Origin: Clostridia bacterium
Lineage (GTDB): Bacteria; Bacillota; Clostridia; Christensenellales; Borkfalkiaceae
Direction: 5' to 3'
Assembly (NCBI GenBank): GCA_017456055.1
Contig: JAFTKC010000006.1
Coordinates: 1 to 64,000 of the forward strand
Length of the DNA: 64,000 nucleotides
The notes under the pieces are model-generated. The model did not search any database and was not told where the DNA came from. It was given only the letters and a program-made list of their open reading frames with translations. Shown here in pieces: positions 1-64,000 of the stretch. Every line of letters starts with the position of its first letter. The stretch's first letter is position 1. The position numbers and the translations under genes were made by a program.

Positions 1-95
1 GCGTAGAGTTTGAAGGGGGAATTGAAGAAGAAAAATGTTCTACCCTATTAAAAGAATATTTTAGAGAAAAGAGAACTCAAAAAAGCAAAAAGTAG
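1..95 (+). CDS. 3' end of an unrecognised gene (partial)
   Basis: Only about 30 codons of an open frame (3..95, ending TAG) lie inside the window. The tail is acidic, then basic, with an Arg/Lys-rich end. No domain can be recognised. It lies on the same strand as the polysaccharide operon but is separated from it by a promoter, so it is probably the last gene of a preceding unit. It could also be a chance open frame. Confidence 0.35.
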   Translation, partial: VEFEGGIEEEKCSTLLKEYFREKRTQKSKK

Positions 96-162
96 AAAAC
101 TCAAGACTTAGGTAGAGTTATTATTATATAATAGTAAATAAAAAAAACTTTTGATTTATAAC

Positions 163-191
163 TTGCATAAAGGGAATGTATGTGTTATAAT
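163..191 (+). promoter_or_regulatory. Promoter of the exopolysaccharide operon
   Basis: TTGCAT (163-168), a 17-nt spacer and a perfect TATAAT (186-191). This predicts a start near 198 and an untranslated leader of about 78 nt before the sugar transferase. Confidence 0.75.
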
Positions 192-198
192 ACTTTAA

Positions 199-275
199 GA
201 CTATTATGGGTAGGTGTAAGAACGGCTAAAAAACAAGTCGAAAGCCCAGCCGTAATATCGGGAGTATAGATTGTA
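199..275 (+). promoter_or_regulatory. Structured 5' leader of the polysaccharide operon
   Basis: The leader holds a perfect inverted repeat ACGGCT (222-227) / AGCCGT (248-253) around a 20-nt loop. Flanking TATTA and TAATA can extend it across a 5' internal loop. GGG at about 208-211 could pair with CCC in the apical loop (245-247). There is no U-tract, so it is not a terminator. I could not match it to a known riboswitch class. GGGAG just before the start codon is the likely ribosome binding site. Confidence 0.4.
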
Positions 276-1034
276 ATGAAGCAAAAGAAAATTTCAAGCG
301 ACCTCAAAGGATACAAATTAAAATTTTCTCAAAAAATATATCGCTTTTTTAAGGCTTTAATAGATTTTGTAGCGGCTCTAATTGCAATAATTATTACTTC
401 GCCAATCTTTCTAATTACGGCGATTGCAATAAAAGTAGAGTCAAAAGGTCCGGTTTTTTTCTGTCAAGATAGAATTGGCTATAAGGGGAAGATATTTAAG
501 TGCATAAAATTTAGGAGTATGACGGAGGACGCCAACCACCATGTAGCAGGCTACGAATACGGAGAGGCTAAAAGTTATATAACTAAAGTGGGTGCGTTTA
601 TAAGAAAAACTTCTATCGACGAACTTCCACAGCTTTATAATATCTTGACGTTTAAGATGAGTTTAATAGGTTATAGACCTTCGCAAGAAAACGAAATAGA
701 GTTAAACGTGCCGAGAAGTAAATACAATATGTATCAAGTTAGGCCGGGTATTACTGGTTGGGCGCAAATAAACGGAAGAGACGTTTTGGCTGCACAACCG
801 GCAAAAAAAGCGCAATTTGATAACTATTATCTTCAAAAGTTCTCTATTTGGTTAGATATTAAAATCTTCTTTTTAACCATTTTTAAGGTGTTTAGTAAAG
901 AGGGCGTTGCAGAGGGAGTGCTAGAAAATCTTCCAAACGACGATGGGAAAGATGAAAACGCAGTCACGACTGATAGTTGTGTGACTGATTCGATAAAAAA
1001 GGTTGCTGGCGAAAACAATGAACAAGCCGTATAA
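276..1034 (+). CDS. Undecaprenyl-phosphate sugar-1-phosphate transferase (initiating transferase)
   Basis: Bacterial sugar transferase family (PglC/WcaJ catalytic core). It moves a sugar phosphate from a UDP-sugar onto undecaprenyl phosphate at the inner membrane face, which starts assembly of a polysaccharide repeat unit. Visible are one hydrophobic re-entrant segment (about 27-52), the FKCIKFRSM motif (about 74-82), the catalytic Asp-Glu pair in SIDELPQLYNIL (D115-E116), SLIGYRP and GITGWAQINGR. At 252 residues it is the short form, without the N-terminal multi-pass domain of WbaP/WcaJ. The C-terminal 40 residues are polar and unlike the core. It is the first gene of the operon and is followed directly by glycosyltransferases. 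Confidence 0.9.
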   Translation: MKQKKISSDLKGYKLKFSQKIYRFFKALIDFVAALIAIIITSPIFLITAIAIKVESKGPVFFCQDRIGYKGKIFKCIKFRSMTEDANHHVAGYEYGEAKSYITKVGAFIRKTSIDELPQLYNILTFKMSLIGYRPSQENEIELNVPRSKYNMYQVRPGITGWAQINGRDVLAAQPAKKAQFDNYYLQKFSIWLDIKIFFLTIFKVFSKEGVAEGVLENLPNDDGKDENAVTTDSCVTDSIKKVAGENNEQAV

Positions 1035-1069
1035 CCTAGGAAAAAGTAAAAGCAAAAGACAAAAACAAA

Positions 1070-1849
1070 ATGGACGAAAAAATGGATAACCAACTAGTTT
1101 CAGTAATAATGCCGTCGTATAATACGGCGCACTTAATAAGAGAATCAATAGATTCAGTCCTTAATCAAACGTACACTAACTTTGAGTTGATTATTATCGA
1201 CGATTGTTCAACCGATAATACCGACGAGGTTGTGGCGGAATATAAGGACTCCCGAATCGTATATTTAAAAAACGAAGAGCATGGTGGCGCTGCCGTTTCG
1301 AGAAATCACGGCTTGAGAGAAGCAAAGGGCAAATGGGTGGCTTTTTTGGATAGCGACGATTTGTGGACGGAGGACAAACTTAGCAAGCAAGTTGCTTTTA
1401 TGAACGAGTTCGGCTACAATTTTTCTTATACCAACTACGAAAAGATTGACGAGCAGGGGAACTCGCTAAACTGCGTGGTTTCTGGGCCTAAAAAGATTTC
1501 TAAGCGCAAAATGAGAAAATATTGTTGGATAGGTTGTTTGACGGTTATGTACGATAGAGAACACGTTGGGCTTATTCAAATTGAAAATATTCAAAAGAAC
1601 AACGACTACGCTATGTGGCTTAAGGTGTGTAAAAAAGCCGATTGTTATTTGCTTAATGAAAACCTTGCCAAGTATAGAAAGGGCAGAACGGGCAGTATTA
1701 GAACGATTAAAACTTCTCGCCTTATTACTTGGTATTACAAAATGTATAGACTTTGTGAGAAAAAGTTAGTTATTACCGCTTGGTATTGTACTTTTAGAAA
1801 CGTGTTCTTTGGAGTATTAAAAAAGATTATATACGAAAAAAGGAAATAA
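1070..1849 (+). CDS. Family 2 glycosyltransferase
   Basis: GT-A fold family 2 glycosyltransferase, 259 residues. The nucleotide-binding start SVIMPSYN (about 11-18), IIIDDCSTDNT (41-51) and the metal-binding DSD of AFLDSDDLW (94-96) are all in place. The family moves a sugar from a nucleotide donor onto the lipid-linked chain; donor and acceptor cannot be read from the sequence. No transmembrane segment is evident, so it should act at the cytoplasmic membrane face. A second in-frame ATG at 1082 is an alternative start. It lies 36 nt after the initiating transferase, so it probably adds an early sugar. Confidence 0.88.
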   Translation: MDEKMDNQLVSVIMPSYNTAHLIRESIDSVLNQTYTNFELIIIDDCSTDNTDEVVAEYKDSRIVYLKNEEHGGAAVSRNHGLREAKGKWVAFLDSDDLWTEDKLSKQVAFMNEFGYNFSYTNYEKIDEQGNSLNCVVSGPKKISKRKMRKYCWIGCLTVMYDREHVGLIQIENIQKNNDYAMWLKVCKKADCYLLNENLAKYRKGRTGSIRTIKTSRLITWYYKMYRLCEKKLVITAWYCTFRNVFFGVLKKIIYEKRK

Positions 1850-1851
1850 TT

Positions 1852-2673
1852 ATGAGAATTCAGGTTTTAATAGCCACGATGAATCAAACGGATTATTCCC
1901 TGCTTGAAAAAATGAATATCGGTAGTGACGCCGTGGTAGTAAACCAATGCGACAGAGAAGGTTTTTGTCAATTTGACTATAACGGCTATAGCATTACTTG
2001 GATAGAATCTAAAGAGAGAGGTTTGTCGCGCAGTAGAAATATGGCGATAAAAAATGCAACGGGCGATATTTTGCTCTTGTGTGACGACGACGAGATTTTA
2101 GAATCAAATTACGTAGAAACAATTAGTAAGGCGTATTTAGAGTGTAAAGACGCCGATATGATTGTTTTTAATTTAAATTTGTTAGATTGCACTTTTAAAG
2201 AAAGTCTTTTCGATAAGCCGAGAAGAATAAAAAAACGCAAGACTTACGGAAGCGTTCACCTTTCTTTTAAGAGAAAGTCGGTTGTAGATAACTGCATTTC
2301 TTTTGACGTTAGGTTTGGAACGGGCTCTAAAATGTACCTATCTTGCGAGGATAATCTTTTTGGCTTGGAGTTTAGTAAAAAACGCTTAATTCGATATACT
2401 TACCCAGGCATTATCGGTAGCGTTTCTTATGCTAATTCCTCGTGGTTTACGGGGTATGATGAAAGGTTTTTCTACGATAAAGGTGCTTTTTTAGTTGCTG
2501 GGTATTCTTGGAAACGACATTTTTATAAGTGGTATTACGTTCTTAAGTTTACAAAACTTTCTTCTCTATCATCTTGTCAAATTCTAAAAAATTTGAATCG
2601 TGGGATGAAAGGGGTTAAAAAAGGGCTTAATTTTAACGAATATACGGAAAAATTTATCAAGTCTAAAAAGTAA
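1852..2673 (+). CDS. Family 2-like glycosyltransferase
   Basis: A 273-residue protein with a GT-A nucleotide-sugar core. The N-terminus is IQVLIATMNQTD. GLSRSRNMAIKNATGD leads into LLLCDDDEIL, whose DDD (about 78-80) is the presumed metal site. The N-terminal half, with a short strand-rich start instead of a Rossmann-like PSYN motif, resembles GT2 variants found in capsule clusters. The start codon follows the previous stop by 2 nt, so translation is probably coupled. Donor and acceptor are unknown. Family assignment is good; specificity is open. Confidence 0.82.
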   Translation: MRIQVLIATMNQTDYSLLEKMNIGSDAVVVNQCDREGFCQFDYNGYSITWIESKERGLSRSRNMAIKNATGDILLLCDDDEILESNYVETISKAYLECKDADMIVFNLNLLDCTFKESLFDKPRRIKKRKTYGSVHLSFKRKSVVDNCISFDVRFGTGSKMYLSCEDNLFGLEFSKKRLIRYTYPGIIGSVSYANSSWFTGYDERFFYDKGAFLVAGYSWKRHFYKWYYVLKFTKLSSLSSCQILKNLNRGMKGVKKGLNFNEYTEKFIKSKK

Positions 2674-2678
2674 AAATT

Positions 2679-3455
2679 ATGAGAGTAAAAAAAATACACT
2701 ATTGTTGGTTTGGAAATAATCCTAAGCCGGAGATAGTAAAAAACTGCATAGATAGTTGGAAAAAATTTGCTCCAGAATATGAGATTATTGAGTGGAACGA
2801 AACTACTTTCGACGTTAATTGTTGTAAATACGTAAAAGAGGCGTACGAAAATAAAAAGTTTGCTTTCGTTTCCGACTATGCAAGGTTTAAAATTCTTTAC
2901 GAAATGGGTGGAATTTACGTTGATACCGACGTTGAGTTTATAAAGCCTATCGACGATTTGCCTGAAACTTTCGTTGGTTTTGAGGATAAAAAGAGCATTG
3001 CAAGTGGTTTAATTAGGGGCGCAAAAAAGGGTGATAGCGTTTGCAAAGAAATGCTAGATAGTTATCAAAACGACTCGTTTATATTAGAAGACGGCACGTT
3101 TAACCTCAAAACCATTTGCCAAAGAGAAACGGAAATTTTATCTAAATACGGCTTAAAGTTAAACGGCGAAAATCAGCAGGCTGGTGAAACGGCGGTTTTT
3201 TCGCCCGAATATTTTTGCCCAAAAGATTATATTACAGGCAAATTAAATATAACCGAAAACACCTACTCAATTCACCACTACGCGTCGAGTTGGTATGATG
3301 AAGAGCAAAAACTTCAGTTAAAACTAAAAGCAAAATATAGAAAATTTATGCCAAAAAAAATAGCTGACGTTTTAGCGACCTTTAAAGCAAAGAGAAAGAC
3401 TAAAGGGTTAAAAGTAGCGCTAAAATGGGTTTTTAAAAAAAGGCGTAAGGGATAG
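2679..3455 (+). CDS. GT32-type (DXD sugar-binding) glycosyltransferase
   Basis: This belongs to the capsular polysaccharide / OCH1-like GT32 group, seen by KKIHYCWFG at the N-terminus, FVSDYARFKILYEMGGIYVDTD (SDYAR about 65-69, metal-binding DTD 82-84) and a later HHYASSW block. Such enzymes typically transfer hexoses or hexosamines to a growing glycan. At 258 residues the length is normal. The last 50 residues are strongly basic, which fits peripheral membrane binding. It lies 5 nt after the preceding glycosyltransferase and 3 nt before the next, inside one operon. Confidence 0.87.
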   Translation: MRVKKIHYCWFGNNPKPEIVKNCIDSWKKFAPEYEIIEWNETTFDVNCCKYVKEAYENKKFAFVSDYARFKILYEMGGIYVDTDVEFIKPIDDLPETFVGFEDKKSIASGLIRGAKKGDSVCKEMLDSYQNDSFILEDGTFNLKTICQRETEILSKYGLKLNGENQQAGETAVFSPEYFCPKDYITGKLNITENTYSIHHYASSWYDEEQKLQLKLKAKYRKFMPKKIADVLATFKAKRKTKGLKVALKWVFKKRRKG

Positions 3456-3458
3456 GAT

Positions 3459-4346
3459 ATGGTAAGTATTATCACGCCAACTTTTAATAGGGCGTATATT
3501 TTAGATAAAGCGTATGAGTCGCTCAAAAGACAAACCTCAAAAAATTTCGAGTGGATAATTATTGACGACGGCTCTTTAGACAATACGGAAGAACTAGTTA
3601 ATGTCTGGAAAAATCAAGAAAATTCTTTTGAAATAACCTATTTTCACCAAGAAAACGGGGGAAAGCATCGTGCTCTAAATAAGGGTATTAGTTTGGTAAA
3701 GTACGATTACGTTCTTATTTTAGATAGCGACGATTTTTTAACCGACGATGCCGTTGAATTTATTCACAAATGCATAGAGGAAATGCAAAACGAGGATGGT
3801 TTTGCAGGTTTTTCGGGGCTAAAAAATTTAGGTGGCAAAACCGTTTCTAGTAGTTTTAAGGATGAATACATAGACTGCACCAATTTAGAGAGAATTAAGT
3901 ACGGACTTAACGTCGATATGGCAGAAGTCTATAAAACTGAGATTTTAAGACAATATCCTTTTCCCGAGTTTGAAGAGGAAAAATTTTGTAGCGAATCTGC
4001 CGTTTGGGATAAAATCGCTAAGGACGGATATAAAATTCGCTGGTTTAACAAGGTGATTTGCAACGCCGAGTATATTGAAGACGGATTAACTAGAAATTTA
4101 AACGAAGAATTTCTTGCCAAAAACTTTTTAGGATTTTGCCATTGCACAGAACTTTTTTTAAAAACTAGAAAGGGAACGCAGTTATTAAATAGATACGGTC
4201 TTTTTTATAAAGTGGCAAAACTTAAGGGCTATTCATTAAGAGAATCGGCAAAACTTATAAAAGTGCCCACTTTTAAGATGTGGATGGGTGTTTGTTATTT
4301 TAAGTTAAGAAAGTTAGGTAAGAGGATATTAAGGGGTAAAAACTAA
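3459..4346 (+). CDS. Family 2 glycosyltransferase
   Basis: A 295-residue GT2 enzyme. Visible are VSIITPTFNRAYIL at the start, WIIIDDGSLDNT (about 32-43), the donor-contact ENGGKHRALNKGI and DSDD (89-92). The ENGGKHxALN form is common in capsule and teichoic-type GT2 enzymes. Its C-terminal 80 residues are basic and aromatic, suggesting membrane association. It is the fourth and last transferase of the operon, so together with the initiating enzyme the repeat unit would have up to five sugars. That count is an inference and assumes one transfer per enzyme. Confidence 0.87.
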   Translation: MVSIITPTFNRAYILDKAYESLKRQTSKNFEWIIIDDGSLDNTEELVNVWKNQENSFEITYFHQENGGKHRALNKGISLVKYDYVLILDSDDFLTDDAVEFIHKCIEEMQNEDGFAGFSGLKNLGGKTVSSSFKDEYIDCTNLERIKYGLNVDMAEVYKTEILRQYPFPEFEEEKFCSESAVWDKIAKDGYKIRWFNKVICNAEYIEDGLTRNLNEEFLAKNFLGFCHCTELFLKTRKGTQLLNRYGLFYKVAKLKGYSLRESAKLIKVPTFKMWMGVCYFKLRKLGKRILRGKN

Positions 4347-4354
4347 GCGGGAAA

Positions 4355-5536
4355 ATGAAACTAAAAGAAAAAAAACTAAGTAGTGTTGTAAGCACGATTT
4401 TATTAGTGCTTGCCTTAATTTCACTACTAGGCGTAAACGGAATAAAAAATCTCGTTGGAGAGGACGTTGAGAAAGCGCTTATAATTATGGGCGTCGTAAT
4501 CTTGGCGTGCTTTTTTTTCACGTTTGCAAAAGATATTAAGGTTGATCTTCTCAGCGTTTTATTTATAGTTTATCAACTGATAATATTATTTAGTACGCTT
4601 TTTTCAGGCGAGTTTACTTACGGAATTGGTATTAGCATTTTAAGTTTTATATTGATATTTTTACTCGTTCAGTCTAACTTATACGGGCAAATAATAACAA
4701 TTTTAAGCATACTCGTTTTTGTAGTATCTCTAATAAATTTGCCTTTTGTTTTTATTGACGGCTTAAAGGCAACGGATAGTTTCTTTATAGGTGGAAAAAA
4801 CGCGCTCAATATCTTTTTGCTTCCAGCAATGTTTATAATGCTCTTAAAGGGCTTTGAGAAAAAATCCAAGTATACCGTAATTGCAATTATTGGCGTAGTA
4901 GTTTCACTTATAACTATGTTTATAGCGTCGGGAGCGACGGGAAAGGTAGTTGCCCTTGCAAGCGTAGTATTATTGCTTTTAATAATTAAGATAAGACCTG
5001 CGAAATGGATATTTATAGGCGTGATAGTTGCAGTATATATTCTTTTAGTTTCGGGTATTTTGGTGGAAACGCAAATTTGGCAACAAATTGCCGATAAACT
5101 AGGCAAAAACGCCAACCTAACTTATAGAACGGACGTATGGGAAAGCGTTAGAGTAATGGTTGCCGAAAAGCCTTTATTTGGCTATGGTAGAGTAAACGAG
5201 ATTTCTTACGTGACCGATTGGGGTGGAACGGTTATTCTTAACGAAGCGCATAACTTTGCTCTAGAAATTGCACTAGAGGGTGGAATAATTTCAGTTATTA
5301 TCTATTTATTTATGTTGTTTAGGGGAGTTGCAGGGTTAAATTTAAAACTTCTTTCACACAAGATTATTTTCGTTGCGTTTTGTTTGGTTTTAATAAATGG
5401 GCTAACCGAGTCAATAAACAATAAATTTTTAGTGGTAGTTATTTTTGCAATCGTTTGTAGATTTTGCAACGAGGAAAAAGATAGAAAAAAACTAGAGTTA
5501 GAAAGAATAGAAGGACAAAAAGAAAATGAAGGTTAA
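4355..5536 (+). CDS. Wzy-like O-antigen polymerase / ligase family protein
   Basis: A 393-residue polytopic membrane protein with about ten hydrophobic segments and one large hydrophilic loop (about 240-305). That loop carries LTYRTDVWESV, FGYGR and the EAHNFALEIALEGGI block typical of the O-antigen ligase/polymerase superfamily. In Wzx/Wzy pathways it joins lipid-linked repeat units on the outer membrane face. The position between the last transferase and the flippase supports the polymerase role. Its 3' end overlaps the flippase start by 11 nt. Sequence alone cannot tell polymerase from ligase, but a Gram-positive setting favours polymerase. Confidence 0.8.
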   Translation: MKLKEKKLSSVVSTILLVLALISLLGVNGIKNLVGEDVEKALIIMGVVILACFFFTFAKDIKVDLLSVLFIVYQLIILFSTLFSGEFTYGIGISILSFILIFLLVQSNLYGQIITILSILVFVVSLINLPFVFIDGLKATDSFFIGGKNALNIFLLPAMFIMLLKGFEKKSKYTVIAIIGVVVSLITMFIASGATGKVVALASVVLLLLIIKIRPAKWIFIGVIVAVYILLVSGILVETQIWQQIADKLGKNANLTYRTDVWESVRVMVAEKPLFGYGRVNEISYVTDWGGTVILNEAHNFALEIALEGGIISVIIYLFMLFRGVAGLNLKLLSHKIIFVAFCLVLINGLTESINNKFLVVVIFAIVCRFCNEEKDRKKLELERIEGQKENEG

Positions 5537-6935
5537 GCAATTATTTAAGACGGTGCTAGTTTTCTTTTTGGGAAACGCCCTTTCAAAACTTATATCCTTT
5601 TTTCTCTTGCCACTCTATACTGCGGAAATTGATCCCGTTCAGTACGGCAACTACGGCATTGCATTTGCATTTATAAATCTAATTGCTCCACTTGCCTTTT
5701 TACAGGTGTGGGACGGAATGTATAGAATTGCCTTTGACTTTGATGGAAAAAAGGAAAAAAACAAGATAGTAAGCAACGCCCTAGCATTTTCTAGCGTGGG
5801 AATCGTGCTCTATTTTGCAATGTTTTTCTTGCTACGCCTATTTTTCAAGTTCGAGTATTTTGAACTAGTTTTAATTTATGGCTTAGTTTACGGAATAAAT
5901 TATATCTTCACTTTCTCGGCTAGAGTTCACCTTTCTAATAAATTGTTCGTGTTTTCGGGCGTAATGTCCACTTTGGTCACGGCAACACTCAATATAATCT
6001 TAATGGTCGGGTACGGTTGGGACGTTAAGTCTATTTATTTCTCGGCAATCTGTGGAATTATCGTTCAAATGATAATAATCGAGATAGGTGTAGGTGTATT
6101 TAGGCACTTTAGATTTTCTTCTCTAAAAAAAGATATTCTAAAGCAAATGCTAAGGTTTTCACTTCCACTTTGCGTTTCCACTATATCCTACTGGCTACTA
6201 TCAGGCTTTACTAAAGTGTTAATTGAACAATTCGTCGGGGACTACGGAAACGGAATTTACGAAGTTGCAAATAAATTCTCGGTGTTTATAACCTTTTTGG
6301 TGACGGTTATTCAGTATGCTTGGAACGAAACGGCGTATTTAATTAGTACCGAAGAAAAGGAAGAGAGAAACAAAAGTTATCAAGTTAGCCTTAACGTTAT
6401 CATCACTGGCGTGACGGTGGGAACGGCGTTTTTCTGTATATTCTCTAAAATTATCTTCCCATTTATGATAGACGATAAGTATTTAGAGGCAAAATCACTT
6501 ATTCCAATAGCGATTATTGGAACGGCAGCAAATTCTCTTGCAAGTTTTGTCGGCACGTTCTTTATGGCAGAGAAAAAGAATAAGTTTATATTATTTAGCA
6601 CCTTGTCCGCCGCCCTATTTAACGTAGTTGTAGGCTACTTTGCCACCAAGTATTATGGAGTGTTGGGTGGACTCACGGCGCTATCACTAGGTTTCCTAAT
6701 TTTAGCGCTCATAAGATTGCTCTTTGCAACTAAAACCTTTAAATTAAAAATAAAACCGTGGCATACTATCCTTTCTTTGCTTGCTTTAGTGGGCTCGGTT
6801 GTTGTATACTACTATATAGATTCAATTCTAATTCTAATAGGAACGCTAGTTCTATTACTAGCACTACTTATAATTGCCTTTAGAAAAAAGATTAAAGACT
6901 TAGTGGTAAGTTTAATGGGGAAAGACAAGGCGTAA
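5526..6935 (+). CDS. Wzx-like polysaccharide flippase (MOP superfamily)
   Basis: A 469-residue protein with 12-14 predicted membrane spans. It starts VFFLGNALSKLISFFLLPLYT, the common opening of the oligosaccharidyl-lipid/polysaccharide exporter branch of the MOP superfamily. It would flip undecaprenyl-pyrophosphate-linked repeat units across the membrane for Wzy polymerisation. The start lies within the polymerase gene in another frame (11-nt overlap), which points to translational coupling. No chain-length regulator or tyrosine kinase is present downstream; those would have to lie upstream of the window or elsewhere. Confidence 0.88.
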   Translation: MKVKQLFKTVLVFFLGNALSKLISFFLLPLYTAEIDPVQYGNYGIAFAFINLIAPLAFLQVWDGMYRIAFDFDGKKEKNKIVSNALAFSSVGIVLYFAMFFLLRLFFKFEYFELVLIYGLVYGINYIFTFSARVHLSNKLFVFSGVMSTLVTATLNIILMVGYGWDVKSIYFSAICGIIVQMIIIEIGVGVFRHFRFSSLKKDILKQMLRFSLPLCVSTISYWLLSGFTKVLIEQFVGDYGNGIYEVANKFSVFITFLVTVIQYAWNETAYLISTEEKEERNKSYQVSLNVIITGVTVGTAFFCIFSKIIFPFMIDDKYLEAKSLIPIAIIGTAANSLASFVGTFFMAEKKNKFILFSTLSAALFNVVVGYFATKYYGVLGGLTALSLGFLILALIRLLFATKTFKLKIKPWHTILSLLALVGSVVVYYYIDSILILIGTLVLLLALLIIAFRKKIKDLVVSLMGKDKA

Positions 6936-6982
6936 AGAAAAAGGGTTAGAAAATATACAAATTAGAGAAAATAAGGTAAGTT

Positions 6983-8215
6983 ATGAAAATTGTAATCGCA
7001 GGCGTTGGCTACGTAGGACTTTCTATGGCGACGCTATTATCTCAAAATAATTCGGTTGTGGCAGTTGATATCGTTAAAGAAAAAGTGGAGATGATAAACA
7101 ACAGAAAATCGCCTATTCAAGACGAGTATATTGAGAGATTTTTTGCTAAAAAGAAATTAAACTTAACGGCAACACTTGAAACTGATTCGGCGTATAAAGA
7201 TGCGGACTTCGTGGTGATTGCAACTCCAACCAATTACGATAGCGAAAAAAACTTTTTCGACACTTCTGCCGTAGAGTCGGTAATTGAAAAGGTTTTAGAC
7301 GTCAATTCAAACGCTATAATGGTAATAAAATCTACAATCCCCGTAGGTTTTACAGAAATGGTTAGGAAAAAATACAATACCGAAAACATAATATTTAGTC
7401 CAGAGTTTTTAAGAGAATCAAAGGCGTTGTACGATAACCTTTATCCAAGCCGTATAATAGTGGGCACGGATATGGAAAATCCTAGACTAGTTGAAAAGGC
7501 AAACGAGTTTGCAACTTTACTAAAAGAGGGCGCAATTAAAGAAAATATCGACACCTTAATTATGGGTTGTACCGAGGCGGAAGCAGTTAAACTTTTTGCA
7601 AACACCTATCTAGCGCTTCGCGTTTCTTATTTTAACGAACTCGATACCTATGCAGAACTTAGGGGGCTAGACGCAAAACAAATAATAGAAGGCGTATGTT
7701 TAGACCCTAGAATAGGGCAATATTACAATAACCCATCGTTTGGATATGGTGGATATTGCTTGCCGAAAGACACTAAGCAACTTTTAGCAAACTACGCAAA
7801 CGTTCCACAAAACATAATGTCGGCGATAGTTGAAAGTAATAGAACTAGAAAGGATTTTATTGCAGAACAAGTTTTGCATTTAGCAGGATATTACGATAAT
7901 TACGGAAAACGCAAAAAGGGTGATAAAGGAAATTGTGTTATCGGCGTTTATAGATTAACTATGAAAACCAATTCCGATAACTTCCGTCAAAGTAGTGTTC
8001 AAGGTATTATGAAAAGGCTTAAGGTAAGGGGAGTAAAACTAATAATTTACGAACCAAACCTAAAAAATGCAACGACATTCTGTGGTAGTGAAGTTATTAA
8101 CGATTTACATAAATTTAAGGAATTGTCAAGCGCTATTATCGTTAATAGATACGACACTTGTTTAGACGACGTTAGGGAGAAAGTGTACACTAGAGACTTG
8201 TTTAGAAGAGACTAA
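6983..8215 (+). CDS. ugd: UDP-glucose 6-dehydrogenase family (nucleotide-sugar dehydrogenase)
   Basis: NAD-dependent four-electron oxidation of a UDP-sugar (typically UDP-glucose) to the uronic acid. Motifs: Rossmann GVGYVGLS (about 7-14), [27 protein letters not shown], and the catalytic cysteine in [12 protein letters not shown] (about residue 259). The C-terminal UDP-binding domain is complete and the length (410) is normal. As the last gene of the polysaccharide operon it most likely supplies UDP-glucuronate or a derived sugar for the repeat unit, so the polymer is probably acidic (inference). UDP-ManNAc dehydrogenase is a less likely alternative. Confidence 0.88.
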
Positions 8216-8265
8216 TTAAACGAAATTTATTTCGCGTAAATTGGCAAGTAAAAAGGGAAAACCCC

Positions 8266-8294
8266 TTGACTAATTTTGTTAGTTGGGTTAAAAT
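8266..8294 (+). promoter_or_regulatory. Promoter of prs
   Basis: TTGACT (8266-8271), 17-nt spacer, TAAAAT (8289-8294). It separates prs from the polysaccharide operon. Just upstream, CGAAAT/ATTTCG (8221-8234) forms a small hairpin without a U-tract, so no convincing terminator for the upstream operon is visible. Confidence 0.75.
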
Positions 8295-8340
8295 AATTTA
8301 GGTGCTATATGTACAAAAAGTTACATTAGGAGAAAAATTT

Positions 8341-9294
8341 ATGATTACACACGGAAACGAAATTGAAATTTTGTGCGGCAACTCCAATAGGCCTCTCGCT
8401 GAAGCCGTTGCCAAAGAACTCAAACTTCCACTTTCAGAGGCTGAAGTTGGTAAGTTTTCAGACGGAGAGATAAGCATAACTCTTCCACAAACAGTTAGAG
8501 GAAAGGACGTATTTATTATTCAATCGACCTCTTCACCTGTAAACGATAACCTTATGGAATTGCTTATTATGATTGACGCGTGCAAGAGAGCATCTGCTGG
8601 TAGAATTACTGCAGTTATCCCATATTTTGGATACGCTCGTCAAGATAGAAAGGCTCGTCCAAGAGATCCAATTACGGCAAAATTAGTGGCTGATATGTTG
8701 ACCGTTGCTGGCGCAGATAGAGTTATGACTATGGACCTTCACGCAGCGCAAATTCAAGGATTTTTTGAAATTCCTGTGGATCACTTATACGGCGCTCCAT
8801 TGCTTGCAAAATATTACAAGAATAAAATGGACGAAAATTGGACGGTTGTTTCACCAGACGTTGGTAGCGTTGGTAGAGCGAGAAACTTTGCAACTAGAGT
8901 TAACGCATCACTTGCAATCGTTGATAAACGTAGACCAAAGGCTAACGCAATCGAAGTTATGAACGTAGTTGGCGACGTTCAAGGAAAAACCTGCTTGATG
9001 GTAGACGATATGATAGACACGGCGGGAACTATTTGTCAAGGCGCAGAGGCTTTAATTAAAAACGGTGCTAAGGAAGTTTACGCTTGCTGTACGCACGGCG
9101 TTTTATCAGGTCCTGCATTTAAGAGATTACTTGATTCTCCAATTAAGGAATTAGCAGTTTTAGATACTATCAATATTCCTGAAGAAATCAAGAATCATCC
9201 TAAATTCAAGATTTTGCCGACCGCAAAGACTATTGCTAGAGCAATTAGCGTAATCTTCTCGGATACTTCGCTTTCGGCAATTTACGAAGACTAA
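8341..9294 (+). CDS. prs: Ribose-phosphate pyrophosphokinase (PRPP synthase)
   Basis: Makes PRPP from ribose-5-phosphate and ATP for purine, pyrimidine, histidine and NAD synthesis. Visible are the N-terminal CGNSNRPLAEAVAKEL, KFSDGEISI, the flexible-loop PYFGYARQDRKARPRDPI, the metal-binding MDLHAAQIQGFF and the PRPP-binding VDDMIDTAGTI. The frame is open from a GTG at 8302, but AGGAG at 8328-8332 lies 8 nt before the ATG at 8341. That ATG gives the normal 317-residue class I enzyme, so I place the start there. It is monocistronic, between its own promoter and a terminator. Confidence 0.96.
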   Translation: MITHGNEIEILCGNSNRPLAEAVAKELKLPLSEAEVGKFSDGEISITLPQTVRGKDVFIIQSTSSPVNDNLMELLIMIDACKRASAGRITAVIPYFGYARQDRKARPRDPITAKLVADMLTVAGADRVMTMDLHAAQIQGFFEIPVDHLYGAPLLAKYYKNKMDENWTVVSPDVGSVGRARNFATRVNASLAIVDKRRPKANAIEVMNVVGDVQGKTCLMVDDMIDTAGTICQGAEALIKNGAKEVYACCTHGVLSGPAFKRLLDSPIKELAVLDTINIPEEIKNHPKFKILPTAKTIARAISVIFSDTSLSAIYED

Positions 9295-9301
9295 TAAAAG
9301 A

Positions 9302-9332
9302 AAAAAAGCCGTTTTCCTTAAACGGCTTTTTT
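9302..9332 (+). terminator. Intrinsic terminator after prs
   Basis: AAAAAGCCGTTT and AAACGGCTTTTTT pair around a 5-nt loop and are followed by a T-tract, directly after the prs stop codon. Confidence 0.9.
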
Positions 9333-9344
9333 AATAGGAATTAT

Positions 9345-9920
9345 ATGAAGTTAATCGTTGGACTCGGTAATCCTGATAAGGAATACCTAAACACTTTTCA
9401 CAATCTGGGCTTTATGTCGGTAGACAAGTTGGCTAACGCCCTAAATATAGAGTTTAATAAGCAAAAGTGCAAGGCTATGATAGCGGAAACCAAAATAAAC
9501 GGAGAAAAGGTTATTCTAGCCAAACCTTTAACTTATATGAATTTAAGTGGAGAAAGCATTAGAGAACTTCTTTCCTTTTATAAAATCGAACTTGAAAATT
9601 TAATAGTTATATACGACGATTACGATTTGGAAAAAGGTGCTATTCGCATTAGAAAGGAAGGCTCTGCCGGTACTCATAACGGTATGAGAAATATCGTTAA
9701 AGAGTTATCTAGCACAAACTTTAAGCGTGTTAGAATAGGCTTTAAGCAAGATGGGGAAGTTAAAATTCCACTTATAAATTACGTTCTTTCGGGAATAAAA
9801 AAAGAAGAGAAAGATCTTTTTGAAAAGGCAACTGAAAGGGCAAGTAAAGTTGCGCATGAATTTATTTTAGGCGTTGACTTTGATAAAATTATGCAAAAAT
9901 ACAACGGCAAAATCGACTAG
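9345..9920 (+). CDS. pth: Peptidyl-tRNA hydrolase
   Basis: Releases tRNA from peptidyl-tRNAs that drop off the ribosome. The active-site set is present: N9 in LIVGLGNP, catalytic H19 in TFHNLGF, N66 in TYMNLSG, D91/D92 in IYDDYDLEKG and N112 in GTHNGMRN. Length 191 is typical. AGGA sits just upstream of the ATG. It is followed 18 nt later by mfd, the usual Firmicutes pth-mfd pairing, and the two probably share a transcript. Confidence 0.96.
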   Translation: MKLIVGLGNPDKEYLNTFHNLGFMSVDKLANALNIEFNKQKCKAMIAETKINGEKVILAKPLTYMNLSGESIRELLSFYKIELENLIVIYDDYDLEKGAIRIRKEGSAGTHNGMRNIVKELSSTNFKRVRIGFKQDGEVKIPLINYVLSGIKKEEKDLFEKATERASKVAHEFILGVDFDKIMQKYNGKID

Positions 9921-9938
9921 ATTATATTTAAGGAAATT

Positions 9939-12900
9939 ATGCTGGATTTTTTGTTAAAACTAAAGAATAGTAAAAACTCTATAAACGAGTTTTGTTCGTC
10001 CGTCCACCAAGGTATACCTTCGGTGGCGTTCGGCGTTGGGGGGAGTTTTAAGAGTTTTTTAGTTTCTCAAATTGATTTGCCTATATTATATATTGTTAAA
10101 GATTCAATTACTGCCGAGAAAAGTGTTAAAGAAATAAGCGAATTTTCAGGTAAAAAAGTGGTTTATATTCCACCTAGAGACTTAAATTTGCTAGTTATAA
10201 AAGCCTTTTCTAAAGATAGTTTTTTCGAGCGAATAAAGGCTATCGACGAGATAAAATCTGCCGATATAGTAGTTGCTACGCCCGAAACTATTTTGCAAGG
10301 ATTTTCTAAGGATATTCGCTCTATTTCGTTAGAAAAAGGCAGTAATTTTGATATTTACGAGTTGATTAGAACGCTCGTAGACTTAGGCTACGAAAGAGTT
10401 GAAACGGTGGAAGGAAAGGGCGCGTTTTCCGTTCGTGGCGACCTAGTGGAAATTTTTCCTATAAACTGCGATAGCGCCGTTAGGCTTGACTTTTTTGGCG
10501 ATAATTTAGAGTCAATTAGGTCTTTTAATCACGAAACAAGAGAAAATTTAGGTTATCTAGACGAGGTTAGAATACTTCAAGCTACTGAGTTTACTTTTAA
10601 TAACGATAGTTATGAAGACGTTGAAAAGGCTTTTAATCAAGAGTTAAAAAATATTGCTGATAAGCAAAACTACCTTAAACTTAGTCAAGTTAAAGACCAA
10701 GTTTTATCGGCTTTTGAGAGTAAAGATAGAGATACACTCTCTTGTTTTTCCTATCTTTCACGAGATAACGTAAGCATTTTTTCACTCTTAAAAGGAAACG
10801 CAATCGTTTGCTACGACGAAGCAAAATCAATAGAGCAAACCTTTCAAATTTACGAAAAAGAATTTTTAGATAGATTCGATAGTCTATATTCTAGTGGAGA
10901 ACTTTTAAGCAAGGCAAAAGAAAGCCTATTTTCCTACGAAGAAATATTAGCAAAACTTAGAGAAAGGTTGCAAATAGCCGTTCAAACGCTATCAACTTCA
11001 ATACCGTTTTTTAATCCCCTAAAGATAGTAAATCCACAAATTTCAGGAATTGCAAACTATCATCTCGACTTTAAGGAAGTGTACGCCGATATAAATAATT
11101 GGGCGTATTCAAACTACACGGTTATCGTGTTTACGGGTACGGAAAAAAGAGCCAGAGATTTTAACTTTGAACTCTCTAAAACGGGAGTTGCAAGCACTCT
11201 AGTTAAACCTTCTAAAATGCAAGGGGTTATGATTAGCGATAAAAAACTTTCTTCTGGTTTTATTTTCCACGAAGAAAAACTAGTCGTTATAGGTAGTGGA
11301 AATCTCTACGCAAGACAAACCCAACTAAAGAGATACAAGAGTAAAAAACAAGGCTTTTTCACAGCGCCTGAAACGGGGGACTATTGCGTTCACGAAACGC
11401 ACGGAATAGGTAAAGTGTTAGGCGTAAAAAAGATTTCTACACTAGAGAGTACTAAAGACTACGTTGCCGTTTTATATGCTGGTGGGGATATTTTGTACGT
11501 TCCCGTCGAGCAAATGGACCTACTCACTAGATATCTAGGTGCAGAGAAAAATCCTAAACTATCTAGAATTGGTGGAGTGGATTTTGAACGGGTTAAAAAA
11601 TCGGTTAGAGACAGCATAAAAAAGATGTCGTTTGACCTTAAAAAATTATATAACGAGCGTAAAAATGCAGAAGGTTATAGGTTCTTTTCGGATGAAGAAC
11701 TTGAAAAGGCGTTTGAAGATCAATTCCCATTTGAAGAAACTATCGACCAATTGACAGCCGAAAAAGATATAAAAGAAGATATGGAAAGCCCTGCCGTTAT
11801 GGATAGACTAATATGTGGAGACGTGGGATTTGGCAAAACGGAAGTGGCGTTTAGGGCTATTTTTAGGGCAATTCTTAACGGGAAACAATCGGTTTTACTT
11901 GCGCCGACCACTATTTTAACCGAACAACACTACAATACTGCCGTTAAGAGATTTGAAAACTTCGGGGTAAATATCGCCTGCTTAAATAGGTTTAGAAGAC
12001 CAAAAGAACAAGAGAAAATTCTAGAGGACTTAAAGTCAGGTAAAATTGATTTAATTATCGGCACGCATAGGCTACTTAGTAAGGATGTTGAGTTTAAGGA
12101 TTTAGGGCTATTAGTTTTAGACGAAGAACAACGTTTCGGCGTGGAACACAAAGAGAAAATTAAACTTCTAAAAAAGAACGTTGACACTCTCACCTTAACG
12201 GCAACGCCAATACCAAGAACGCTTCACATGTCCCTTTCGGGAATAAGGAGCATAAGCACTATAAACACGCCACCAAAAAAGAGATTACCAGTTCAAACGT
12301 ACGTGGTGGAAGAAACCGATTCGCTAATTAAAGACGCAATAGTTAGAGAAATCAATAGGGGTGGACAAGTATTTATTCTCTACAATAGAGTTGAGAGCAT
12401 AGTTGCCTTTGCAGAGAGAGTTAGAGGGCTACTTCCAAACGTTAAGATGACCGTTGTTCACGGACAAATGGACGAGCGTACGATGGAGAGAAATATAAAC
12501 GAGTTTTATAAAGGCGAAACTTCTCTTTTGATTTCTACGACCATTATAGAAAACGGCATAGACTTGCCTAAGGCGAACACGATTATCGTTATTGATGCTG
12601 ATAGGCTAGGGCTATCAACTCTCTATCAATTAAAGGGAAGAGTAGGGCGTAGCAACCGCCTTGCTTACGCGTATTTTACTTTTAAGCGAGAAAAAATATT
12701 ATCTAACACGGCTTATGAAAGACTTAACGCAATAATCGAATTTACCGAAATGGGCAGTGGCATTAAAATCGCTATGCGAGATTTGGAGATTCGTGGAGCA
12801 GGGAATATCTTGGGCGCAGAGCAACACGGGCACATGGATAGAATAGGGTACGAGTTGTATTCAAAACTGCTTAGAGAAGAACTTAGTGAAACGGAAGAAA

Positions 12901-13358
12901 AAGTTCCCGAACTAGATATTAGAATTACTGCGTTTATTCCCGAAAAATATATTGAAAGTAATACTTCTAGAATGGAGTGTTATAAGGAAATTGCAGAGAT
13001 TGATTCGCTAGATGCTGAAAGAGAATTTATTAGCACTATTGAAAGTAATTACGGCAAACTTCCAAAAGAAGTTTTTGCCCTAGTAAATATTGCAGTCACC
13101 AAGTATTTGGCAATGAAACTAGGCGTGGAAAAAATAGTTATTTCTAAAGACGAGAGAAGACTTGTTTTAAGTGATTTGTCCGCCTTAAAGGACGGCGCTA
13201 TTCTTAAAGCGATAAAAGAGTCGAACGGAGACGCATCTATTAGCGTATCTTCTAAAATATGTATAGACTTTTTATCACAGAGCGAAGATACGCTCGAAAC
13301 CTTACTTAAAATGAGAATATTTTTGGAAAACGCCTTAAATTATAAGAAAAATACTTAG
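9939..13358 (+). CDS. mfd: Transcription-repair coupling factor Mfd
   Basis: An ATP-dependent translocase that removes stalled RNA polymerase and recruits UvrA to the lesion. At 1139 residues it is full length. It has a UvrB-like N-terminal half, a CarD-like RNA-polymerase-interaction domain beginning at GDYCVHETHGIGKVLG (about 480), a RecG-like motor with Walker A GDVGFGKTE (about 627), DEEQRFG (about 727), TATPIPRTLHMS, GRVGRSNRLAYAYF, and the C-terminal TRCF domain. It has an AAGGA ribosome binding site. No terminator is visible before the next promoter. Confidence 0.96.
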   Translation: MLDFLLKLKNSKNSINEFCSSVHQGIPSVAFGVGGSFKSFLVSQIDLPILYIVKDSITAEKSVKEISEFSGKKVVYIPPRDLNLLVIKAFSKDSFFERIKAIDEIKSADIVVATPETILQGFSKDIRSISLEKGSNFDIYELIRTLVDLGYERVETVEGKGAFSVRGDLVEIFPINCDSAVRLDFFGDNLESIRSFNHETRENLGYLDEVRILQATEFTFNNDSYEDVEKAFNQELKNIADKQNYLKLSQVKDQVLSAFESKDRDTLSCFSYLSRDNVSIFSLLKGNAIVCYDEAKSIEQTFQIYEKEFLDRFDSLYSSGELLSKAKESLFSYEEILAKLRERLQIAVQTLSTSIPFFNPLKIVNPQISGIANYHLDFKEVYADINNWAYSNYTVIVFTGTEKRARDFNFELSKTGVASTLVKPSKMQGVMISDKKLSSGFIFHEEKLVVIGSGNLYARQTQLKRYKSKKQGFFTAPETGDYCVHETHGIGKVLGVKKISTLESTKDYVAVLYAGGDILYVPVEQMDLLTRYLGAEKNPKLSRIGGVDFERVKKSVRDSIKKMSFDLKKLYNERKNAEGYRFFSDEELEKAFEDQFPFEETIDQLTAEKDIKEDMESPAVMDRLICGDVGFGKTEVAFRAIFRAILNGKQSVLLAPTTILTEQHYNTAVKRFENFGVNIACLNRFRRPKEQEKILEDLKSGKIDLIIGTHRLLSKDVEFKDLGLLVLDEEQRFGVEHKEKIKLLKKNVDTLTLTATPIPRTLHMSLSGIRSISTINTPPKKRLPVQTYVVEETDSLIKDAIVREINRGGQVFILYNRVESIVAFAERVRGLLPNVKMTVVHGQMDERTMERNINEFYKGETSLLISTTIIENGIDLPKANTIIVIDADRLGLSTLYQLKGRVGRSNRLAYAYFTFKREKILSNTAYERLNAIIEFTEMGSGIKIAMRDLEIRGAGNILGAEQHGHMDRIGYELYSKLLREELSETEEKVPELDIRITAFIPEKYIESNTSRMECYKEIAEIDSLDAEREFISTIESNYGKLPKEVFALVNIAVTKYLAMKLGVEKIVISKDERRLVLSDLSALKDGAILKAIKESNGDASISVSSKICIDFLSQSEDTLETLLKMRIFLENALNYKKNT

Positions 13359-13384
13359 TGGTCAATAAAATATCAAAAAAATGA

Positions 13385-13413
13385 TTGCAATTTTTGAGTA
13401 TTTAGGATATACT
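13385..13413 (+). promoter_or_regulatory. Promoter of the lipoprotein gene
   Basis: TTGCAA (13385-13390), 17-nt spacer, TATACT (13408-13413). Confidence 0.7.
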
Positions 13414-13467
13414 TAATAAATGTAGTAATATCAAATAATTATGGCAAAGTATTGGAGAAAACGATAT

Positions 13468-15351
13468 ATGAAAAGAAAAATTACGTCGATAGTAGGATTT
13501 ATTATGGCAGTTCTTATGAGCATGGCCTGTGTTTCAGGCTGTAGATTAATCACTACTAACAACGACAGGGATATGGACCAAGTCGTAGCAACCATCAATC
13601 TAAACGAAAAGGAAGAAAAGATTTATAAAAGAGATATGGTAATGCAATATCTCAACTACGGCTACACTTACGTTCAAAGTTATGGCTACACCTTAGAGCA
13701 AACTTACGAACTTATTTTCGACGGACTTATCACTTCGAGAATTATGGCTCAAGGCGCTATGAAAGTTTTTGAAGAAGAAAACAAGGTGCTTAACGCAAGC
13801 ATTACCGACGTAAATAATCCCGAAAGATATTTAGACGAAGAGGCAGTTGTAGACGCACTTTATAACACTCGTCACTCTATTAGTGAATTGATTGAATCTA
13901 TGTTAGAAGCAGAAGAAGAAAAATATCAAGACGCTTATATTGGAGACGTTCGTGCCGTTCCAACCAACGCAACTAATAAGGCAGTTGAATTATCACTTGA
14001 TGAAAAGAAAGAATACAATAAAGAAAAGTTCGATATCTCTTCCGACGCTGCTCATAGAGATGCCTTCAACGATATCGTTGAACTTCTAAAGGTAAACAGC
14101 CTTTTAGAAGACGCTTCTACTAAGTTTGACGGAACTTTAGAAAGCACCCTTTACTATAAGAACACTTACAAGTCTAATCTAGAAGCAGAACTTTTAACTA
14201 GACTTGAGGAAGATCGTTCACTTTCAGTTAGATCGGCTCTAACCTTTGAAGAATTAGAAAACGAATATCTAGAGGCTCTAGAAGACCAAAAGAATTGGAA
14301 TAACGCAGATTTCGTGACTGCTTTAGGAAGTGCAAGCGTAGGTTCTCCAATGTTATACTCTTCATTTGGAAGTTATGGATACGTTTACAACCTATTGCTC
14401 GGCGCAACTAGTGAACAAACTTCTGCAATCAGCGCTATAAAGACTGAAAATCCTAATATCTCAAATGAAGATTTTGCTAAAGAAAGAAAGGAAATCTTAA
14501 AGGCAACTTTAGTTAAAGACCTTCGTTCAGGTTGGGTAATTTCTGGATTCGATGCTGAAATGAGAGGGGAAGACTTCATATTTACCGGCGACTATACCTT
14601 TGCTAAAGATAAGGCAAACGCACTTGCTTTCCAAGGCAAAGTAAACAAGATTAAAGATGCAGACGCTGAAAAACATCAATCTGCTCTATACACCGTCACC
14701 GATACTACCGTTTACGAATTAGACGCTTTCATTGATTTTATGAACGGATATTTAGGTGGTACGGCAACCGACAATACTAGCGCATACGCAAGTTTAGGCG
14801 ATTCTATTTACGGCGCTAAAAATCTTGAAGGCGTTAGCGAATACACGGCAAAAATCAACGATATGTTATTTGCTTTCTCAACCGATAGTGGTTCACTTAA
14901 CACCTATAAAGGATACGTAATTAAACCTCCAGTTGACGGCGCTAATACCGAAGAGTACGTTGCTACTTTCGGCGAGGCTGGTAGAATCCTACTTGAGCAA
15001 GGCGAAGGATACGTTATCGTAGCATCTGACTACGGCTATCACGTAATGTTCTACTCAGAACAATTTAGCATTGATTATAGCGTAGGTAGTTTAGTTGAAT
15101 ATCTAAATAAAGAAGCAGGCGAAACTAAGACTAGAGATCAATGGATTGAATACTACAATTCAATGGTAGAAGATTGGGAAGAGTTTGCTAATGAAAACAA
15201 CTATCTATATAACACCGCAAATTCATTGACTACGGCTAAGGTTAACAATGCGCTTGCTACCGTAGAGAGAGAATTGATTAACGCTAACCGTTATGACGTT
15301 TCTGATAAAGTAGTTCTTTATAAGGATAGATTCCAAGACCTTTATAAATAA
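13468..15351 (+). CDS. Secreted lipoprotein, PrsA/SurA-like foldase candidate
   Basis: A type II signal peptide ends in the lipobox VSGC, so the mature protein should be lipid-anchored outside the membrane. GGAG at about 13454 fits the ATG at 13468 (627 residues) better than the ATG at 13441. The start VVATINLNEKEEKIYKRDM and the following helix-rich 150 residues resemble the SurA/PrsA N-terminal chaperone domain. Near the C-terminus, EGYVIVASDYGYHVMFYSEQF resembles the last strand of a parvulin domain. A full parvulin domain is not obvious, so enzyme activity is doubtful. Its position after pth-mfd matches prsA in some Firmicutes. Role inferred: folding of exported proteins. Confidence 0.6.
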   Translation: MKRKITSIVGFIMAVLMSMACVSGCRLITTNNDRDMDQVVATINLNEKEEKIYKRDMVMQYLNYGYTYVQSYGYTLEQTYELIFDGLITSRIMAQGAMKVFEEENKVLNASITDVNNPERYLDEEAVVDALYNTRHSISELIESMLEAEEEKYQDAYIGDVRAVPTNATNKAVELSLDEKKEYNKEKFDISSDAAHRDAFNDIVELLKVNSLLEDASTKFDGTLESTLYYKNTYKSNLEAELLTRLEEDRSLSVRSALTFEELENEYLEALEDQKNWNNADFVTALGSASVGSPMLYSSFGSYGYVYNLLLGATSEQTSAISAIKTENPNISNEDFAKERKEILKATLVKDLRSGWVISGFDAEMRGEDFIFTGDYTFAKDKANALAFQGKVNKIKDADAEKHQSALYTVTDTTVYELDAFIDFMNGYLGGTATDNTSAYASLGDSIYGAKNLEGVSEYTAKINDMLFAFSTDSGSLNTYKGYVIKPPVDGANTEEYVATFGEAGRILLEQGEGYVIVASDYGYHVMFYSEQFSIDYSVGSLVEYLNKEAGETKTRDQWIEYYNSMVEDWEEFANENNYLYNTANSLTTAKVNNALATVERELINANRYDVSDKVVLYKDRFQDLYK

Positions 15352-15367
15352 AAATTAACTAAAAAGG

Positions 15368-15396
15368 AAAGGACAAAACGCTACGTTTTGTCCTTT
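15368..15396 (+). terminator. Terminator-like hairpin after the lipoprotein gene
   Basis: A perfect 13-bp inverted repeat, AAAGGACAAAACG / CGTTTTGTCCTTT, with a 3-nt loop. The following T-run is short and runs into TATAAT (15396-15401) just upstream of the next start codon. Confidence 0.75.
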
Positions 15397-15406
15397 ATAA
15401 TATCAA

Positions 15407-15997
15407 ATGATAATTTATTTAGATACTGAAACCACCGGACTTAGACCGGGTAAAATTTGCCAACTTTCATATTTAATTCAGTCGGGCAATAAAATTAGAG
15501 AAAAGAATTTCTTTTTTAGCGTAGACTACGTTGAGTCGGGCGCTCTTGCCGTTCACGGCTTTTCCGTGCCTAGACTTAAAGTCTTATCTAAGGGGAAAAA
15601 GTTTTGCGATTTTATCGACGAAATTGAAAAAGATTTTAACGATGCCGATTTAATAGTTTCTCATAACACTTCCTTTGACTTTATGTTTTTAGATAAAGAG
15701 TTTACTGATTGTGGCAGAGTTTTTCCAAGAGAAAAGGGATTTTGTTCTATGAAAAATTCGGTGACTATTTGTAAACTTTCAAGGACTAATCATAGGGGCT
15801 ATAAATACCCTAAACTAAGCGAACTCTGTGGTTATATCGGGGTAAGCGACGATTATTTGCTAAGCAAAACCGAAGAGTATTTTGAAGAGAAATGTGGTTA
15901 TCACGACGCGAGATTCGATACTACTGCAGTTTGTATTGCCTGCAATCTTTTAATGAATTCTCGCGAGCAGTTTTCTATATTAAAAGATTATCTATAA
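15407..15997 (+). CDS. DEDDh-family 3'-5' exonuclease (DnaQ-like)
   Basis: A 196-residue RNase T/DnaQ-type exonuclease. Visible are exo I MIIYLDTETTGLRPG (D6, E8), exo II region VSHNTSFDFMFLDKEF with its Asp, and exo III YHDARFDTTAV (catalytic His and Asp). It could act in proofreading, repair or RNA trimming; standalone versions are common and the substrate is not predictable. There is no ribosome binding site: a TATAAT at 15396-15401 ends only 5 nt before the ATG, suggesting a leaderless or nearly leaderless mRNA. Confidence 0.88.
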   Translation: MIIYLDTETTGLRPGKICQLSYLIQSGNKIREKNFFFSVDYVESGALAVHGFSVPRLKVLSKGKKFCDFIDEIEKDFNDADLIVSHNTSFDFMFLDKEFTDCGRVFPREKGFCSMKNSVTICKLSRTNHRGYKYPKLSELCGYIGVSDDYLLSKTEEYFEEKCGYHDARFDTTAVCIACNLLMNSREQFSILKDYL

Positions 15998-16020
15998 AAA
16001 ACGAACTATTTAGTAAGAAA

Positions 16021-16059
16021 AGCCCACTATACTTCGCAATTTGCGAAGTATGGTGGGCT
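16021..16059 (+). terminator. Long terminator-like inverted repeat
   Basis: AGCCCACTATACTTCGCAA pairs with TTGCGAAGTATGGTGGGCT with a single G-T wobble and almost no loop. It lies 23 nt after the exonuclease stop codon. The following T-run is weak (TATATTTATTAT). Confidence 0.65.
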
Positions 16060-16104
16060 ATATTTATTATGGATTCAAAGGTCATTAAGAATAGAAGTTT
16101 CCTA

Positions 16105-16132
16105 TTGACAAAAGTTTTTTTTATGATACAAT
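16105..16132 (+). promoter_or_regulatory. Promoter of the cysteine-peptidase gene
   Basis: A perfect TTGACA (16105-16110), 16-nt spacer, and TACAAT (16127-16132) preceded by TGA, so partly of extended -10 type. AGGAGG follows at 16141. Confidence 0.8.
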
Positions 16133-16155
16133 TTAAAAAAAGGAGGTAAAAAGAT

Positions 16156-17777
16156 ATGAAGAAACTTTTTAGAATTGTTGCTAATCTCTTTGCCTTTATT
16201 TTACTTAGCATAATTGCGTTATTTGCTTTTAGCGGAGCGGAAATGTATAATCAAGATTTTGTTAGTGCAAGAAAAATTACAATGTCTATTTTTCAGAGGA
16301 TAATGAGGGAACAATTTATACTACGTACTTAAAAAATTTAGACGAAAACGAAGATTTTATATTGACCTATAAGAGTGGTGGTGGATATGCAATATTTTCA
16401 AAAGATGATATGCAACTTTTAGAATATAGTGAAAGAGGAAATCCATATAAGGACGTGGGAAAGGATAACGCATATTATGCAGGACCGAGCGAATACTATG
16501 AAAAGGAAGAAACAGAGTTTAAGAATATTAAAACTGATAGAAAAATATCTATCGAAAAAGCAAAAAAGATAGGGGAGAAAACTAGTGAGTTCGTTAACTC
16601 AATAAATATACTAAAAAGAATAGAAGTTAAATCATTAGATTCTTTGCAAAGCATTAACAAAAACGAGACTACGATAGAAAAGTCGTCGGAATCGACAGGA
16701 AAAGAACCAGTGCCTATTGATCAATATAGAGTTGTTAGTAAAAAATATATTGACAATAAAGAGTATTTTCAAGTTAATCCGTATTTTGCCTATAACGTAT
16801 ATGGAACATGTACGACAGTTGCGACTCAATTACTGTTAGGATATAATAATTGGGCTAAGGATGGTAGATTGATAACTAATCCAAATTTTTTGTGGGGTAG
16901 AAGTGGAGAAGACATTAGTCAAAATTTAAATAAACCACTACATAAAGATACGATTAGTACAACAGACGCATTTTATTTGTGTTTACTTGAGGAAATTGAT
17001 CCCGAGGGTTATGAACAAACGATAACTAACAATGCAGATAAACAGGAAGATATGGGTGGGGCAACTATAGCAGATGCGAAAAGGGGCATTTTGTATTATC
17101 TAGAAAACTATGTAGAAGAAACAGTAAGAAACCAAATAACTGTCTCAACAGATTATATATTTGGTGTATATAATACAATTGTCACGGAAACAAATTACAA
17201 TAGACCAGTAATGGTAGGAATTAAATCATATGAAGAAGATGGTTCATTATCGACAAGTGGACATATGGTTGTTGCCTATGGTTATCAAACTTTTGACGTT
17301 GCAGGAGAAAATATAGATGGGATTATATGTCACTATGGTTGGCATGATGACGAAGAAAAGGGTATAATATATAATGAGGTTTGGGTAAATTCTTCGTGGG
17401 CAACTTGTTGCTTGACTTTTTCAACTTCTCACGCGCATACGGACAAATTTATTACCTATGTTAACGAAGAAGGAGAAACTAATGAAGATACTCATATCTT
17501 GCGTTGTGCAACTTGTAATAGAATAGCACCAACGAATAATCACGCTTTTTCAACATACGAAAAGATAGACGTTTTTGGCGAAAGGGATGGGGATCCTGTA
17601 AAACATATAGCTAAATGTTATTGTGGTTATACTTGTGAAGAAGAGCATTCTTTTTATTATTACTCGAGAAACAATTCGACACATATTAAGAAATGTAGTA
17701 AATGTGGTCATAAAAAAGAAGAACCACATTTCCAAAAATATCCAGGAGAATGTTGGATATGTTGCGCAAAATGGTAG
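16156..17777 (+). pseudogene. Secreted papain-like (C10/C39-type) cysteine peptidase, interrupted by a frameshift
   Basis: AGGAGG and the ATG at 16156 open a 58-codon frame encoding a signal peptide (MKKLFRIVANLFAFILLSII, then ALFAFSG), stopping at 16332. The rest continues in another frame from about 16275. Adding one A to the A5 run at 16272-16276 joins them into VSARKNYNVYFSEDN and on to 17777 (about 540 residues). A streptopain-propeptide-like GGGYAIFS..LLEYSERGNPY precedes a likely catalytic Cys in NVYGTCTTVATQLLLGY and His in SGHMVVAYGYQ. The C-terminus has three CxxC-His repeats, zinc-ribbon-like. Either a recent lesion, a sequencing error or a programmed shift; a TTG start at 16362 would lose the signal peptide. 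Confidence 0.7.
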
Positions 17778-17786
17778 GAGAGGAGC

Positions 17787-18833
17787 ATGAAAAAGATTTT
17801 TAAGAAGAAAAGTTTTCGAATTATTTCCATATTTCTTGCCCTAATAGTTTTGCTTGGTGTAGGTTATGGGATACTATATTATTTAGAAGGACGTCCTGCT
17901 ACAGGACTTTATCCAATCACAACTCTTGAATATGAAAGCGCGTATACTTTAGAAGAGAATCTCGAAAGATTAAATAAAGAGATGGACGACGTTTTTTGGG
18001 AATTAAAAGAGACGGAGTTTTTGCAAGATTATAAATTATATCCCGTGTATAATTTCAATAATCAACCACAATTTTACGTAGTTGAACTTTTAGGTATCTA
18101 CGACGTTTTTAATAGTCAAGAATTTAAGGATAAATTAAAAAACGAGTGGGACAATGCACCACTATGCTTTTCAGACATTGATGCTTTGCCGTCGGAACTT
18201 ATTTCTGATGCCGATAAGGAATTTTATAAGAATTATTACCCTAATATTGAAATGATTAAGGAGTTAAATCTTGAAAGAAGAGATATACAAGTTGTCGGCG
18301 TAATGATAGAAGATGAGTTAAGAGTTTTTAGCCCGCCTGGGTCAAATTTGAATTATGGAACTGGACTCATCGGTGGTTACGATGATTTTACTCATTTTTC
18401 ATTTAGACAGTTGCAAGTTTTAGTGAGTAAATATGGAGAAGAGAAATTTACCACTTTTGCGGCGGGATTTTCTTTTTATGAAGAGATAGACTTTTTTAGT
18501 AAAACGCATTTTAACGGGCTTGACTCCAATCAACCTAATTTAATAACGAATAGCCCTTACCAAGATAAAAAGTTGTATTTTGGTATAAGAAATCGTTGGC
18601 AAAACTGCATAGTGGGATATGAAAAAGACGGAGAAATATATAGTTTAACAGAAGATCCTTTTTACGTAAAGGTTGGAGAAAAAAAGGTTGGTTGTTCTAC
18701 TGAAAACGTAGTTCAAAAAATTGGCGAATATAATAAGATAATTCCTAAAGAATGTTATCAGGGCTTATCATATCAAATAAAAACAGGTTCTGAGCCACAA
18801 GAGAGTTTTACTATTTTTAGTAGAAATACTTAA
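17787..18833 (+). CDS. Membrane-anchored extracellular protein of unknown function
   Basis: Not recognised. A basic N-terminus (KKIFKKKSFR) and one hydrophobic segment (about 12-32) would anchor a 315-residue extracytoplasmic domain rich in aromatic and acidic residues. Two cysteines lie in the last third. No lipobox or repeats are visible. A strong ribosome binding site (AGGAGAGGAG) lies only a few bases before the ATG, and the start is 9 nt after the peptidase gene, so both should be co-transcribed and end at the same terminator. A role linked to the secreted peptidase (partner, substrate or inhibitor) is a guess from position only. Confidence 0.75.
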   Translation: MKKIFKKKSFRIISIFLALIVLLGVGYGILYYLEGRPATGLYPITTLEYESAYTLEENLERLNKEMDDVFWELKETEFLQDYKLYPVYNFNNQPQFYVVELLGIYDVFNSQEFKDKLKNEWDNAPLCFSDIDALPSELISDADKEFYKNYYPNIEMIKELNLERRDIQVVGVMIEDELRVFSPPGSNLNYGTGLIGGYDDFTHFSFRQLQVLVSKYGEEKFTTFAAGFSFYEEIDFFSKTHFNGLDSNQPNLITNSPYQDKKLYFGIRNRWQNCIVGYEKDGEIYSLTEDPFYVKVGEKKVGCSTENVVQKIGEYNKIIPKECYQGLSYQIKTGSEPQESFTIFSRNT

Positions 18834-18845
18834 ATGCAAAAAGAA

Positions 18846-18882
18846 AACGCCACGACCTATTGGTCGTGGCGTTGCTTTTTTT
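18846..18882. terminator. Bidirectional terminator between convergent genes
   Basis: A 12-bp GC-rich stem AACGCCACGACC / GGTCGTGGCGTT with a TATT loop, then a T-tract (18876-18882) on the plus strand and AAAA before the stem for the minus strand. It separates the plus-strand gene ending at 18833 from luxS on the minus strand. Confidence 0.88.
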
Positions 18883-19342
18883 AATATTGTAATCTTTTAT
18901 AAGTAAGTAATTCTTCTTTATATTTTTTTGCGTACTCTTTTGCTTTTTCTAAATCTTGCTCAAGATAGTTTCCACACTCTTTTTTAGATGCGCCTGGAAT
19001 ATCGCCCGTAAAGGAAATAGTGAAGTCTAAAAACTCTAAAACGTAAGGCAAAATTTGTTCGCTTTTCCACTCGTTTGCTACGAGTAGGTAAAAGCCCGTT
19101 CTACAACCCATTGGACCAAAATACACGATTTTGTCGCCGATAGAAGAATTTCTAAAGTAGGTTGCTCCAAGATGTTCTAGGGTGTGCATTGCGGGAACTT
19201 CCATTGGAATTTCTCTATTAGGGGCAGTAAAGCGCAAATCAAAAGTGGTGATAATAGCGCCGTCAAAACTATCCACTCTGCTTACGTATAAACCACTAAA
19301 TAGATTTAGGTGGTCTACCTTAAAACTTTCTATTTTTTCCAT
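18881..19342 (-). CDS. luxS: S-ribosylhomocysteine lyase LuxS
   Basis: Splits S-ribosylhomocysteine into homocysteine and DPD, the precursor of autoinducer-2; part of the activated methyl cycle. The metal site HTLEH (H53, E56, H57) and ECGNY (C123), plus catalytic C80 in GPMGCRTGFYLL, are all present. Length 153 is normal. It follows the EamA-type transporter gene by 14 nt on the same strand, so the two are probably co-transcribed from the promoter at 20302-20330. AI-2 signalling cannot be inferred from luxS alone. Confidence 0.95.
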   Translation of the reverse strand: MEKIESFKVDHLNLFSGLYVSRVDSFDGAIITTFDLRFTAPNREIPMEVPAMHTLEHLGATYFRNSSIGDKIVYFGPMGCRTGFYLLVANEWKSEQILPYVLEFLDFTISFTGDIPGASKKECGNYLEQDLEKAKEYAKKYKEELLTYKRLQY

Positions 19343-19356
19343 AATTATCCTTTTTT

Positions 19357-20277
19357 CTATAATTGTTTTTTCTTAAATAATTTCCTAAAATCCACTCTTA
19401 GTTCGGTTATTAAAACTGAAACAAAGATAGACACAAAGCCTAAGGTTAAAATTAAAGTTAATTGCTCTTTTCCAAAAATAACCGAGAAGAGTGCGCCGAA
19501 CACCGATTCTAAACTAAGAACGATTGCCGCTTGGTTTGCCGTAGTGTATTTTTGACCAAGAATTTGGCAAAGTTGTGCAACCACCGTGCAAGCGATAGTT
19601 AGATATATAATATTGAATAAGTGTTCCTTTTTAAATATCATACCACTAAAGCCCAAAACTCTAATTTCCACAATAAATGAAAGGGCTAAAACTATAATGC
19701 TCACCGTGAAGAGTTCAACTACGAGAAGACAGAAAGTATCGTCGTTATTTTTTTGGAATCGGTCTATAAACACTAATTGAAGAGAATAAAATATTGCGCC
19801 GATTAAGGTTAGCGCGCAACCAATAAACTCGTTTTGTCCGCCTTCATTAGAAGAAAAGGCAACTAAAGTTAAGCCTAGTAGACAAAAGCCTATCGATATA
19901 ACGTTATATAGTTTAGGCGCGCTTTTATATATTAGCCATACCAAAAAGGGCGCCAAAACGCAGTAAAGTGAAGTTAAAAATGCGTTGGTCGCAGGGGAAG
20001 TGGTTTGTAGCCCGTAAGTTTGGGTTATGTACGCTAAAGCCACGCAAGTTCCTAAAATTACGCCCCTAAAAAACGTGCCTTTTTTAATTTTGATAACTCT
20101 CTTAAAGCAAATGAAAAAGAGTAGAATTGACGAAACTAAAAACCTAAACCCAATAACGTACATAGGTGGGTATACGTCTATAGTGTCTTTTAAAATAAAA
20201 AAAGACGTGCCCCAAACGAGCGTTGCTATAAGTAATAAAAGTTGTCCTAATAAGTTTTGTTTTTTCTCTTTAATCAT
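19357..20277 (-). CDS. EamA-family (DMT superfamily) transporter
   Basis: A 306-residue protein with ten predicted membrane helices in two EamA repeats. The first begins LLIATLVWGTSFFILKDTID. The second holds SLESVFGALFSVIFGKEQLT, the matching signature region. This family exports or imports small metabolites such as amino acids, but the substrate is unknown. Its operon position before luxS could point to homocysteine, methionine or another sulphur metabolite, as inference only. AGGTG precedes the start. No terminator lies between it and luxS. Confidence 0.88.
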   Translation of the reverse strand: MIKEKKQNLLGQLLLLIATLVWGTSFFILKDTIDVYPPMYVIGFRFLVSSILLFFICFKRVIKIKKGTFFRGVILGTCVALAYITQTYGLQTTSPATNAFLTSLYCVLAPFLVWLIYKSAPKLYNVISIGFCLLGLTLVAFSSNEGGQNEFIGCALTLIGAIFYSLQLVFIDRFQKNNDDTFCLLVVELFTVSIIVLALSFIVEIRVLGFSGMIFKKEHLFNIIYLTIACTVVAQLCQILGQKYTTANQAAIVLSLESVFGALFSVIFGKEQLTLILTLGFVSIFVSVLITELRVDFRKLFKKKQL

Positions 20278-20301
20278 ACTGCACCTAAAAATAACATTAA
20301 T

Positions 20302-20330
20302 ATATTACCATATATGCTTAAAAAACACAA
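20302..20330 (-). promoter_or_regulatory. Promoter of the EamA-luxS operon
   Basis: On the minus strand, TTGTGT (20330-20325), 17-nt spacer, TAATAT (20307-20302), followed by AGGTG and the start codon. Confidence 0.6.
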
Positions 20331-20332
20331 AT

Positions 20333-20364
20333 AAAAAGAACTCTTAAGTTTAAGAGTTCTTTTT
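20333..20364. terminator. Terminator after the lemA gene
   Basis: A symmetrical AAAAAGAACTCTTAA / TTAAGAGTTCTTTTT inverted repeat 16 nt beyond the lemA stop codon (minus strand), with U-tracts in both directions. It insulates lemA from the EamA promoter. Confidence 0.85.
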
Positions 20365-20379
20365 GAGTTTTAATGTTGA

Positions 20380-21048
20380 TTAAAAGAATACGCCTTTTGC
20401 CTTTTCTTTAATTTCTTTTGATGCGATAAAAGGAATTCTAGTGGTATATCCGTTTTTAGCGGCAACAATCTTTTTGGTTGGCCAAGCAAAAATGTCTTTA
20501 TTCCACTCGTTGATGGTATCGTTATAAAGTTCTCTTGCCGCGGTGATTTCTCTTTGCAAATACATATTTTGTTGCATTGCGTCTTGAATTTCTTCGTGCG
20601 CAGCAAGTTCAGGATAACTCTCCACTGCAATATTTACGTTTCTAGAAAGATTATCAATTTGTCCACCGAGTTCGTTTCTTGCTGAATCTAAATCTTCCAC
20701 CGCACCAGACCTGTATTTAGCGATATTTTCAAAAGTGCTTTTATCAAGGTCGATTGCCTTATCTAGTAGGCGAGCGCAGTTTTGCAAAACGATAACTCTT
20801 TGTTCTAAATAGTTGTCTATTTGAGAAGCGTTTCTTTGAATCTTTTGTTGAAGTTGGTCAAAGTGTTTTTGTGCGTTAATTTTCTTAAATAGGAAGATAA
20901 CGCCTGGAATAATGCCTAGTATCCACAACATAATTTCAAATAGGGTAGAGCCAAAGCCTACTTTTGCAGGGATTTTCTTTGCGATAACGTTGGTGTCTAG
21001 TCCTTCCTCTCTAATTTCAGGGTTTAGTTCGTCTAGTTGAATTGACAT
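20380..21048 (-). CDS. lemA: LemA-family membrane protein
   Basis: A 222-residue LemA family protein: one membrane segment (about 35-55) followed by a long helical bundle containing ENIAKYRSGAVEDLDSARNEL, the conserved ITAARELYNDTINEWNKDIFAWPTKKI and the C-terminal NGYTTRIPFIAS. LemA proteins are of uncertain function; they are often paired with large membrane proteins at the cell surface. Here a 30-residue N-terminal extension precedes the membrane helix. It starts 24 nt after the large partner gene on the same strand, so the two form an operon. Confidence 0.9.
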   Translation of the reverse strand: MSIQLDELNPEIREEGLDTNVIAKKIPAKVGFGSTLFEIMLWILGIIPGVIFLFKKINAQKHFDQLQQKIQRNASQIDNYLEQRVIVLQNCARLLDKAIDLDKSTFENIAKYRSGAVEDLDSARNELGGQIDNLSRNVNIAVESYPELAAHEEIQDAMQQNMYLQREITAARELYNDTINEWNKDIFAWPTKKIVAAKNGYTTRIPFIASKEIKEKAKGVFF

Positions 21049-21072
21049 AATTTTTATCTCCTTTATAATGTT

Positions 21073-22668
21073 TTAGTTATATATGCACACGTTTTTACGT
21101 TTTGCCATAATATTTTTATCTTTTGCTAACTCTTCATTTGCAACGAAGAATTGGCTATTTGCCGTTAGTGGTATAAATTCTTGCCACGGAACTGGTACGC
21201 TGTGCCAACGCCCGTCTCCACCTAACACTGAAATGAAATCTACTTGTTCGTTTATATCGTAGGAATAAGCAGTAATTTTCACTTGGTCTATTGATTGGCT
21301 AGAGCCGAGAGGCGACGCTTTTAGAATAGCCGGCGTTTTAGTTTGTGGGTGAACTACGTTTTCAGGGCTAATTAAGTTTGCTATGGCTTCGCACTCTTTT
21401 TGAGCGTAGACTTTAGCAAGGTCAGGAATTGGGTCTAGCGAGTGAACGGGTTCTTCTTGATATATAGGTATTGCCCAAATTGGAGCAAAATCAAAATATA
21501 CCGACTTAAAAAACTCTGCGTTTTTATCAATGAAGTTATTTTTAATCTCTTCAAAGGAGTGGGAAAGGTAGGAAGATGCGTTCATCACTACTGCTCGCTT
21601 TTGACTATGCTCGGTTATAATTTTATTAGTTCTTCTTTTCTTGATAAAATTAAAATCGTCGCCATAGCCCGTTTTAGAAGTAATTAAGTCAACCATATTC
21701 GTCTGTGCAAGTGGAGTAAACAGCGTTCTAAATTGAACTTCGTTATCTCTATCAAGAGCGTCGAACATAACTTCAAAGTCGGTGTTAGACATGCTCACGA
21801 ATTCTACGTTCTTTTGAAGCGCCTTGTCTGTTTTCTTCTTTAACCTTTTTTCGCCCTTTTTAACGTATCTATCAAGTTGCTTTTCGCTCTTGTCGTCAAG
21901 GTTTGTAGCGTCCCTACTAAAAGATAGTTCAGGACCACCTTGCGCACAGTAGGAAAGTACTAATTGTTCTCGATAAAAGGGTTTTGGCTTTACTACCGTT
22001 GCGTGAAGAGTTTGCGTTCTTCTTCTCGTTCTAAGTCTGCCGTTAGAGTCGCGATAGGTATCCGTCCAACTTATAGTTTTGTAGCCGTGATAGGTTTCTT
22101 GCCCCATAACGTGTATTCTCTTGGTCTCAAATACAAATGGGTTCTGGTTATAGTGTCCGGCTAGAGTGTCTAGTGTGGAGTGCTCGCTTGCGTCTTGCTC
22201 GAAGTCGAAGTTTTGCGCCATATTTTCTTCTTGTTTTGCCGAAAAATACGGCTCGAATTTTATGCCTTCTATCGTGCTTTCTATTAGATTAATGCAATCT
22301 TTATCCGAAAATAAAGAGTTTAACGGCGCTACTTGTTTTTTGGCTAATTCTATAAGTTTTTCAGCGTTATTTGTAAATTCGCTTGCTTGCGCTTTTAACC
22401 TTTTAATTTTTGGAGTGGTTTTTATTATTACTAAGGGAATTAACACGATAGTTATTATCATTAAAACTCTTAGAAATTTTAGCCAAAAAATCTTTTTTCT
22501 TATTTTTTTGGCTTTCTTTACCAACTCGTCGTGTTCTAAAACGGTCCTTTCATTTTCTTCTTGGTTAACTCCAGATTTTTCCGCTAGTTCGTTAAAGAAT
22601 TTAACGGTGTTTTCATAATGAAGGCTTTTATATTTTTTGTCGTATTCATCTTGAGGATTATAAATCAA
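21073..22668 (-). CDS. Large membrane protein encoded with LemA (DUF3137-like candidate)
   Basis: A protein of about 531 residues. A cytosolic-type N-terminal coiled region is followed by a 25-30 residue hydrophobic stretch (about 65-95, one long or two short helices) and a 430-residue soluble domain. Visible blocks are KTISWTDTYRDSNGR, FEVMFDALDRDNEVQFRTLFTPLAQTNM and FDFAPIWAIPIYQEE. This pattern suits the big LemA partners (DUF3137 / MAG1210-like), but the family call is tentative. The frame opens with GTG at 22680, which touches AGGAGG; the TTG at 22668, about 8-10 nt downstream, is spaced correctly and is chosen as start. Confidence 0.75.
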   Translation of the reverse strand: MIYNPQDEYDKKYKSLHYENTVKFFNELAEKSGVNQEENERTVLEHDELVKKAKKIRKKIFWLKFLRVLMIITIVLIPLVIIKTTPKIKRLKAQASEFTNNAEKLIELAKKQVAPLNSLFSDKDCINLIESTIEGIKFEPYFSAKQEENMAQNFDFEQDASEHSTLDTLAGHYNQNPFVFETKRIHVMGQETYHGYKTISWTDTYRDSNGRLRTRRRTQTLHATVVKPKPFYREQLVLSYCAQGGPELSFSRDATNLDDKSEKQLDRYVKKGEKRLKKKTDKALQKNVEFVSMSNTDFEVMFDALDRDNEVQFRTLFTPLAQTNMVDLITSKTGYGDDFNFIKKRRTNKIITEHSQKRAVVMNASSYLSHSFEEIKNNFIDKNAEFFKSVYFDFAPIWAIPIYQEEPVHSLDPIPDLAKVYAQKECEAIANLISPENVVHPQTKTPAILKASPLGSSQSIDQVKITAYSYDINEQVDFISVLGGDGRWHSVPVPWQEFIPLTANSQFFVANEELAKDKNIMAKRKNVCIYN

Positions 22669-22693
22669 AGTTAGTAGCACCTCCTTTTTAATT

Positions 22694-22722
22694 ATTATAC
22701 TATACTTATTAAAAATTGTAAA
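22694..22722 (-). promoter_or_regulatory. Promoter of the LemA operon
   Basis: On the minus strand, TTTACA (22722-22717), 17-nt spacer, perfect TATAAT (22699-22694), then AAAAAGGAGG. Confidence 0.8.
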
Positions 22723-22803
22723 TACCGATTTTTTGATTTAATAAGCAAAAATAGTTTGTTGTATAAGTCGGCTATGGTCAAATCGCAAAACTCACAGCCA
22801 AAT

Positions 22804-22831
22804 AAAAAAAGCACCTTTTGGTGCTTTTTTT
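22804..22831. terminator. Terminator after tRNA-Gln (works in both directions)
   Basis: AAAAAAAGCACC, TTTT loop, GGTGCTTTTTTT. It sits directly after the encoded CCA end of tRNA-Gln on the minus strand. The 80 nt between it and the LemA promoter hold nothing else that I can identify. Confidence 0.88.
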
Positions 22832-22834
22832 ATT

Positions 22835-22909
22835 TGGCAGGGGTAGCTGGATTTGAACCAACGAGTGACGGAGTCAGAGTCCGTAGCCTTACCGCTTGGC
22901 GATACCCCT
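22835..22909 (-). tRNA. tRNA-Gln, anticodon CTG
   Basis: On the minus strand the acceptor AGGGGTA (22909-22903) pairs with TACCCCT, then discriminator G and an encoded CCA. The D-arm is GCCAAGCGGTAAGGC. The anticodon stem ACGGA/TCCGT encloses loop CTCTGAC, giving anticodon CTG (reads CAG). The T-loop is GTTCAAATC. This is a standard Gln cloverleaf of 75 nt. A Gln(TTG) isoacceptor must be elsewhere. Confidence 0.93.
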
Positions 22910-22918
22910 ATTTCTATT

Positions 22919-22949
22919 AAAAGACGCTTCTATATAAAAAGCGTCTTTT
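22919..22949. terminator. Terminator after the HTH regulator gene
   Basis: AAAAGACGCTT / AAGCGTCTTTT, 11 bp with a 9-nt loop, 9 nt beyond the stop codon of the minus-strand regulator and 10 nt before tRNA-Gln. The tRNA has no clear promoter of its own, so partial read-through may feed it. Confidence 0.75.
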
Positions 22950-22957
22950 ATTTATTA

Positions 22958-23560
22958 TTATCTATCTTTATTTATTCTAACCAATATAAACCAAAACATT
23001 ACTAAAAGTTGAAGTGGTATACCAATTAAAAATATTTGCCATAAATTACTTGGAACGGGAGATAGCACGTTCACTAAGGTTAAGTATAGCGCTAGTAGTA
23101 GCGACCATATTAAAAGTGAAATGGATATGGCGTTGAATAAATTTCTTTTCCAAATAGATGCGAAAACAACGAAAACTATACAATTAATCGAAAAGGCGTA
23201 TATGTAAATAAGCCACGGAGTAAAGGAAAGTTCAAGGTTAGATAATACGGCAAAAGATAAAATTGCAACTAACCAAACTATCCCAGAAGAAAGAAGACCA
23301 ACTAACGCTCTTTTCTTGTTTAAATTTTTGGTGATTTTCGGCCTAATATTTTTATTGTCTGACAAAAGTTTATCAATGCTAATTCCGTAAAAGAGAGATA
23401 GTTGCTTTAGCACCACTATATCGGGCACGGATTCGCCTCTTTCCCACTTGGAAACTGCTTTGTCAGAATAATTAAGTTTTTCTGCAAGTTCGGCTTGGGT
23501 TAGGTTGAACGCTTTTCTGCAAGCCGTTAGATTCTTTGCTAAATTTTCTTTAATATCCAT
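22958..23560 (-). CDS. XRE-family HTH regulator with membrane-spanning C-terminal half
   Basis: The N-terminal 65 residues are a Cro/C1-type helix-turn-helix: NLTACRKAFNLTQAELAEKL, YSDKAVSKWERGESVPD, then IVVLKQLSLFYGISIDKLL. After a short basic linker come four hydrophobic segments (about 85-195). This type is common in Firmicutes and may sense membrane or ligand signals. The frame is open to 23674, but the promoter lies inside that extension. The ATG at 23560 is 10 nt after the -10 box, without a ribosome binding site, so the mRNA should be leaderless (200 residues). Inverted repeats upstream suggest autoregulation. Confidence 0.85.
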   Translation of the reverse strand: MDIKENLAKNLTACRKAFNLTQAELAEKLNYSDKAVSKWERGESVPDIVVLKQLSLFYGISIDKLLSDNKNIRPKITKNLNKKRALVGLLSSGIVWLVAILSFAVLSNLELSFTPWLIYIYAFSINCIVFVVFASIWKRNLFNAISISLLIWSLLLALYLTLVNVLSPVPSNLWQIFLIGIPLQLLVMFWFILVRINKDR

Positions 23561-23570
23561 CTTAATACAA

Positions 23571-23599
23571 ATATTATCATAATATAGATAAAAAATCAA
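23571..23599 (-). promoter_or_regulatory. Promoter of the HTH regulator (leaderless type)
   Basis: Minus strand: TTGATT (23599-23594), 17-nt spacer, TAATAT (23576-23571). Only 10 nt separate the -10 box from the ATG. Confidence 0.7.
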
Positions 23600-23624
23600 C
23601 TTTTTCACACTATTTTCTTGATTT

Positions 23625-23660
23625 TCTACCGTTGGTAGAGATTTAAAAAAACTCTCTACC
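23625..23660. promoter_or_regulatory. Operator-like inverted repeats in the divergent promoter region
   Basis: TCTACC-GTT-GGTAGA (23625-23639) is one palindrome. GGTAGAGA (23634-23641) is then matched by TCTCTACC (23653-23660), and the ATTTAAAAAA that follows the first site recurs after the second. The repeats lie upstream of the regulator promoter (minus) and the DegV promoter (plus), a natural site for the HTH protein. Binding is inferred. Confidence 0.5.
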
Positions 23661-23701
23661 GATTTAAAAAACAACGTGGAATTTACTTTTAAAAGAGTAG
23701 G

Positions 23702-23731
23702 TTGACTAATTTTTAATAAAGTGTATACAAT
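23702..23731 (+). promoter_or_regulatory. Promoter of the DegV gene
   Basis: TTGACT (23702-23707), then TATACA (724-729, 16-nt spacer) or TACAAT (726-731, 18-nt spacer) within GTATACAAT. GGAGG follows at 23752. Confidence 0.65.
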
Positions 23732-23763
23732 AAATGCGAAAATTATTTTTTTGGAGGACGACT

Positions 23764-24609
23764 ATGAAAATCGCCGTTTCAACCGAAACTACGGTAGACT
23801 TAACTAAAGAACTCATTGAGAAGTACCAAATTAAAATATTGCCTTTCTCAATTTTATTGGGTGATAAAAATTACTACGACGGAGAAATTACCTGCGAAAA
23901 AATTATAGACTTCGTAAATAAAACTAAAATATTGCCAAAGACAGGCGCAGTTAACAAAGTTCAATATGACGAACACTTTGACTCGCTATTAAAAGATTAC
24001 GACGCAATAATCCATATATCGCTTTCGTCGGAATTATCTTCAGCGTACTCTAACGCCGTGTTATCGGCTAAAGAGAGAAAAAACGTTTTCGTTATAGATA
24101 GCCGTTCGTTATCAACGGGTATCGCTCTTTTAGTTATCTATGCAAAAGAACTCGTGGATAGTGGGGAAAAGCCAAGTAAAATCGTAGAACTCGTTTCAAA
24201 GAGAGTTAGTAGCGTTCAAGCAAGTTTCGTTCTAAAGAGAGTAGACTACCTATATAAGGGTGGAAGATGCAACGTTCTATCATATATCGGTGCAAATTTG
24301 CTTAAAATTTGCCCACAAATTTTGGTGACTAACGGCAAGATGACGTCTGGTAAAAAATATCGTGGCAGTTATAAAAGAGTGGTTGAAAACTATTGCAAAG
24401 ACGTTTTAGAAACCTTTGATTCTCCCGACCTTTCTCACGCTTTTTTAACCTACACGACGGCAGATGATAAAACTCTAGAAGTTGCTAAATCTTGTCTAGA
24501 AAAAGTTGGATTTAACAATATTCACGTGACGAGAGCAGGCGGAACTATAACTAGCCATTGTGGAGAAGATTGTCTTGGCATTTTATTTATGAACGACGGC
24601 AACGCCTAA
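23764..24609 (+). CDS. DegV-family fatty-acid-binding protein
   Basis: A 281-residue DegV protein. The family binds a long-chain fatty acid and serves as the FakB-type partner of fatty-acid kinase. Visible are VSTETTVDLTKELIEKYQI, ILPFSILLGDKNYYDGE, the ligand-phosphate contact SLSSELSSAYSNA, and VLKRVDYLYKGGRCN. The frame opens at 23734, but GGAGG at 23752-23756 serves the ATG at 23764. No fakA is in the window. It is divergent from the HTH regulator, which could control it. Confidence 0.88.
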   Translation: MKIAVSTETTVDLTKELIEKYQIKILPFSILLGDKNYYDGEITCEKIIDFVNKTKILPKTGAVNKVQYDEHFDSLLKDYDAIIHISLSSELSSAYSNAVLSAKERKNVFVIDSRSLSTGIALLVIYAKELVDSGEKPSKIVELVSKRVSSVQASFVLKRVDYLYKGGRCNVLSYIGANLLKICPQILVTNGKMTSGKKYRGSYKRVVENYCKDVLETFDSPDLSHAFLTYTTADDKTLEVAKSCLEKVGFNNIHVTRAGGTITSHCGEDCLGILFMNDGNA

Positions 24610-24666
24610 GTAAAAAAATAGTTTATAAATAAACTATTCTGCAAAAAACAGTAGAATAATAAAAGT

Positions 24667-24701
24667 AAAAGCCCCTAAACTGAAAAAAGGGCTTTCTTTT
24701 T
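24667..24701 (+). terminator. Terminator after the DegV gene
   Basis: AAAGCCC (24668-24674) and GGGCTTT (24689-24695) with a 14-nt loop and a T-rich tail. A smaller hairpin AATAGTTTA/TAAACTATT lies about 45 nt upstream and lacks a T-tract. Confidence 0.75.
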
Positions 24702-24726
24702 ATTGATATTGCATAAAGAAATTAAA

Positions 24727-24763
24727 TATTCAATAAAATATTCAAAAATAAAAAAATTATTCA
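24727..24763 (+). promoter_or_regulatory. ArgR-box-like repeats upstream of argG
   Basis: Three direct TATTCA motifs (24727-24732, 24739-24744, 24758-24763) in very AT-rich DNA, about 50 nt before the argG -35 box. ArgR/AhrC boxes are built from TGAAT/ATTCA half sites, so an arginine repressor site is plausible. Confidence 0.45.
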
Positions 24764-24814
24764 AAAAAGGTTGAAAAAATATAAAAAAAATAGCAAAAAA
24801 GTAGCGTTAGATAG

Positions 24815-24843
24815 TTGACACAATTAAATTATAGGTCTATAAT
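24815..24843 (+). promoter_or_regulatory. Promoter of argGH
   Basis: Perfect TTGACA (24815-24820), 17-nt spacer, perfect TATAAT (24838-24843). Confidence 0.88.
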
Positions 24844-24873
24844 GAGAGCGTAAAAACTTAAGGAAGTGAAAAA

Positions 24874-26091
24874 ATGGAAAAGAAAGACATTAAAAAAGTT
24901 GTACTAGCATACTCGGGTGGATTAGATACTTCAATTATAATTCCCTGGTTAAAAGAAAATTATAACAACTGCGAAGTAGTAGCAGTTGCTGGCAACGTAG
25001 GTCAAAACGACGAACTAGACGGATTAGAAGAGAAGGCTCTAAAGACCGGTGCTTCTAAATTATACGTTTTAGACTTAACCGACGATTACGTAGATAACTA
25101 CATTATTCCATGCGTTAAGGCAGGCGCTACTTACGAAGAATATTTACTCGGTACTAGCCACGCTCGTCCTTGTATTGCAAAAGCGCTCGTTGATATCGCT
25201 ATCAAGGAAAATGCAGACGCTATTGCTCACGGTTGTACGGGTAAGGGAAACGACCAAGTTCGTTTTGAATTGTCAATCAAGCACTTTGCTCCTGACATGA
25301 AGATTATCGCTCCATGGCGTGAATGGGACATCAAGTCTAGAGATGAAGAAATCGAATATGCAGAGGCTCATAATATTCCACTAAAGATAAATAGAGAAAC
25401 CAACTATTCAAAAGATAAAAACTTATGGCACCTATCTCACGAAGGTTTAGATTTAGAAAATCCTGGCAACGAACCTTTATACGAAAAGGAAGGCTTCTTA
25501 GAATTGGGCGTTTCGCCAATCAAAGCACCTGATAAGCCAACCTACGTAGAAATCGAATTTGAAAAGGGCGCTCCTGTTGCTTTAGACGGCAAAAAGATGA
25601 GCGCAAAGGAAATCGTACTTGCCCTAAATAAAATCGGTGGAGAAAACGGCATAGGACTTCTTGATATCGTAGAAAATCGTCTAGTTGGTATGAAGAGTCG
25701 TGGCGTATACGAAACCCCAGGCGGAGCAATTTTATATAAAGCGCACGCAGTACTAGAAACCATTTGTCTTGACAAGATGACCATGCACGAAAAACAAAAG
25801 ATTGCTATCACCTTCGGTGAATTGGTTTACAACGGACAATGGTTTACCCCACTTAGAGAAGCGCTTTCGGCTTTCGTTGATAAAACTCAAGAGACCGTGA
25901 CTGGTAAAGTTAGATTAAAACTTTACAAGGGCAATATGATTAACGCAGGCGTTTGGAGTGACTACTCACTTTATAGCGAAGACTTAGCGTCGTTTGGCGA
26001 AAGTGATTACGATCAACACGATGCAGAAGGCTTTATCAACCTTTACGGTTTACCAATTAAAGTTTCGGCTTTAGCAAAAATCAAGAAATAA
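24874..26091 (+). CDS. argG: Argininosuccinate synthase
   Basis: Joins citrulline and aspartate with ATP to form argininosuccinate. The PP-loop [15 protein letters not shown] (about 11-25), the citrulline/aspartate-binding [27 protein letters not shown] and the [15 protein letters not shown] block are all present. Length 405 is normal. AAGGAAGTG precedes the ATG. It is followed 49 nt later by argH after a small hairpin, forming the last two steps of arginine synthesis. ArgR-like boxes upstream suggest arginine repression. Confidence 0.97.
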
Positions 26092-26098
26092 AAAATAG

Positions 26099-26123
26099 TT
26101 GCCGTGTCGTACGTACACGGCAA
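26099..26123 (+). other. Hairpin between argG and argH
   Basis: TTGCCGTGT / ACACGGCAA with a 7-nt loop, followed by TTACTTT. It may protect or partly terminate the message between the two genes. The argH ribosome binding site AGGAG lies directly after it. Confidence 0.5.
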
Positions 26124-26140
26124 TTACTTTAGGAGAAAAT

Positions 26141-27520
26141 ATGAAAAAAATGTGGGCAGGTCGCACGGACGGTGTGACGGATAAACTAGCAGACCAACTT
26201 AACTCTTCAATCGGTTTTGACCAAAGATTTTATAAAAACGATATAGAAGGCAGTATTGCGCACGCTAAAATGCTTGCTTTTAAAAATATCATTACCAAGG
26301 AAGAGGCGGATAAAATAGTCGAAGGTTTGCAAGGTATTTTAGCCGATATTGAAAGTGGAAAACTAGAAATAAATTTAAGCGCAGAAGATATTCACATGTT
26401 TGTTGAGGAAACTCTTACCGAAAGAATAGGTGAGACGGGTAAAAAACTTCATACTGCAAGAAGTAGAAACGACCAAGTGGCTTTAGATCTTAGATTATAC
26501 TTAAAAGACGAAATAGTTAAGATTGAAAAACTAGTTAAAGAGTTGGTTGCTACTATCGTTTATAAGGCAGAAGAATATAAAGATACCATAATGCCTGGAT
26601 ACACGCACTTACAAAGAGCGCAACCCGTCACTTTCGGTTTTCACCTTATGGCGTACGCAAATATGCTACTTCGTGACGTTCAAAGGTTAAACGACTGCCT
26701 AGATAGAGTAAATACTTCGCCAATAGGAAGTTGCGCTTTAGCGGGCACTACTTACGATACGGATAGATACTACGAGGCTAAACTTTTAGGTTTAGAATCC
26801 GTTTGCATAAACGCTATGGACGGCGTTTCGGATAGGGATTTCGTTATCGAATTTAACGCAGTATGCTCTATTTTAATGATGCACCTATCTAGGTTTTCCG
26901 AAGAGATTATTCTTTGGTCTAGTTGGGAATTTAAGTTCGTTGAACTTTCAGACGAATACACTACCGGCTCGTCTATTATGCCACAAAAGAAAAATCCCGA
27001 TATGGCAGAACTCGTTCGTGGTAAGACGGGTAGGGTATATGGGAATCTTATTTCTATATTGACCGTACTTAAGGGTCTTCCACTCGCTTACAATAAGGAT
27101 ATGCAAGAAGACAAGGAAGGAGTATTTGATACTATCGACACGGTTAAACTTTGTTTAGAAGTTTATATTTCAATGATTAAAACCTTAAAGGCAAACAAAG
27201 AAAATATGCTTTCAGCAGGGAAGAAAGGCTTTATAAACGCAACCGACCTTGCCGACTATTTGGTTAAAAAGGGTATGCCTTTCCGTTCAGCATATAAAAT
27301 CGTTGGGGAAACGGTTAGAAAGTGCACCGAGAGAAATATTACTTTAGAAAATTTAACGATAGATGAATATAAAGAAATCTCTCCATTATTTGAGAAGGAC
27401 GTTTATAAAGAAATTTCCTTAGAAACTTGTGTTAACAAGAGAATTTCAGTAGGTGGAACTAGCGTCAAGATGGTGGAAGAACACATATCCGACGTTAAAA
27501 AAATTCTCAACATTGAATAA
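26141..27520 (+). CDS. argH: Argininosuccinate lyase
   Basis: Splits argininosuccinate into arginine and fumarate. It has the fumarase/aspartase superfamily signature GSSIMPQKKNPD with its catalytic serine, plus HTARSRNDQVALDLRLY, MPGYTHLQRAQP and the KKGFINATDLADYLV C-terminal region. The frame is open from a TTG at 26099, but AGGAG at 26131-26135 precedes the ATG at 26141, which gives the normal start KKMWAGRTDG and 459 residues. Same operon as argG. Confidence 0.97.
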   Translation: MKKMWAGRTDGVTDKLADQLNSSIGFDQRFYKNDIEGSIAHAKMLAFKNIITKEEADKIVEGLQGILADIESGKLEINLSAEDIHMFVEETLTERIGETGKKLHTARSRNDQVALDLRLYLKDEIVKIEKLVKELVATIVYKAEEYKDTIMPGYTHLQRAQPVTFGFHLMAYANMLLRDVQRLNDCLDRVNTSPIGSCALAGTTYDTDRYYEAKLLGLESVCINAMDGVSDRDFVIEFNAVCSILMMHLSRFSEEIILWSSWEFKFVELSDEYTTGSSIMPQKKNPDMAELVRGKTGRVYGNLISILTVLKGLPLAYNKDMQEDKEGVFDTIDTVKLCLEVYISMIKTLKANKENMLSAGKKGFINATDLADYLVKKGMPFRSAYKIVGETVRKCTERNITLENLTIDEYKEISPLFEKDVYKEISLETCVNKRISVGGTSVKMVEEHISDVKKILNIE

Positions 27521-27531
27521 AATTAAAAATA

Positions 27532-27549
27532 ATTCATTAAAATATTCAT
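27532..27549 (+). promoter_or_regulatory. ArgR-box-like operator upstream of the amino-acid transporter
   Basis: An 18-nt near-palindrome ATTCATTAAAATATTCAT, the length and half sites of an ARG box, followed by another ATTCA at 27551. It lies about 60 nt upstream of the -35 box. Confidence 0.5.
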
Positions 27550-27607
27550 AATTCAATAAAAAACGAATAAAAAATATAAAATAATTTAAAAATTATGCAA
27601 AAAATCG

Positions 27608-27636
27608 TTGACAATGAATAAAAATGAGTATATAAT
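27608..27636 (+). promoter_or_regulatory. Promoter of the amino-acid ABC transporter operon
   Basis: Perfect TTGACA (27608-27613), 17-nt spacer and perfect TATAAT (27631-27636). A leader of about 65 nt follows, with AGGAG before the ATG. Confidence 0.9.
27613..27630 (+). promoter_or_regulatory. ArgR-box-like sequence inside the promoter spacer
   Basis: AATGAATAAAAATGAGTA fills the space between -35 and -10. A repressor bound here would block RNA polymerase directly. Similarity to the ARG box (AATGAATAA half) is by eye. Confidence 0.45.
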
Positions 27637-27708
27637 GAATCTCGTAATCAAGAGACGGAAACAAAAAAGGAAAACACAAAAATTTACCCGTCCAAAAGGA
27701 GAAGAAAA

Positions 27709-28527
27709 ATGAAAAAGATTTTATCACTAGTTTTAACCGGTTTATTGGCAATCGTTTGTTGCTTCAGTTTAACTGCTTGTGGTGGAAAGACTGTTAAAAT
27801 CGGTGTACAAGAGGGAACTACAAGTTTAATGTATGCTGAATGCTTAAAGGGTACTGAAGTTAGTTCGTTTACGACTTTCCCTCTTGCAGCAGAAGCAATG
27901 AAGAACGGCAACGTTGATTACGTTATGTGCGACAAAGCAACTGCAACGAGCATTTGCAACACTATCGACGGCATTAAATATATCGACATTGCATTATCTA
28001 CTGAATTCTACGGAATAGCAGTAGATAAAAATCAACCTGAACTTAATACTTCTATCAATGAAGTTTTGGCAAATAAGTCAACCGAAATTCAAGCAATCAT
28101 TGACAAATATATGGCTGGCGACGAGGCTAATTACGTTGGAGTGACTTCTGCTGAAAAGAATAACGATAACAAGGCAGGTCAATTAGTAGTTGCAACTAAC
28201 GCAGAATTTGCTCCATGGGAATACGTAAACGGCGACAAATATTATGGTATTGATATGGAAATTGCCCAAATTTTAGCAACTGAACTTGGCTTAGAATTAG
28301 TAATCGACGATATGGCTTTTGAAAGCGTTGTATCATCAGTTGGTAATCACGGTGTTGATATTGCTATGTCTGGTATTACTATTACTAATGAGCGTAAAGA
28401 AGTTGTTAATTTCTCAACGAGTTATTATACCGAATCAATCGTTCTTCTTTGCAAGGAAAATGATAATAGTTTTGCTTCTTCAGGTACGGTTGTTGACATT
28501 TTGAATATTCTTTGCAAAAACAAATAA
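27709..28527 (+). CDS. Amino-acid-binding lipoprotein of an ABC transporter, halves in reversed order
   Basis: The signal peptide ends in lipobox LTAC (C24), so it is a lipid-anchored solute-binding protein. The halves of the SBP_bac_3 fold are swapped. Residues about 29-140 (VKIGVQEGTTSLMYAE, EAMKNGNVDYVMCDKA, STEFYGIAVDK, IIDKYMAGD) match the second half of GlnH-type proteins. Residues about 165-255 (LVVATNAEFAPWEYVNGDKY, GIDMEIAQILATELGL, VDIAMSGITITNERK, VNFSTSYYTESIVLL) match the first half. A polar linker of about 20 residues joins them, and a 15-residue tail follows. It probably serves the permease and ATPase downstream; ArgR-like boxes suggest arginine or another basic amino acid. Confidence 0.88.
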   Translation: MKKILSLVLTGLLAIVCCFSLTACGGKTVKIGVQEGTTSLMYAECLKGTEVSSFTTFPLAAEAMKNGNVDYVMCDKATATSICNTIDGIKYIDIALSTEFYGIAVDKNQPELNTSINEVLANKSTEIQAIIDKYMAGDEANYVGVTSAEKNNDNKAGQLVVATNAEFAPWEYVNGDKYYGIDMEIAQILATELGLELVIDDMAFESVVSSVGNHGVDIAMSGITITNERKEVVNFSTSYYTESIVLLCKENDNSFASSGTVVDILNILCKNK

Positions 28528-28552
28528 TTAAAAACTAACGTAAAAGGTTATT

Positions 28553-28580
28553 AAAGGCTTAGTTTTGATACTAAGCCTTT
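28553..28580 (+). terminator. Intra-operon hairpin between binding protein and permease
   Basis: AAAGGCTTAGT / ACTAAGCCTTT, 11 bp, 6-nt loop, followed by AATTTGG rather than a strong T-tract. Probably a partial terminator or 3' stabiliser giving more binding protein than permease. Confidence 0.6.
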
Positions 28581-28595
28581 AATTTGGTAATTGAT

Positions 28596-29306
28596 ATGAA
28601 TAATGATTATGGATTGTTGTGGGAAAAGTTTACTAGTGCTCTCATAGATAAAAACGGCTATAAAATAGTGCTTGAAGGTTTGCTTAATACCCTACAAATT
28701 GCAGTAATAGGTTTACTTATAGGTATTATAATAGGTACGATTATAGCAATCATTAGGGTTATGCCGAAATATAAAGTTTTCCCAAGAATTTTAGATAAAA
28801 TTTGTGGGTGCTACGTTGAACTTTTTAGGGGTACTCCTATGATGGTTCAACTTCTAATAGGGTATAACGTTTTACTTCCTATACTTGGTATTAGTGTTGA
28901 TAGTGGACTTCCTGTTGCTATAGTTGTCTTCGGCTTAAATAGTAGCGCATACGTAAGCGAAATTATGCGTTCAGGTATTCAGTCAGTAGATGCAGGTCAA
29001 CTAGAAGCTGGCAGAGCGGTTGGATTATCTTACTGGACGACAATGTTTAGGATCGTAATACCTCAAGCCATAAAAAATATTCTTCCAACGCTCGGAAACG
29101 AATTTATCGTTTTGGTAAAAGAAACTTCGATAACGGGCTACGTTGCTACGATTGATTTAACAAGGGCGTTTACAAAACTTGGCAGTGATAGTATGTCGTA
29201 CGTTATCCCATATTTAATGCTTGGCGTAGCGTATCTTATTATCGTTTTACTTATCTCTTGGAGTGTAAGAACGTTAGAAAAAAAATTAAAAAAGAGTGAG
29301 AGATGA
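28596..29306 (+). CDS. Amino-acid ABC transporter permease (HisM/GlnP type)
   Basis: A 236-residue polytopic membrane protein of the polar amino-acid permease family. Visible are [18 protein letters not shown], the EAA-loop region [34 protein letters not shown], and [10 protein letters not shown]. The frame opens at a TTG (28584); the ATG at 28596 is a better start, although no clear ribosome binding site precedes either. It would form the membrane channel for the binding protein upstream and the ATPase directly downstream (1-nt gap). Confidence 0.92.
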
Positions 29307-29307
29307 T

Positions 29308-30147
29308 ATGGAAAATAAAGTCGTTTTATCAGTTCAAAAATTGAGTAAGCATTTTGGCGACAACCAAGTTTTAAAGGGCGTTAACTTAGATATTCGACAA
29401 GGTGATAAAATAGTTATAGTTGGCGCTTCCGGTTGTGGTAAGTCTACTTTTTTAAGATGTCTTAATTGCTTGGAAGATCCAACGGGTGGACACATATACT
29501 TTGATGGGGAAGACCTTGCCGATATGAAGGTGGACATTAACGTTCATCGTCAAAAAATCGGTATGGTGTTTCAAAATTTTAACCTTTTTAATAATCTAAC
29601 CGTTTTACAAAACGTCACGCTAGCGCCTATAATAATCGCTAAAAAGAAAATTAGAAAGATAAAAACAAAAAATTTCCTTACAAAGATAGGTAATTTCTTT
29701 ACGAGAGAGAAAGCGCCACTTCTTGAAATAAATCAAACTATTGAAGAGATAAAAGCCCAAGCGAACGCTAAGGCTATGGAACTTCTAAAAAAGATAGGGT
29801 TAGAAGAAAAGGCAAACGCTTATCCTTCAACTCTTTCGGGTGGACAAAAGCAGAGAATTGCAATCGTTAGAGCGCTTGCAATGGAGCCTGAAATTATGCT
29901 TTTTGACGAGCCGACATCAGCGCTTGATCCCGAAATGGTAGGAGAAGTTCTAAACGTTATGACCGACCTTGCAAAATCTGGTATGACTATGGTTATCGTC
30001 ACGCACGAAATGGGCTTTGCTAAAAACGTTGCAAATAGAGTGTTGTTTATGGACGAGGGCGTTATAAAAGAAGAGGCGTCTCCAGAAGAATTCTTCGGCA
30101 ATCCTAAAAACGAAAGACTTAAAGATTTTCTATCTAAAGTCTTATAA
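29308..30147 (+). CDS. Amino-acid ABC transporter ATPase (GlnQ type) with an insertion
   Basis: Walker [11 protein letters not shown]-loop VFQNFNLF, signature LSGGQKQR, Walker [15 protein letters not shown] and the H-loop VIVTHEMGF are all present. Compared with the roughly 240-residue GlnQ, this 279-residue protein carries about 35 extra, very basic residues after [11 protein letters not shown] (about residues 111-146), in the helical subdomain that contacts the permease. The frame opens with GTG at 29296; the ATG at 29308, one base after the permease stop, is preferred. It should power uptake of the amino acid captured by the upstream binding protein. Confidence 0.93.
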
Positions 30148-30185
30148 AGAACAAAAAATTCAATTGATATATTTAATGGGTATAG

Positions 30186-30209
30186 GGGCGAAAGATTATT
30201 CTTCCGCCC
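30186..30209. terminator. Weak hairpin between convergent genes
   Basis: GGGCGAAAGA / TCTTCCGCCC pairs with one mismatch around TTAT. There is no real T-tract in either direction, so terminator function is uncertain. Confidence 0.35.
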
Positions 30210-30215
30210 TTAACC

Positions 30216-30743
30216 TTATATAAAAACACCTAAAAATTTATACGCCCCTAAAACAATTAAAATTATAGGCGCAATAAAGGTGTATTTTGAAAAGTTTTTT
30301 ATGATGGGGGCGTTTGGTAGCCACACGCCTATTGAAATCATAAGTCCGTGCATAACTGCAATCAGTACGGGCACGTATAAAGCGTTTAAGTTCATTAGAG
30401 ATAGGGAAAGATTTGCAATCGCTCCGTCTAATCCTACGGCAAATCCCGTTAGAAAAACTTGCCTAAGATTTCTAGAGTTTAGATGGTTATCTTTGTCTTT
30501 TTTTACTAAATTATATATACCAACGCCTATTAAAATAAGCCCGCCGAAGCCTGCGGTTTTTTCGTTAAGTAAACCTGAAAAGAGCATTGCTAAATAGTTG
30601 GTGATTAAACACATCACTAAAACCGTAAAAGTAATGCATAAAACGATGTAAGGTTTTTTCACCCTTAAAAAAGAGAGCGAAAAGCCACATATAAACGAAT
30701 CGATTGAAACGGTTAGCGCCGTCAAGAGTATAAAAATAATCAT
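30216..30743 (-). CDS. MntP/YtaF-like membrane protein
   Basis: About 175 residues, six predicted helices. VSIDSFICGFSLSF in helix 1 and GFAVGLDGAIANLSLSL in the middle form the paired Asp-containing signature of the MntP manganese exporter / sporulation YtaF group. Manganese efflux is the likely family role, but YtaF-type proteins have no proven substrate. The frame is open from an ATG at 30773, which overlaps a TATAAT; AAGGG upstream of the ATG at 30743 supports the shorter start. It is monocistronic and convergent with the amino-acid transporter operon. Confidence 0.72.
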   Translation of the reverse strand: MIIFILLTALTVSIDSFICGFSLSFLRVKKPYIVLCITFTVLVMCLITNYLAMLFSGLLNEKTAGFGGLILIGVGIYNLVKKDKDNHLNSRNLRQVFLTGFAVGLDGAIANLSLSLMNLNALYVPVLIAVMHGLMISIGVWLPNAPIIKNFSKYTFIAPIILIVLGAYKFLGVFI

Positions 30744-30881
30744 AAGTAAAAAGCCCTTAGTGTTTACTATCATTATATTTACTAGTAAACTAAAAGGTGT
30801 TTTTGCTAGGGGAAAAGGGTAAGTTTTTTTGTAAAAAAACTATTAAAACTTTATTATTTTGAAAAAAATATTAAAAGTAAA

Positions 30882-30910
30882 TTGACAAAGCAACTTATTT
30901 TGTGTAAAAT
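30882..30910 (+). promoter_or_regulatory. Promoter of the tail-anchored surface protein
   Basis: Perfect TTGACA (30882-30887), 17-nt spacer, TAAAAT (30905-30910) preceded by TGTG. Confidence 0.85.
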
Positions 30911-30950
30911 ACAATAGATATAGTATGAGATAAAGGAGTATTAGGCTTAA

Positions 30951-32903
30951 ATGAAGATGGCTAAATCCTATAAAATTGGTTTATTATTAACGGCGTTTAT
31001 TATTTCTTTAATGGCGTTTATTTTCTGTACGTCGGGGACTTCCGTTCTAGCGGCAACCCCTTCAGTTGCTAGCGAATATTTTTCGGGCACGGCAAAAGAA
31101 ATTTCTTTTAGTGAAGACGCTGTTAGCGCAAAAATGGAAAAAAACTCTACCTTAGAATTTTCAAATAGAGTAGTTTTAGATAATCTCGGTTTTGAACTTA
31201 AAACTGATTCTAATATTAAAAAGTTAGAATTATCTTTCTCTACCGATTCTTTCTATTCAAACGGCAACAAAACCGTTAATCAAGACGGAAGAGTAGAGTA
31301 TTTGACTGTAATCGACCACGCGTTAGTTATCGAGTTTAACGGCAATAACTTAACCGCAACTTTTAACGGACAAACGGAGTCGGCTACCCTTTCAGGAAAC
31401 TTAGAAGTTGCGTTTAAGGTTAGAGATAACGTTATATATGCATACGTTGAAGGTCAAGAAATCGTAAATGCAGAAGACGCTTATATGGTTCAAGACTTTG
31501 ACCTTTGCCCAGCAGAGAATTTAACCTTTAAGACTTTAGAACTGAACGAAAACGCAAATGAAACTAAGTTTTTAATGCTCAGTGTTGATCAAGATACTAC
31601 GGACAATACTGGCTTAAGAAAACAATCTTTTAAGTTAAACGGAAACGACCAAATTGATAAACTTGCCGTTCCAATGGCTACCGTTAACGGCTCTGCTTAT
31701 AACGACGGCGTAATTTATATGAAAAAGTTCGTTAAGAACACCTTAGTAGTTAGCAGTTTCTCAGTTTTTGGTGATATAAGTGCTTCAAACCTTTACCTAT
31801 CTAAAGTAAACGATACCGATAAGGTTTGGATTGAAGATTCTAATAGTGCAAAAGCGCTTACCTTTACTGAAGTTGGTTCACATCAAGTTCAAATCAAGTG
31901 TAGTTTAATTAACTACAGCAATATGGTTTTCAAAACTCTTGATGTAGAAGTTTACGAAAGTGACGACGTTGCTCCAACTTATCTTTCTTCAACCGATCCT
32001 GAGTACGCAGATCTCTACGCTAAATATTTAGAGTCTGTTGATGCGGCTACTAAAGTGTACGATAAAGATTTAGGCAAGGAAGTTTATATTAAACTCGGTG
32101 ATAACTATCAAGTTCCATCACTAAGAGAATTGGTTAAAGATAACTATATTTCTTACGATAACTTAAATAAAACCGTTTATTATAAAACACCTGCTAACGA
32201 CACCGCGTCTACTACGGGTGATAAGATTCCTGTTAACTTTGCAGGTGACTATACCTACTACGTAGTATTTAGTGATAAAGATACTAACGCAATGGAAGTT
32301 GACGATTTCTTCACTACCGACGAAAACGACGAAAATGCGATTGTTGAAGGTAAGTATTTTGCTTTCGTATTTAGTTTCCATATTGAAGATCAATCGGCTT
32401 TCACTATTGAAGGACAAGTAAAACAAGGTACGGGATACGTTGGTACACAATACTCTGCAACCAACTTCAATATTAACGCAAGCGACTATAGTGAAACTTA
32501 CACCTTATCTTACAACCCTAAAAAGAACGCAACTTCTAACGACGAAGGTTGGGTGACTATCATTAAAAAGGCAGACTTAACCGACTCTTACGTAAATGAT
32601 GACGTTTCTGCCGACGAAGTTAATAGCATTAACTACGATGGAAGAATTACCTTTACGCCTCACAAGATAGGAACTTACAGAATTACTTGCGAAATTACTT
32701 CGGACAACACTAGCCGTTCGGCAATGGCTGAAACCTTTATCGACGTAGTTGATTCTACTGAAGTTAAACCTCACGTTCCACTAACCACTCGTCAAATTTG
32801 GGCTATCGTGTTCTTAAGCGTTGGCGGATTGTGTTTGGTAGGCATCATCACTCTAATCTTTATTAAACCTAAAGAAAAGACTGATGCTGAAGATAACGAC
32901 TAA
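30951..32903 (+). CDS. Secreted surface protein with C-terminal membrane anchor, unknown function
   Basis: 650 residues. An N-terminal signal peptide ends around TSVLAATP (cleavage after VLA). A long beta-rich ectodomain follows, with no cysteine-rich or enzymatic motif. The C-terminus is a single hydrophobic helix (AIVFLSVGGLCLVGIITLIF) followed by the charged tail KPKEKTDAEDND, so the protein sits type I in the membrane. The first third (NLGFELKTDSNIKKLELSF, VIEFNGNNLTATFNG) reads like a jelly-roll carbohydrate-binding or laminin-G-like module, and later parts like Ig-type repeats. Both are impressions only. It has its own promoter and terminator. Confidence 0.75.
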   Translation: MKMAKSYKIGLLLTAFIISLMAFIFCTSGTSVLAATPSVASEYFSGTAKEISFSEDAVSAKMEKNSTLEFSNRVVLDNLGFELKTDSNIKKLELSFSTDSFYSNGNKTVNQDGRVEYLTVIDHALVIEFNGNNLTATFNGQTESATLSGNLEVAFKVRDNVIYAYVEGQEIVNAEDAYMVQDFDLCPAENLTFKTLELNENANETKFLMLSVDQDTTDNTGLRKQSFKLNGNDQIDKLAVPMATVNGSAYNDGVIYMKKFVKNTLVVSSFSVFGDISASNLYLSKVNDTDKVWIEDSNSAKALTFTEVGSHQVQIKCSLINYSNMVFKTLDVEVYESDDVAPTYLSSTDPEYADLYAKYLESVDAATKVYDKDLGKEVYIKLGDNYQVPSLRELVKDNYISYDNLNKTVYYKTPANDTASTTGDKIPVNFAGDYTYYVVFSDKDTNAMEVDDFFTTDENDENAIVEGKYFAFVFSFHIEDQSAFTIEGQVKQGTGYVGTQYSATNFNINASDYSETYTLSYNPKKNATSNDEGWVTIIKKADLTDSYVNDDVSADEVNSINYDGRITFTPHKIGTYRITCEITSDNTSRSAMAETFIDVVDSTEVKPHVPLTTRQIWAIVFLSVGGLCLVGIITLIFIKPKEKTDAEDND

Positions 32904-32909
32904 AACAAA

Positions 32910-32936
32910 AAAAGGACTTCTAAAGGAAGTCCTTTT
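32910..32936 (+). terminator. Terminator after the surface protein
   Basis: AAAAGGACTTC, TAAAG loop, GAAGTCCTTTT. It ends 25 nt before the next start codon. Confidence 0.85.
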
Positions 32937-32961
32937 CTTAACTATTTAAGGTTAAATTTTT

Positions 32962-33774
32962 ATGAAAGTTTTCACTTCAAACCAAAACAAAAAACTCTCT
33001 AAAGTAGTGTTTAATTTTGTAGACGATTTGTCTTACGCAGAATTTAGAAAAGCCCTTAGAAATAAAGACGTTAAGGTTAACGGCAAAAGGGTTTCTTGCG
33101 ACGTGGACGTTTTAGTTGGAGACACAATTGAGATATATTATAAGCCTACCCAAAAAGAGTCTTACTCGGTAATTTTTGAAGATCAAAATATTTTGGTTAT
33201 CAATAAAAAAAGTGGGTATACTTCGGAGAGTGTTTTTGAAGATTTATCTAAAAAATATTCGGGAGTTGGGTTTATTCATAGGCTTGATAGAAATACTTCG
33301 GGGCTAATGATATTTTCACTTAACGCAACTGCCGAAAAGGAACTTTTAGATGGTTTTAAGAATCACACTTTCATTAAGGAATATCTAGCAGAAGTTGTTG
33401 GCGTTCCTAGAGAAAGACAAGCCTTTTTAGAAGGATATTTATTAAAAGATAAAAACGCTTCTACCGTTAAAATATACGATAAGCAAGTTAAGGGCTCGGT
33501 ATATATTAAAACGGGATATAAAGTAGTAAAAACTAGTCAAAAAACATCTACTTTGCAAGTTAGATTATACACGGGGAAAACTCATCAAATTAGAGCGCAC
33601 CTATCCTATATTGGTCACCCAATAGTTGGCGACGGCAAGTACGGGGATAATGAGATAAATAGGAAGTTAGGAAAAAAAGAGCAACAACTTATTTCTTTTA
33701 GGCTTACTCTTTTCTTTAGTAAAGACCAAGCGCTATTTTACCTAAATCAAAAACAATTTGAGATAAAAGAATAA
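32962..33774 (+). CDS. RluA-family pseudouridine synthase
   Basis: 270 residues. An S4-like N-terminal RNA-binding domain (SYAEFRKALRNKDVKVNGKRV) is followed by the catalytic domain with GFIHRLDRNTSGLMIF, whose Asp attacks uridine, and TGKTHQIRAHLSYIGHPIVGDGKYG. It isomerises uridine in rRNA or tRNA; the target nucleotide cannot be assigned. It lies 4 nt before rqcH, so the two share an operon. No promoter is obvious between the preceding terminator and the start. Confidence 0.93.
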   Translation: MKVFTSNQNKKLSKVVFNFVDDLSYAEFRKALRNKDVKVNGKRVSCDVDVLVGDTIEIYYKPTQKESYSVIFEDQNILVINKKSGYTSESVFEDLSKKYSGVGFIHRLDRNTSGLMIFSLNATAEKELLDGFKNHTFIKEYLAEVVGVPRERQAFLEGYLLKDKNASTVKIYDKQVKGSVYIKTGYKVVKTSQKTSTLQVRLYTGKTHQIRAHLSYIGHPIVGDGKYGDNEINRKLGKKEQQLISFRLTLFFSKDQALFYLNQKQFEIKE

Positions 33775-33778
33775 TATT

Positions 33779-35479
33779 ATGCCACAAGACGCGTTTACAC
33801 TTAAATTTTTGTGTGAAGAACTTAATAATTTGTTTTCGGGTGGAAAGATAAATAAAATCGTTCAACCTGGGCAAGAGATGGTGGTGATTACCGTTTACAC
33901 GGGGAAAGGGACGAAAAAACTCGTTTTAGACGTGAATCCCGCTTGGCCGAGAATAGGCGTTAGCGATGGGGAATTTCAAAGCCCCTTGACAGCGCCTAAC
34001 TTTTGCATGCTTCTTAGAAAGCACTTGCTTTCGGCAACTATCGACAAGATTTCGCTGGTGGGATTCGATAGAGTAGTTAGATTTGATATTTCGCCCTCAA
34101 ACGAACTTTTTGATAGTAATAAAAAAGCGCTATACGTAGAACTTATGGGCAGATATAGCAATATTATTTTAACCGAAAACGGCAAGGTTTTAGGTGGCAA
34201 TAGGGGAGTGAATTTTTTTGACAACGGAGTTAGACCACTTATCGTAAATCACCCGTACACTCTTCCTCCTACCAACAATAAAAAATGTCCCGAAGATAGA
34301 GAATTAATAAACGTATTTTCAAGTAGTAGCGACTGCATTTCTAAAAAGATAATAGATAACGTTCAAGGTTTTGCTCTCAGTACGGCAAACGAGATAGAAA
34401 GTAGATTTTTAGAGAAGTTTTCCACTCAAGACGATGGTGAAAATCTTTATAATTTCCTTAAAGATTTTATAAATAAAGAAAAGGCCAATCCTTGCGTTTT
34501 ATTGGACGATGAACTAGTGAAAGACGCTATGGTTTTTCCATATAAAAACGTAGGTGGCAAGTTAAAGTTTTTCGATAAATTATATCTTGCCGAAGATTAC
34601 TATTATAAAACTAAAAACCAAGCCAAAAAAACTAAGGAATTAAGGGATAGACTACTATCAATAGCGTCAACTTTGCTAAAGAAAGTAAAGAAAAAAGACT
34701 CTGCAATTTCTAGTCGAATTAGAGAGGCTGAATCGGCTGAAGAAAACAAACTTAAAGGGGAACTAATTTTAGCCAATATTTATAAAATTAGGCAGGGTGA
34801 AGAAAGGGTAATTTTGGATAATTATTACGACCAGTCTAAAGTTGAAATCGCCCTTGATAAAAACCTATCCGTTCAAAAAAACGCTGAAAATTACTATAAA
34901 AAATATAATAAGCAAAAGAGAGCGCTCGCAATATTAGAAGTTCAAAAAAATCAGGTTGTGGAAGAGGAAAATTATCTAGAGAGTTTAATTAGCGAGATAA
35001 ACCTTGCTAAAGACTACTTTGAACTTTCTTTAGTTAGAGAAGAAATGCAAGAAGGTGGACTTATAAAAGATAAAGTTTTGCCTAAAAAAGCAAAGGAAAA
35101 AACCGTAGGCTACAGAGAGTATTCCTTTATGGGTTTTACTATAAAGTCGGGTAGAAACAACTTGGAAAACGACCACCTAACGCTATCTTGCAAAAAGTGG
35201 GATATTTGGGTTCACTCTAAGGCTTACCACTCTTCGCACGTAATAGTCGAGAGTGAGAATAGAGAAGTTCCTATGGAAGTAATAGTATTTGCATGTGAAA
35301 TTTGCGCTTACTATTCTAAGGATAGAAATTCAGGGAAGAGTGAAATAGTTTACACCGAGAAGAAAAACGTAAAAAAACCATCAAAAGCAAAGCCTGGATT
35401 CTTCACTTACGGCGAGTACAAGTCTATATTGGTTTCGCCAAATGCACACGAAAGTAAATTAAAATGGGCGAAATTGTAA
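33779..35479 (+). CDS. rqcH: RqcH / NFACT-family ribosome quality-control protein
   Basis: A 566-residue protein that binds 50S subunits carrying stalled peptidyl-tRNA and directs C-terminal alanine tailing. NFACT-N (1-200) contains the D97-R98 pair needed for tRNA recruitment in RqcH. A central coiled-coil region follows (about 285-420), then NFACT-R with WDIWVHSKAYHSSHVIVES. The intact DR motif predicts an active tailing factor rather than only a fibronectin-binding relative. Neighbouring tig, clpP and clpX fit the pathway, because Ala-tailed proteins are degraded by ClpXP in Bacillus subtilis. Confidence 0.93.
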   Translation: MPQDAFTLKFLCEELNNLFSGGKINKIVQPGQEMVVITVYTGKGTKKLVLDVNPAWPRIGVSDGEFQSPLTAPNFCMLLRKHLLSATIDKISLVGFDRVVRFDISPSNELFDSNKKALYVELMGRYSNIILTENGKVLGGNRGVNFFDNGVRPLIVNHPYTLPPTNNKKCPEDRELINVFSSSSDCISKKIIDNVQGFALSTANEIESRFLEKFSTQDDGENLYNFLKDFINKEKANPCVLLDDELVKDAMVFPYKNVGGKLKFFDKLYLAEDYYYKTKNQAKKTKELRDRLLSIASTLLKKVKKKDSAISSRIREAESAEENKLKGELILANIYKIRQGEERVILDNYYDQSKVEIALDKNLSVQKNAENYYKKYNKQKRALAILEVQKNQVVEEENYLESLISEINLAKDYFELSLVREEMQEGGLIKDKVLPKKAKEKTVGYREYSFMGFTIKSGRNNLENDHLTLSCKKWDIWVHSKAYHSSHVIVESENREVPMEVIVFACEICAYYSKDRNSGKSEIVYTEKKNVKKPSKAKPGFFTYGEYKSILVSPNAHESKLKWAKL

Positions 35480-35497
35480 ATGAATAGCGCAAAAACC

Positions 35498-35526
35498 TTG
35501 CGTTTTACAATTTGTTATGATAAAAT
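35498..35526 (+). promoter_or_regulatory. Promoter of tig
   Basis: TTGCGT (35498-35503), 17-nt spacer, TAAAAT (35521-35526) preceded by TGA. A small CGCAA/TTGCG hairpin followed by TTTT (35488-35506) overlaps the -35 and may terminate rqcH. Confidence 0.65.
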
Positions 35527-35568
35527 AAATTAGAATTTAAATAGAATATAAAAGTTTAGGAGATAAAT

Positions 35569-36852
35569 ATGAAATACACTTTTGAAAAAGCAGAAAAAAG
35601 CACGGTTAAAGTCACTATCGAATTAGAAACTGTAGAATGGAAAGAAGCTAACGAAAAGGCTTACGAAAAAACTAAGGGTAGATATTCTATGCCTGGTTTT
35701 AGAAAGGGCAAAGTTCCTAAAAAGGTTTTAGAAGGCGCTTACGGAGTAGGTCTATTCTACGAAGACGCTATAAATTACGCTTTCCCAATCTATTTTGGAG
35801 ATATTTTAGATAAAGAACCATCAATCAAGGCAATCGCGCAACCTGAATTAGATATTAAGGATATTTCGGAAAACGGAATTACTATGATTGCAATCGTTCC
35901 AGTTAAACCAGAAGTTAAACTTGGTCAATACAAGGGCTTAACTTTCAAGAAGAATACTTATAGAGTAAAAGTTGACGACGTTAAGGCAGAATTAACTCGT
36001 TTACAAGAAAGAAATTCAAGAATGGTTGAAGTGGATAGAGCCGTTGAAAACGGAGATACCGTCACCATTAACTACTCTGGTAGCGTAGACGGAGTTAAGT
36101 TTGAAGGTGGCACGGCTGAAAATCAAACCTTAGTTATCGGTAGCAACACCTTTATCCCTGGCTTTGAAGAGCAAATTATCGGTATGAAAAAGGACGAAGA
36201 TAAAGATATCAACGTTAAATTCCCCGATGAATATCACGCTGAAAACCTTAAGGGTAAACCTGCAGTATTTGCTATCAAACTTCTAAAGATTGAAACTAAA
36301 GAACTTCCTGAACTAACCGACGAGTTTATTAAGGACGCAGTTGGAGCAGAAAGTTTGGACGCTTATAAAGACGAAGTTAGAGAAAGACTTAAAAAGCAAA
36401 ACGCAGATAGAACTCAAAGAGAACTTGAAGATGCAATTGTTAAAAAGATTACCGAAACTACCGAAGTTGAAATTCCAGACGCAATGATTGAATCTCAAAT
36501 CGACAATATGGTTCAAGAAATGAGTTATAGACTTTCATATCAAGGCTTAAAACTTGAAGATTACCTAACTTACTTAGGAAAGACTATGGACGACTTTAGA
36601 AACGACTATAGAGCGCAAGCAACCGAAATCGTTAAGTCACAACTCGTTATTGAAAAGATTATCGAAGAAGAAAAAATCGAAGCGACTGAAAAAGACGTTG
36701 AAAAGAGAATTGAAGAAATGGCTGAATCTCAAGGCAAAACTGCTCCTGATATCAAAAAGAACTTCAATGCTCGTCAACTTGATTACATCAAAAACGAAAT
36801 CATTATCAAAAAGTTATTCGATTTATTAAAGAAAGAAAACACGATTGAGTAA
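35569..36852 (+). CDS. tig: Trigger factor
   Basis: A ribosome-bound chaperone and peptidyl-prolyl isomerase, 427 residues. The ribosome-docking signature GFRKGKVPKK lies at about 43-52. The FKBP-like domain spans about 150-240 (GDTVTINYSGSVDG, FIPGFEEQIIGMKKDEDK). The helical C-terminal arms follow. AGGAG precedes the ATG. It is followed at 45 nt by clpP and then clpX, the classic tig-clpP-clpX order. Confidence 0.96.
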   Translation: MKYTFEKAEKSTVKVTIELETVEWKEANEKAYEKTKGRYSMPGFRKGKVPKKVLEGAYGVGLFYEDAINYAFPIYFGDILDKEPSIKAIAQPELDIKDISENGITMIAIVPVKPEVKLGQYKGLTFKKNTYRVKVDDVKAELTRLQERNSRMVEVDRAVENGDTVTINYSGSVDGVKFEGGTAENQTLVIGSNTFIPGFEEQIIGMKKDEDKDINVKFPDEYHAENLKGKPAVFAIKLLKIETKELPELTDEFIKDAVGAESLDAYKDEVRERLKKQNADRTQRELEDAIVKKITETTEVEIPDAMIESQIDNMVQEMSYRLSYQGLKLEDYLTYLGKTMDDFRNDYRAQATEIVKSQLVIEKIIEEEKIEATEKDVEKRIEEMAESQGKTAPDIKKNFNARQLDYIKNEIIIKKLFDLLKKENTIE

Positions 36853-36896
36853 TAAATTTAGATAAATAGGATATAATTTACAAGGAGGCTTTTGTG

Positions 36897-37493
36897 ATGG
36901 AAATTAAAAATACCGTCGTTCCTTACGTTATTGAAAACACGGGTAAAGGCGAAAGAAGTTATGATATTTATTCAAGGCTTTTAGAAGATAGAATAATTTT
37001 CTTAACGGGTGAAATTAACGACGCCGTTGCCGACACTATAGTTGCGCAACTAATTTACTTAGAGGGAAAAGATCCTGATAAAGATATTTGCCTATACATC
37101 AACAGCCCTGGTGGAAGCGTGACGGCAGGTATGGCTATCTACGACACTATGAATTATATCAAATGTGACGTTAGCACTATTTGTATTGGTATTGCCGCTA
37201 GTATGGGCGCGTTCTTGCTCTCAAGTGGAACTAAGGGCAAAAGATACGCTCTCGCTAATAGCGAAATTATGATTCACCAACCTTTAGGTGGGGCGCAAGG
37301 TCAAGCGAGCGACATTAAGATTCAATCAGACCACATTATGAAAACTAAAGCGCGCTTAAACTCAATTCTCGCTAAAAATAGTGGAAAGCCTATCGAACAA
37401 GTAGAGAAAGATACCGATAGAGATAATTATTTGTCGGCTGAAGATGCAAAAGAATACGGACTTATCGACGAAATATTTGTTAAACGTCCGTAG
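36897..37493 (+). CDS. clpP: ATP-dependent Clp protease proteolytic subunit
   Basis: Serine peptidase that forms the tetradecameric chamber. Catalytic triad: S102 in [10 protein letters not shown]127 in [13 protein letters not shown] and D176 in [16 protein letters not shown] (36882-36888) suits the ATG at 36897 (8 nt) better than the overlapping GTG at 36894; 198 residues. It lies 15 nt before clp[17 protein letters not shown] is the oxyanion/hinge region. Single copy in this window. Confidence 0.96.
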
Positions 37494-37508
37494 TTAAAAC
37501 GGAGATTT

Positions 37509-38741
37509 ATGAGAAACGATAACCAACAACTAACTTGTTCTTTTTGTGGAAAATCTAAAGAACTTACACGTAGACTTATCGCAGGGCCTAACGGCATTTA
37601 TATTTGCGACGAGTGTATTGAAGTTTGCAATCAAATAATGCAAGAAGATGCGCAAAAAGGGGAAGAGCAAGGGCAGATAAAACTTCTTAAGCCTGTAGAG
37701 ATTAAGAAAAAGTTAGACGAATATATCGTTGGACAAGACGAGGCGAAAAAAGTTTTATCGGTAGCCGTTTACAATCATTATAAGAGAATAAGTTTAGCCA
37801 CTAAAAAGGACGACGTGGAACTCGACAAGAGCAACATTTTGCTTTTAGGTCCTACCGGAAGTGGCAAGACCTTGCTTGCAAAGACTCTCGCTAAGATTTT
37901 AGACGTGCCCTTTGCCGTTGCCGATGCAACTACTTTAACTGAGGCGGGCTACGTTGGGGAAGACGTTGAAAATATTCTTCTTAAACTTATTCAAAATGCA
38001 GATTTCAATATAGAAAAGGCTCAAAGGGGCATTATCTATATTGACGAGATTGATAAAATCGCTAGAAAAACCGAAAACGTTTCTATTACTAGAGACGTTT
38101 CAGGCGAAGGAGTGCAACAAGCCCTTCTTAAGATTATTGAAAGCACGGTTGCGAGCGTTCCACCACAAGGCGGAAGAAAAAATCCTCAACAAGAGTGCAT
38201 TAGAATCGACACCACTAATATATTGTTTATTTGTGGCGGCGCGTTCGTTGGGCTCGACGAGATTATTTCTAAGAGAAGAGAAAATTCTTCTTTGGGCTTC
38301 GGTGGTAGCGTTAAAGTTCGTGACGACGCTAAAAAGGACGCTTTGATTCGCGACGTTCAACCGCAAGATTTAATAAAATACGGCTTAATCCCTGAGTTCG
38401 TGGGAAGAGTACCAATTACTGTTGGACTTCATCCACTTGACGAAAAGGCGCTAGTGAACATTATGACCGAGCCTAAGAATGCGCTAGTTAAGCAATATAA
38501 GAAACTTATAGGGCTAGACAACGTGGAACTTGAGATAACTGACGGAGCGGTTAGTGCCGTTGCTAAAAAGGTAATAGAGTTAAAGACGGGCGCTAGGGGA
38601 CTTAGAACGATATTTGAAAGTCTTATGATTGACACTATGTACGATTTGCCTAGTGGCGACGATATTGAAAAAGTGGTAGTTGACGAAGAAGTAGTAGTAA
38701 ACGGCTCTCACCCAAAAATTATTAGAAGAAAAATTGCTTAA
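37509..38741 (+). CDS. clpX: Clp protease ATP-binding subunit ClpX
   Basis: AAA+ unfoldase that feeds substrates to ClpP, 410 residues. The N-terminal zinc-binding domain has CSFCGK and CDECIEVC. Walker A GPTGSGKT is at about 115-122, pore loop GYVG at about 146-149, Walker [12 protein letters not shown], sensor and arginine-finger regions follow, and the ClpP-contact loop reads SSLGFGG. The usually invariant RKH loop reads RKN (GGRKNPQQE, about 221). GGAG precedes the start. It ends the tig-clpP-clpX unit at a strong terminator. Confidence 0.96.
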
Positions 38742-38766
38742 AAAGTGGGAGTTATCCCACTTTTTT
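38741..38766 (+). terminator. Terminator after clpX
   Basis: AAAAAGTGGGA, GTTA loop, TCCCACTTTTTT, starting at the clpX stop codon. Confidence 0.9.
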
Positions 38767-38877
38767 CAAGAAAAATTTTTTAGAAAATCAAAAAAATTTT
38801 TAAAAATCTACAAAAAACTTAATAAAAAATATCTCGAAAAAATTATAAAAAAATTTAAAAAAAGAGATAAAAAACGT
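38767..38877 (+). promoter_or_regulatory. A-tract-rich upstream region (UP-element-like) of the ribosomal promoter
   Basis: About 110 nt of almost only A and T with repeated runs of A5-A7 and T5-T6 directly before the -35 box. Such tracts bend DNA and can bind the RNA polymerase alpha C-terminal domain. No gene is present. Confidence 0.5.
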
Positions 38878-38907
38878 TTGACAAGCCCTTGATTTATAGT
38901 TTATAAT
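38878..38907 (+). promoter_or_regulatory. Promoter of the S10-spc-alpha superoperon
   Basis: Perfect TTGACA (38878-38883), 18-nt spacer, perfect TATAAT (38902-38907). Confidence 0.88.
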
Positions 38908-38913
38908 GTTTAG

Positions 38914-39157
38914 GCTGTGTAATCTGGGTTGATACTGGAAGTTACTTAAATCGAGCAAATCGATAGATAATTTCAGTTGACAAGTGTGGAGGCAAGACCT
39001 CTGCGACTAACTTCAAATAAAGAATTAGTAAAGTCATTCGCAGCGACTTAAAAAAATTTAAGTATCGGCGAATGATTTTTTTATTTACTGAATTCGACAC
39101 ACACGGCGGAGTTTACAGCACACACAGTAAAAGTTAGGTAAAAGGAGAAAAACAAAA
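38914..39157 (+). promoter_or_regulatory. Long structured leader of the ribosomal operon with attenuator
   Basis: About 240 nt are untranslated before rpsJ. Hairpins visible in order: ATCGA/TCGAT (about 38953-38967), GAGG/CCTC (about 38988-39001), and CTAACTTC/GAATTAG (about 39007-39028, one bulge). An intrinsic terminator and an unstructured stretch to the AGGAG of rpsJ follow. The CTAACTTC/GAATTAG hairpin ends just before the terminator stem, so alternative folding is possible. This layout suits autogenous control by a ribosomal protein or control by growth rate. Confidence 0.6.
39034..39082 (+). terminator. Intrinsic terminator inside the ribosomal operon leader
   Basis: TCATTCGC (39034-39041) pairs with GCGAATGA (39068-39075), with an inner ACTTAAA/TTTAAGT stem, followed by T7 (39076-39082). 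Because it lies between the promoter and rpsJ it must be conditional. Confidence 0.8.
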
Positions 39158-39457
39158 ATGGCAAGTCAAAAAATTAGAATTAAACTTATGTCTTACGACG
39201 TTGAAATGCTAGATCAAGCAGCATCAAAAATCGTAGAGACCATGCAAAAGTCGGGTGCAAAAATTAGTGGACCTATTCCACTACCAACCGAAAAGGAAAT
39301 CGTGACGATTTTACGTTCTCCACACAAGTATAAAGATTCAAGAGAACAATTCGAAATTAGAACGCACAAAAGACTTATCGATATCTATTCACCAAACGTG
39401 AAACTTTTAGACAGTATTCACTTACCAGCAGGCGTAGATATCAAAATCAAATTGTAA
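39158..39457 (+). CDS. rpsJ: 30S ribosomal protein S10 (NusE)
   Basis: 99 residues, full length. It starts [20 protein letters not shown] and contains [13 protein letters not shown] and the conserved [15 protein letters not shown]. It is part of the 30S head and also acts as NusE in antitermination, which is of interest here because a terminator sits in its leader. It is the first gene of the superoperon. AGGAG lies 9-10 nt before the ATG. Confidence 0.97.
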
Positions 39458-39499
39458 AAAAATAAAACATTATATAATATACGGAGGTGAACTTTATCT

Positions 39500-40144
39500 A
39501 TGAATAAAGCAATCATTGGAAGAAAGTTAGGTATGACTCAACTTTTTTCAGCAGACGGCAAAGTTATTCCGGTGACCGTAATTGAGGCTGGTCCTTGTGC
39601 GGTTGTACAGGTTAAAACTTTGGAACGCGATGGATATTCAGCAATCAAGTTAGGATTTGAAGAAGTTGCTGAAAAGGACGTTAAGAGAAAATTGAATAAG
39701 CCTGAAGCAGGTTTATTCGCAAAAACCGGCGTTAAGCCTATGAAAGTTCTAAAAGAATTTAGAACTGAAGACGCTGAAACCAAAACCGTTGGCGACGTTA
39801 TCACTTGTGACGTTTTCCAAGCAGGCGACAAAATCGACGTGACTGGCATGTCGAAAGGTCACGGTTTCTCGGGCGTTATTAAAAGATGGAACAACCACAG
39901 ACTTAAAGAAACTCACGGTGTAGGCCCTGTACACAGAGAAGTAGGTTCTCTCGGTGCAATCAGTTCACCATCAAGAGTTTTTAAGAATCATCACATGCCT
40001 GGTCAATATGGACATGAAAAAGTGACCGTATTGAACTTAGAGGTAGTAAAGGTCGACAAGGAAAGAAACGTAATTCTCGTTAAGGGCGCTGTACCAGGCC
40101 CAGTTAAGGGAATCGTCACCTTGAGAAATACTGTTAAAGCGTAA
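39500..40144 (+). CDS. rplC: 50S ribosomal protein L3
   Basis: 214 residues, typical length. [15 protein letters not shown] opens the protein. The central finger that reaches the peptidyl transferase centre reads [15 protein letters not shown], followed by the conserved [25 protein letters not shown] lies about 14 nt before the ATG. Second gene of the S10 group, 42 nt after rpsJ. Confidence 0.97.
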
Positions 40145-40155
40145 GGAGAAAGATT

Positions 40156-40779
40156 ATGCCAAGTGTTAAATTGTATGATATGAAGAAAAACGAAGTTGGT
40201 AATCTTGAACTTAACGAAGTTTTATTCAACGCAGAATATAATGAACCTGTAATTCACCAAGCAGTAGTCACCAGACTTTGCAACGAAAGACAGGGAACCA
40301 AGAGCACCTTAACCAGAAGCGAAGTTCGCGGAGGCGGTGCAAAACCTTGGAGACAAAAAGGAACTGGTAGAGCAAGACAAGGTTCTATTAGAAGTCCACA
40401 ATGGGTAAAGGGTGGCGTAGTATTCGCACCAAAGAGCAGAGACTTCTCAAAGAAGATGAATGCAAAAGCAAAAGAAGTTGCACTTTTCTCTGCGCTTTCA
40501 CAAAAAATCAGAGACGAAGAAGTTTTCTTTATTGACGATATAAAATCAGAAGGTAAAACCAAAGAGATGGTTGCTTTCTTAAAGGCTTTCGGGGCAGATA
40601 AGAGCGTGTTAATCGTTATGGATAACAGCGACCCAATGGTACTAAGAGCATGCGCAAACATCAAGGCAATCACCACTATCAATTCAGCGCTATTAAGCAC
40701 GTATGAAGTTGTTAGAAACGCTAAGATTTTAATCTCTAAGAAGGCTGTAGAACAAATCGAGGAGGCTTACGGGAAATAA
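40156..40779 (+). CDS. rplD: 50S ribosomal protein L4
   Basis: 207 residues. The extended tunnel loop reads RSEVRGGGAKPWRQKGTGRARQG (shown here in part: GGGAKPWRQKGTGRARQG). It is an exit-tunnel protein and the macrolide-resistance site region. In gamma-proteobacteria L4 also represses this operon through its leader, so it is one candidate regulator of the structured leader upstream. The stop codon overlaps the rplW start (TAATG). Confidence 0.97.
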   Translation: MPSVKLYDMKKNEVGNLELNEVLFNAEYNEPVIHQAVVTRLCNERQGTKSTLTRSEVRGGGAKPWRQKGTGRARQGSIRSPQWVKGGVVFAPKSRDFSKKMNAKAKEVALFSALSQKIRDEEVFFIDDIKSEGKTKEMVAFLKAFGADKSVLIVMDNSDPMVLRACANIKAITTINSALLSTYEVVRNAKILISKKAVEQIEEAYGK

Positions 40780-41069
40780 TGGCTGCACACGATATTATTA
40801 TTAAACCGCTTCTTTCAGAAAAGAGTTATGCGGGAATTAAAGACAAGAAATATTACTTTATAGTTAAGAAGAGCGCTAATAAGACTGAAATTAAACTTGC
40901 AGTTGAAGCAATCTTCGGTGTAAAAGTAGACAAGGTAAACACGGCTAACGTTAGAGGTAAACTCAAGAGACAAGGTAGAAACGAAGGTTATACTTCAGAC
41001 TACAAGAAGGCTGCCGTTACCCTCAAAAAAGACAGTAAATCTATCGAATTCTTCGATTCATTGTCTTAA
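40779..41069 (+). CDS. rplW: 50S ribosomal protein L23
   Basis: 96 residues. It starts AAHDIIIKPLLSEKSYAGI and contains VEAIFGVKVDKVNTANVRGK. L23 lies at the tunnel exit and docks trigger factor and SRP; tig is also in this window. Its ATG shares one base with the rplD stop, a sign of coupled translation. Confidence 0.96.
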   Translation: MAAHDIIIKPLLSEKSYAGIKDKKYYFIVKKSANKTEIKLAVEAIFGVKVDKVNTANVRGKLKRQGRNEGYTSDYKKAAVTLKKDSKSIEFFDSLS

Positions 41070-41090
41070 TCATAGGTGGAGGAAAGATAA

Positions 41091-41918
41091 ATGGCTATTA
41101 AAAGATATAAACCGACTTCGTCTGCTCGCCGTTTTATGACGGTTAGCGCGTTTGACGAAATAACGGCAAAAAAACCTGAAAAATCACTTCTCGAAGACCA
41201 AAGAAAGAGTGGTGGTAGAAACTTCCAGGGTAAAATAACAGTTCGCCACATCGGTGGTGGAAACAGAAGAAAGTATCGTATTATCGACTTCAAGCGTTGT
41301 AAGGACGGTGTTCCAGCAACCGTTAAGTCAATCGAATACGATCCAAACCGTAGTGCAAACATCGCTTTATTATATTATGCAGACGGCGCAAAGACTTATA
41401 TCCTTGCACCTGTAGGCTTAAAAGTAGGCGATAAGGTTCTTTCAGGACCTACCGCAGATATCAAGGCAGGAAACGCTCTTGCATTAAAGGATATCCCTGT
41501 AGGTACCATGGTTCATAATATTGAAATGCAACCTGGCAAAGGCGGTCAAATCGCACGTGCTGCAGGTATGAGCGCTCAAATTATGGCAAGAGATGAAAAA
41601 TACGTGACCATTAAGATGCCTAGTGGCGAAATGAGATATATTCTCGCAACCTGCAAGGCTACTATCGGTCAAGTTGGCAACTTAGAACATGAAATTATCA
41701 GAGTTGGTAAGGCTGGTAAAACCAGATATATGGGCATTCGTCCATCAGTTCGTGGTGTTGTTATGAACCCATGCGATCACCCTCACGGTGGTGGTGAAGG
41801 TAAATCACCGGTTGGTATGCCTGGTCCGGTGACTCCTTGGGGTAAACCTGCTCTCGGTTATAAGACCAGAAAGCATAAGAAAGCATCCAACAAACTTATC
41901 ATTACTAGGATAAATTAA
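41091..41918 (+). CDS. rplB: 50S ribosomal protein L2
   Basis: 275 residues, full length, with an OB-fold and SH3-like core. The C-terminal peptidyl-transferase signature reads [19 protein letters not shown], containing the invariant His essential for peptide-bond formation. GGAGG-type ribosome binding site (GGTGGAGGAAAG) precedes the ATG. Universal subunit-association protein. Confidence 0.97.
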
Positions 41919-41928
41919 GGAGAGCAAC

Positions 41929-42210
41929 ATGAGTAGAAGTGTTAAAAAAGGTCCTTTCGTGGAACCTAAACTCTTAAAGAGAATAGAAGAATTAAACGAA
42001 AAAAATGAAAAGAAGGTCTTAAAGACTTGGTCAAGGTCTTCTACAATATTCCCACAAATGGTTGGACACACTATCGCTGTATACGACGGTAGAAAGCACG
42101 TTCCAGTATACGTGACCGAAGATATGGTTGGTTGCAAACTCGGTGAGTTCGCTCCTACTAGAACCTTCAAGGGCCACGCAGGTTCGGAAAAGTCAACCGG
42201 TGGAAGATAA
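41929..42210 (+). CDS. rpsS: 30S ribosomal protein S19
   Basis: 93 residues. [18 protein letters not shown] at the start and [22 protein letters not shown] in the middle are the family signatures. It binds 16S rRNA in the 30S head with S13, encoded later in the same superoperon. AAGGAGAG precedes the ATG. Confidence 0.97.
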
Positions 42211-42227
42211 GCGCAGGAGGTCTTAAA

Positions 42228-42614
42228 ATGGCAAAGAATTTAAGAGAAAAAACTGCTAGAATAGCAGAAAATAAAGACAGACGTCCAAGAGCGATTGCTA
42301 AGCACGTAAGAATTTCACCATACAAGGTAAGAATCGTGCTTGACATCATCAGGGGCAAGAGTTATAGAGAAGCGCTTGCAATTTTGGAAAACACTCCAAA
42401 GTCTGCATCTGAACCAATTAGAAAGGTTTTGATGAGTGCAGGTGCTAACGCGGAAAACAATCTTGGAATGAGCAAGGACAATTTGTTTGTTGCTGCTTGT
42501 TATGCTGACCAAGGTCCAACTCTTAAGAGAGTTCAACCGGTTTCTAAAGGTAGAGCATACAGAATATTAAAGCGTACCAGCCACATCACCGTTGTGTTGG
42601 ACGCTAAGGAATAG
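42228..42614 (+). CDS. rplV: 50S ribosomal protein L22
   Basis: 128 residues. Conserved core: [21 protein letters not shown] and the hairpin [22 protein letters not shown], whose tip lines the exit tunnel. It carries a 17-residue charged N-terminal extension ([17 protein letters not shown]) before the usual start. GGAGG precedes the ATG. Confidence 0.96.
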
Positions 42615-42630
42615 GAGTAGGAGGAGCAGT

Positions 42631-43299
42631 ATGGGACAAAAAGTTAATCCACACGGTTTAAGAGTGGGAATTAATAAAGATTGGGATTCGCATTGGTTTG
42701 TTGAGAAGAAAGATTTTGCTTCAAATATCAAAGAAGATAACGAAATCCGTAATTTATTAAAGAAAAAATATTATCAAGCAGCAATTTCAAAGATCGTAAT
42801 CGAAAAAATTGCTACGAAAGTTATAATCAAAATTTTCACTGCGCGTCCAGGCGTTCTAATTGGAAAGCAAGGTAGCGAAATTGAAGTAATCAAAAAGTTA
42901 GTTGCTAAAATCTGCAAGGGTAAACAAATTTCAGTAAATATTACCGAAGTTAAAAAGCCTGATGCAGACGCTCAACTCGTAGCAGAAGGTATTGCTGCGC
43001 AACTCGAAAAACGTGTATCGTTTAGAAGAGCAATGAAGCAAGCAATTTCTAGAAGCATGAGAAGTGGAATCAAAGGTATTAAGGTTTCAGTTAGCGGAAG
43101 ACTTGACGGTGCGGAAATCGCTCGTAGTGAACACTATCATGAGGGCTCAATTCCACTTCAAACGTTGAGAGCCGATATCGAATATGGTGTTGCAGAAGCG
43201 CATACCACTTTCGGTGTAATCGGTATCAAATGTTGGATATATAAAGGCGAAATTATCGGTGCCCCAAAGAAGAAAAATGCTGAAGGAGGCGAAGCTTAA
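42631..43299 (+). CDS. rpsC: 30S ribosomal protein S3
   Basis: 222 residues. [21 protein letters not shown] opens the protein, and the KH motif region [16 protein letters not shown] and [26 protein letters not shown] are clear. The frame is open from an ATG at 42592 inside rplV, but GGAGGAG just before 42631 marks the real start. Part of the mRNA entry channel with S4 and S5. Confidence 0.97.
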
Positions 43300-43301
43300 T
43301 T

Positions 43302-43748
43302 ATGTTGATGCCTAAGAGAGTTAAAAGAAGAAGAGTTCATCGTGGCAGAATGACCGGCAAATGTACTAAAGGCAACAAGATTGCTTACGGTGAATACGGT
43401 TTAGTTGCAACTGAACCGGGTTGGATCAAATCAAATCAAATTGAAGCAGCCCGTGTTGCAATGACTAGATTTATTAAACGTGGTGGTAAGGTATGGATTG
43501 ACATATTCCCACACAAACCAGTGACCAAGAAACCTGCCGACAGCCGTATGGGTAGTGGTAAAGGTTCAGTAGAATACTGGGTAGCAGTAGTAAAGCCAGG
43601 CAGAGTATTATTTGAAATGGCTGGCGTATCAGAAGATATTGCTAAGGAGGCTATGCGTCTTGCTGGACACAAACTTCCGGTAAAAACCAAGTTTGTTAAG
43701 AAAGAAGTTGTAGCAGAAGAAATAATTGAAGAAGGCGGTGAAGGTTAA
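43302..43748 (+). CDS. rplP: 50S ribosomal protein L16
   Basis: 148 residues. The [20 protein letters not shown] start (second Met at 43308) and [22 protein letters not shown]-like tRNA-contact region (visible here as [20 protein letters not shown]) are present. Either ATG could be used; GGAGG at 43285 is 12 nt from the first. The last 10 residues form an acidic tail. The stop overlaps the rpmC start (TAATG). Confidence 0.96.
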
Positions 43749-43948
43749 TGAAAACGAAAGAACTTCACGAATTAACGGTAGAAGAATTGAACACTAAACT
43801 TAAAGAACTTTCTGAAGAGTTGTTTAACCTTCGTTTCCGTCACGCAATAGGACAACTTGAAAATCCTGCATCAATCAAAAACTGCAAGAAGGAAATTGCA
43901 AGGGTTAAAACCATTTTGAGAGAGAAAGAAATCAAGGCAAAGGCGTAG
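43748..43948 (+). CDS. rpmC: 50S ribosomal protein L29
   Basis: 66 residues, two-helix hairpin. ELHELTVEELNTKLKELSEE, then LFNLRFRHAIGQLENPASIK and the RVKTILREKE end are typical. The start shares a base with the rplP stop. It is a peripheral tunnel-exit protein next to L23. Confidence 0.96.
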   Translation: MKTKELHELTVEELNTKLKELSEELFNLRFRHAIGQLENPASIKNCKKEIARVKTILREKEIKAKA

Positions 43949-43960
43949 GAGTAGAAAGAT

Positions 43961-44215
43961 ATGGAAAGAAATTTAAGAAAAGAAAGAGTTGGAATAGTAG
44001 TTTCCGACAAGATGGATAAGACTGTAGTAGTTGCCATCGAAGAAAGATTCAAACACCCTTTGTACAAAAAGACAGTTAAGAAAACCCACAAATTCAAGGC
44101 TCACGACGAGTTGAACGCATGTGGAGTAGGCGATAAAGTTTTAATCGTAGAAACTAGAAAACTTTCTAAGGATAAAAACTGGAGAGTAGCCGAAATTATC
44201 GAAAAGGCTAAGTAA
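43961..44215 (+). CDS. rpsQ: 30S ribosomal protein S17
   Basis: 84 residues, OB-fold. [39 protein letters not shown] and a [12 protein letters not shown] end are the family hallmarks. Primary 16S rRNA binder. It lies 12 nt after rpmC with a GGAG upstream. Confidence 0.97.
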
Positions 44216-44226
44216 GGAGGCGCAAA

Positions 44227-44595
44227 ATGATACAACCATTTACAAGATTAAAAGCAGCAGATAACTCTGGTGCAAAAGAAATAATGTGTATTAAAGTTTT
44301 GGGCGGATCTTTTAGAAGAAGCGGTAATATCGGTGACGTTATCGTAGCAAGTGTTAAAACTGCTACCCCTGGTGGCGCTGTTAAAAAGGGAGACGTAGTT
44401 AAGGCAGTTATCGTTAGATCAACCTCTGGTGTTAGAAGAAAGGACGGCACCTATGTTAGATTCGACGAAAACGCTGCAGTAATTATCGACGCACAAAAAC
44501 AACCAAAAGGCACTCGTATTTTTGGGCCTATAGCAAGAGAACTTCGTGATAAAGATTATATGCGTATAATTTCACTTGCGCCCGAAGTGTTATAA
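44227..44595 (+). CDS. rplN: 50S ribosomal protein L14
   Basis: 122 residues, canonical length. [20 protein letters not shown] starts the protein, then [15 protein letters not shown] and [20 protein letters not shown]. It contacts 16S rRNA across the subunit interface and is the RsfS silencing-factor target. AAGGAGG lies before the ATG. Confidence 0.97.
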
Positions 44596-44606
44596 GGAGA
44601 AAACTC

Positions 44607-44999
44607 ATGAAAGTTAAAAAGAACGACACGGTTTTAGTTATAACTGGTAAGGACGCAGGCAAAACGGCAAAAGTTTTGGTTGCTCTTCCCAAGGATAACA
44701 AAGTAGTAGTTGACGGAATCAACGTACAAAAAAAGCATAAAAAGGCTAGAAGCGCTCAAGAAGTTAGTTCTATACAAAACCAATCAGGCGCTATCGACGC
44801 TTCAAACGTATTAGTAGTTTGCCCAACTTGCAACAAAGCAGTTAGAGTTGCATACAAAATTGAAGGGGATAAGAAACTTCGTATCTGCAAAAAGTGCGGA
44901 GCATTCTTAGACGCTACTAAAGAAGTTGCTGAAGTTAAAAAGGCTACTAAGAGAAAAACGAAGAAGGCTGCTGCAGAAACTCCTGCAGAGGCAAACTAA
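44607..44999 (+). CDS. rplX: 50S ribosomal protein L24 with extended C-terminus
   Basis: 130 residues against about 100-105 in most bacteria. The KOW core is [19 protein letters not shown]. The zinc-type pairs CPTC (about 72-75) and CKKC (about 92-95) are intact. After CGAFLD comes a Lys/Ala-rich tail of about 30 residues ([20 protein letters not shown]), low in complexity and probably flexible on the ribosome surface. It starts 50S assembly. AGGAG precedes the ATG. Confidence 0.96.
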
Positions 45000-45014
45000 C
45001 GGAGGTAAACGGAA

Positions 45015-45572
45015 ATGGCAGATAAAACTCCGAACAGAATTAAAGTATTATATAAGGAAACAGTTGTTCCTGCTTTAATGAAAAAGTTTAACTATAAAAA
45101 CGTTAACCAAGCACCAAAACTCGTTAAGATTACCGTTAACTCAGGTTTAGGCGACATTAAAGAAAACAATAAGAGCGTACAAATTGCGCAGGAAGAACTT
45201 AAACAAATCTCCGGTCAAAAGCCTGTATTGACCAAGGCTAAAAAGTCAGTTGCTAACTTCAAAGTTAGAGAAGGACAAGGCGTTGGTATGAAGGTCACCT
45301 TAAGAGGCGATAGAATGTACGAATTCTTTGATAAATTCGTTTCAATCGCATTGCCAAGAGTTCGTGACTTTAGAGGCGTTCCTACCAAGTCTTTTGACGG
45401 TAGAGGAAACTATGCAATGGGCATTAAAGAACAACTTATCTTCCCTGAAATTTCATACGACCAAGTAGAAACCATCAGAGGATTTGATATTTGTATCACT
45501 ACGACTGCAAACACCGACGAAGAAGCAAGAGAATTGCTCGCTTTACTCGGAATGCCTTTTGCTAATAAGTAA
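45015..45572 (+). CDS. rplE: 50S ribosomal protein L5
   Basis: 185 residues. [20 protein letters not shown], then the 5S-rRNA-binding [27 protein letters not shown] and the [20 protein letters not shown] end. It forms the central protuberance with L18, encoded further down. GGAGG lies upstream. Confidence 0.97.
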
Positions 45573-45590
45573 GGTTAAAGGAGATTAAAA

Positions 45591-45776
45591 ATGGCTAAAA
45601 AAGCAATGATAAATAAGCAGTTAAGACCTGCTAAATTTTCCACCAGAGCCTACACCAGGTGCAGTATTTGTGGTCGTCCACACGCTGTATTGAAAAAGTA
45701 CGGAATTTGTCGTATTTGCTTTAGAAATCTTGCCTATAAGGGTCAGATTCCTGGAGTAAAGAAGGCAAGCTGGTAA
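45591..45776 (+). CDS. rpsN: 30S ribosomal protein S14, zinc (type Z) form
   Basis: 61 residues. It has two CxxC pairs, CSICGRPH and CRICF, marking the short zinc-binding S14 of Gram-positive bacteria. It starts [16 protein letters not shown] and ends [18 protein letters not shown] zinc-free paralogue, if any, is not in the window. AAGGAG precedes the start. Confidence 0.97.
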
Positions 45777-45791
45777 AGGAGGAATTAGAAA

Positions 45792-46178
45792 ATGACAGAC
45801 GTTATTGCAGATATGCTTACTAGAATCAGAAACGCTGTTTCTGCTAAGCACGAATCAGTTGAAATTCCTGCATCTAACACCAAAAAGGCTATCGCTAATA
45901 TTCTTTTAGAAGAAGGCTATATCGCAGGTGTTGAATATATTGAAGGTGTTCAAGGAACTATCAAAATTGCATTAAAGTATGACGGAAAGAACAAAGTTAT
46001 TTCCGGCTTAAAGAGAGTTAGTAAACCTGGTCTAAGAGTTTACGTTGGTACTGAAGAAATTCCACAAGTTTTAGGTGGCTTAGGAATTGCAATCTTATCA
46101 ACTTCAAAGGGCATTATGACCGGTGCAAACGCTAAGAAGGCACATCAAGGCGGGGAAGTTCTCGCTTACGTGTGGTAA
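45792..46178 (+). CDS. rpsH: 30S ribosomal protein S8
   Basis: 128 residues. [20 protein letters not shown] opens it. [20 protein letters not shown] and the [20 protein letters not shown] end are conserved. In Escherichia coli S8 represses the spc operon; no matching site was identified here. AAAGGAGG precedes the ATG. Confidence 0.97.
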
Positions 46179-46191
46179 TAGGAGGTAAATT

Positions 46192-46737
46192 ATGTCAAGA
46201 ATAGGAAATGCAGTTATCAATTTACCTGCCGGCGTGACCGTTGAAGCAAAAGACAAGGTTATCACCGTTAAAGGACCTAAGGGAACTTTAACTCAAGCCT
46301 ATGATCCAGTAATTTCTTTAACCGTAGAAAACAACACGGTTAAGTTCACTAGAGCAAACGAACAAGGCCCAACCAAAGCAAAGCACGGATTATATAGAGC
46401 GTTAACCGCAAATATGGTTAAAGGCGTGACCGAAGGCTTTAAGAAAACCTTAATCGTAAACGGTGTAGGTTGGAAGGTTGCTAAACAAGGCAAAAAACTC
46501 GTTATGAACGTAGGATTTTCACATCCTGTAGAACTTGAAGAAATTGAAGGAATCAACATTGAATGTCCTAGCCAAACTGAAATCGTTGTAAACGGAATCG
46601 ACAAAGAAAAAGTTGGTCAATTTGCAGCGGTTGTTAGAAGCGTTAGAGAACCTGAACCATATCACGGATACGGAATTCGCTACAGCGACGAAGTAATCGA
46701 GAGAAAGGTTGGTAAGGCTGCCGGCGCGAAAGGCTAA
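46192..46737 (+). CDS. rplF: 50S ribosomal protein L6
   Basis: 181 residues, two L6 repeats. SRIGNAVINLPAGVTVEAKD, VTEGFKKTLIVNGVGWKV and the C-terminal RSVREPEPYHGYGIRYSDE are clear. It sits near the sarcin-ricin loop. It is followed by an unusual 96-nt structured gap before rplR, whereas most gaps in this operon are 10-30 nt. Confidence 0.97.
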   Translation: MSRIGNAVINLPAGVTVEAKDKVITVKGPKGTLTQAYDPVISLTVENNTVKFTRANEQGPTKAKHGLYRALTANMVKGVTEGFKKTLIVNGVGWKVAKQGKKLVMNVGFSHPVELEEIEGINIECPSQTEIVVNGIDKEKVGQFAAVVRSVREPEPYHGYGIRYSDEVIERKVGKAAGAKG

Positions 46738-46759
46738 AATTTAATGTGCTTTTAGTGGG

Positions 46760-46804
46760 TGCGCTTAAAAGTTTAGCGCATCTGCCGAGTGCATCAAACG
46801 ATGC
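46760..46804 (+). promoter_or_regulatory. Paired hairpins between rplF and rplR
   Basis: TGCGCT/AGCGCA (46760-46765, 46775-46780) and GCATC/GATGC (46791-46795, 46800-46804). There is no T-tract, so they are more likely an RNA processing or protein-binding site than a terminator. Confidence 0.45.
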
Positions 46805-46833
46805 GAAAAGTTATTAAAAACGGGAGTTAAACT

Positions 46834-47202
46834 ATGATTAACAAAATAAATAAAAATCAAGACAGAATTAAAAGACATAAGAGAGTTAGAGCAAAAATCA
46901 AGGGAACGGCTGAAGCGCCAAGACTTTCAGTTTATAGAACCTTAAACCATATTTATGTTCAAATTATTGACGACGTAAAGGGAAACACCTTAGTGACGGC
47001 GTCAACTCTCGACAAAGAACTCAAGGGTACTTTCGAGGGCAAAGATAAGAAGGCGCAAGCATTTGCAGTTGGCGAATTAGTTGCTAAGAAAGCAAAAGCA
47101 AAGAAGATTAAAACCATCGTGTTCGACAGAGGTGGATATCTTTACACAGGCCGTGTTCAAGCATTAGCAGACGGCGCTAGGAAGGGTGGCCTTCAATTCT
47201 AA
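46834..47202 (+). CDS. rplR: 50S ribosomal protein L18
   Basis: 122 residues. [20 protein letters not shown], then [18 protein letters not shown] and the [20 protein letters not shown] end. It binds 5S rRNA together with L5. GGGAG precedes the ATG; the start lies after the structured gap. Confidence 0.97.
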
Positions 47203-47222
47203 TAGGAAAGGAGAAAATAAAA

Positions 47223-47744
47223 ATGGCAAGAGATAATAACAGAGCACCTAAGCGTGTTGAAGAAAACGACGGCTTAATTAAAAAGTTAATTTGCGTAAAC
47301 CGTGTCACTAAAACCGTTAAGGGTGGTAGAAATATGAGATTTGCTGCGCTTGTTGTTGTAGGCGACGGAAAGGGCAAAATCGGATGCGCTATGGGTAAGG
47401 CTAAAGAAGTTCCAGAAGCGATCGATAAGGCAACTGCAAGAGCAAAGAAAGGAATGTTCCCTGTATCGTTATTAAACACGAGTATTCCACACCAAGTAAT
47501 AGGAAAATTCGGCAGAGGTTCAGTATTAATGATGCCTGCTGAAGAAGGTACCGGTGTTATCGCCGGCGGTCCTGTACGTGCGGTAATGGAAGCAGTTGGT
47601 ATCACCAACATTAGAACTAAGTCACACGGAACGAACAACCCAATCAACTGTGTAAAAGCGGCTATTCAAGGTCTAAAAGAACTTCGTACTGCTGAACAAG
47701 TTGCGGCTATTCGTGGCAAAAGTGTTGAAGAAATTAACGGTTAA
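47223..47744 (+). CDS. rpsE: 30S ribosomal protein S5
   Basis: 173 residues. [20 protein letters not shown] and [20 protein letters not shown] form the double-stranded-RNA-binding domain, then [20 protein letters not shown] and the C-terminal [13 protein letters not shown]. Accuracy protein of the decoding site; spectinomycin-contact loop region present. AAAGGAG precedes the ATG. Confidence 0.97.
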
Positions 47745-47758
47745 GGAGGAAATTAAAA

Positions 47759-47962
47759 ATGGCTAAAAAGAAAGCAACCGAAACCGCTAAAATCAAAGTG
47801 ACGCTCGTTAAGAGTACGATAGCGGTACTCCCACAGCATAAGAAAATTATCGAGGCTTTGGGTCTTACTAAAATCAATTCTTTCAAAATTCATAACGAAA
47901 ACGCAAGCACGCTCGGTATGATCGAAAAGGTAGGCTACCTTTTGAAAGTTGAAAAGATTTAA
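47759..47962 (+). CDS. rpmD: 50S ribosomal protein L30
   Basis: 67 residues, slightly longer than the usual 58-60 because of a charged N-terminus (AKKKATETAKIK). The core KVTLVKSTIAVLPQHKKIIE and ALGLTKIN is typical. AAGGAGG lies upstream. Confidence 0.95.
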   Translation: MAKKKATETAKIKVTLVKSTIAVLPQHKKIIEALGLTKINSFKIHNENASTLGMIEKVGYLLKVEKI

Positions 47963-47992
47963 GTACAGTTAAAATTCAAGGAGTAAACTAAT

Positions 47993-48439
47993 ATGAGATT
48001 AGGAAATTTAAGTCCTGCTGAAGGTGCAACTAGAGAATCAAAAAGACTCGGTAGAGGTATTGGTTCTGGCCTAGGTAAGACCAGTGGTAAAGGACATAAA
48101 GGTCAATGGGCAAGAAGTGGCGGCGGAGTTCGTCCTGGATTTGAAGGTGGTCAAATGCCTTTAATTAGACGTGTTCCAAAACGTGGCTTCAACAATCATT
48201 TTAGAAAAGAATACAGTATCGTTAACCTTTCTACTTTAGAAAGTTTCGAAGCTGGTTCTATCGTAGATATCGAAGTTCTTAATGAAAAAGGACTTATCAA
48301 ACTCGTTAAGGGTGGTGTAGGATTAAAGGTTCTCGGCAACGGAACTTTAACCAAGGCTTTAACCGTTAAGGCTGATTGTTTCTCTGCTAGTGCAAAAGAA
48401 GCAATCGAAAAAGCAGGCGGTACGGCAGAACAAATCTAA
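47993..48439 (+). CDS. rplO: 50S ribosomal protein L15
   Basis: 148 residues. [20 protein letters not shown] and the glycine-rich [20 protein letters not shown] typify the extended arm that threads into 23S rRNA; the C-terminal globular domain is intact ([12 protein letters not shown]). Directly upstream of secY as in nearly all spc operons. Confidence 0.97.
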
Positions 48440-48457
48440 ACCCTATAGGAGGGAAAA

Positions 48458-49759
48458 ATGTGGCAAACAATTGTCAATGCGTTCAAGATTAAAGAGGTTC
48501 GCAAAAAAATTCTAATAACTATCGCATTGTTATTCGTTTATAGACTAGGATGTATGATTCCCGTTCCGGGCGTTAACCTTTTAGTTGATAACATAACGGA
48601 GTACAAGTTCTTAGAAGTAATGAGCGCCGTTTCAGGTGGTGCGCTTCAATACGGCGCGTTCTTCGCAATGGGTATTGGACCTTACATCAACGCATCAATT
48701 ATTATTCAACTTTTAACCGTAGGTATTCCCGCGTTAGAAAGACTTTCTAAACAAGGCGAAGAGGGAAGAAAGAGAATTAACGTTTATACGAGAATTTTAA
48801 CTTTAGTCCTTGCTATCGTACAAGCAATCGGTATTATCGTTGCGTTTAGTGGTCAAGGTGAAGGTACGATTGACTTTAACCAAATCTTCGGCGCAGAAGG
48901 TTTTGGCTTAGTTATGAGTTATATCTTCTTAGTTGTGGTTTATACTGCGGGTGCAGCGCTAACCATGTGGCTCGGCGAAAGAATTACCGACTACGGCGTT
49001 TCTAATGGTATTTCACTTTTAATCTTCGCAGGTATCTTGTCAACTGCAGGTACTTCGATATTAAACGTAATTAGACAAATTGGAAACCCTGCTACGTCAC
49101 AATCGGCAACTTGGAACTTATTAGGATTCCTTATTGCCGCTCTAGTAATCTTCGCTGCAATCGTCACCGTTAACAGCGCTGAAAGAAAGATTCCAGTTCA
49201 ATATGCTAAGCAAGTTAAGGGTAGGAAAATGTATGGTGGTCAATCAACCCATATTCCTATTAAGGTTAACTCTTCTGGCGTTATGCCTTTAATCTTCGCT
49301 TACGCTATTCTTTCTTTCCCAGATTTAATCTTAAATCTTATCGGGGTAGATAGCAATAACTGGTGGTCGGCTAACGTTGGTACGGGTACAATTCCTTACA
49401 CTGTTTTACTCTGTGTATTGATTTTATTCTTCTCGTACTTCTATAACCAAATCCAGTTCAATCCGGATGACATTAGTAAGAGCATCCAAGGCAACGGGGG
49501 ATTTATTCCTGGTACTAGACCTGGTAAACCTACCGCTGACTACTTGAAGAGAGTTGCAAACAGAATAACCTTATTCGGCGCTATCTATTTAGCGTTGGTT
49601 GCTTTAGTTCCATCACTTATTTTCTCAGGAATTGAAGCAAGTTTGGTTAACGTATTCAGCGCAACCGGTCTTCTAATCGTAGTTTCAGTTGCATTGGAGT
49701 TTGAACAAGCACTACAATCACAAATAATGATGAAGAACTATAAGGGATTTCTAAAATAA
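48458..49759 (+). CDS. secY: Preprotein translocase subunit SecY
   Basis: 433 residues, ten membrane helices. This is the channel of the Sec translocon. Visible are the helix-2 plug region FLEVMSAVSGGALQ, GIGPYINASIIIQLL, LERLSKQGEEGRKRI, and the C-terminal cytosolic loops GGFIPGTRPGKPTADYL and the ERKIPVQYAKQ segment that contact SecA. GGAGG lies before the ATG. The many secreted proteins in this window use this route. Confidence 0.97.
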   Translation: MWQTIVNAFKIKEVRKKILITIALLFVYRLGCMIPVPGVNLLVDNITEYKFLEVMSAVSGGALQYGAFFAMGIGPYINASIIIQLLTVGIPALERLSKQGEEGRKRINVYTRILTLVLAIVQAIGIIVAFSGQGEGTIDFNQIFGAEGFGLVMSYIFLVVVYTAGAALTMWLGERITDYGVSNGISLLIFAGILSTAGTSILNVIRQIGNPATSQSATWNLLGFLIAALVIFAAIVTVNSAERKIPVQYAKQVKGRKMYGGQSTHIPIKVNSSGVMPLIFAYAILSFPDLILNLIGVDSNNWWSANVGTGTIPYTVLLCVLILFFSYFYNQIQFNPDDISKSIQGNGGFIPGTRPGKPTADYLKRVANRITLFGAIYLALVALVPSLIFSGIEASLVNVFSATGLLIVVSVALEFEQALQSQIMMKNYKGFLK

Positions 49760-49760
49760 A

Positions 49761-50381
49761 ATGAAAATTGTATTACTCGGGGCACCAGGTTGTGGCAAAG
49801 GTACTCAGGCATCACACATAGCCGATAGATATAATCTTCCACATATCTCTACGGGAGATATCTTTAGAGAGATTATCGGCAGTGGCACCGAACTTGGCTT
49901 AGAAATTAAAAGAATAATAGATGGTGGGAATCTTTGTCCCGATCATCTAACCGTGGAAATCGTTAAGCAAAGATTAGCAAAACCTGACTGCAGGAAAGGT
50001 TATATACTTGACGGTTTTCCACGAAATATAAACCAAGCGATTGCACTAGAGGAGTTTTCTTCGCCAGACGTCGTTTTGAATCTTCACATAGAACTAGATA
50101 AAATTGAAAAGAGAATTACTGGGAGAAGAAATTGCACCAAGTGTGGAAATTCCTTCCATATTGATTTTATCGGCAATACCATGCGCTGTCCAAGGTGTGG
50201 AAATCAATTAATGATTAGAGACGACGATAATCCCGCGTCTGTTAAAGAGAGATTGAGAGTGTACGCAAGTCAAACCGCCCCTTTAATAGAGTATTACGAA
50301 AAATTAAATAAGATATCAACAATCGACGCTGATAAGACGATTGCGGGTGTTTTTGAACAAATTGTAAAGGTTCTCGGCTAG
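49761..50381 (+). CDS. adk: Adenylate kinase
   Basis: 206 residues. Interconverts AMP, ATP and ADP. P-loop GAPGCGKGT (7-15), STGDIFRE, LDGFPRNINQA and a zinc-binding LID with CTKC and CPRC (about 125-148), the Gram-positive type. It follows secY with one base between, in the standard secY-adk-map order. Confidence 0.97.
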   Translation: MKIVLLGAPGCGKGTQASHIADRYNLPHISTGDIFREIIGSGTELGLEIKRIIDGGNLCPDHLTVEIVKQRLAKPDCRKGYILDGFPRNINQAIALEEFSSPDVVLNLHIELDKIEKRITGRRNCTKCGNSFHIDFIGNTMRCPRCGNQLMIRDDDNPASVKERLRVYASQTAPLIEYYEKLNKISTIDADKTIAGVFEQIVKVLG

Positions 50382-50382
50382 T

Positions 50383-51129
50383 ATGATAAAAATTAAGACT
50401 GAACGAGAAATAGCGTTAATGCGTGAAAGCGGAAAACTCACGAGAGACGTGCTAAATTATCTTGAATCTAAAATCAAAGTGGGAATGACTACTAAAGAGT
50501 TAGATAAACTTGCCTACGACTACATAGTTAGTCACGGCGGATATCCTTCGTTTTTAGGGTATCAAGGGTATCCTGCATCAACCTGTATATCAATAGACGA
50601 TATGGTTGTGCACGGAATTCCATCAAATGATATAGTGATTAAAGACGGACAGATAGTTAGCGTGGACGTGGGAGTAATCCTAAACGGCTGGCAAGGCGAT
50701 GCGGCAAGGACCTTTATGGTCGGCAATGTTAGCGAAGAAAAGAGAAGATTAGTGGAAATCACTAAAGAATGCTTTTTCAAAGCAATCGAAAATCTTTGCG
50801 ACGGCTCGCCCGTAGGCAATATAGGATACGCCGTACAAACGCATGCGGAAAATAACGGATATTCGGTAGTTAGGGCTTTAACCGGTCACGGAATAGGTCA
50901 AGAAATGCACGAAGATCCAAGCGTTCCAAACTTTGGAAGAAGAGGAACGGGAATCCGTTTGAAAAAGGGTATGGCAATAGCGATAGAGCCTATGATTAAT
51001 ATGGGCACTTATCAGGTGAAATTCTTAGAAGATGGTTGGGGAGTAGTCACTAAAGACGGTAAGCCTTCAGCCCACTACGAAAACACCGTTGCCATAACGG
51101 ATAACGGAGTAGAGATTTTAACTTTATAA
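50383..51129 (+). CDS. map: Methionine aminopeptidase, type I
   Basis: 248 residues. Removes the initiator methionine. The metal ligands lie in SVDVGVILNGWQGDAARTF (two Asp), LTGHGIGQEMHEDPSVPNFG (His), AIAIEPMINMG and YENTVAITDNG (two Glu). It starts one base after the adk stop. No N-terminal SH3-type extension is present, as in the short bacterial form. Confidence 0.97.
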   Translation: MIKIKTEREIALMRESGKLTRDVLNYLESKIKVGMTTKELDKLAYDYIVSHGGYPSFLGYQGYPASTCISIDDMVVHGIPSNDIVIKDGQIVSVDVGVILNGWQGDAARTFMVGNVSEEKRRLVEITKECFFKAIENLCDGSPVGNIGYAVQTHAENNGYSVVRALTGHGIGQEMHEDPSVPNFGRRGTGIRLKKGMAIAIEPMINMGTYQVKFLEDGWGVVTKDGKPSAHYENTVAITDNGVEILTL

Positions 51130-51178
51130 ATTTATCGGTTAAACCGACGAAAAAACTCAAAAAAAGGAGGAATAGTTT

Positions 51179-51400
51179 GTGTCTAAAGAAGACGTAATTG
51201 AAACCGAAGGCGTGATAGTAGAAACTCTACCGAACGCAATGTTCAAAGTAAAGTTGTCCAACGGACATATAATAACTGCGCACATATCTGGTAAACTTCG
51301 CCAACATTACATCAAGATAATTATCGGCGATAACGTAAAATTAGAAATGAGTCCATACGACTTGACCAAAGGCAGAATAACTTGGCGTAGTAAATCTTAA
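51179..51400 (+). CDS. infA: Translation initiation factor IF-1
   Basis: 73 residues, OB-fold. [20 protein letters not shown], then [20 protein letters not shown] and LTKGRITWR. The start is GTG at 51179, set by AAAGGAGG at 51164-51170 eight bases upstream. A small CGGTT/AACCG hairpin lies in the gap after map. Confidence 0.97.
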
Positions 51401-51431
51401 CGCAAACAATTCCAAAAAAGGAGAGAAAAAA

Positions 51432-51548
51432 ATGAAAGTAAGACCTTCAGTTAAACCTATGTGTGACAAATGCAAGGTAATTAAGAGAAACGGAAAAGTA
51501 ATGGTAATTTGTTCAAAGAACAAAAATCATAAGCAAAGACAGGGTTAA
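51432..51548 (+). CDS. rpmJ: 50S ribosomal protein L36, zinc form
   Basis: 38 residues: [20 protein letters not shown], then [18 protein letters not shown]. The zinc ligands are C11, C14, C27 and H33. One residue longer than the usual 37 because of an extra Asn-Lys in the last loop. AAGGAGAG precedes the ATG. In the standard infA-rpmJ-rpsM order. Confidence 0.96.
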
Positions 51549-51554
51549 TCCCCG

Positions 51555-51629
51555 CTTACCTATCTAGGTAAGAACGAAAACAAAGGCTTAAAGGAAAGGT
51601 TATCATTCCAAACGACCAAACTTTTAAGC
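51555..51629 (+). promoter_or_regulatory. Structured gap between rpmJ and rpsM
   Basis: The 132-nt gap holds CTTACC/GGTAAG (51555-51560, 51567-51572), then GCTTAAA/TTTAAGC (51586-51592, 51623-51629) enclosing GGAA/TTCC. In Escherichia coli the S4-responsive alpha-operon leader lies at this same place, before rpsM. No sequence match is claimed. Confidence 0.45.
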
Positions 51630-51680
51630 GTTAACATATACAAAAAAATAAAAATAAGGAAAAAAATACGGAGGTATTTA

Positions 51681-52058
51681 ATGGCACGTATAGCCGGCGT
51701 TGATTTGCCAAACAACAAAAGAGTGGAAATCGGTATTACCTACATTTACGGTATTGGACTTCCAACGGCAAAGAAAATCATCAAAGAAACGGGTATCAAC
51801 CCAGACACTAGAGTAAAAGATTTGAGTGAAAGCGACGTAGCTAAACTCAGAGAGTATATCGAACATAACCTTCAAGTAGAGGGTGACTTAAGATCAGAAG
51901 TTAACCTTTCAATTAAGAGATTGATTGAAATTGGTTGCTTTAGAGGTGTTCGTCATAGAAAGAACCTTCCAGTTCGTGGACAAAGTTCTAAGAGAAACGC
52001 GAGGACGAGAAAAGGTCCACGCCGTACCGTTGCTAAAAAGAAAACGGCAACTAGATAG
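51681..52058 (+). CDS. rpsM: 30S ribosomal protein S13
   Basis: 125 residues. [20 protein letters not shown], then [13 protein letters not shown] and the basic tail with [20 protein letters not shown] and [11 protein letters not shown] that reaches the P-site tRNA. GGAGG lies before the ATG. First gene of the alpha part of the superoperon. Confidence 0.97.
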
Positions 52059-52071
52059 GAGGTGACAGAAA

Positions 52072-52461
52072 ATGGCAGCAAAAAAGATAGTTAAAAAACG
52101 TAAAGACGTGAGAAAGGTTGACAAAGGACAAGTTCATATCCAAGCATCTTTCAACAACACGTTAGTGACGATAACCGATATGCAAGGAAATGCAGTATCA
52201 TGGTCAAGTGCGGGAAGTTTAGGCTTCAAGGGTTCAAGAAAGAGCACTCCGTTTGCAGCGCAAATGGCTGCTGAAGCAGCAGGAAAGGTAGCAAGAGACC
52301 AAGGTATGCGTTCTGTAGAAGTATACGTAAAAGGACCTGGTGCAGGTAGAGAATCTGCAATCAGAGCGCTTGCAAACTGCGATATGGAAGTGACGCTTAT
52401 TCAAGACGTTTCTCCAATCCCACACAATGGTTGCAGACCACCTAAAAAACGTAGAGTATAA
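52072..52461 (+). CDS. rpsK: 30S ribosomal protein S11
   Basis: 129 residues. [40 protein letters not shown] and the end [15 protein letters not shown] are hallmarks. Forms the platform near the mRNA exit with S7 and S18. AGGAGGTG precedes the ATG. Confidence 0.97.
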
Positions 52462-52472
52462 GGAGAAAAACA

Positions 52473-53096
52473 ATGGCTAAATATACTGATTCAAAATGTC
52501 GTTTATGTAGACGTGAAGGCGCAAAGTTATTCTTAAAAGGCGAAAGATGCTATAAAGGTTCTTGCGCATTTGAAAGAAGACCTGTTGCTCCTGGACAACA
52601 CGGTATGGCAAGAAAGAAAATTTCTGAATACGGTTTACAACTTCGCGAAAAGCAAAAATGTAAGAGAATTTACGGCGTATTAGAAGGTCAATTTAGAAAG
52701 TATTATGAAAAGGCTGATAGAATGAAAGGTATCACCGGTGAAAACATGCTTTCTCTATTGGAAAGAAGACTTGATAACGTTATTTATAGAATGGGTATCG
52801 GTTCTTCAAGAGCGCAATCTCGTCAATTAGTGACTCACGCGCACTTCACCGTTAATGGCAAGAACGTAAATATCGCATCTTATATCGTTAAAGTTGGCGA
52901 CGTTATCGCTGTTAAAGAAAACAAGAAAGACAACAAGTTCTTTGCTGAAATTAAGCAATTAAAGGTTGGAGTTATGCCAAAATGGTTAGAGTTCAACCCT
53001 GAAACCTTAACCGGTAAGATTATCGCTCTTCCAACTAGAGAAGATATCGATATCACCATTAAGGAACACATGATTGTCGAATTGTATTCAAAATAA
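52473..53096 (+). CDS. rpsD: 30S ribosomal protein S4, zinc form
   Basis: 207 residues. An N-terminal CRLCRREG...RCYKGSC gives the four-cysteine zinc-binding form. [30 protein letters not shown] and the S4 domain ([20 protein letters not shown]) follow. Early 16S binder and a classic autoregulator. It sits inside the alpha operon here, unlike Bacillus subtilis where rpsD is separate. A structured gap follows. Confidence 0.97.
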
Positions 53097-53128
53097 TTAG
53101 AAAAATAAATTTAATAAGATTAAAAATT

Positions 53129-53205
53129 TTCGATGGGTTTTCTAGAGGGGAAACAAGAAAAATTCCACGTTTCTTGTACGAATTCTCTAGAAAATCAAAT
53201 TCGAA
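53129..53205 (+). promoter_or_regulatory. Three-tier hairpin between rpsD and rpoA
   Basis: Outer TTCGA/TCGAA (53129-53133, 53201-53205), middle 10-bp TTTTCTAGAG/CTCTAGAAAA (53138-53147, 53185-53194), inner ACAAGAAA/TTTCTTGT (53153-53160, 53170-53177). No T-tract follows, so not a terminator. AGGAGG of rpoA lies just after the structure, so it could gate rpoA translation or be a processing site. Confidence 0.6.
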
Positions 53206-53226
53206 ACTATTAGGAGGTAATTTCTT

Positions 53227-54180
53227 ATGATGGAAATCGAAATGCCAAAAATAGCTGTGGAAGAAAAAGAAAACAAGAGTTATGCTAAAATCGTAGTTGA
53301 ACCTTTGGAAAAAGGCTTCGGCTTGACTTTAGGAAACGCTTTGAGAAGAATTTTATTGTCTGCTTTACCAGGCGCTGCAATTCAAAACATTAAGTTTGCT
53401 GAAGAACTTGGCGTTAAACACGAATTCACCGCAATCAATATGGTTAAAGAAGACGTGACTGAAATTATTCTTAACTTAAAGGGCGTTATAGTAAAGACTT
53501 CTTGTTTAGACAAAGATTACAAGAAAACGGTTAAACTTTATAAAGAAGGTCCTGCAGTAGTTAGAGCAGGTGACATCAGTTCAGATGCTGAAATCGAAGT
53601 GTTAAACCCAGACCTTTACATTTGTACAGTTGACGAGGGTGGCAAGATTGACGTTGATTTAACTATCGGTCGTGGCAGAGGCTACGAAGGTGCAGACGAG
53701 CACAAGACCGACGTTATTGACGAAATCGCTATCGATAGTATCTATACTCCCGTTAAGAAAGTTAGTTATAACGTGACTGCTACGAGAGTTGGTCAAAGCG
53801 TTGACTTTGATAAACTTACTTTAGAAGTATGGACAAACGGTGCGTTCTCAGGTAGAGATATCGTTAGCCTTGCTGCAAAGATTATGGAAGAGCATATCAA
53901 AATGTTCGTTTCACTTTCAGACGTTGGCAACATTGGGATTCTCGTTCCACCTGAAGAAGACAAGAAGACCAAGATTTTGGAAATGACCATTGAAGAAATG
54001 GATTTGACCGTTCGTTCATATAACTGCTTAAAGAGAGCAAACATTCACACGGTGGAAGATTTAACTAAAAAAACAGAAGAAGATATGCTTAAAGTTCGTA
54101 ATTTAGGTAAGAAATCTCTCGACGAAGTTATTTACAAGTTAGAGAGCTACGGCTTAAAGTTAGCGGACAAGGAGGACTAA
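53227..54180 (+). CDS. rpoA: RNA polymerase alpha subunit
   Basis: 317 residues. The N-terminal assembly domain has EPLEKGFGLTLGNALRRILL, the flexible linker starts near ILVPPEEDKK, and the C-terminal DNA-binding domain has NCLKRANIHTVEDLTKKTEE and LRNLGKKSLDE-like VRNLGKKSLDEV. The C-terminal domain would contact the AT-rich region upstream of the ribosomal promoter. Two adjacent ATGs (53227, 53230); GGAGG suits both. Confidence 0.97.
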   Translation: MMEIEMPKIAVEEKENKSYAKIVVEPLEKGFGLTLGNALRRILLSALPGAAIQNIKFAEELGVKHEFTAINMVKEDVTEIILNLKGVIVKTSCLDKDYKKTVKLYKEGPAVVRAGDISSDAEIEVLNPDLYICTVDEGGKIDVDLTIGRGRGYEGADEHKTDVIDEIAIDSIYTPVKKVSYNVTATRVGQSVDFDKLTLEVWTNGAFSGRDIVSLAAKIMEEHIKMFVSLSDVGNIGILVPPEEDKKTKILEMTIEEMDLTVRSYNCLKRANIHTVEDLTKKTEEDMLKVRNLGKKSLDEVIYKLESYGLKLADKED

Positions 54181-54183
54181 AAA

Positions 54184-54690
54184 ATGGCAAGAAAATTAGG
54201 ATTAAACGCAACCCAAAGAGTTGCTCTAATAAAGAACCAAGCAACTGCTCTTTTATGGTATGGTAAAATCGAAACCACCGAAGCAAGAGCAAAAGAAGTT
54301 GCTAGCTACGTAGCAAAAATCATTACGCTTGCAATTAAAACCTTTGACGACGTTGTTGAAACCGAAGTGACCGTTAAGGACGCTAAGGGCAAGGAAACCA
54401 AAAAGACCTTAGTTAAGGACGGCGTTAAAAAGTTAAACGCAAGAAGAAAGATTATTTCTATGGTTAACGATATTCAAGAAGTTAAGGGCTTTAAGGAAAG
54501 CAAGCCAGACTTCAAGAAGAGAACTGCAGACATCAAAAACCCACTTATCGAAAAGATCTTCGACGAATATGCTAAAAAATATGCAGATCGTAAAGAAGAA
54601 AAAGGTCAAGGTGGTGGATACACTAGAATCTACAAACTTGGTCAAAGAAAGGGCGACGCTGCTGAAGTTGCTATCATCGAATTAGTTTAA
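54184..54690 (+). CDS. rplQ: 50S ribosomal protein L17 with internal insertions
   Basis: 168 residues against about 115-125 in most bacteria. The N-terminal RKLGLNATQRVALIKNQATA and C-terminal GGYTRIYKLGQRKGDAAEVA are canonical. Between them lie about 45 extra residues in two blocks: one around VVETEVTVKDAKGKETKK and one around VKGFKESKPDFKKRTADIKN. Both are charged and likely surface exposed. Last gene of the superoperon; followed by a terminator. Confidence 0.95.
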   Translation: MARKLGLNATQRVALIKNQATALLWYGKIETTEARAKEVASYVAKIITLAIKTFDDVVETEVTVKDAKGKETKKTLVKDGVKKLNARRKIISMVNDIQEVKGFKESKPDFKKRTADIKNPLIEKIFDEYAKKYADRKEEKGQGGGYTRIYKLGQRKGDAAEVAIIELV

Positions 54691-54694
54691 TACT

Positions 54695-54727
54695 AAAAAG
54701 ACTGCGTTTTAGCGCAGTCTTTTTTTA
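54695..54727 (+). terminator. Terminator of the ribosomal superoperon
   Basis: AAAAAGACTGCG, TTTTAG loop, CGCAGTCTTTTTTT, 5 nt after the rplQ stop codon. Confidence 0.92.
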
Positions 54728-54771
54728 TTTTAAATTTCATAAATTTCGCCTATAATAAATAAACATATACT

Positions 54772-54993
54772 ATGTTTTTAAGTGAGATTGAATCGGGAAA
54801 ATATTGTGTAATCGTAAACGTTTTAGTAAGCGAAAAATTAAGGGGACGTTTGTTTGAGTTAGGTGTAAAAAAAGGTGAAAAAATTAAAGTCGTTAGAGAA
54901 AGTTATAAAAATTCACCGATAATTATTTTAGTTAAGAACACTTTTTTTGCAATAAGAGAAGAAGACGCAAATAAAATTGAGGTGAAAGAGTAA
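54772..54993 (+). CDS. feoA: FeoA-type ferrous iron transport protein
   Basis: 73 residues, SH3-like FeoA fold: VIVNVLVSEKLRGRLFELGV, KKGEKIKVVRES, then NTFFAIREEDANKIEV. Cytosolic partner of FeoB. No ribosome binding site is visible; a TATAAT at 54751-54756 ends 15 nt before the ATG, so the leader is very short. The -35 region is poor. No Fur box was recognised. Its stop overlaps the feoB start (TAATG). Confidence 0.88.
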   Translation: MFLSEIESGKYCVIVNVLVSEKLRGRLFELGVKKGEKIKVVRESYKNSPIIILVKNTFFAIREEDANKIEVKE

Positions 54994-56972
54994 TGAGAGT
55001 GTGCTTAGTTGGAAATCCTAATTGTGGCAAGACCACTCTTTTTAACTATTTAACTCACTCGTATCAAAAGGTGGGCAATTGGGCAGGTGTGACGGTTGAT
55101 AGTAAGGTTGGCGACTTATTCTACGATAGGTCGGTTAAAGTAGTCGACCTGCCTGGACTATATTCTCTTTCACCAACTTCGCCCGACGAAAAAGTAGTAG
55201 TTGACTACTTAAAAAATAACGCCTTAGATTTAATCGTAAACGTTATCGACGGCACTAATTTGGAGCGTGGCTTATATTTAACTTTGAGTCTTATAAAGTT
55301 AAACTTGCCTATGCTAGTTGCCGTTAATATGGCAGACGAACTTAGAAAAAACGATATAAGCCTTAACGTTAAAAAACTAAAAGAGTTTTTGGGTGTTCCG
55401 GTAGTTTTAATTTCAGCAAGAGCAAAAGAAGGGCTAAAAGAATTAGAGGGCTTTTTTAAGGTCGAAAACACAAGGTCTAAAAATAAAAAACTAGTAAGTC
55501 TTTCTTTTGCTCAAATTCATAATGAAATTGAAAAAGAAATAGATAAAATTATTCAAAAAAAAATCACCCTTACTCAAAAGAACACTGAGAAAATAGATAA
55601 GGTTTTAACTCACGGATTTTGGGGCTTTTTTATCTTTATCCTAGTTATGACCATAGTGTTTTCCTTTACCTTAAAATTAGGTGGCTATCTTGGAGACGAG
55701 TTGATAGGCGTTATTGGTAAAATAAGTGATTTGACGGCGAATTTCGCCCTTAAAAAAGGGGTAAACTTTGCCACCGTTAGTTTGCTTGTTGACGGCGTAT
55801 TTAAGGGAATTGGCTCGGTTTTAAGTTTTCTTCCACACCTTTTGATAATGTTTTCTTTTATGACTTTTTTAGAAGAGAGTGGGTATACTGCGAGAGTGTC
55901 TTTTTTGTTTGACAAGATATTTTCTAGGTTTAACTTAAGTGGAAAGTCGGTTATTCCGTTCGTGCTATCTTTTGGGTGTAGCGTTAGTGGAATAGAGGCT
56001 AGCAAAGTTATAGAAAACAGAAAGGAAAGGGAGGCGACTATTATGCTTGCGCCGTTTATTCCTTGTGGTGCAAAGATGGCAATTTTAGGGTGGTTTTCCT
56101 ATAGGTTTTTAGGTGGAAGCGTGTTGCTTGCTCTTTTGTCCTACTTTATTAGTATAGTTATCTTGTTTTTGGTAGCAAAGATATTTAAAAAATTTGACAA
56201 GGGGGAAAATAGTGAGGGCTTTATATTAGAACTGCCCGTACTTAGACTGCCGAGATTAAAGAATATACTCTCTGTGCTTTTTATAAAAACCAAAGAGTTT
56301 TTAATAAAGTCGGGAACGGTTATCTTTGCAGTATCTATCGTAGTTTGGCTACTTTCTAATTTTGGACCTAATGGTATTACCTATAAAAATGCCGAAAATA
56401 GTTTCTTGCGCTTATTAGGAGAAGGGTTAAAATATTTATTCTATCCGTTAGGGTTTTCTTCGTGGGAATCTTGCGTTTCCGTGCTTTCAGGACTACTTGC
56501 AAAAGAATCTATCGTGGAAACGCTAGAAATATTATCCGTCGATTTCGATTCGCTATTTTCTAGTCCTTATAAAGCCTTTTCGTTTATGGCGTTTAACCTA
56601 TTTTGTCCGCCTTGCGTGGCAACCTTGGCGATAGCAAAGAGAGAACTTAAAAGCGTTAAAAAACTTTTTAAGATGATAGGTGTTGAATTTGCCGTCGCAT
56701 ACTTGGTTTCTTTTGGGATAAACCTTATAGGGATAATTATTAGTTTAGATATAGGCTTGATTTTATCAATTTTTATTGGTATAATACTTTTAGTAGGTTT
56801 CGCTTTTGCAATAAAGAGAATAGGTAAAGGCGACTGCCAAGATTGTAAAAAGTGTAGGAAAGTTAACTGTGAAATACAAAACCATGTACGACTATATGAG
56901 AGAATCGGAAACGGCGCAAGAAGACGCGTATTTTCCAGAAGAGTGGATGGAAGAGAGAAAACCAACCTCTAA
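54993..56972 (+). CDS. feoB: Ferrous iron transporter FeoB
   Basis: 659 residues. The N-terminal GTPase has G1 GNPNCGKTT (7-15), the switch region WAGVTVDSKVG, G3 DLPGLYSL and G4 VNMADE; polytopic gate domains include FVLSFGCSVSG and APFIPCGAKMAIL. After the last helix (LSIFIGIILLVGFAFAIKRI) comes KGDCQDCKKCRKVNC, which resembles the separate FeoB-associated Cys-rich membrane proteins, apparently fused here. The final 28 residues are basic and overlap another open frame (56869-57030), so the original stop may have been lost. Confidence 0.95.
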   Translation: MRVCLVGNPNCGKTTLFNYLTHSYQKVGNWAGVTVDSKVGDLFYDRSVKVVDLPGLYSLSPTSPDEKVVVDYLKNNALDLIVNVIDGTNLERGLYLTLSLIKLNLPMLVAVNMADELRKNDISLNVKKLKEFLGVPVVLISARAKEGLKELEGFFKVENTRSKNKKLVSLSFAQIHNEIEKEIDKIIQKKITLTQKNTEKIDKVLTHGFWGFFIFILVMTIVFSFTLKLGGYLGDELIGVIGKISDLTANFALKKGVNFATVSLLVDGVFKGIGSVLSFLPHLLIMFSFMTFLEESGYTARVSFLFDKIFSRFNLSGKSVIPFVLSFGCSVSGIEASKVIENRKEREATIMLAPFIPCGAKMAILGWFSYRFLGGSVLLALLSYFISIVILFLVAKIFKKFDKGENSEGFILELPVLRLPRLKNILSVLFIKTKEFLIKSGTVIFAVSIVVWLLSNFGPNGITYKNAENSFLRLLGEGLKYLFYPLGFSSWESCVSVLSGLLAKESIVETLEILSVDFDSLFSSPYKAFSFMAFNLFCPPCVATLAIAKRELKSVKKLFKMIGVEFAVAYLVSFGINLIGIIISLDIGLILSIFIGIILLVGFAFAIKRIGKGDCQDCKKCRKVNCEIQNHVRLYERIGNGARRRVFSRRVDGREKTNL

Positions 56973-57030
56973 GGAAGAATATTTTGATTTTTACGACGAT
57001 ATAAAACTCACTCCAAAAGACGATTGGTAA
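56869..57030 (+). CDS. Small acidic ORF overlapping the feoB 3' end (hypothetical)
   Basis: A 53-codon frame, GTG start: MKYKTMYDYMRESETAQEDA, then YFPEEWMEERKPTSKEEYFD and FYDDIKLTPKDDW. AGGAA lies 8 nt before the GTG; an ATG at 56884 is an alternative. It overlaps feoB by 104 nt in another frame and continues 58 nt past it, ending 13 nt before the terminator. The composition (many Asp, Glu, Tyr) resembles a real soluble protein, whereas the feoB frame in the overlap is Arg-rich and odd. No family recognised; a FeoC-like accessory role is only a thought from position. Confidence 0.55.
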   Translation: MKYKTMYDYMRESETAQEDAYFPEEWMEERKPTSKEEYFDFYDDIKLTPKDDW

Positions 57031-57043
57031 AAAGGCAATATAT

Positions 57044-57070
57044 AAGCCGACCTAAAAAGGTCGGCTTTTT
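57044..57070 (+). terminator. Terminator of the feo operon
   Basis: AAGCCGACC, 6-nt loop, GGTCGGCTTTTT, 14 nt after the small ORF. Its position beyond that ORF supports the ORF being part of the transcript. Confidence 0.9.
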
Positions 57071-57131
57071 CATTTTAAATTTAATAGTTCTAATAGAGAA
57101 AAGTGAAAAGTATATATATTGTGTAAACGAT

Positions 57132-57176
57132 GGGGTTAAAATACGTGAAAATCACTTAAAATTCGACACTAACCCC
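57132..57176. repeat. Inverted repeat upstream of the deacetylase gene
   Basis: GGGGTTA (57132-57138) and TAACCCC (57170-57176) flank an inner GTGA/TCAC hairpin (57145-57155). No T-tract follows. Could be an operator or RNA structure in the 5' region. No clear -35/-10 pair was found here. Confidence 0.4.
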
Positions 57177-57204
57177 AAAAAAGCAACAAAAGGACGATAG
57201 TATA

Positions 57205-57972
57205 ATGTATTGTACTTTCATTAAAAAGAAAACTTTAATAATTACTTTAAGTTTATTTTTAGTCGCCGTATTATCTTTGATTGTTTTATCGGGGAGTGGA
57301 ACGTACGCCGTGTTTTACGGTGGGAATTTAAGAAAATTGCCCATCTACTACGTTAAGACGGGAGAGAAAAAAGTTGCGCTTACTTTCGATTGCGCTTGGG
57401 GAACTGACTATACGGATAAACTTTTAGAAATTATGGAAAATGAAAAGGTCGTTAGCACTTTTTTTACGGTGGAGTTTTGGGCTAGAAAATATCCCGATTA
57501 CTTAAAAAAGATTGATGAAAAGGGGCACGAAATCGGCACTCACTCTTCCACGCACCCGTATATGAGTAAATTAGGAAAAGGGGCTATTGAAAAGGAGTTA
57601 ACTACTTCCTGTGATGCGATTGAGAGCGTGATAAATAAAAAAGTTAAAGTCTTTAGAGCGCCGTACGGCGACTACGACGACCTTTTAATAGATACTGCGA
57701 AAGAACTTGATCTTTTTACTATTCAGTGGGACGTAGATAGTTTAGATTGGAAAAACCTAACTAGTGCTGAAATTCAAAAAAGAGTGCTAAATAAGGTGAA
57801 AAATGGTTCTATCGTATTATTTCATAATCAAGGCTTACATACTGCCGAGGCGCTTTTGCCTATTATAAAAGAACTAAAGAGCAGGGGCTTTGAGTTTACT
57901 ACCGTGAGTCAACTGATTTATAAAGACAATTACCAAATGTCGGTGGACGGCGGACAGGAAAAATGTAATTAA
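57205..57972 (+). CDS. PdaB-like polysaccharide deacetylase
   Basis: 255 residues. One N-terminal hydrophobic segment (about 9-30) anchors an extracellular NodB domain. Motif 1 reads TFDCAWG: the catalytic-base Asp (D62) is kept but the second, metal-binding Asp is Cys, as PdaB-type proteins have Ala there. Motif 2 HSSTH (H113, H117), motif 3 RAPYGDY, then DVDSLDW. PdaB-group enzymes act late in sporulation on cortex peptidoglycan; here it may deacetylate cell-wall glycan, and catalysis is uncertain. AAGGA precedes the ATG. It lies 25 nt before the SSB-like gene. Confidence 0.85.
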   Translation: MYCTFIKKKTLIITLSLFLVAVLSLIVLSGSGTYAVFYGGNLRKLPIYYVKTGEKKVALTFDCAWGTDYTDKLLEIMENEKVVSTFFTVEFWARKYPDYLKKIDEKGHEIGTHSSTHPYMSKLGKGAIEKELTTSCDAIESVINKKVKVFRAPYGDYDDLLIDTAKELDLFTIQWDVDSLDWKNLTSAEIQKRVLNKVKNGSIVLFHNQGLHTAEALLPIIKELKSRGFEFTTVSQLIYKDNYQMSVDGGQEKCN

Positions 57973-57997
57973 AAATTCTTTTGGAGGAAATTTATAT

Positions 57998-58702
57998 ATG
58001 AACAATCAGACAGAAAAAAACAATAAAGTTTTTATTAGTGGGGAAATAGTTAGCGAGGCTGAGTTTTCACACGAAGTTTACGGCGAGGGCTTTTACGAAA
58101 TGAACGTTTTGGTAAAAAGACTCTCTGGACAGGGGGATTTGCTTCCCGTGACGGTATCCGAAAGGCTTATTGCCGATAAAGACCTTAAGGTTGGCAGTAC
58201 CATTAACGCTTTCGGTCAGTTTAGAAGTTATAATAAACTAGTCGATGGAAAAAGTAGACTTATGTTAACCGTTTTCGTTAGAGAATTACTAGATAACCCC
58301 TTGCCAAAAAATCCAAATAGTATAGTTTTATGCGGATATATTTGCAAACCACCCGTATATCGCACCACTCCTTTCAATAGGGAAATTTGCGATATACTAA
58401 TTGCAGTAAATCGCTCTTATAATAAATCCGATTATATTCCTTGTATTGCTTGGGGAAGAAACGCAAGATTTGCTAAAAACTTAGAAGTTGGCGAAAAGAT
58501 TGCAATCTCTGGTAGGATTCAAAGCAGAGAATATCAAAAAAAGTTTAGTGAAGAAGATATTAGAGTAATGACGGCGTACGAAGTTTCCATAAGCAAACTT
58601 GCTGCTTACGATAACGTAGACAACTTCGATATAGAAGAAGAGTTTGACCTTTTGGACTATGCTTGTGATAAGCCTTTAGAAAATTATGAATCTAGTTTAT
58701 AA
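57998..58702 (+). CDS. Two-OB-fold single-stranded-DNA-binding-like protein
   Basis: 234 residues, two SSB-type OB domains. The first is VFISGEIVSEAEFSHEVYGE ... GSTINAFGQFRSY. The second is IVLCGYICKPPVYRTTPFNR ... IPCIAWGRNARFAKNLEVGE, KIAISGRIQSREYQKKF. It ends in an acidic stretch (DNFDIEEEFDLLDYACD) like the protein-contact tails of SSBs. Such tandem-domain relatives occur in Clostridia beside the normal SSB. Their role is unclear (repair, competence or none related). AGGAGG-like GGAGG precedes the ATG. Confidence 0.82.
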   Translation: MNNQTEKNNKVFISGEIVSEAEFSHEVYGEGFYEMNVLVKRLSGQGDLLPVTVSERLIADKDLKVGSTINAFGQFRSYNKLVDGKSRLMLTVFVRELLDNPLPKNPNSIVLCGYICKPPVYRTTPFNREICDILIAVNRSYNKSDYIPCIAWGRNARFAKNLEVGEKIAISGRIQSREYQKKFSEEDIRVMTAYEVSISKLAAYDNVDNFDIEEEFDLLDYACDKPLENYESSL

Positions 58703-58711
58703 ATAAAAAAG

Positions 58712-58745
58712 AAAAGCCCTTTGGCAATTTTGCCAAAGGGCTTTT
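58712..58745. terminator. Bidirectional terminator between convergent genes
   Basis: AAAAGCCCTTTGGCA / TGCCAAAGGGCTTTT, a 15-bp perfect stem with a 4-nt loop, between the SSB-like gene and the minus-strand gene ending at 58757. Confidence 0.92.
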
Positions 58746-58756
58746 ATTATCGCTAT

Positions 58757-61213
58757 TTACTTAAATTTTTTTAGGATAAAGAAACTTGCCGTTCCACAAA
58801 TGCTAGTGATTACCGCTAAAATAATAAGGATATTTCTAACTGCTTGATTTGGAGTGTTAATAAGAGCCGAACTTGCAATAAAGCCGTCTTTCCAACCATC
58901 ATCGTAATATTTAATAGTTAAAACTCCGTTTTTGTTTTCATATACTCTAACCGTTGAAGATTCAATATCGCAAATTTTTTGGGTTAGATCTTTGTCTTGA
59001 TAAACGGCAGTTGCTCTAATTTGCTCGAAAGAATAACTTTCAAGTTGCTTGTTTTGACTTAAAACTTCCACCGTAAAGTTTATTGGAACGTAGCAAGAAA
59101 TTTGCTTTCCGTCAATTTCCACCGAGCAGTAATAAAAGTCCATATCGAGCACCTTAACCGACTCCGTTGGCGAAATCTTAGTGTGTTTATTAAGCATTAA
59201 CTTCTGCCCGTCTAGAGTAATTGCGTGGTCGGTGTTTAGTGTGATAAGCGGGGTGTAGTAGGCGTGTACGGTGGTGTTTGTAAACGCTTCTTTAGGAGCG
59301 GTGGTCTTTTCGATTTGGCTAACCGTTCCTTCTAGTTTATTAGTTAAATACAAGCCGTATTGATCGCCAAGTAGGTATAAATTTAATTTGTTTTCGCAAG
59401 GAACAGGGATTTCCTTTAATAGTAGATATTCGTTTTTAGGACTAACCGCGTCTAAATACTTAAATCCGTTGTCAAACTCTACTGAATATACGCCTGCATC
59501 TACGTTTACTGCGCATCTAGATAGGGAGTTGTTTGGCGCTTGTTCGCCCGTAAAGGTTAAATCGCTAGGCGCTACTATCGAAGAAACGGAGATATTGTCC
59601 ACAACGTCTGTTGAGTATATATACTCTTCATTATTATTTACAAAATATATGGTAGAAGTATCGAGATTTAAGCAAAAATCTTTTACGCTACTTTGACCGA
59701 TTGGATAACTCTTCCACTCTCTCGTCACTGAATTAAGACTTGAAATATCGTATCCGTTGCAGAAATACATTCTTCCACTTAGGTCGGTTATTATCTCTTT
59801 TGCGCCCTTTCTTTCCGAGAAAAATTCAGGCGTGCCGTTTTCAAGATGAGAATCTTTATATACGCCCGAAGCGTTAACTATTAGATAATTTCCTAAAGTG
59901 TCAACTTCAATGAGTTCGTAAGCAAAATTATAGTCTTTAGTTAGATTTATAGAGCCGTCGCTTTCGCTAACTTTGTATACTTTTGACGCCGTTAGGTGAT
60001 TAGTTAGTATGTAAAAATATCCGTTTTTATAACAAATATCTTTAACGTTTCCCTCTATTTCAAGGTCTACCTTTGATTGCTTGTTTATATCGTATATAAA
60101 AGCAGAATTACCTTTTCCACAAACCAAAATCATTTTGCCCATTGCAAATTGTTCCGGCGCGTCGTTTAAAAACAGGTTGGTGAAAGCGTTTTCCGTATAA
60201 TCTATCTTATCGGTGTCTATAATGGTTAATTTATGCTCGTCTAAAACGGCGAGTATATTTTTATATCTCTCTATTGAAAGTGGCTCGGTTATTCTATTGT
60301 AAGCCGTTTTGCCCTTAGCGATTGCCTTTCCCGTGAAAACTAAGCCGTTATCTTTAATTTCAAATTCTTGAACGCTGTCGTTTAGTTTATCAGTCACTAT
60401 AACTAGGTTGTTAGAGAAAGTCACGTCGGTAGGGGTGAGCACCTTTCCTAAATCGTATTTAGATTCTGGAAGAGTCAACTCTTTACTTTCATTATCGGTA
60501 AAGGAATACCTAAAAATCTTTCCGTCGTAAATATAAAATAGCGCGTCTTCTCTAGCAACCATTTTTAGTGGAACTAGATTTTCTAGCACCTTTTGATTTT
60601 CAAAATCACTAAAATCACGTGAGCAAATCTTTCCGTCGCTTATGTAGAATACACTCTTTGAGTTAAGCGCTACAGTTAGGTCGGTTGAGATGGAAAAAGG
60701 AGTGAAGAGCATATTGGTTATAGCTCCGCCACTAGCCTTATATAAAAGCAAATTAGTGCCGTAGGTAGTGGCTAAAATTTCGCCGTTAAAACTGAACGAA
60801 GAGCCACCTATAGAAGAAGAGCCGAAAGATAACGGGCTAACGGCAAAACTAGTTAAATTAACCTTATAAATAGAGCCGTTGTCCGATAAAATTAGGCTAT
60901 TATCGTCAAACCTTTCTACGTGCTTTAGTGAAACAAAATTGTAGTCTGCTTGTGATAAAAGTTTATATTTGCCATCTTTATAAACTACGAGTGAATTGTT
61001 TTCTTGAACGATTGCAGTCACTTCGTCGTCCATATAAGTATTAACTGGGCTAGTTAGGGCGTAAGAATCCCTAGGGGATATAGGCATAATCCTATTTGAC
61101 GGCTCTTCTGCTAACACCTTAGAAGTGGTGGGTAGCAATAGAGCGCCTGCTAACGCCGTAAAGGTCAAAAATAAACTTATTAAAATGCTTGATAGTATAA
61201 TTTTTTTCTTCAT
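58757..61213 (-). CDS. Large secreted, tail-anchored protein (beta-propeller and SH3-like candidate)
   Basis: 818 residues, not a known family to me. The signal peptide ends near TSKVLAEE. About 550 residues of short repeating strands with recurrent 'visual' patterns (YKDGKYKLLS, SDNGSIYKVN, FYISDGKICSRDF, FYIYDGKIFRYSF, YFVNNNEEYIYS) suggest beta-propeller blades. The C-terminal 170 residues (HAYYTPLITLNTDHAITLDG, WKDGFIASSALI) resemble SH3b repeats. It ends in one helix (NILIILAVITSICGTASFFIL) and KKFK, so it is a type I membrane protein. Same layout as the gene at 62055-62783. It has its own promoter. Confidence 0.75.
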   Translation of the reverse strand: MKKKIILSSILISLFLTFTALAGALLLPTTSKVLAEEPSNRIMPISPRDSYALTSPVNTYMDDEVTAIVQENNSLVVYKDGKYKLLSQADYNFVSLKHVERFDDNSLILSDNGSIYKVNLTSFAVSPLSFGSSSIGGSSFSFNGEILATTYGTNLLLYKASGGAITNMLFTPFSISTDLTVALNSKSVFYISDGKICSRDFSDFENQKVLENLVPLKMVAREDALFYIYDGKIFRYSFTDNESKELTLPESKYDLGKVLTPTDVTFSNNLVIVTDKLNDSVQEFEIKDNGLVFTGKAIAKGKTAYNRITEPLSIERYKNILAVLDEHKLTIIDTDKIDYTENAFTNLFLNDAPEQFAMGKMILVCGKGNSAFIYDINKQSKVDLEIEGNVKDICYKNGYFYILTNHLTASKVYKVSESDGSINLTKDYNFAYELIEVDTLGNYLIVNASGVYKDSHLENGTPEFFSERKGAKEIITDLSGRMYFCNGYDISSLNSVTREWKSYPIGQSSVKDFCLNLDTSTIYFVNNNEEYIYSTDVVDNISVSSIVAPSDLTFTGEQAPNNSLSRCAVNVDAGVYSVEFDNGFKYLDAVSPKNEYLLLKEIPVPCENKLNLYLLGDQYGLYLTNKLEGTVSQIEKTTAPKEAFTNTTVHAYYTPLITLNTDHAITLDGQKLMLNKHTKISPTESVKVLDMDFYYCSVEIDGKQISCYVPINFTVEVLSQNKQLESYSFEQIRATAVYQDKDLTQKICDIESSTVRVYENKNGVLTIKYYDDGWKDGFIASSALINTPNQAVRNILIILAVITSICGTASFFILKKFK

Positions 61214-61220
61214 AAACTTA

Positions 61221-61249
61221 ATTTTACCACAAATTTATAATTTTGTCTA
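61221..61249 (-). promoter_or_regulatory. Promoter of the large tail-anchored protein
   Basis: Minus strand: TAGACA (61249-61244), 17-nt spacer, TAAAAT (61226-61221). Confidence 0.65.
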
Positions 61250-61386
61250 TATAAAGAATTTATATATTTAAAATAAAAACGAATTAAAAGAAAGTTCAAT
61301 GAAAAAATTTTTTAAAATTTATGGTTAGAGCGTCATATTATGACTGAAACTGACAAAGTAGGGGTGTATTATCGTAAGTGAAAAAG

Positions 61387-61400
61387 CGAACAAATGTTCG
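61387..61400. promoter_or_regulatory. LexA/DinR-type SOS box
   Basis: CGAACAAATGTTCG is an exact fit to the Gram-positive LexA operator CGAAC(R)N(R)(Y)GTTCG. It lies 161 nt before the ATG of the unknown gene at 61562 and 174 nt from the divergent start. Operator function is inferred from the consensus only. Confidence 0.65.
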
Positions 61401-61463
61401 TAAAATTAGTAAAGTGTATTCAAAAACACAATAAAAATCAAGTATAATATGACAAAAAAATTG

Positions 61464-61496
61464 ATATTTGAACAAGAATAACTTATATTTGAACAA
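61464..61496 (+). repeat. Two direct repeats spaced two helical turns apart
   Basis: ATATTTGAACAA occurs at 61464-61475 and 61485-61496, 21 bp apart (start to start), so on the same DNA face. They lie 18 nt upstream of the -35 of the next gene. An activator or repressor site is plausible. Confidence 0.45.
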
Positions 61497-61513
61497 ATAT
61501 CGACATAGAAAGA

Positions 61514-61541
61514 TTGATTTTTGAAAACAATAGGGTATAAT
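61514..61541 (+). promoter_or_regulatory. Promoter of the 163-residue unknown protein
   Basis: TTGATT (61514-61519), 16-nt spacer, perfect TATAAT (61536-61541), followed by GGAGG at 61551. Confidence 0.7.
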
Positions 61542-61561
61542 CAAAATCACGGAGGAATTAA

Positions 61562-62053
61562 ATGAACGTACTACATACTAAAACCTTTTTATACGCATAT
61601 CCACACCTACTTGAGATTGCCGAGCAAATCGATAGACTCGTTGAAAAGAAGGCATTATCTTCGCTTTCTAACTGCTTGCCAGCAATGACTCAATACGACG
61701 AAATTATCACGATGACCTTTGAAAAGGACGTACTTTTCGTTCTTAAAAAAGAGTGTGATAAAATTCTAAGCAAGTTTGCTGAAGAAGAGTTAAAATACTT
61801 TGAGTATAAGTATTTTAGAAGAAAGCCAAAGAGTTATTTTGATGGCTTTGAAACGCAAACGAGAGCCTATTTTAGAAAGCAGGTTAGCCTAGCGAATAAA
61901 TTTTCAAAAAGGCTAGAAAAAGCGGGGATAGACGATAAGTTTTTTACGGAAAAATGCCTAACTATTGAGTTTTTCCGTCAACTTTTAAAAAGGACGGAAG
62001 AAAGAGAAAGAATTGCTTATAAAAATAAAGTGAGAGCAGAAAAGGTATTATAA
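61562..62053 (+). CDS. Unknown helical protein downstream of an SOS box
   Basis: 163 residues, predicted all-alpha, soluble, highly charged. The middle block EEELKYFEYKYFRRKPKSYF followed by RAYFRKQVSLANKFSKRLEK and a final EERERIAYKNKVRAEKVL recalls the helical, sigma-factor-like or ArpU-like regulators seen in Firmicutes, but no HTH can be stated with confidence. GGAGG sits 6-7 nt before the ATG. Tail to tail with the next gene: the two stop codons are one base apart, with no terminator between. Possible regulation by LexA and by the direct repeats upstream. Confidence 0.7.
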   Translation: MNVLHTKTFLYAYPHLLEIAEQIDRLVEKKALSSLSNCLPAMTQYDEIITMTFEKDVLFVLKKECDKILSKFAEEELKYFEYKYFRRKPKSYFDGFETQTRAYFRKQVSLANKFSKRLEKAGIDDKFFTEKCLTIEFFRQLLKRTEERERIAYKNKVRAEKVL

Positions 62054-62054
62054 T

Positions 62055-62783
62055 TTATTCGTAATCGGTTTCTTCATAGTAAGATGAATTTGACTTAGTC
62101 GGCTTATTCTTAAAAGCGATAAATATAGCGAATAACCCGGCAAAACTGAGCGAAACGATTATTGCAATTTTAATTGAACTGACGTCTGCGCTCGGTTTAA
62201 TCTCTGGAGTTTCAGGTGTTTCTTCGGGCTCTTCGGGAGTATCAAGAAAGGTTAGTGGGTTGGGGTGCAAGGGAATTTCAAATGGGAGAAGAGCGCTTTC
62301 TTTTATATAGCCTAATTTATCGTTATAACTAACAAAATATATTAACGTGTTGTCGGCTTGATAAAGCGAGCCGTAATATTTAACTTCTCTATCGGGGAAT
62401 ATATATTGGATTGAATTAAGTAGCGAACTATCGGCGTATAAAACGGCGTTAGAAGAGGTGGTTATGGTCACGTTTGGATAATAACTACTGCTTGATTGTG
62501 AGTCGTCGAATAGTTTGGTTTTGGGAACGAATCCGTCTAGACCGTTTATTCCGTTTTCGCCACAGTATTCTACGTGGTAAAAGTCGCCGTTTTCACCGAT
62601 TACTTTAACGTAATAAGAGTACGGCAAGTAGAAAAGGGGAGAAGAACTAAATTCGTTAGTATAAAACGGCGTGTTATCGTCAATTACCCGCAAGTATTGA
62701 CTTTGCGCGTTTGCTTTATTTATTGGGGTTAATATGGCTATTGCCGTAAAACCGATTAAAAGGAATAAAATAAATTTTTTCAT
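62055..62783 (-). CDS. Secreted tail-anchored protein with SH3-like repeats
   Basis: 242 residues. The signal peptide cleaves near NKANAQS. Two SH3b-like units follow: YLRVIDDNTPFYTNEFSSSP with GLDGFVPKTKLF, and NAVLYADSSLLNSIQYIFPD with LGYIKESALLP. Then a Pro/Glu-rich spacer (TPEEPEETPETPEIKP), a membrane helix (IAIIVSLSFAGLFAIFIAF) and the basic/acidic tail NKPTKSNSSYYEETDYE. The layout matches the 818-residue protein. SH3b domains often bind cell-wall peptides, so a wall-facing role is likely. A TATAAT about 14 nt before the start and no ribosome binding site suggest a very short leader. Confidence 0.78.
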   Translation of the reverse strand: MKKFILFLLIGFTAIAILTPINKANAQSQYLRVIDDNTPFYTNEFSSSPLFYLPYSYYVKVIGENGDFYHVEYCGENGINGLDGFVPKTKLFDDSQSSSSYYPNVTITTSSNAVLYADSSLLNSIQYIFPDREVKYYGSLYQADNTLIYFVSYNDKLGYIKESALLPFEIPLHPNPLTFLDTPEEPEETPETPEIKPSADVSSIKIAIIVSLSFAGLFAIFIAFKNKPTKSNSSYYEETDYE

Positions 62784-62916
62784 AAGGTGAAAGAGATTAT
62801 AAATAATAATCTTGGTAGAAGTTAGGATATTTTAGTCTAAATTACCAAATTGTTGTCGAAAATACGTTTTTGGTTTTATCTTTAACGCTATTGCGTATAC
62901 TTTTAACGTAGGCTTT

Positions 62917-63483
62917 ATGAAAAAATTTAGTTTTTTAAATAGTGCGATTGCTATTTTTCTCGTAGGTATAGTGCTTGTAGGTTTTTCTATCTTTAGAAAG
63001 GTTGAGAAGAAATATTTTTATCCCTTAGAGCACGTTGAGATTATTTATAAACACGCAAGCACTTATAAGTTGTCGCCGACTTTGGTGGTTTCGCTAATAA
63101 ACGCAGAGAGTAGTTTTAATAGTCAGGCTATAAGTGAAAAGGGAGCAAAAGGGCTTATGCAAATAACCGATAGTACGGCAGAATATATTGCAGGAAAACT
63201 CGGCGAAGAAGAGTATAATATATTTGATGAAAATACAAATATTTTATTTGGGTGTTATTATCTTAGGTATTTATTAGATAAATTCAAGGTAGAAGAAACG
63301 GCGCTTTGCGCCTATAACGCAGGAGAAACAAAAGTTAGAGAGTGGCTAAGAAATAAAGAGTATTCGTTAGATAGTGAAAGGCTAAAGGTAATTCCGTATA
63401 AAGAAACGAAAAATTATATAGAGAGAATTTATAAAAATAAAGTAAAATATAAAAAATTATATAAGAATATTCTTGACAAATAA
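62917..63483 (+). CDS. Membrane-anchored lytic transglycosylase (SLT domain)
   Basis: 188 residues. One N-terminal helix (about 9-27) anchors an SLT domain: catalytic E64 in LINAESSFNSQAIS, GAKGLMQIT (77-84), FGCYYLRYLL and ALCAYNAGETKVREWL. It cuts peptidoglycan glycan strands with formation of 1,6-anhydro ends. At this size it consists only of anchor and catalytic core. TATACT at 62896-62901 and TAGG near the ATG give a short leader. It is divergent from the SH3-like protein gene, a cell-wall pair. Confidence 0.92.
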   Translation: MKKFSFLNSAIAIFLVGIVLVGFSIFRKVEKKYFYPLEHVEIIYKHASTYKLSPTLVVSLINAESSFNSQAISEKGAKGLMQITDSTAEYIAGKLGEEEYNIFDENTNILFGCYYLRYLLDKFKVEETALCAYNAGETKVREWLRNKEYSLDSERLKVIPYKETKNYIERIYKNKVKYKKLYKNILDK

Positions 63484-63501
63484 TAAAATTTTGACTAAAA
63501 T
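63473..63501 (+). promoter_or_regulatory. Promoter of tRNA-Leu
   Basis: Perfect TTGACA (63473-63478), overlapping the end of the transglycosylase gene, 17-nt spacer, TAAAAT (63496-63501). Confidence 0.85.
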
Positions 63502-63514
63502 ATAAAGGCTTAAC

Positions 63515-63597
63515 GTGAGGGTGGCGGAATTGGCAGACGCGTACGTTTGAGGGGCGTATGGTTATCCGTGTGGGTTCAAGTCCCATCCTTCACACCA
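63515..63597 (+). tRNA. tRNA-Leu, anticodon GAG
   Basis: Acceptor GTGAGGG pairs with CCTTCAC (one G-T pair), discriminator A and encoded CCA. D-arm GCGGAATTGGCAGACGC. Anticodon stem TACGT/GCGTA around loop TTGAGGG gives anticodon GAG (reads CTC and CTT). A class II variable arm (about GGTTATCC) and T-arm GGGTTCAAGTCCC follow. 83 nt. Confidence 0.93.
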
Positions 63598-63635
63598 AAA
63601 AGAAAGAGTACCATTTGGGTACTCTTTCTTTTTGG
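63597..63635 (+). terminator. Terminator after tRNA-Leu
   Basis: AAAAAGAAAGAGTACC, ATTT loop, then a matching GGTACTCTTTCTTTTT arm. Confidence 0.92.
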
Positions 63636-63723
63636 TTTAAACTAATTATGGGACTTGAACGGGTAGGAATCGACGACTTAAAATAAAGGAGTTTTTGAAA
63701 TCTCTAAATTTATTCGAGAAAAT

Positions 63724-63787
63724 AAAAAAAAGCCCCGATGCATCTATTCGCTCGGGGGTGTATGGGCTATACCCATACCTGATTATG
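63724..63787 (-). ncRNA. Candidate small RNA B (about 64 nt, pseudoknot-capable)
   Basis: Minus strand, promoter at 63821-63793. The RNA has a hairpin GTATGGG/CCCATAC (63778-63772 with 63766-63760), then the terminator stem CCCCGA/TCGGGG (63757-63752 with 63738-63733) and U8. The 5' end TGCAT (63789-63785) can pair with ATGCA (63743-63739) in the terminator loop, making a pseudoknot. No ORF and no downstream gene on this strand, so it is not a riboswitch for a neighbour. Family not recognised. Confidence 0.6.
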
Positions 63788-63792
63788 CACTA

Positions 63793-63821
63793 ATTATATC
63801 TAACAAAAACTAAAAAATCAA
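63793..63821 (-). promoter_or_regulatory. Promoter of small RNA B
   Basis: Minus strand: TTGATT (63821-63816), 17-nt spacer, perfect TATAAT (63798-63793). Nearly identical in design to the promoter of RNA A. Confidence 0.75.
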
Positions 63822-63846
63822 GTATTTTAATGCAATTTATAAAAAT

Positions 63847-63934
63847 AAAAAAGAACGGGCACGGTGCGAGCCTAAAACGCATTGACCGTGATTACGGGAA
63901 TTGAAACCTAATTCAACTTGTCTCTCAACGTTCT
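63847..63934 (-). ncRNA. Candidate small RNA A (about 88 nt)
   Basis: Minus strand, promoter at 63969-63941. Closing stem AGAACG (63934-63929) with CGTTCT (63857-63852). Inside are a GAATT/AATTC hairpin (about 63915-63899) and CACGGT/ACCGTG (63890-63885 with 63865-63860) capped by GCG/CGC. U6 follows at 63852-63847. No ORF. It does not look like 6S, SRP RNA, tmRNA or RNase P RNA. Confidence 0.6.
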
Positions 63935-63940
63935 ATAAAT

Positions 63941-63969
63941 ATTATATACATAAAAATTTAAAAAATCAA
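63941..63969 (-). promoter_or_regulatory. Promoter of small RNA A
   Basis: Minus strand: TTGATT (63969-63964), 17-nt spacer, perfect TATAAT (63946-63941). The spacer begins TTTT as in the RNA B promoter. Confidence 0.75.
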
Positions 63970-64000
63970 CTAAAAATCAAAAAAATTTTGATAAGTATCA

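What the first reader, a model, noticed from the sequence alone, without database searches (positions are those of the whole stretch)
27709..28527. Amino-acid-binding lipoprotein with its two lobes encoded in reversed order (natural circular permutation)
Seen: after the lipobox the protein begins with motifs that are normally in the second half of GlnH/LAO-type proteins (VKIGVQEGTTS, GNVDYVMCDKA, EFYGIAVDK, IIDKY). Only then come the motifs that normally open the mature protein (LVVATNAEFAPWEYV, GIDMEIAQILA, SGITITNERK). The new N-terminus falls at the hinge crossover, and a polar linker joins the old ends. All core motifs are kept once, so this is not a fusion of two proteins or a truncation. 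The neighbouring permease and ATPase look functional, so the permuted receptor is probably used. I am not aware of a described family of this kind.
Basis: partly seen in the sequence, partly recalled or inferred. Interest (0 to 1): 0.8.

Follow-up and report, generated by a model that had tools for sequence, protein, structure and literature searches.

The report
Transporter receptor with rotated lobe order
A gut bacterium's amino-acid uptake receptor is encoded with its two lobes in rotated order, and relatives in the same class of bacteria use all three possible rotations of the same protein, so evolution appears to have moved the ends of this receptor several times.

Summary
The 272-aa lipoprotein at 27709-28527 is an amino-acid substrate-binding protein (PF00497 type) whose segments run lobe 2, lobe 1b, lobe 1a (2-1b-1a) instead of 1a-2-1b, each once. 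It is not an assembly error: five separately named MAGs encode collinear relatives (56-83% identity), with dN/dS 0.11-0.12 against the nearest two. Pocket positions are kept, permease and ATPase genes follow, and the best of five AlphaFold models has pLDDT 87.

The larger result lies outside the window. Relatives in the same class (named ones are titled Clostridia) use all three rotations: 2-1b-1a (52 distinct proteins), 1b-1a-2 (61) and canonical 1a-2-1b (34). Brought to one order, proteins of different rotation are up to 69% identical and interleave in trees. AU tests reject a single origin of either permuted form, on the whole protein and on each half. By segment profiles, cuts fall at the two hinge crossovers.

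Natural permutation is known in other binding proteins (Treponema MglB-2; glycine-betaine-binding proteins). For the amino-acid family I found none in nine paper searches or the 60 best PDB matches. Ligand unknown. Verdict: real, probably functional, a new variant of a known kind.

The parts
27608..27636 (+). sigma-70-like promoter TTGACA-17-TATAAT upstream of the receptor gene
   Evidence: 12 of 12 consensus match; a consensus match, not a mapped start
27709..28527 (+). circularly permuted amino-acid substrate-binding lipoprotein, 272 aa, order signal/lipobox - lobe 2 - lobe 1b - linker - lobe 1a - tail
   Evidence: collinear relatives
27709..27780 (+). lipoprotein signal peptide up to and including lipobox Cys24
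   Evidence: sequence; C24 invariant in the 10 aligned proteins, window included
27787..27993 (+). lobe 2 segment (residues 27-95), normally the middle of the protein; GTT at 36-38, Asp75
   Evidence: segment HMM 30-89, E 7e-24; PDB 6svf from chain residue 118
27994..28113 (+). lobe 1b segment with the hinge-2 strand (residues 96-135), normally the C-terminus
   Evidence: segment HMM 96-135, E 7e-18
28114..28179 (+). linker (residues 136-157) joining old C-terminus to old N-terminus
   Evidence: between the 1b and 1a HMM matches; 18-33 residues, median 22, in the 47 unfused 2-1b-1a proteins, window included
28180..28449 (+). lobe 1a segment (residues 158-247), normally the N-terminus; Arg229
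   Evidence: PF00497 159-253; segment HMM 158-247, E 4e-39
28450..28524 (+). C-terminal tail (residues 248-272), counterpart of the inter-lobe segment of relatives
   Evidence: junction comparison; helix 238-245 of the mature-protein model
28584..29306 (+). amino-acid ABC transporter permease
   Evidence: PF00528, E 1.1e-26, whole profile
29296..30147 (+). ABC transporter ATPase
   Evidence: PF00005, E 3.9e-37, whole profile

Best explanation
The gene makes a working lipid-anchored amino-acid receptor of an ABC importer whose chain is a circular permutation of the PF00497-type fold, cut at hinge 1 and closed by a linker between the old ends. It folds into the usual two lobes, binds an amino acid in the cleft and hands it to the permease and ATPase encoded next to it; only the chain order and the tether point (lobe 2 instead of lobe 1) differ. 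Shown: segment order, conservation of order, purifying selection, conserved pocket positions, neighbouring genes. Inferred: folding as modelled, ligand binding, transport, ligand identity. In this class of bacteria it is one of three rotations of one three-segment ring (1a, 2, 1b), and the ends have moved between the two hinge crossovers more than once, most likely by tandem duplication followed by trimming (inferred; no intermediate seen).
For: Order by profile and by PDB chain. Nine other proteins with essentially full collinear alignment, 32-83% identity, among them proteins of five named MAGs (L036 is identical to L005). dN/dS 0.113 and 0.117 against L033 and L034. Best model pLDDT 87.2, pTM 0.79. 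Arg229 in 147 of 147 and the Asp75 position in 143 of 147 proteins of the three rotations. Permease and ATPase downstream in 44 of 47 unfused 2-1b-1a and 52 of 60 unfused 1b-1a-2 proteins. Proteins of different rotation are close once brought to one order: 69% of 223 (L081/L117), 64% of 248 (L105/L113), 62% of 245 (L045/L058), 60% of 221 (L016/L062). Canonical L113 ends in a tail homologous to the start of the linker in permuted L105. One origin rejected in 103 rows: form A p 6e-5, form B p 8e-6, A+B together p 1e-44; in half-protein trees of 147 rows, A p 0.010 and 0.017, B p 2e-5 and 1e-60.
Against: No ligand or transport data. No permutation-aware structural alignment. Mean pLDDT of the five models was 87, 76, 75, 57 and 55, and the canonical control model failed. 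Trees are short-search trees on 217-249 columns (halves 95 and 108, flagged as few) with many open forks; AU p for form A in the halves is only 0.01-0.02. For several proteins the two halves have different nearest rows (L012, L017, L018, L020, L058, L109, L110), so some recombination between receptors is not excluded. No single receptor with a duplicated segment was found.
Confidence: 0.88

Rival explanations
1. Assembly or binning artefact: the gene was rearranged in this one assembly.
For: The window lies in a draft assembly of 26 contigs, 93.74% complete.
Against: Same order at 83% and 82% identity in L033 (sheep colon) and L034 (water buffalo caecum), and in seven further aligned proteins.
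Confidence: 0.01
2. Chimera: halves of two different binding-protein genes were fused, rather than one protein being rotated.
For: Multi-receptor fusions exist in the order (L176-L180). Path lengths in the two half trees correlate only moderately (r 0.64), and several proteins have different nearest rows in the two halves (L012, L017, L018, L020, L058, L109, L110).
Against: In the clearest cases the nearest rows of another rotation are the same kind in both halves: L019 with L083/L084, L113 with 1b-1a-2 rows, L081 with canonical rows. Identity over the whole rotated length reaches 69%. The window protein's nearest rows are L033 and L034 in both halves.
Confidence: 0.07
3. One ancient permutation per form, with the interleaving in trees caused by tree error.
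For: Short proteins, long branches, many open forks.
Against: AU tests reject one clade for A and for B on the whole protein and on both halves. Cut points within form A differ by roughly 10-20 residues between groups: L010, L059, L062, L063 and L067 open with the inter-lobe segment (DDLPGKTIGVQ and alike), whereas the window group opens at KTVKIGVQ and keeps that segment as its tail.
Confidence: 0.1
4. Decaying or non-functional copy.
For: None found.
Against: dN/dS 0.11-0.12, intact lipobox, conserved pocket, whole-profile neighbours, consensus promoter.
Confidence: 0.01

Closest known systems
GlnH / LAO / ArgBP-type amino-acid substrate-binding proteins (Pfam PF00497)
   Same: The three segments, pocket positions and operon partners; E 3.9e-25 to PF00497, matches in separate stretches to 6svf and 6h30
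   Different: Chain order rotated; 105.7 bits of the 303 asked by the GlnH model and 104.2 of 256.35 for the LAO model
TpMglB-2 (Tp0684), Treponema glucose-binding lipoprotein, proposed 'Type Ic / Cluster Bc' (PMC4990184, passages seen)
   Same: Natural circular permutation of a tethered binding protein, with relatives in Gram-positive gut bacteria according to the paper
   Different: Sugar-binding Type I (Cluster B) fold, different cut; the passages seen describe one rotated form
Glycine-betaine-binding proteins incl. OpuAC (2b4l), permuted among themselves and to molybdate-binding proteins and CysB (PMC2395249, passages seen)
   Different: Different sequence family and ligand; the relation there was seen by structure at under 24% identity, here up to 69% identity between rotations
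GlnPQ tandem receptor domains (6h30)
   Same: The only chain among the 60 best-listed of 91 PDB matches that spans the 1b-linker-1a junction; a tandem array could be the precursor of either rotation
   Different: Two complete canonical domains in tandem

Membership tests
PF00497 SBP_bac_3 (amino-acid SBPs) | profile match above gathering score | tested here: met
   88.6 bits against 26.4, through the 1a segment only
PF00497 SBP_bac_3 (amino-acid SBPs) | canonical segment order 1a-2-1b | tested here: not met
   2-1b-1a; filed as a permuted relative, not a canonical member
PF00497 SBP_bac_3 (amino-acid SBPs) | pocket Arg in lobe 1 and Asp in lobe 2 (roles recalled from GlnBP) | tested here: met
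   R229 and D75; 147 of 147 and 143 of 147
PF00497 SBP_bac_3 (amino-acid SBPs) | binds an amino acid and feeds an ABC importer | not testable with these tools
   operon context only
GlnH equivalog (NCBIfam NF007029) | curated cut-off 303 bits | tested here: not met
   105.7 bits
OpuAC-type betaine-binding proteins | match to a sequence family other than PF00497 in Pfam | tested here: not met
   Pfam at E 0.001 lists only PF00497 and PF10613
OpuAC-type betaine-binding proteins | same chain topology | tested here: inconclusive
TpMglB-2-like Type Ic SBPs | Type I sugar-binding fold with permuted N lobe | not tested
   paper passages only; sequence matches point to PF00497

The most novel reading that the evidence does not exclude
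In this class of bacteria the amino-acid receptor behaves as a ring of three segments whose ends hop between two hinge crossovers: all three rotations coexist within single family-level groups, arise repeatedly and perhaps revert, so the position of the termini is an evolvable trait (tether point, fusion to the permease) rather than a fixed property of the fold.
Probability: 0.65. Interest if true: 0.85.

Novelty: new variant of a known kind. Interest (0 to 1): 0.74.

Why it matters
Circular permutation is usually inferred between distant proteins from structures. Here proteins up to 69% identical differ in rotation, and all three rotations of one fold were found within six family-level groups, so the steps, selective effects and folding consequences of moving termini become testable on natural pairs. 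The Pfam and NCBIfam profiles matched only one part of this receptor in order, so annotation by profile coverage may miss or mis-score such proteins. Natural permutants may also help biosensor design.

Tried and rejected
Assembly artefact: rejected by independent records. Chimera of two receptors: tested with half trees, not favoured but not excluded for every protein. Single origin of either form: rejected. My first classification, BLAST with two half-queries, mislabelled 1b-1a-2 proteins as canonical or as 2-1b-1a; it was replaced by three-segment HMMs. Foldseek against the PDB gave matches with E down to 2.0e-07 but TM-scores of only 0.28-0.56 in the 50 listed rows, mostly from other families; not used as evidence. 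A control model of a canonical relative (L038 with L039) failed (pLDDT 46.7), so no canonical-versus-permuted structural comparison was made. The class-wide junction search lists only matches at E 1e-26 or better and the phylum-wide one only at 1e-41 or better, so weaker members are not seen. Prophage context: eight window ORFs between 41 and 58 kb had no PHROGs match at E 0.001; two of them are SecY and RNA polymerase alpha. Rfam at gathering scores found only two tRNAs in the window. Ligand idea citrulline because of argG/argH next door: weakened, since the ornithine carbamoyltransferase model passes its cut-off in 5 of 5 genomes examined; argB does not pass in the window's genome and G031 but does in G010, G034 and G008.

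Absence in print rests on the paper searches in an open-licence library; apart from passages of four papers I saw only search listings with abstract openings.

Full report
Observation. The ORF 27709-28527 encodes a 272-aa lipoprotein. Pfam's PF00497 matches residues 159-253 only. PDB chain 6svf matches the protein in two blocks in reverse order (query 156-254 to 9-107; query 26-135 to 118-227). I built profile HMMs for three segments, 1a, 2 and 1b, the parts of the chain before, between and after the two hinge crossovers, from the fetched proteins themselves. In the window protein they lie in the order 2 (30-89), 1b (96-135), 1a (158-247), each once. The GlnH and LAO models of NCBIfam stay far below their cut-offs.

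Not an artefact. A search of 61 genomes (own and relatives) gave four further near-full-length collinear matches at 46-59% identity, and a scan of named genome contigs gave five at 57-82% best-segment identity, from sheep colon (two), water-buffalo, yak and goat caecum MAGs titled 'Clostridia bacterium'; its two other hits, L038 and L039, are canonical. L036 and L005 are identical proteins. The alignment of ten proteins includes L010, from another family-level group of the order, at 32% identity. Against L033 and L034 dN/dS is 0.113 and 0.117. Permease and ATPase genes follow at once and do so in the nearest relatives. A 12-of-12 sigma-70-like promoter lies upstream.

Three rotations. Applied to all ORFs of 100 aa or more in 180 loci, the segment HMMs gave, among 155 distinct ORFs with a 1a segment, 61 in order 1b-1a-2 (form B here), 52 in order 2-1b-1a (form A, the window's), 34 canonical 1a-2-1b (form C), two 1a-2, and six with several receptor domains. 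Most of these loci were chosen as hits to permuted profiles, so the numbers are not frequencies. Form A was seen in 23 family-level groups and form B in 20; six groups (f1, f3, f6, f23, f24, f32) hold all three forms. In 391 genomes of the class, 58 of the listed rows cover the 1b-linker-1a junction from position 1-6 to 157-158 of 158 without a stop; the 42 distinct class-scan proteins from L129 to L174 in the segment table were all A or B. In 299 genomes drawn from the phylum, 3 matched at E 1e-41 or better: the window's own genome and two others of its class.

Same protein, different rotation. Brought to one order, L081 (B) and L117 (C) are 69% identical over 223 positions, L105 (B) and L113 (C) 64% over 248, L045 (A) and L058 (B) 62% over 245, L016 (C) and L062 (A) 60% over 221. 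The C-terminal tail of canonical L113 (IINSFFDGTADYTYTNPA) is homologous to the first part of the linker of permuted L105 (IINSFFDGTATFEYTNPA), and the tail of canonical L019 to the linker of L083 (around GEKVGY); in these cases the linker is the old C-terminal tail joined to the old N-terminus. By these HMMs the ends of the 113 permuted proteins lie at hinge 1 (form A) or hinge 2 (form B). Within A they differ: in the window's group the inter-lobe segment stays at the C-terminus, in L010, L059, L062, L063 and L067 it opens the protein.

Several origins. On 103 proteins (the divergent L002 and chains over 400 aa left out) the labels A, B and C need 13 changes, the least possible being 2; starred branches alone force 4, 7 and 7 for A, B and C. 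One clade is rejected for A (p 6e-5), B (p 8e-6) and A+B (p 1e-44). On 147 proteins the count is 17, and starred branches force 4, 6 and 6; L027, counted as B in the smaller set, was dropped there because its 1b segment was no longer recognised. The 1a half (95 columns) and the 2+1b half (108 columns) were tested apart: A is rejected with p 0.010 and 0.017, B with p 2e-5 and 1e-60. The trees are of the short-search kind with many open forks, so the exact number and the direction of the changes are not established. Of the 20 proteins whose neighbours I printed, the clearest cases agree between the halves (L019 with L083/L084, L081 with canonical rows, L113 with 1b-1a-2 rows, the window protein with L033/L034), but L012, L017, L018, L020, L058, L109 and L110 have different nearest rows in the two halves, and path lengths correlate with r 0.64. 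Recombination between receptors is thus not excluded for some.

Function. Positions that contact the ligand in GlnBP (roles recalled) are kept across rotations: Arg229 in 147 of 147, the Asp75 position in 143 of 147, the Thr37 position in 141 of 147. Permease and ATPase genes both follow in 44 of 47 unfused A, 52 of 60 unfused B and 14 of 34 C proteins; many C loci were fetched with short flanks, which lowers the last number. Permuted domains are also fused to permeases: form A in L104 (two proteins), L152, L154 and L157, form B in L079; L176, L177, L178 and L180 look like arrays of two to four permuted domains ahead of a permease, with some segments not recognised. The ligand is unknown. In the window the operon follows argG and argH; in L033 and L034 it lies just upstream of them. 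An arginine-pathway amino acid is a guess.

Mechanism of origin (inferred). Tandem duplication of the receptor domain, joined through its ends, followed by loss of segments from both ends gives either rotation; tandem receptors such as GlnPQ exist (6h30). No single receptor with a duplicated segment was found among the 147, so this step is not shown.

Known and new. TpMglB-2 is a circularly permuted glucose-binding lipoprotein with relatives in gut Gram-positives (PMC4990184, passages). Glycine-betaine-binding proteins, molybdate-binding proteins and CysB form a permutation family seen by structure (PMC2395249, passages). The CIRPIN preprint (PMC12667903) holds none of the words periplasmic, transporter, substrate-binding or solute (word search), and the EgtUC paper (PMC9732360) uses 'permuted' once, for GFP (passages). 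Among the 60 best-listed of 91 PDB sequences matched by the junction profile, only the GlnPQ tandem 6h30 spans the junction. Nine paper searches listed no title or abstract opening that reports a naturally permuted PF00497-type protein; most subscription papers are not in that library. I therefore call it a new variant of a known kind; the repeated rotation within one family is the surprising part.

Noticed in passing
L104, L152, L154, L157, L079 (coordinates): Permuted receptor domains fused to the permease in one chain of 499-529 aa: 2-1b-1a in four loci (five proteins), 1b-1a-2 in one.
   Followed up: partly
L106, L176, L177, L178, L179, L180 (coordinates): Large proteins of 580-1255 aa with several receptor domains, apparently in permuted order; all but L106 also carry a permease part (L179 also ATPase parts). 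L106 runs off its contig.
   Followed up: partly
window 24874-30147; L033 5001-10510; L034 5001-10321: The receptor operon lies after argG-argH in the window but before argG-argH in the two nearest relatives: linkage kept, order swapped.
   Followed up: partly
whole genome G000: No argB model match above cut-off in the window's genome and G031, though the ornithine carbamoyltransferase model passes in both; G010, G034 and G008 have argB. Draft genomes, so absence is tentative.
   Followed up: partly
window 30951-32903 (+) and 58757-61213 (-): Two long ORFs (650 and 818 aa) without a Pfam match at E 0.001.
   Followed up: no
G000:C7:624-908 (L002): The genome's other receptor-like hit is divergent; only 1a and a weak 2 segment were recognised, in canonical order.
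   Followed up: no
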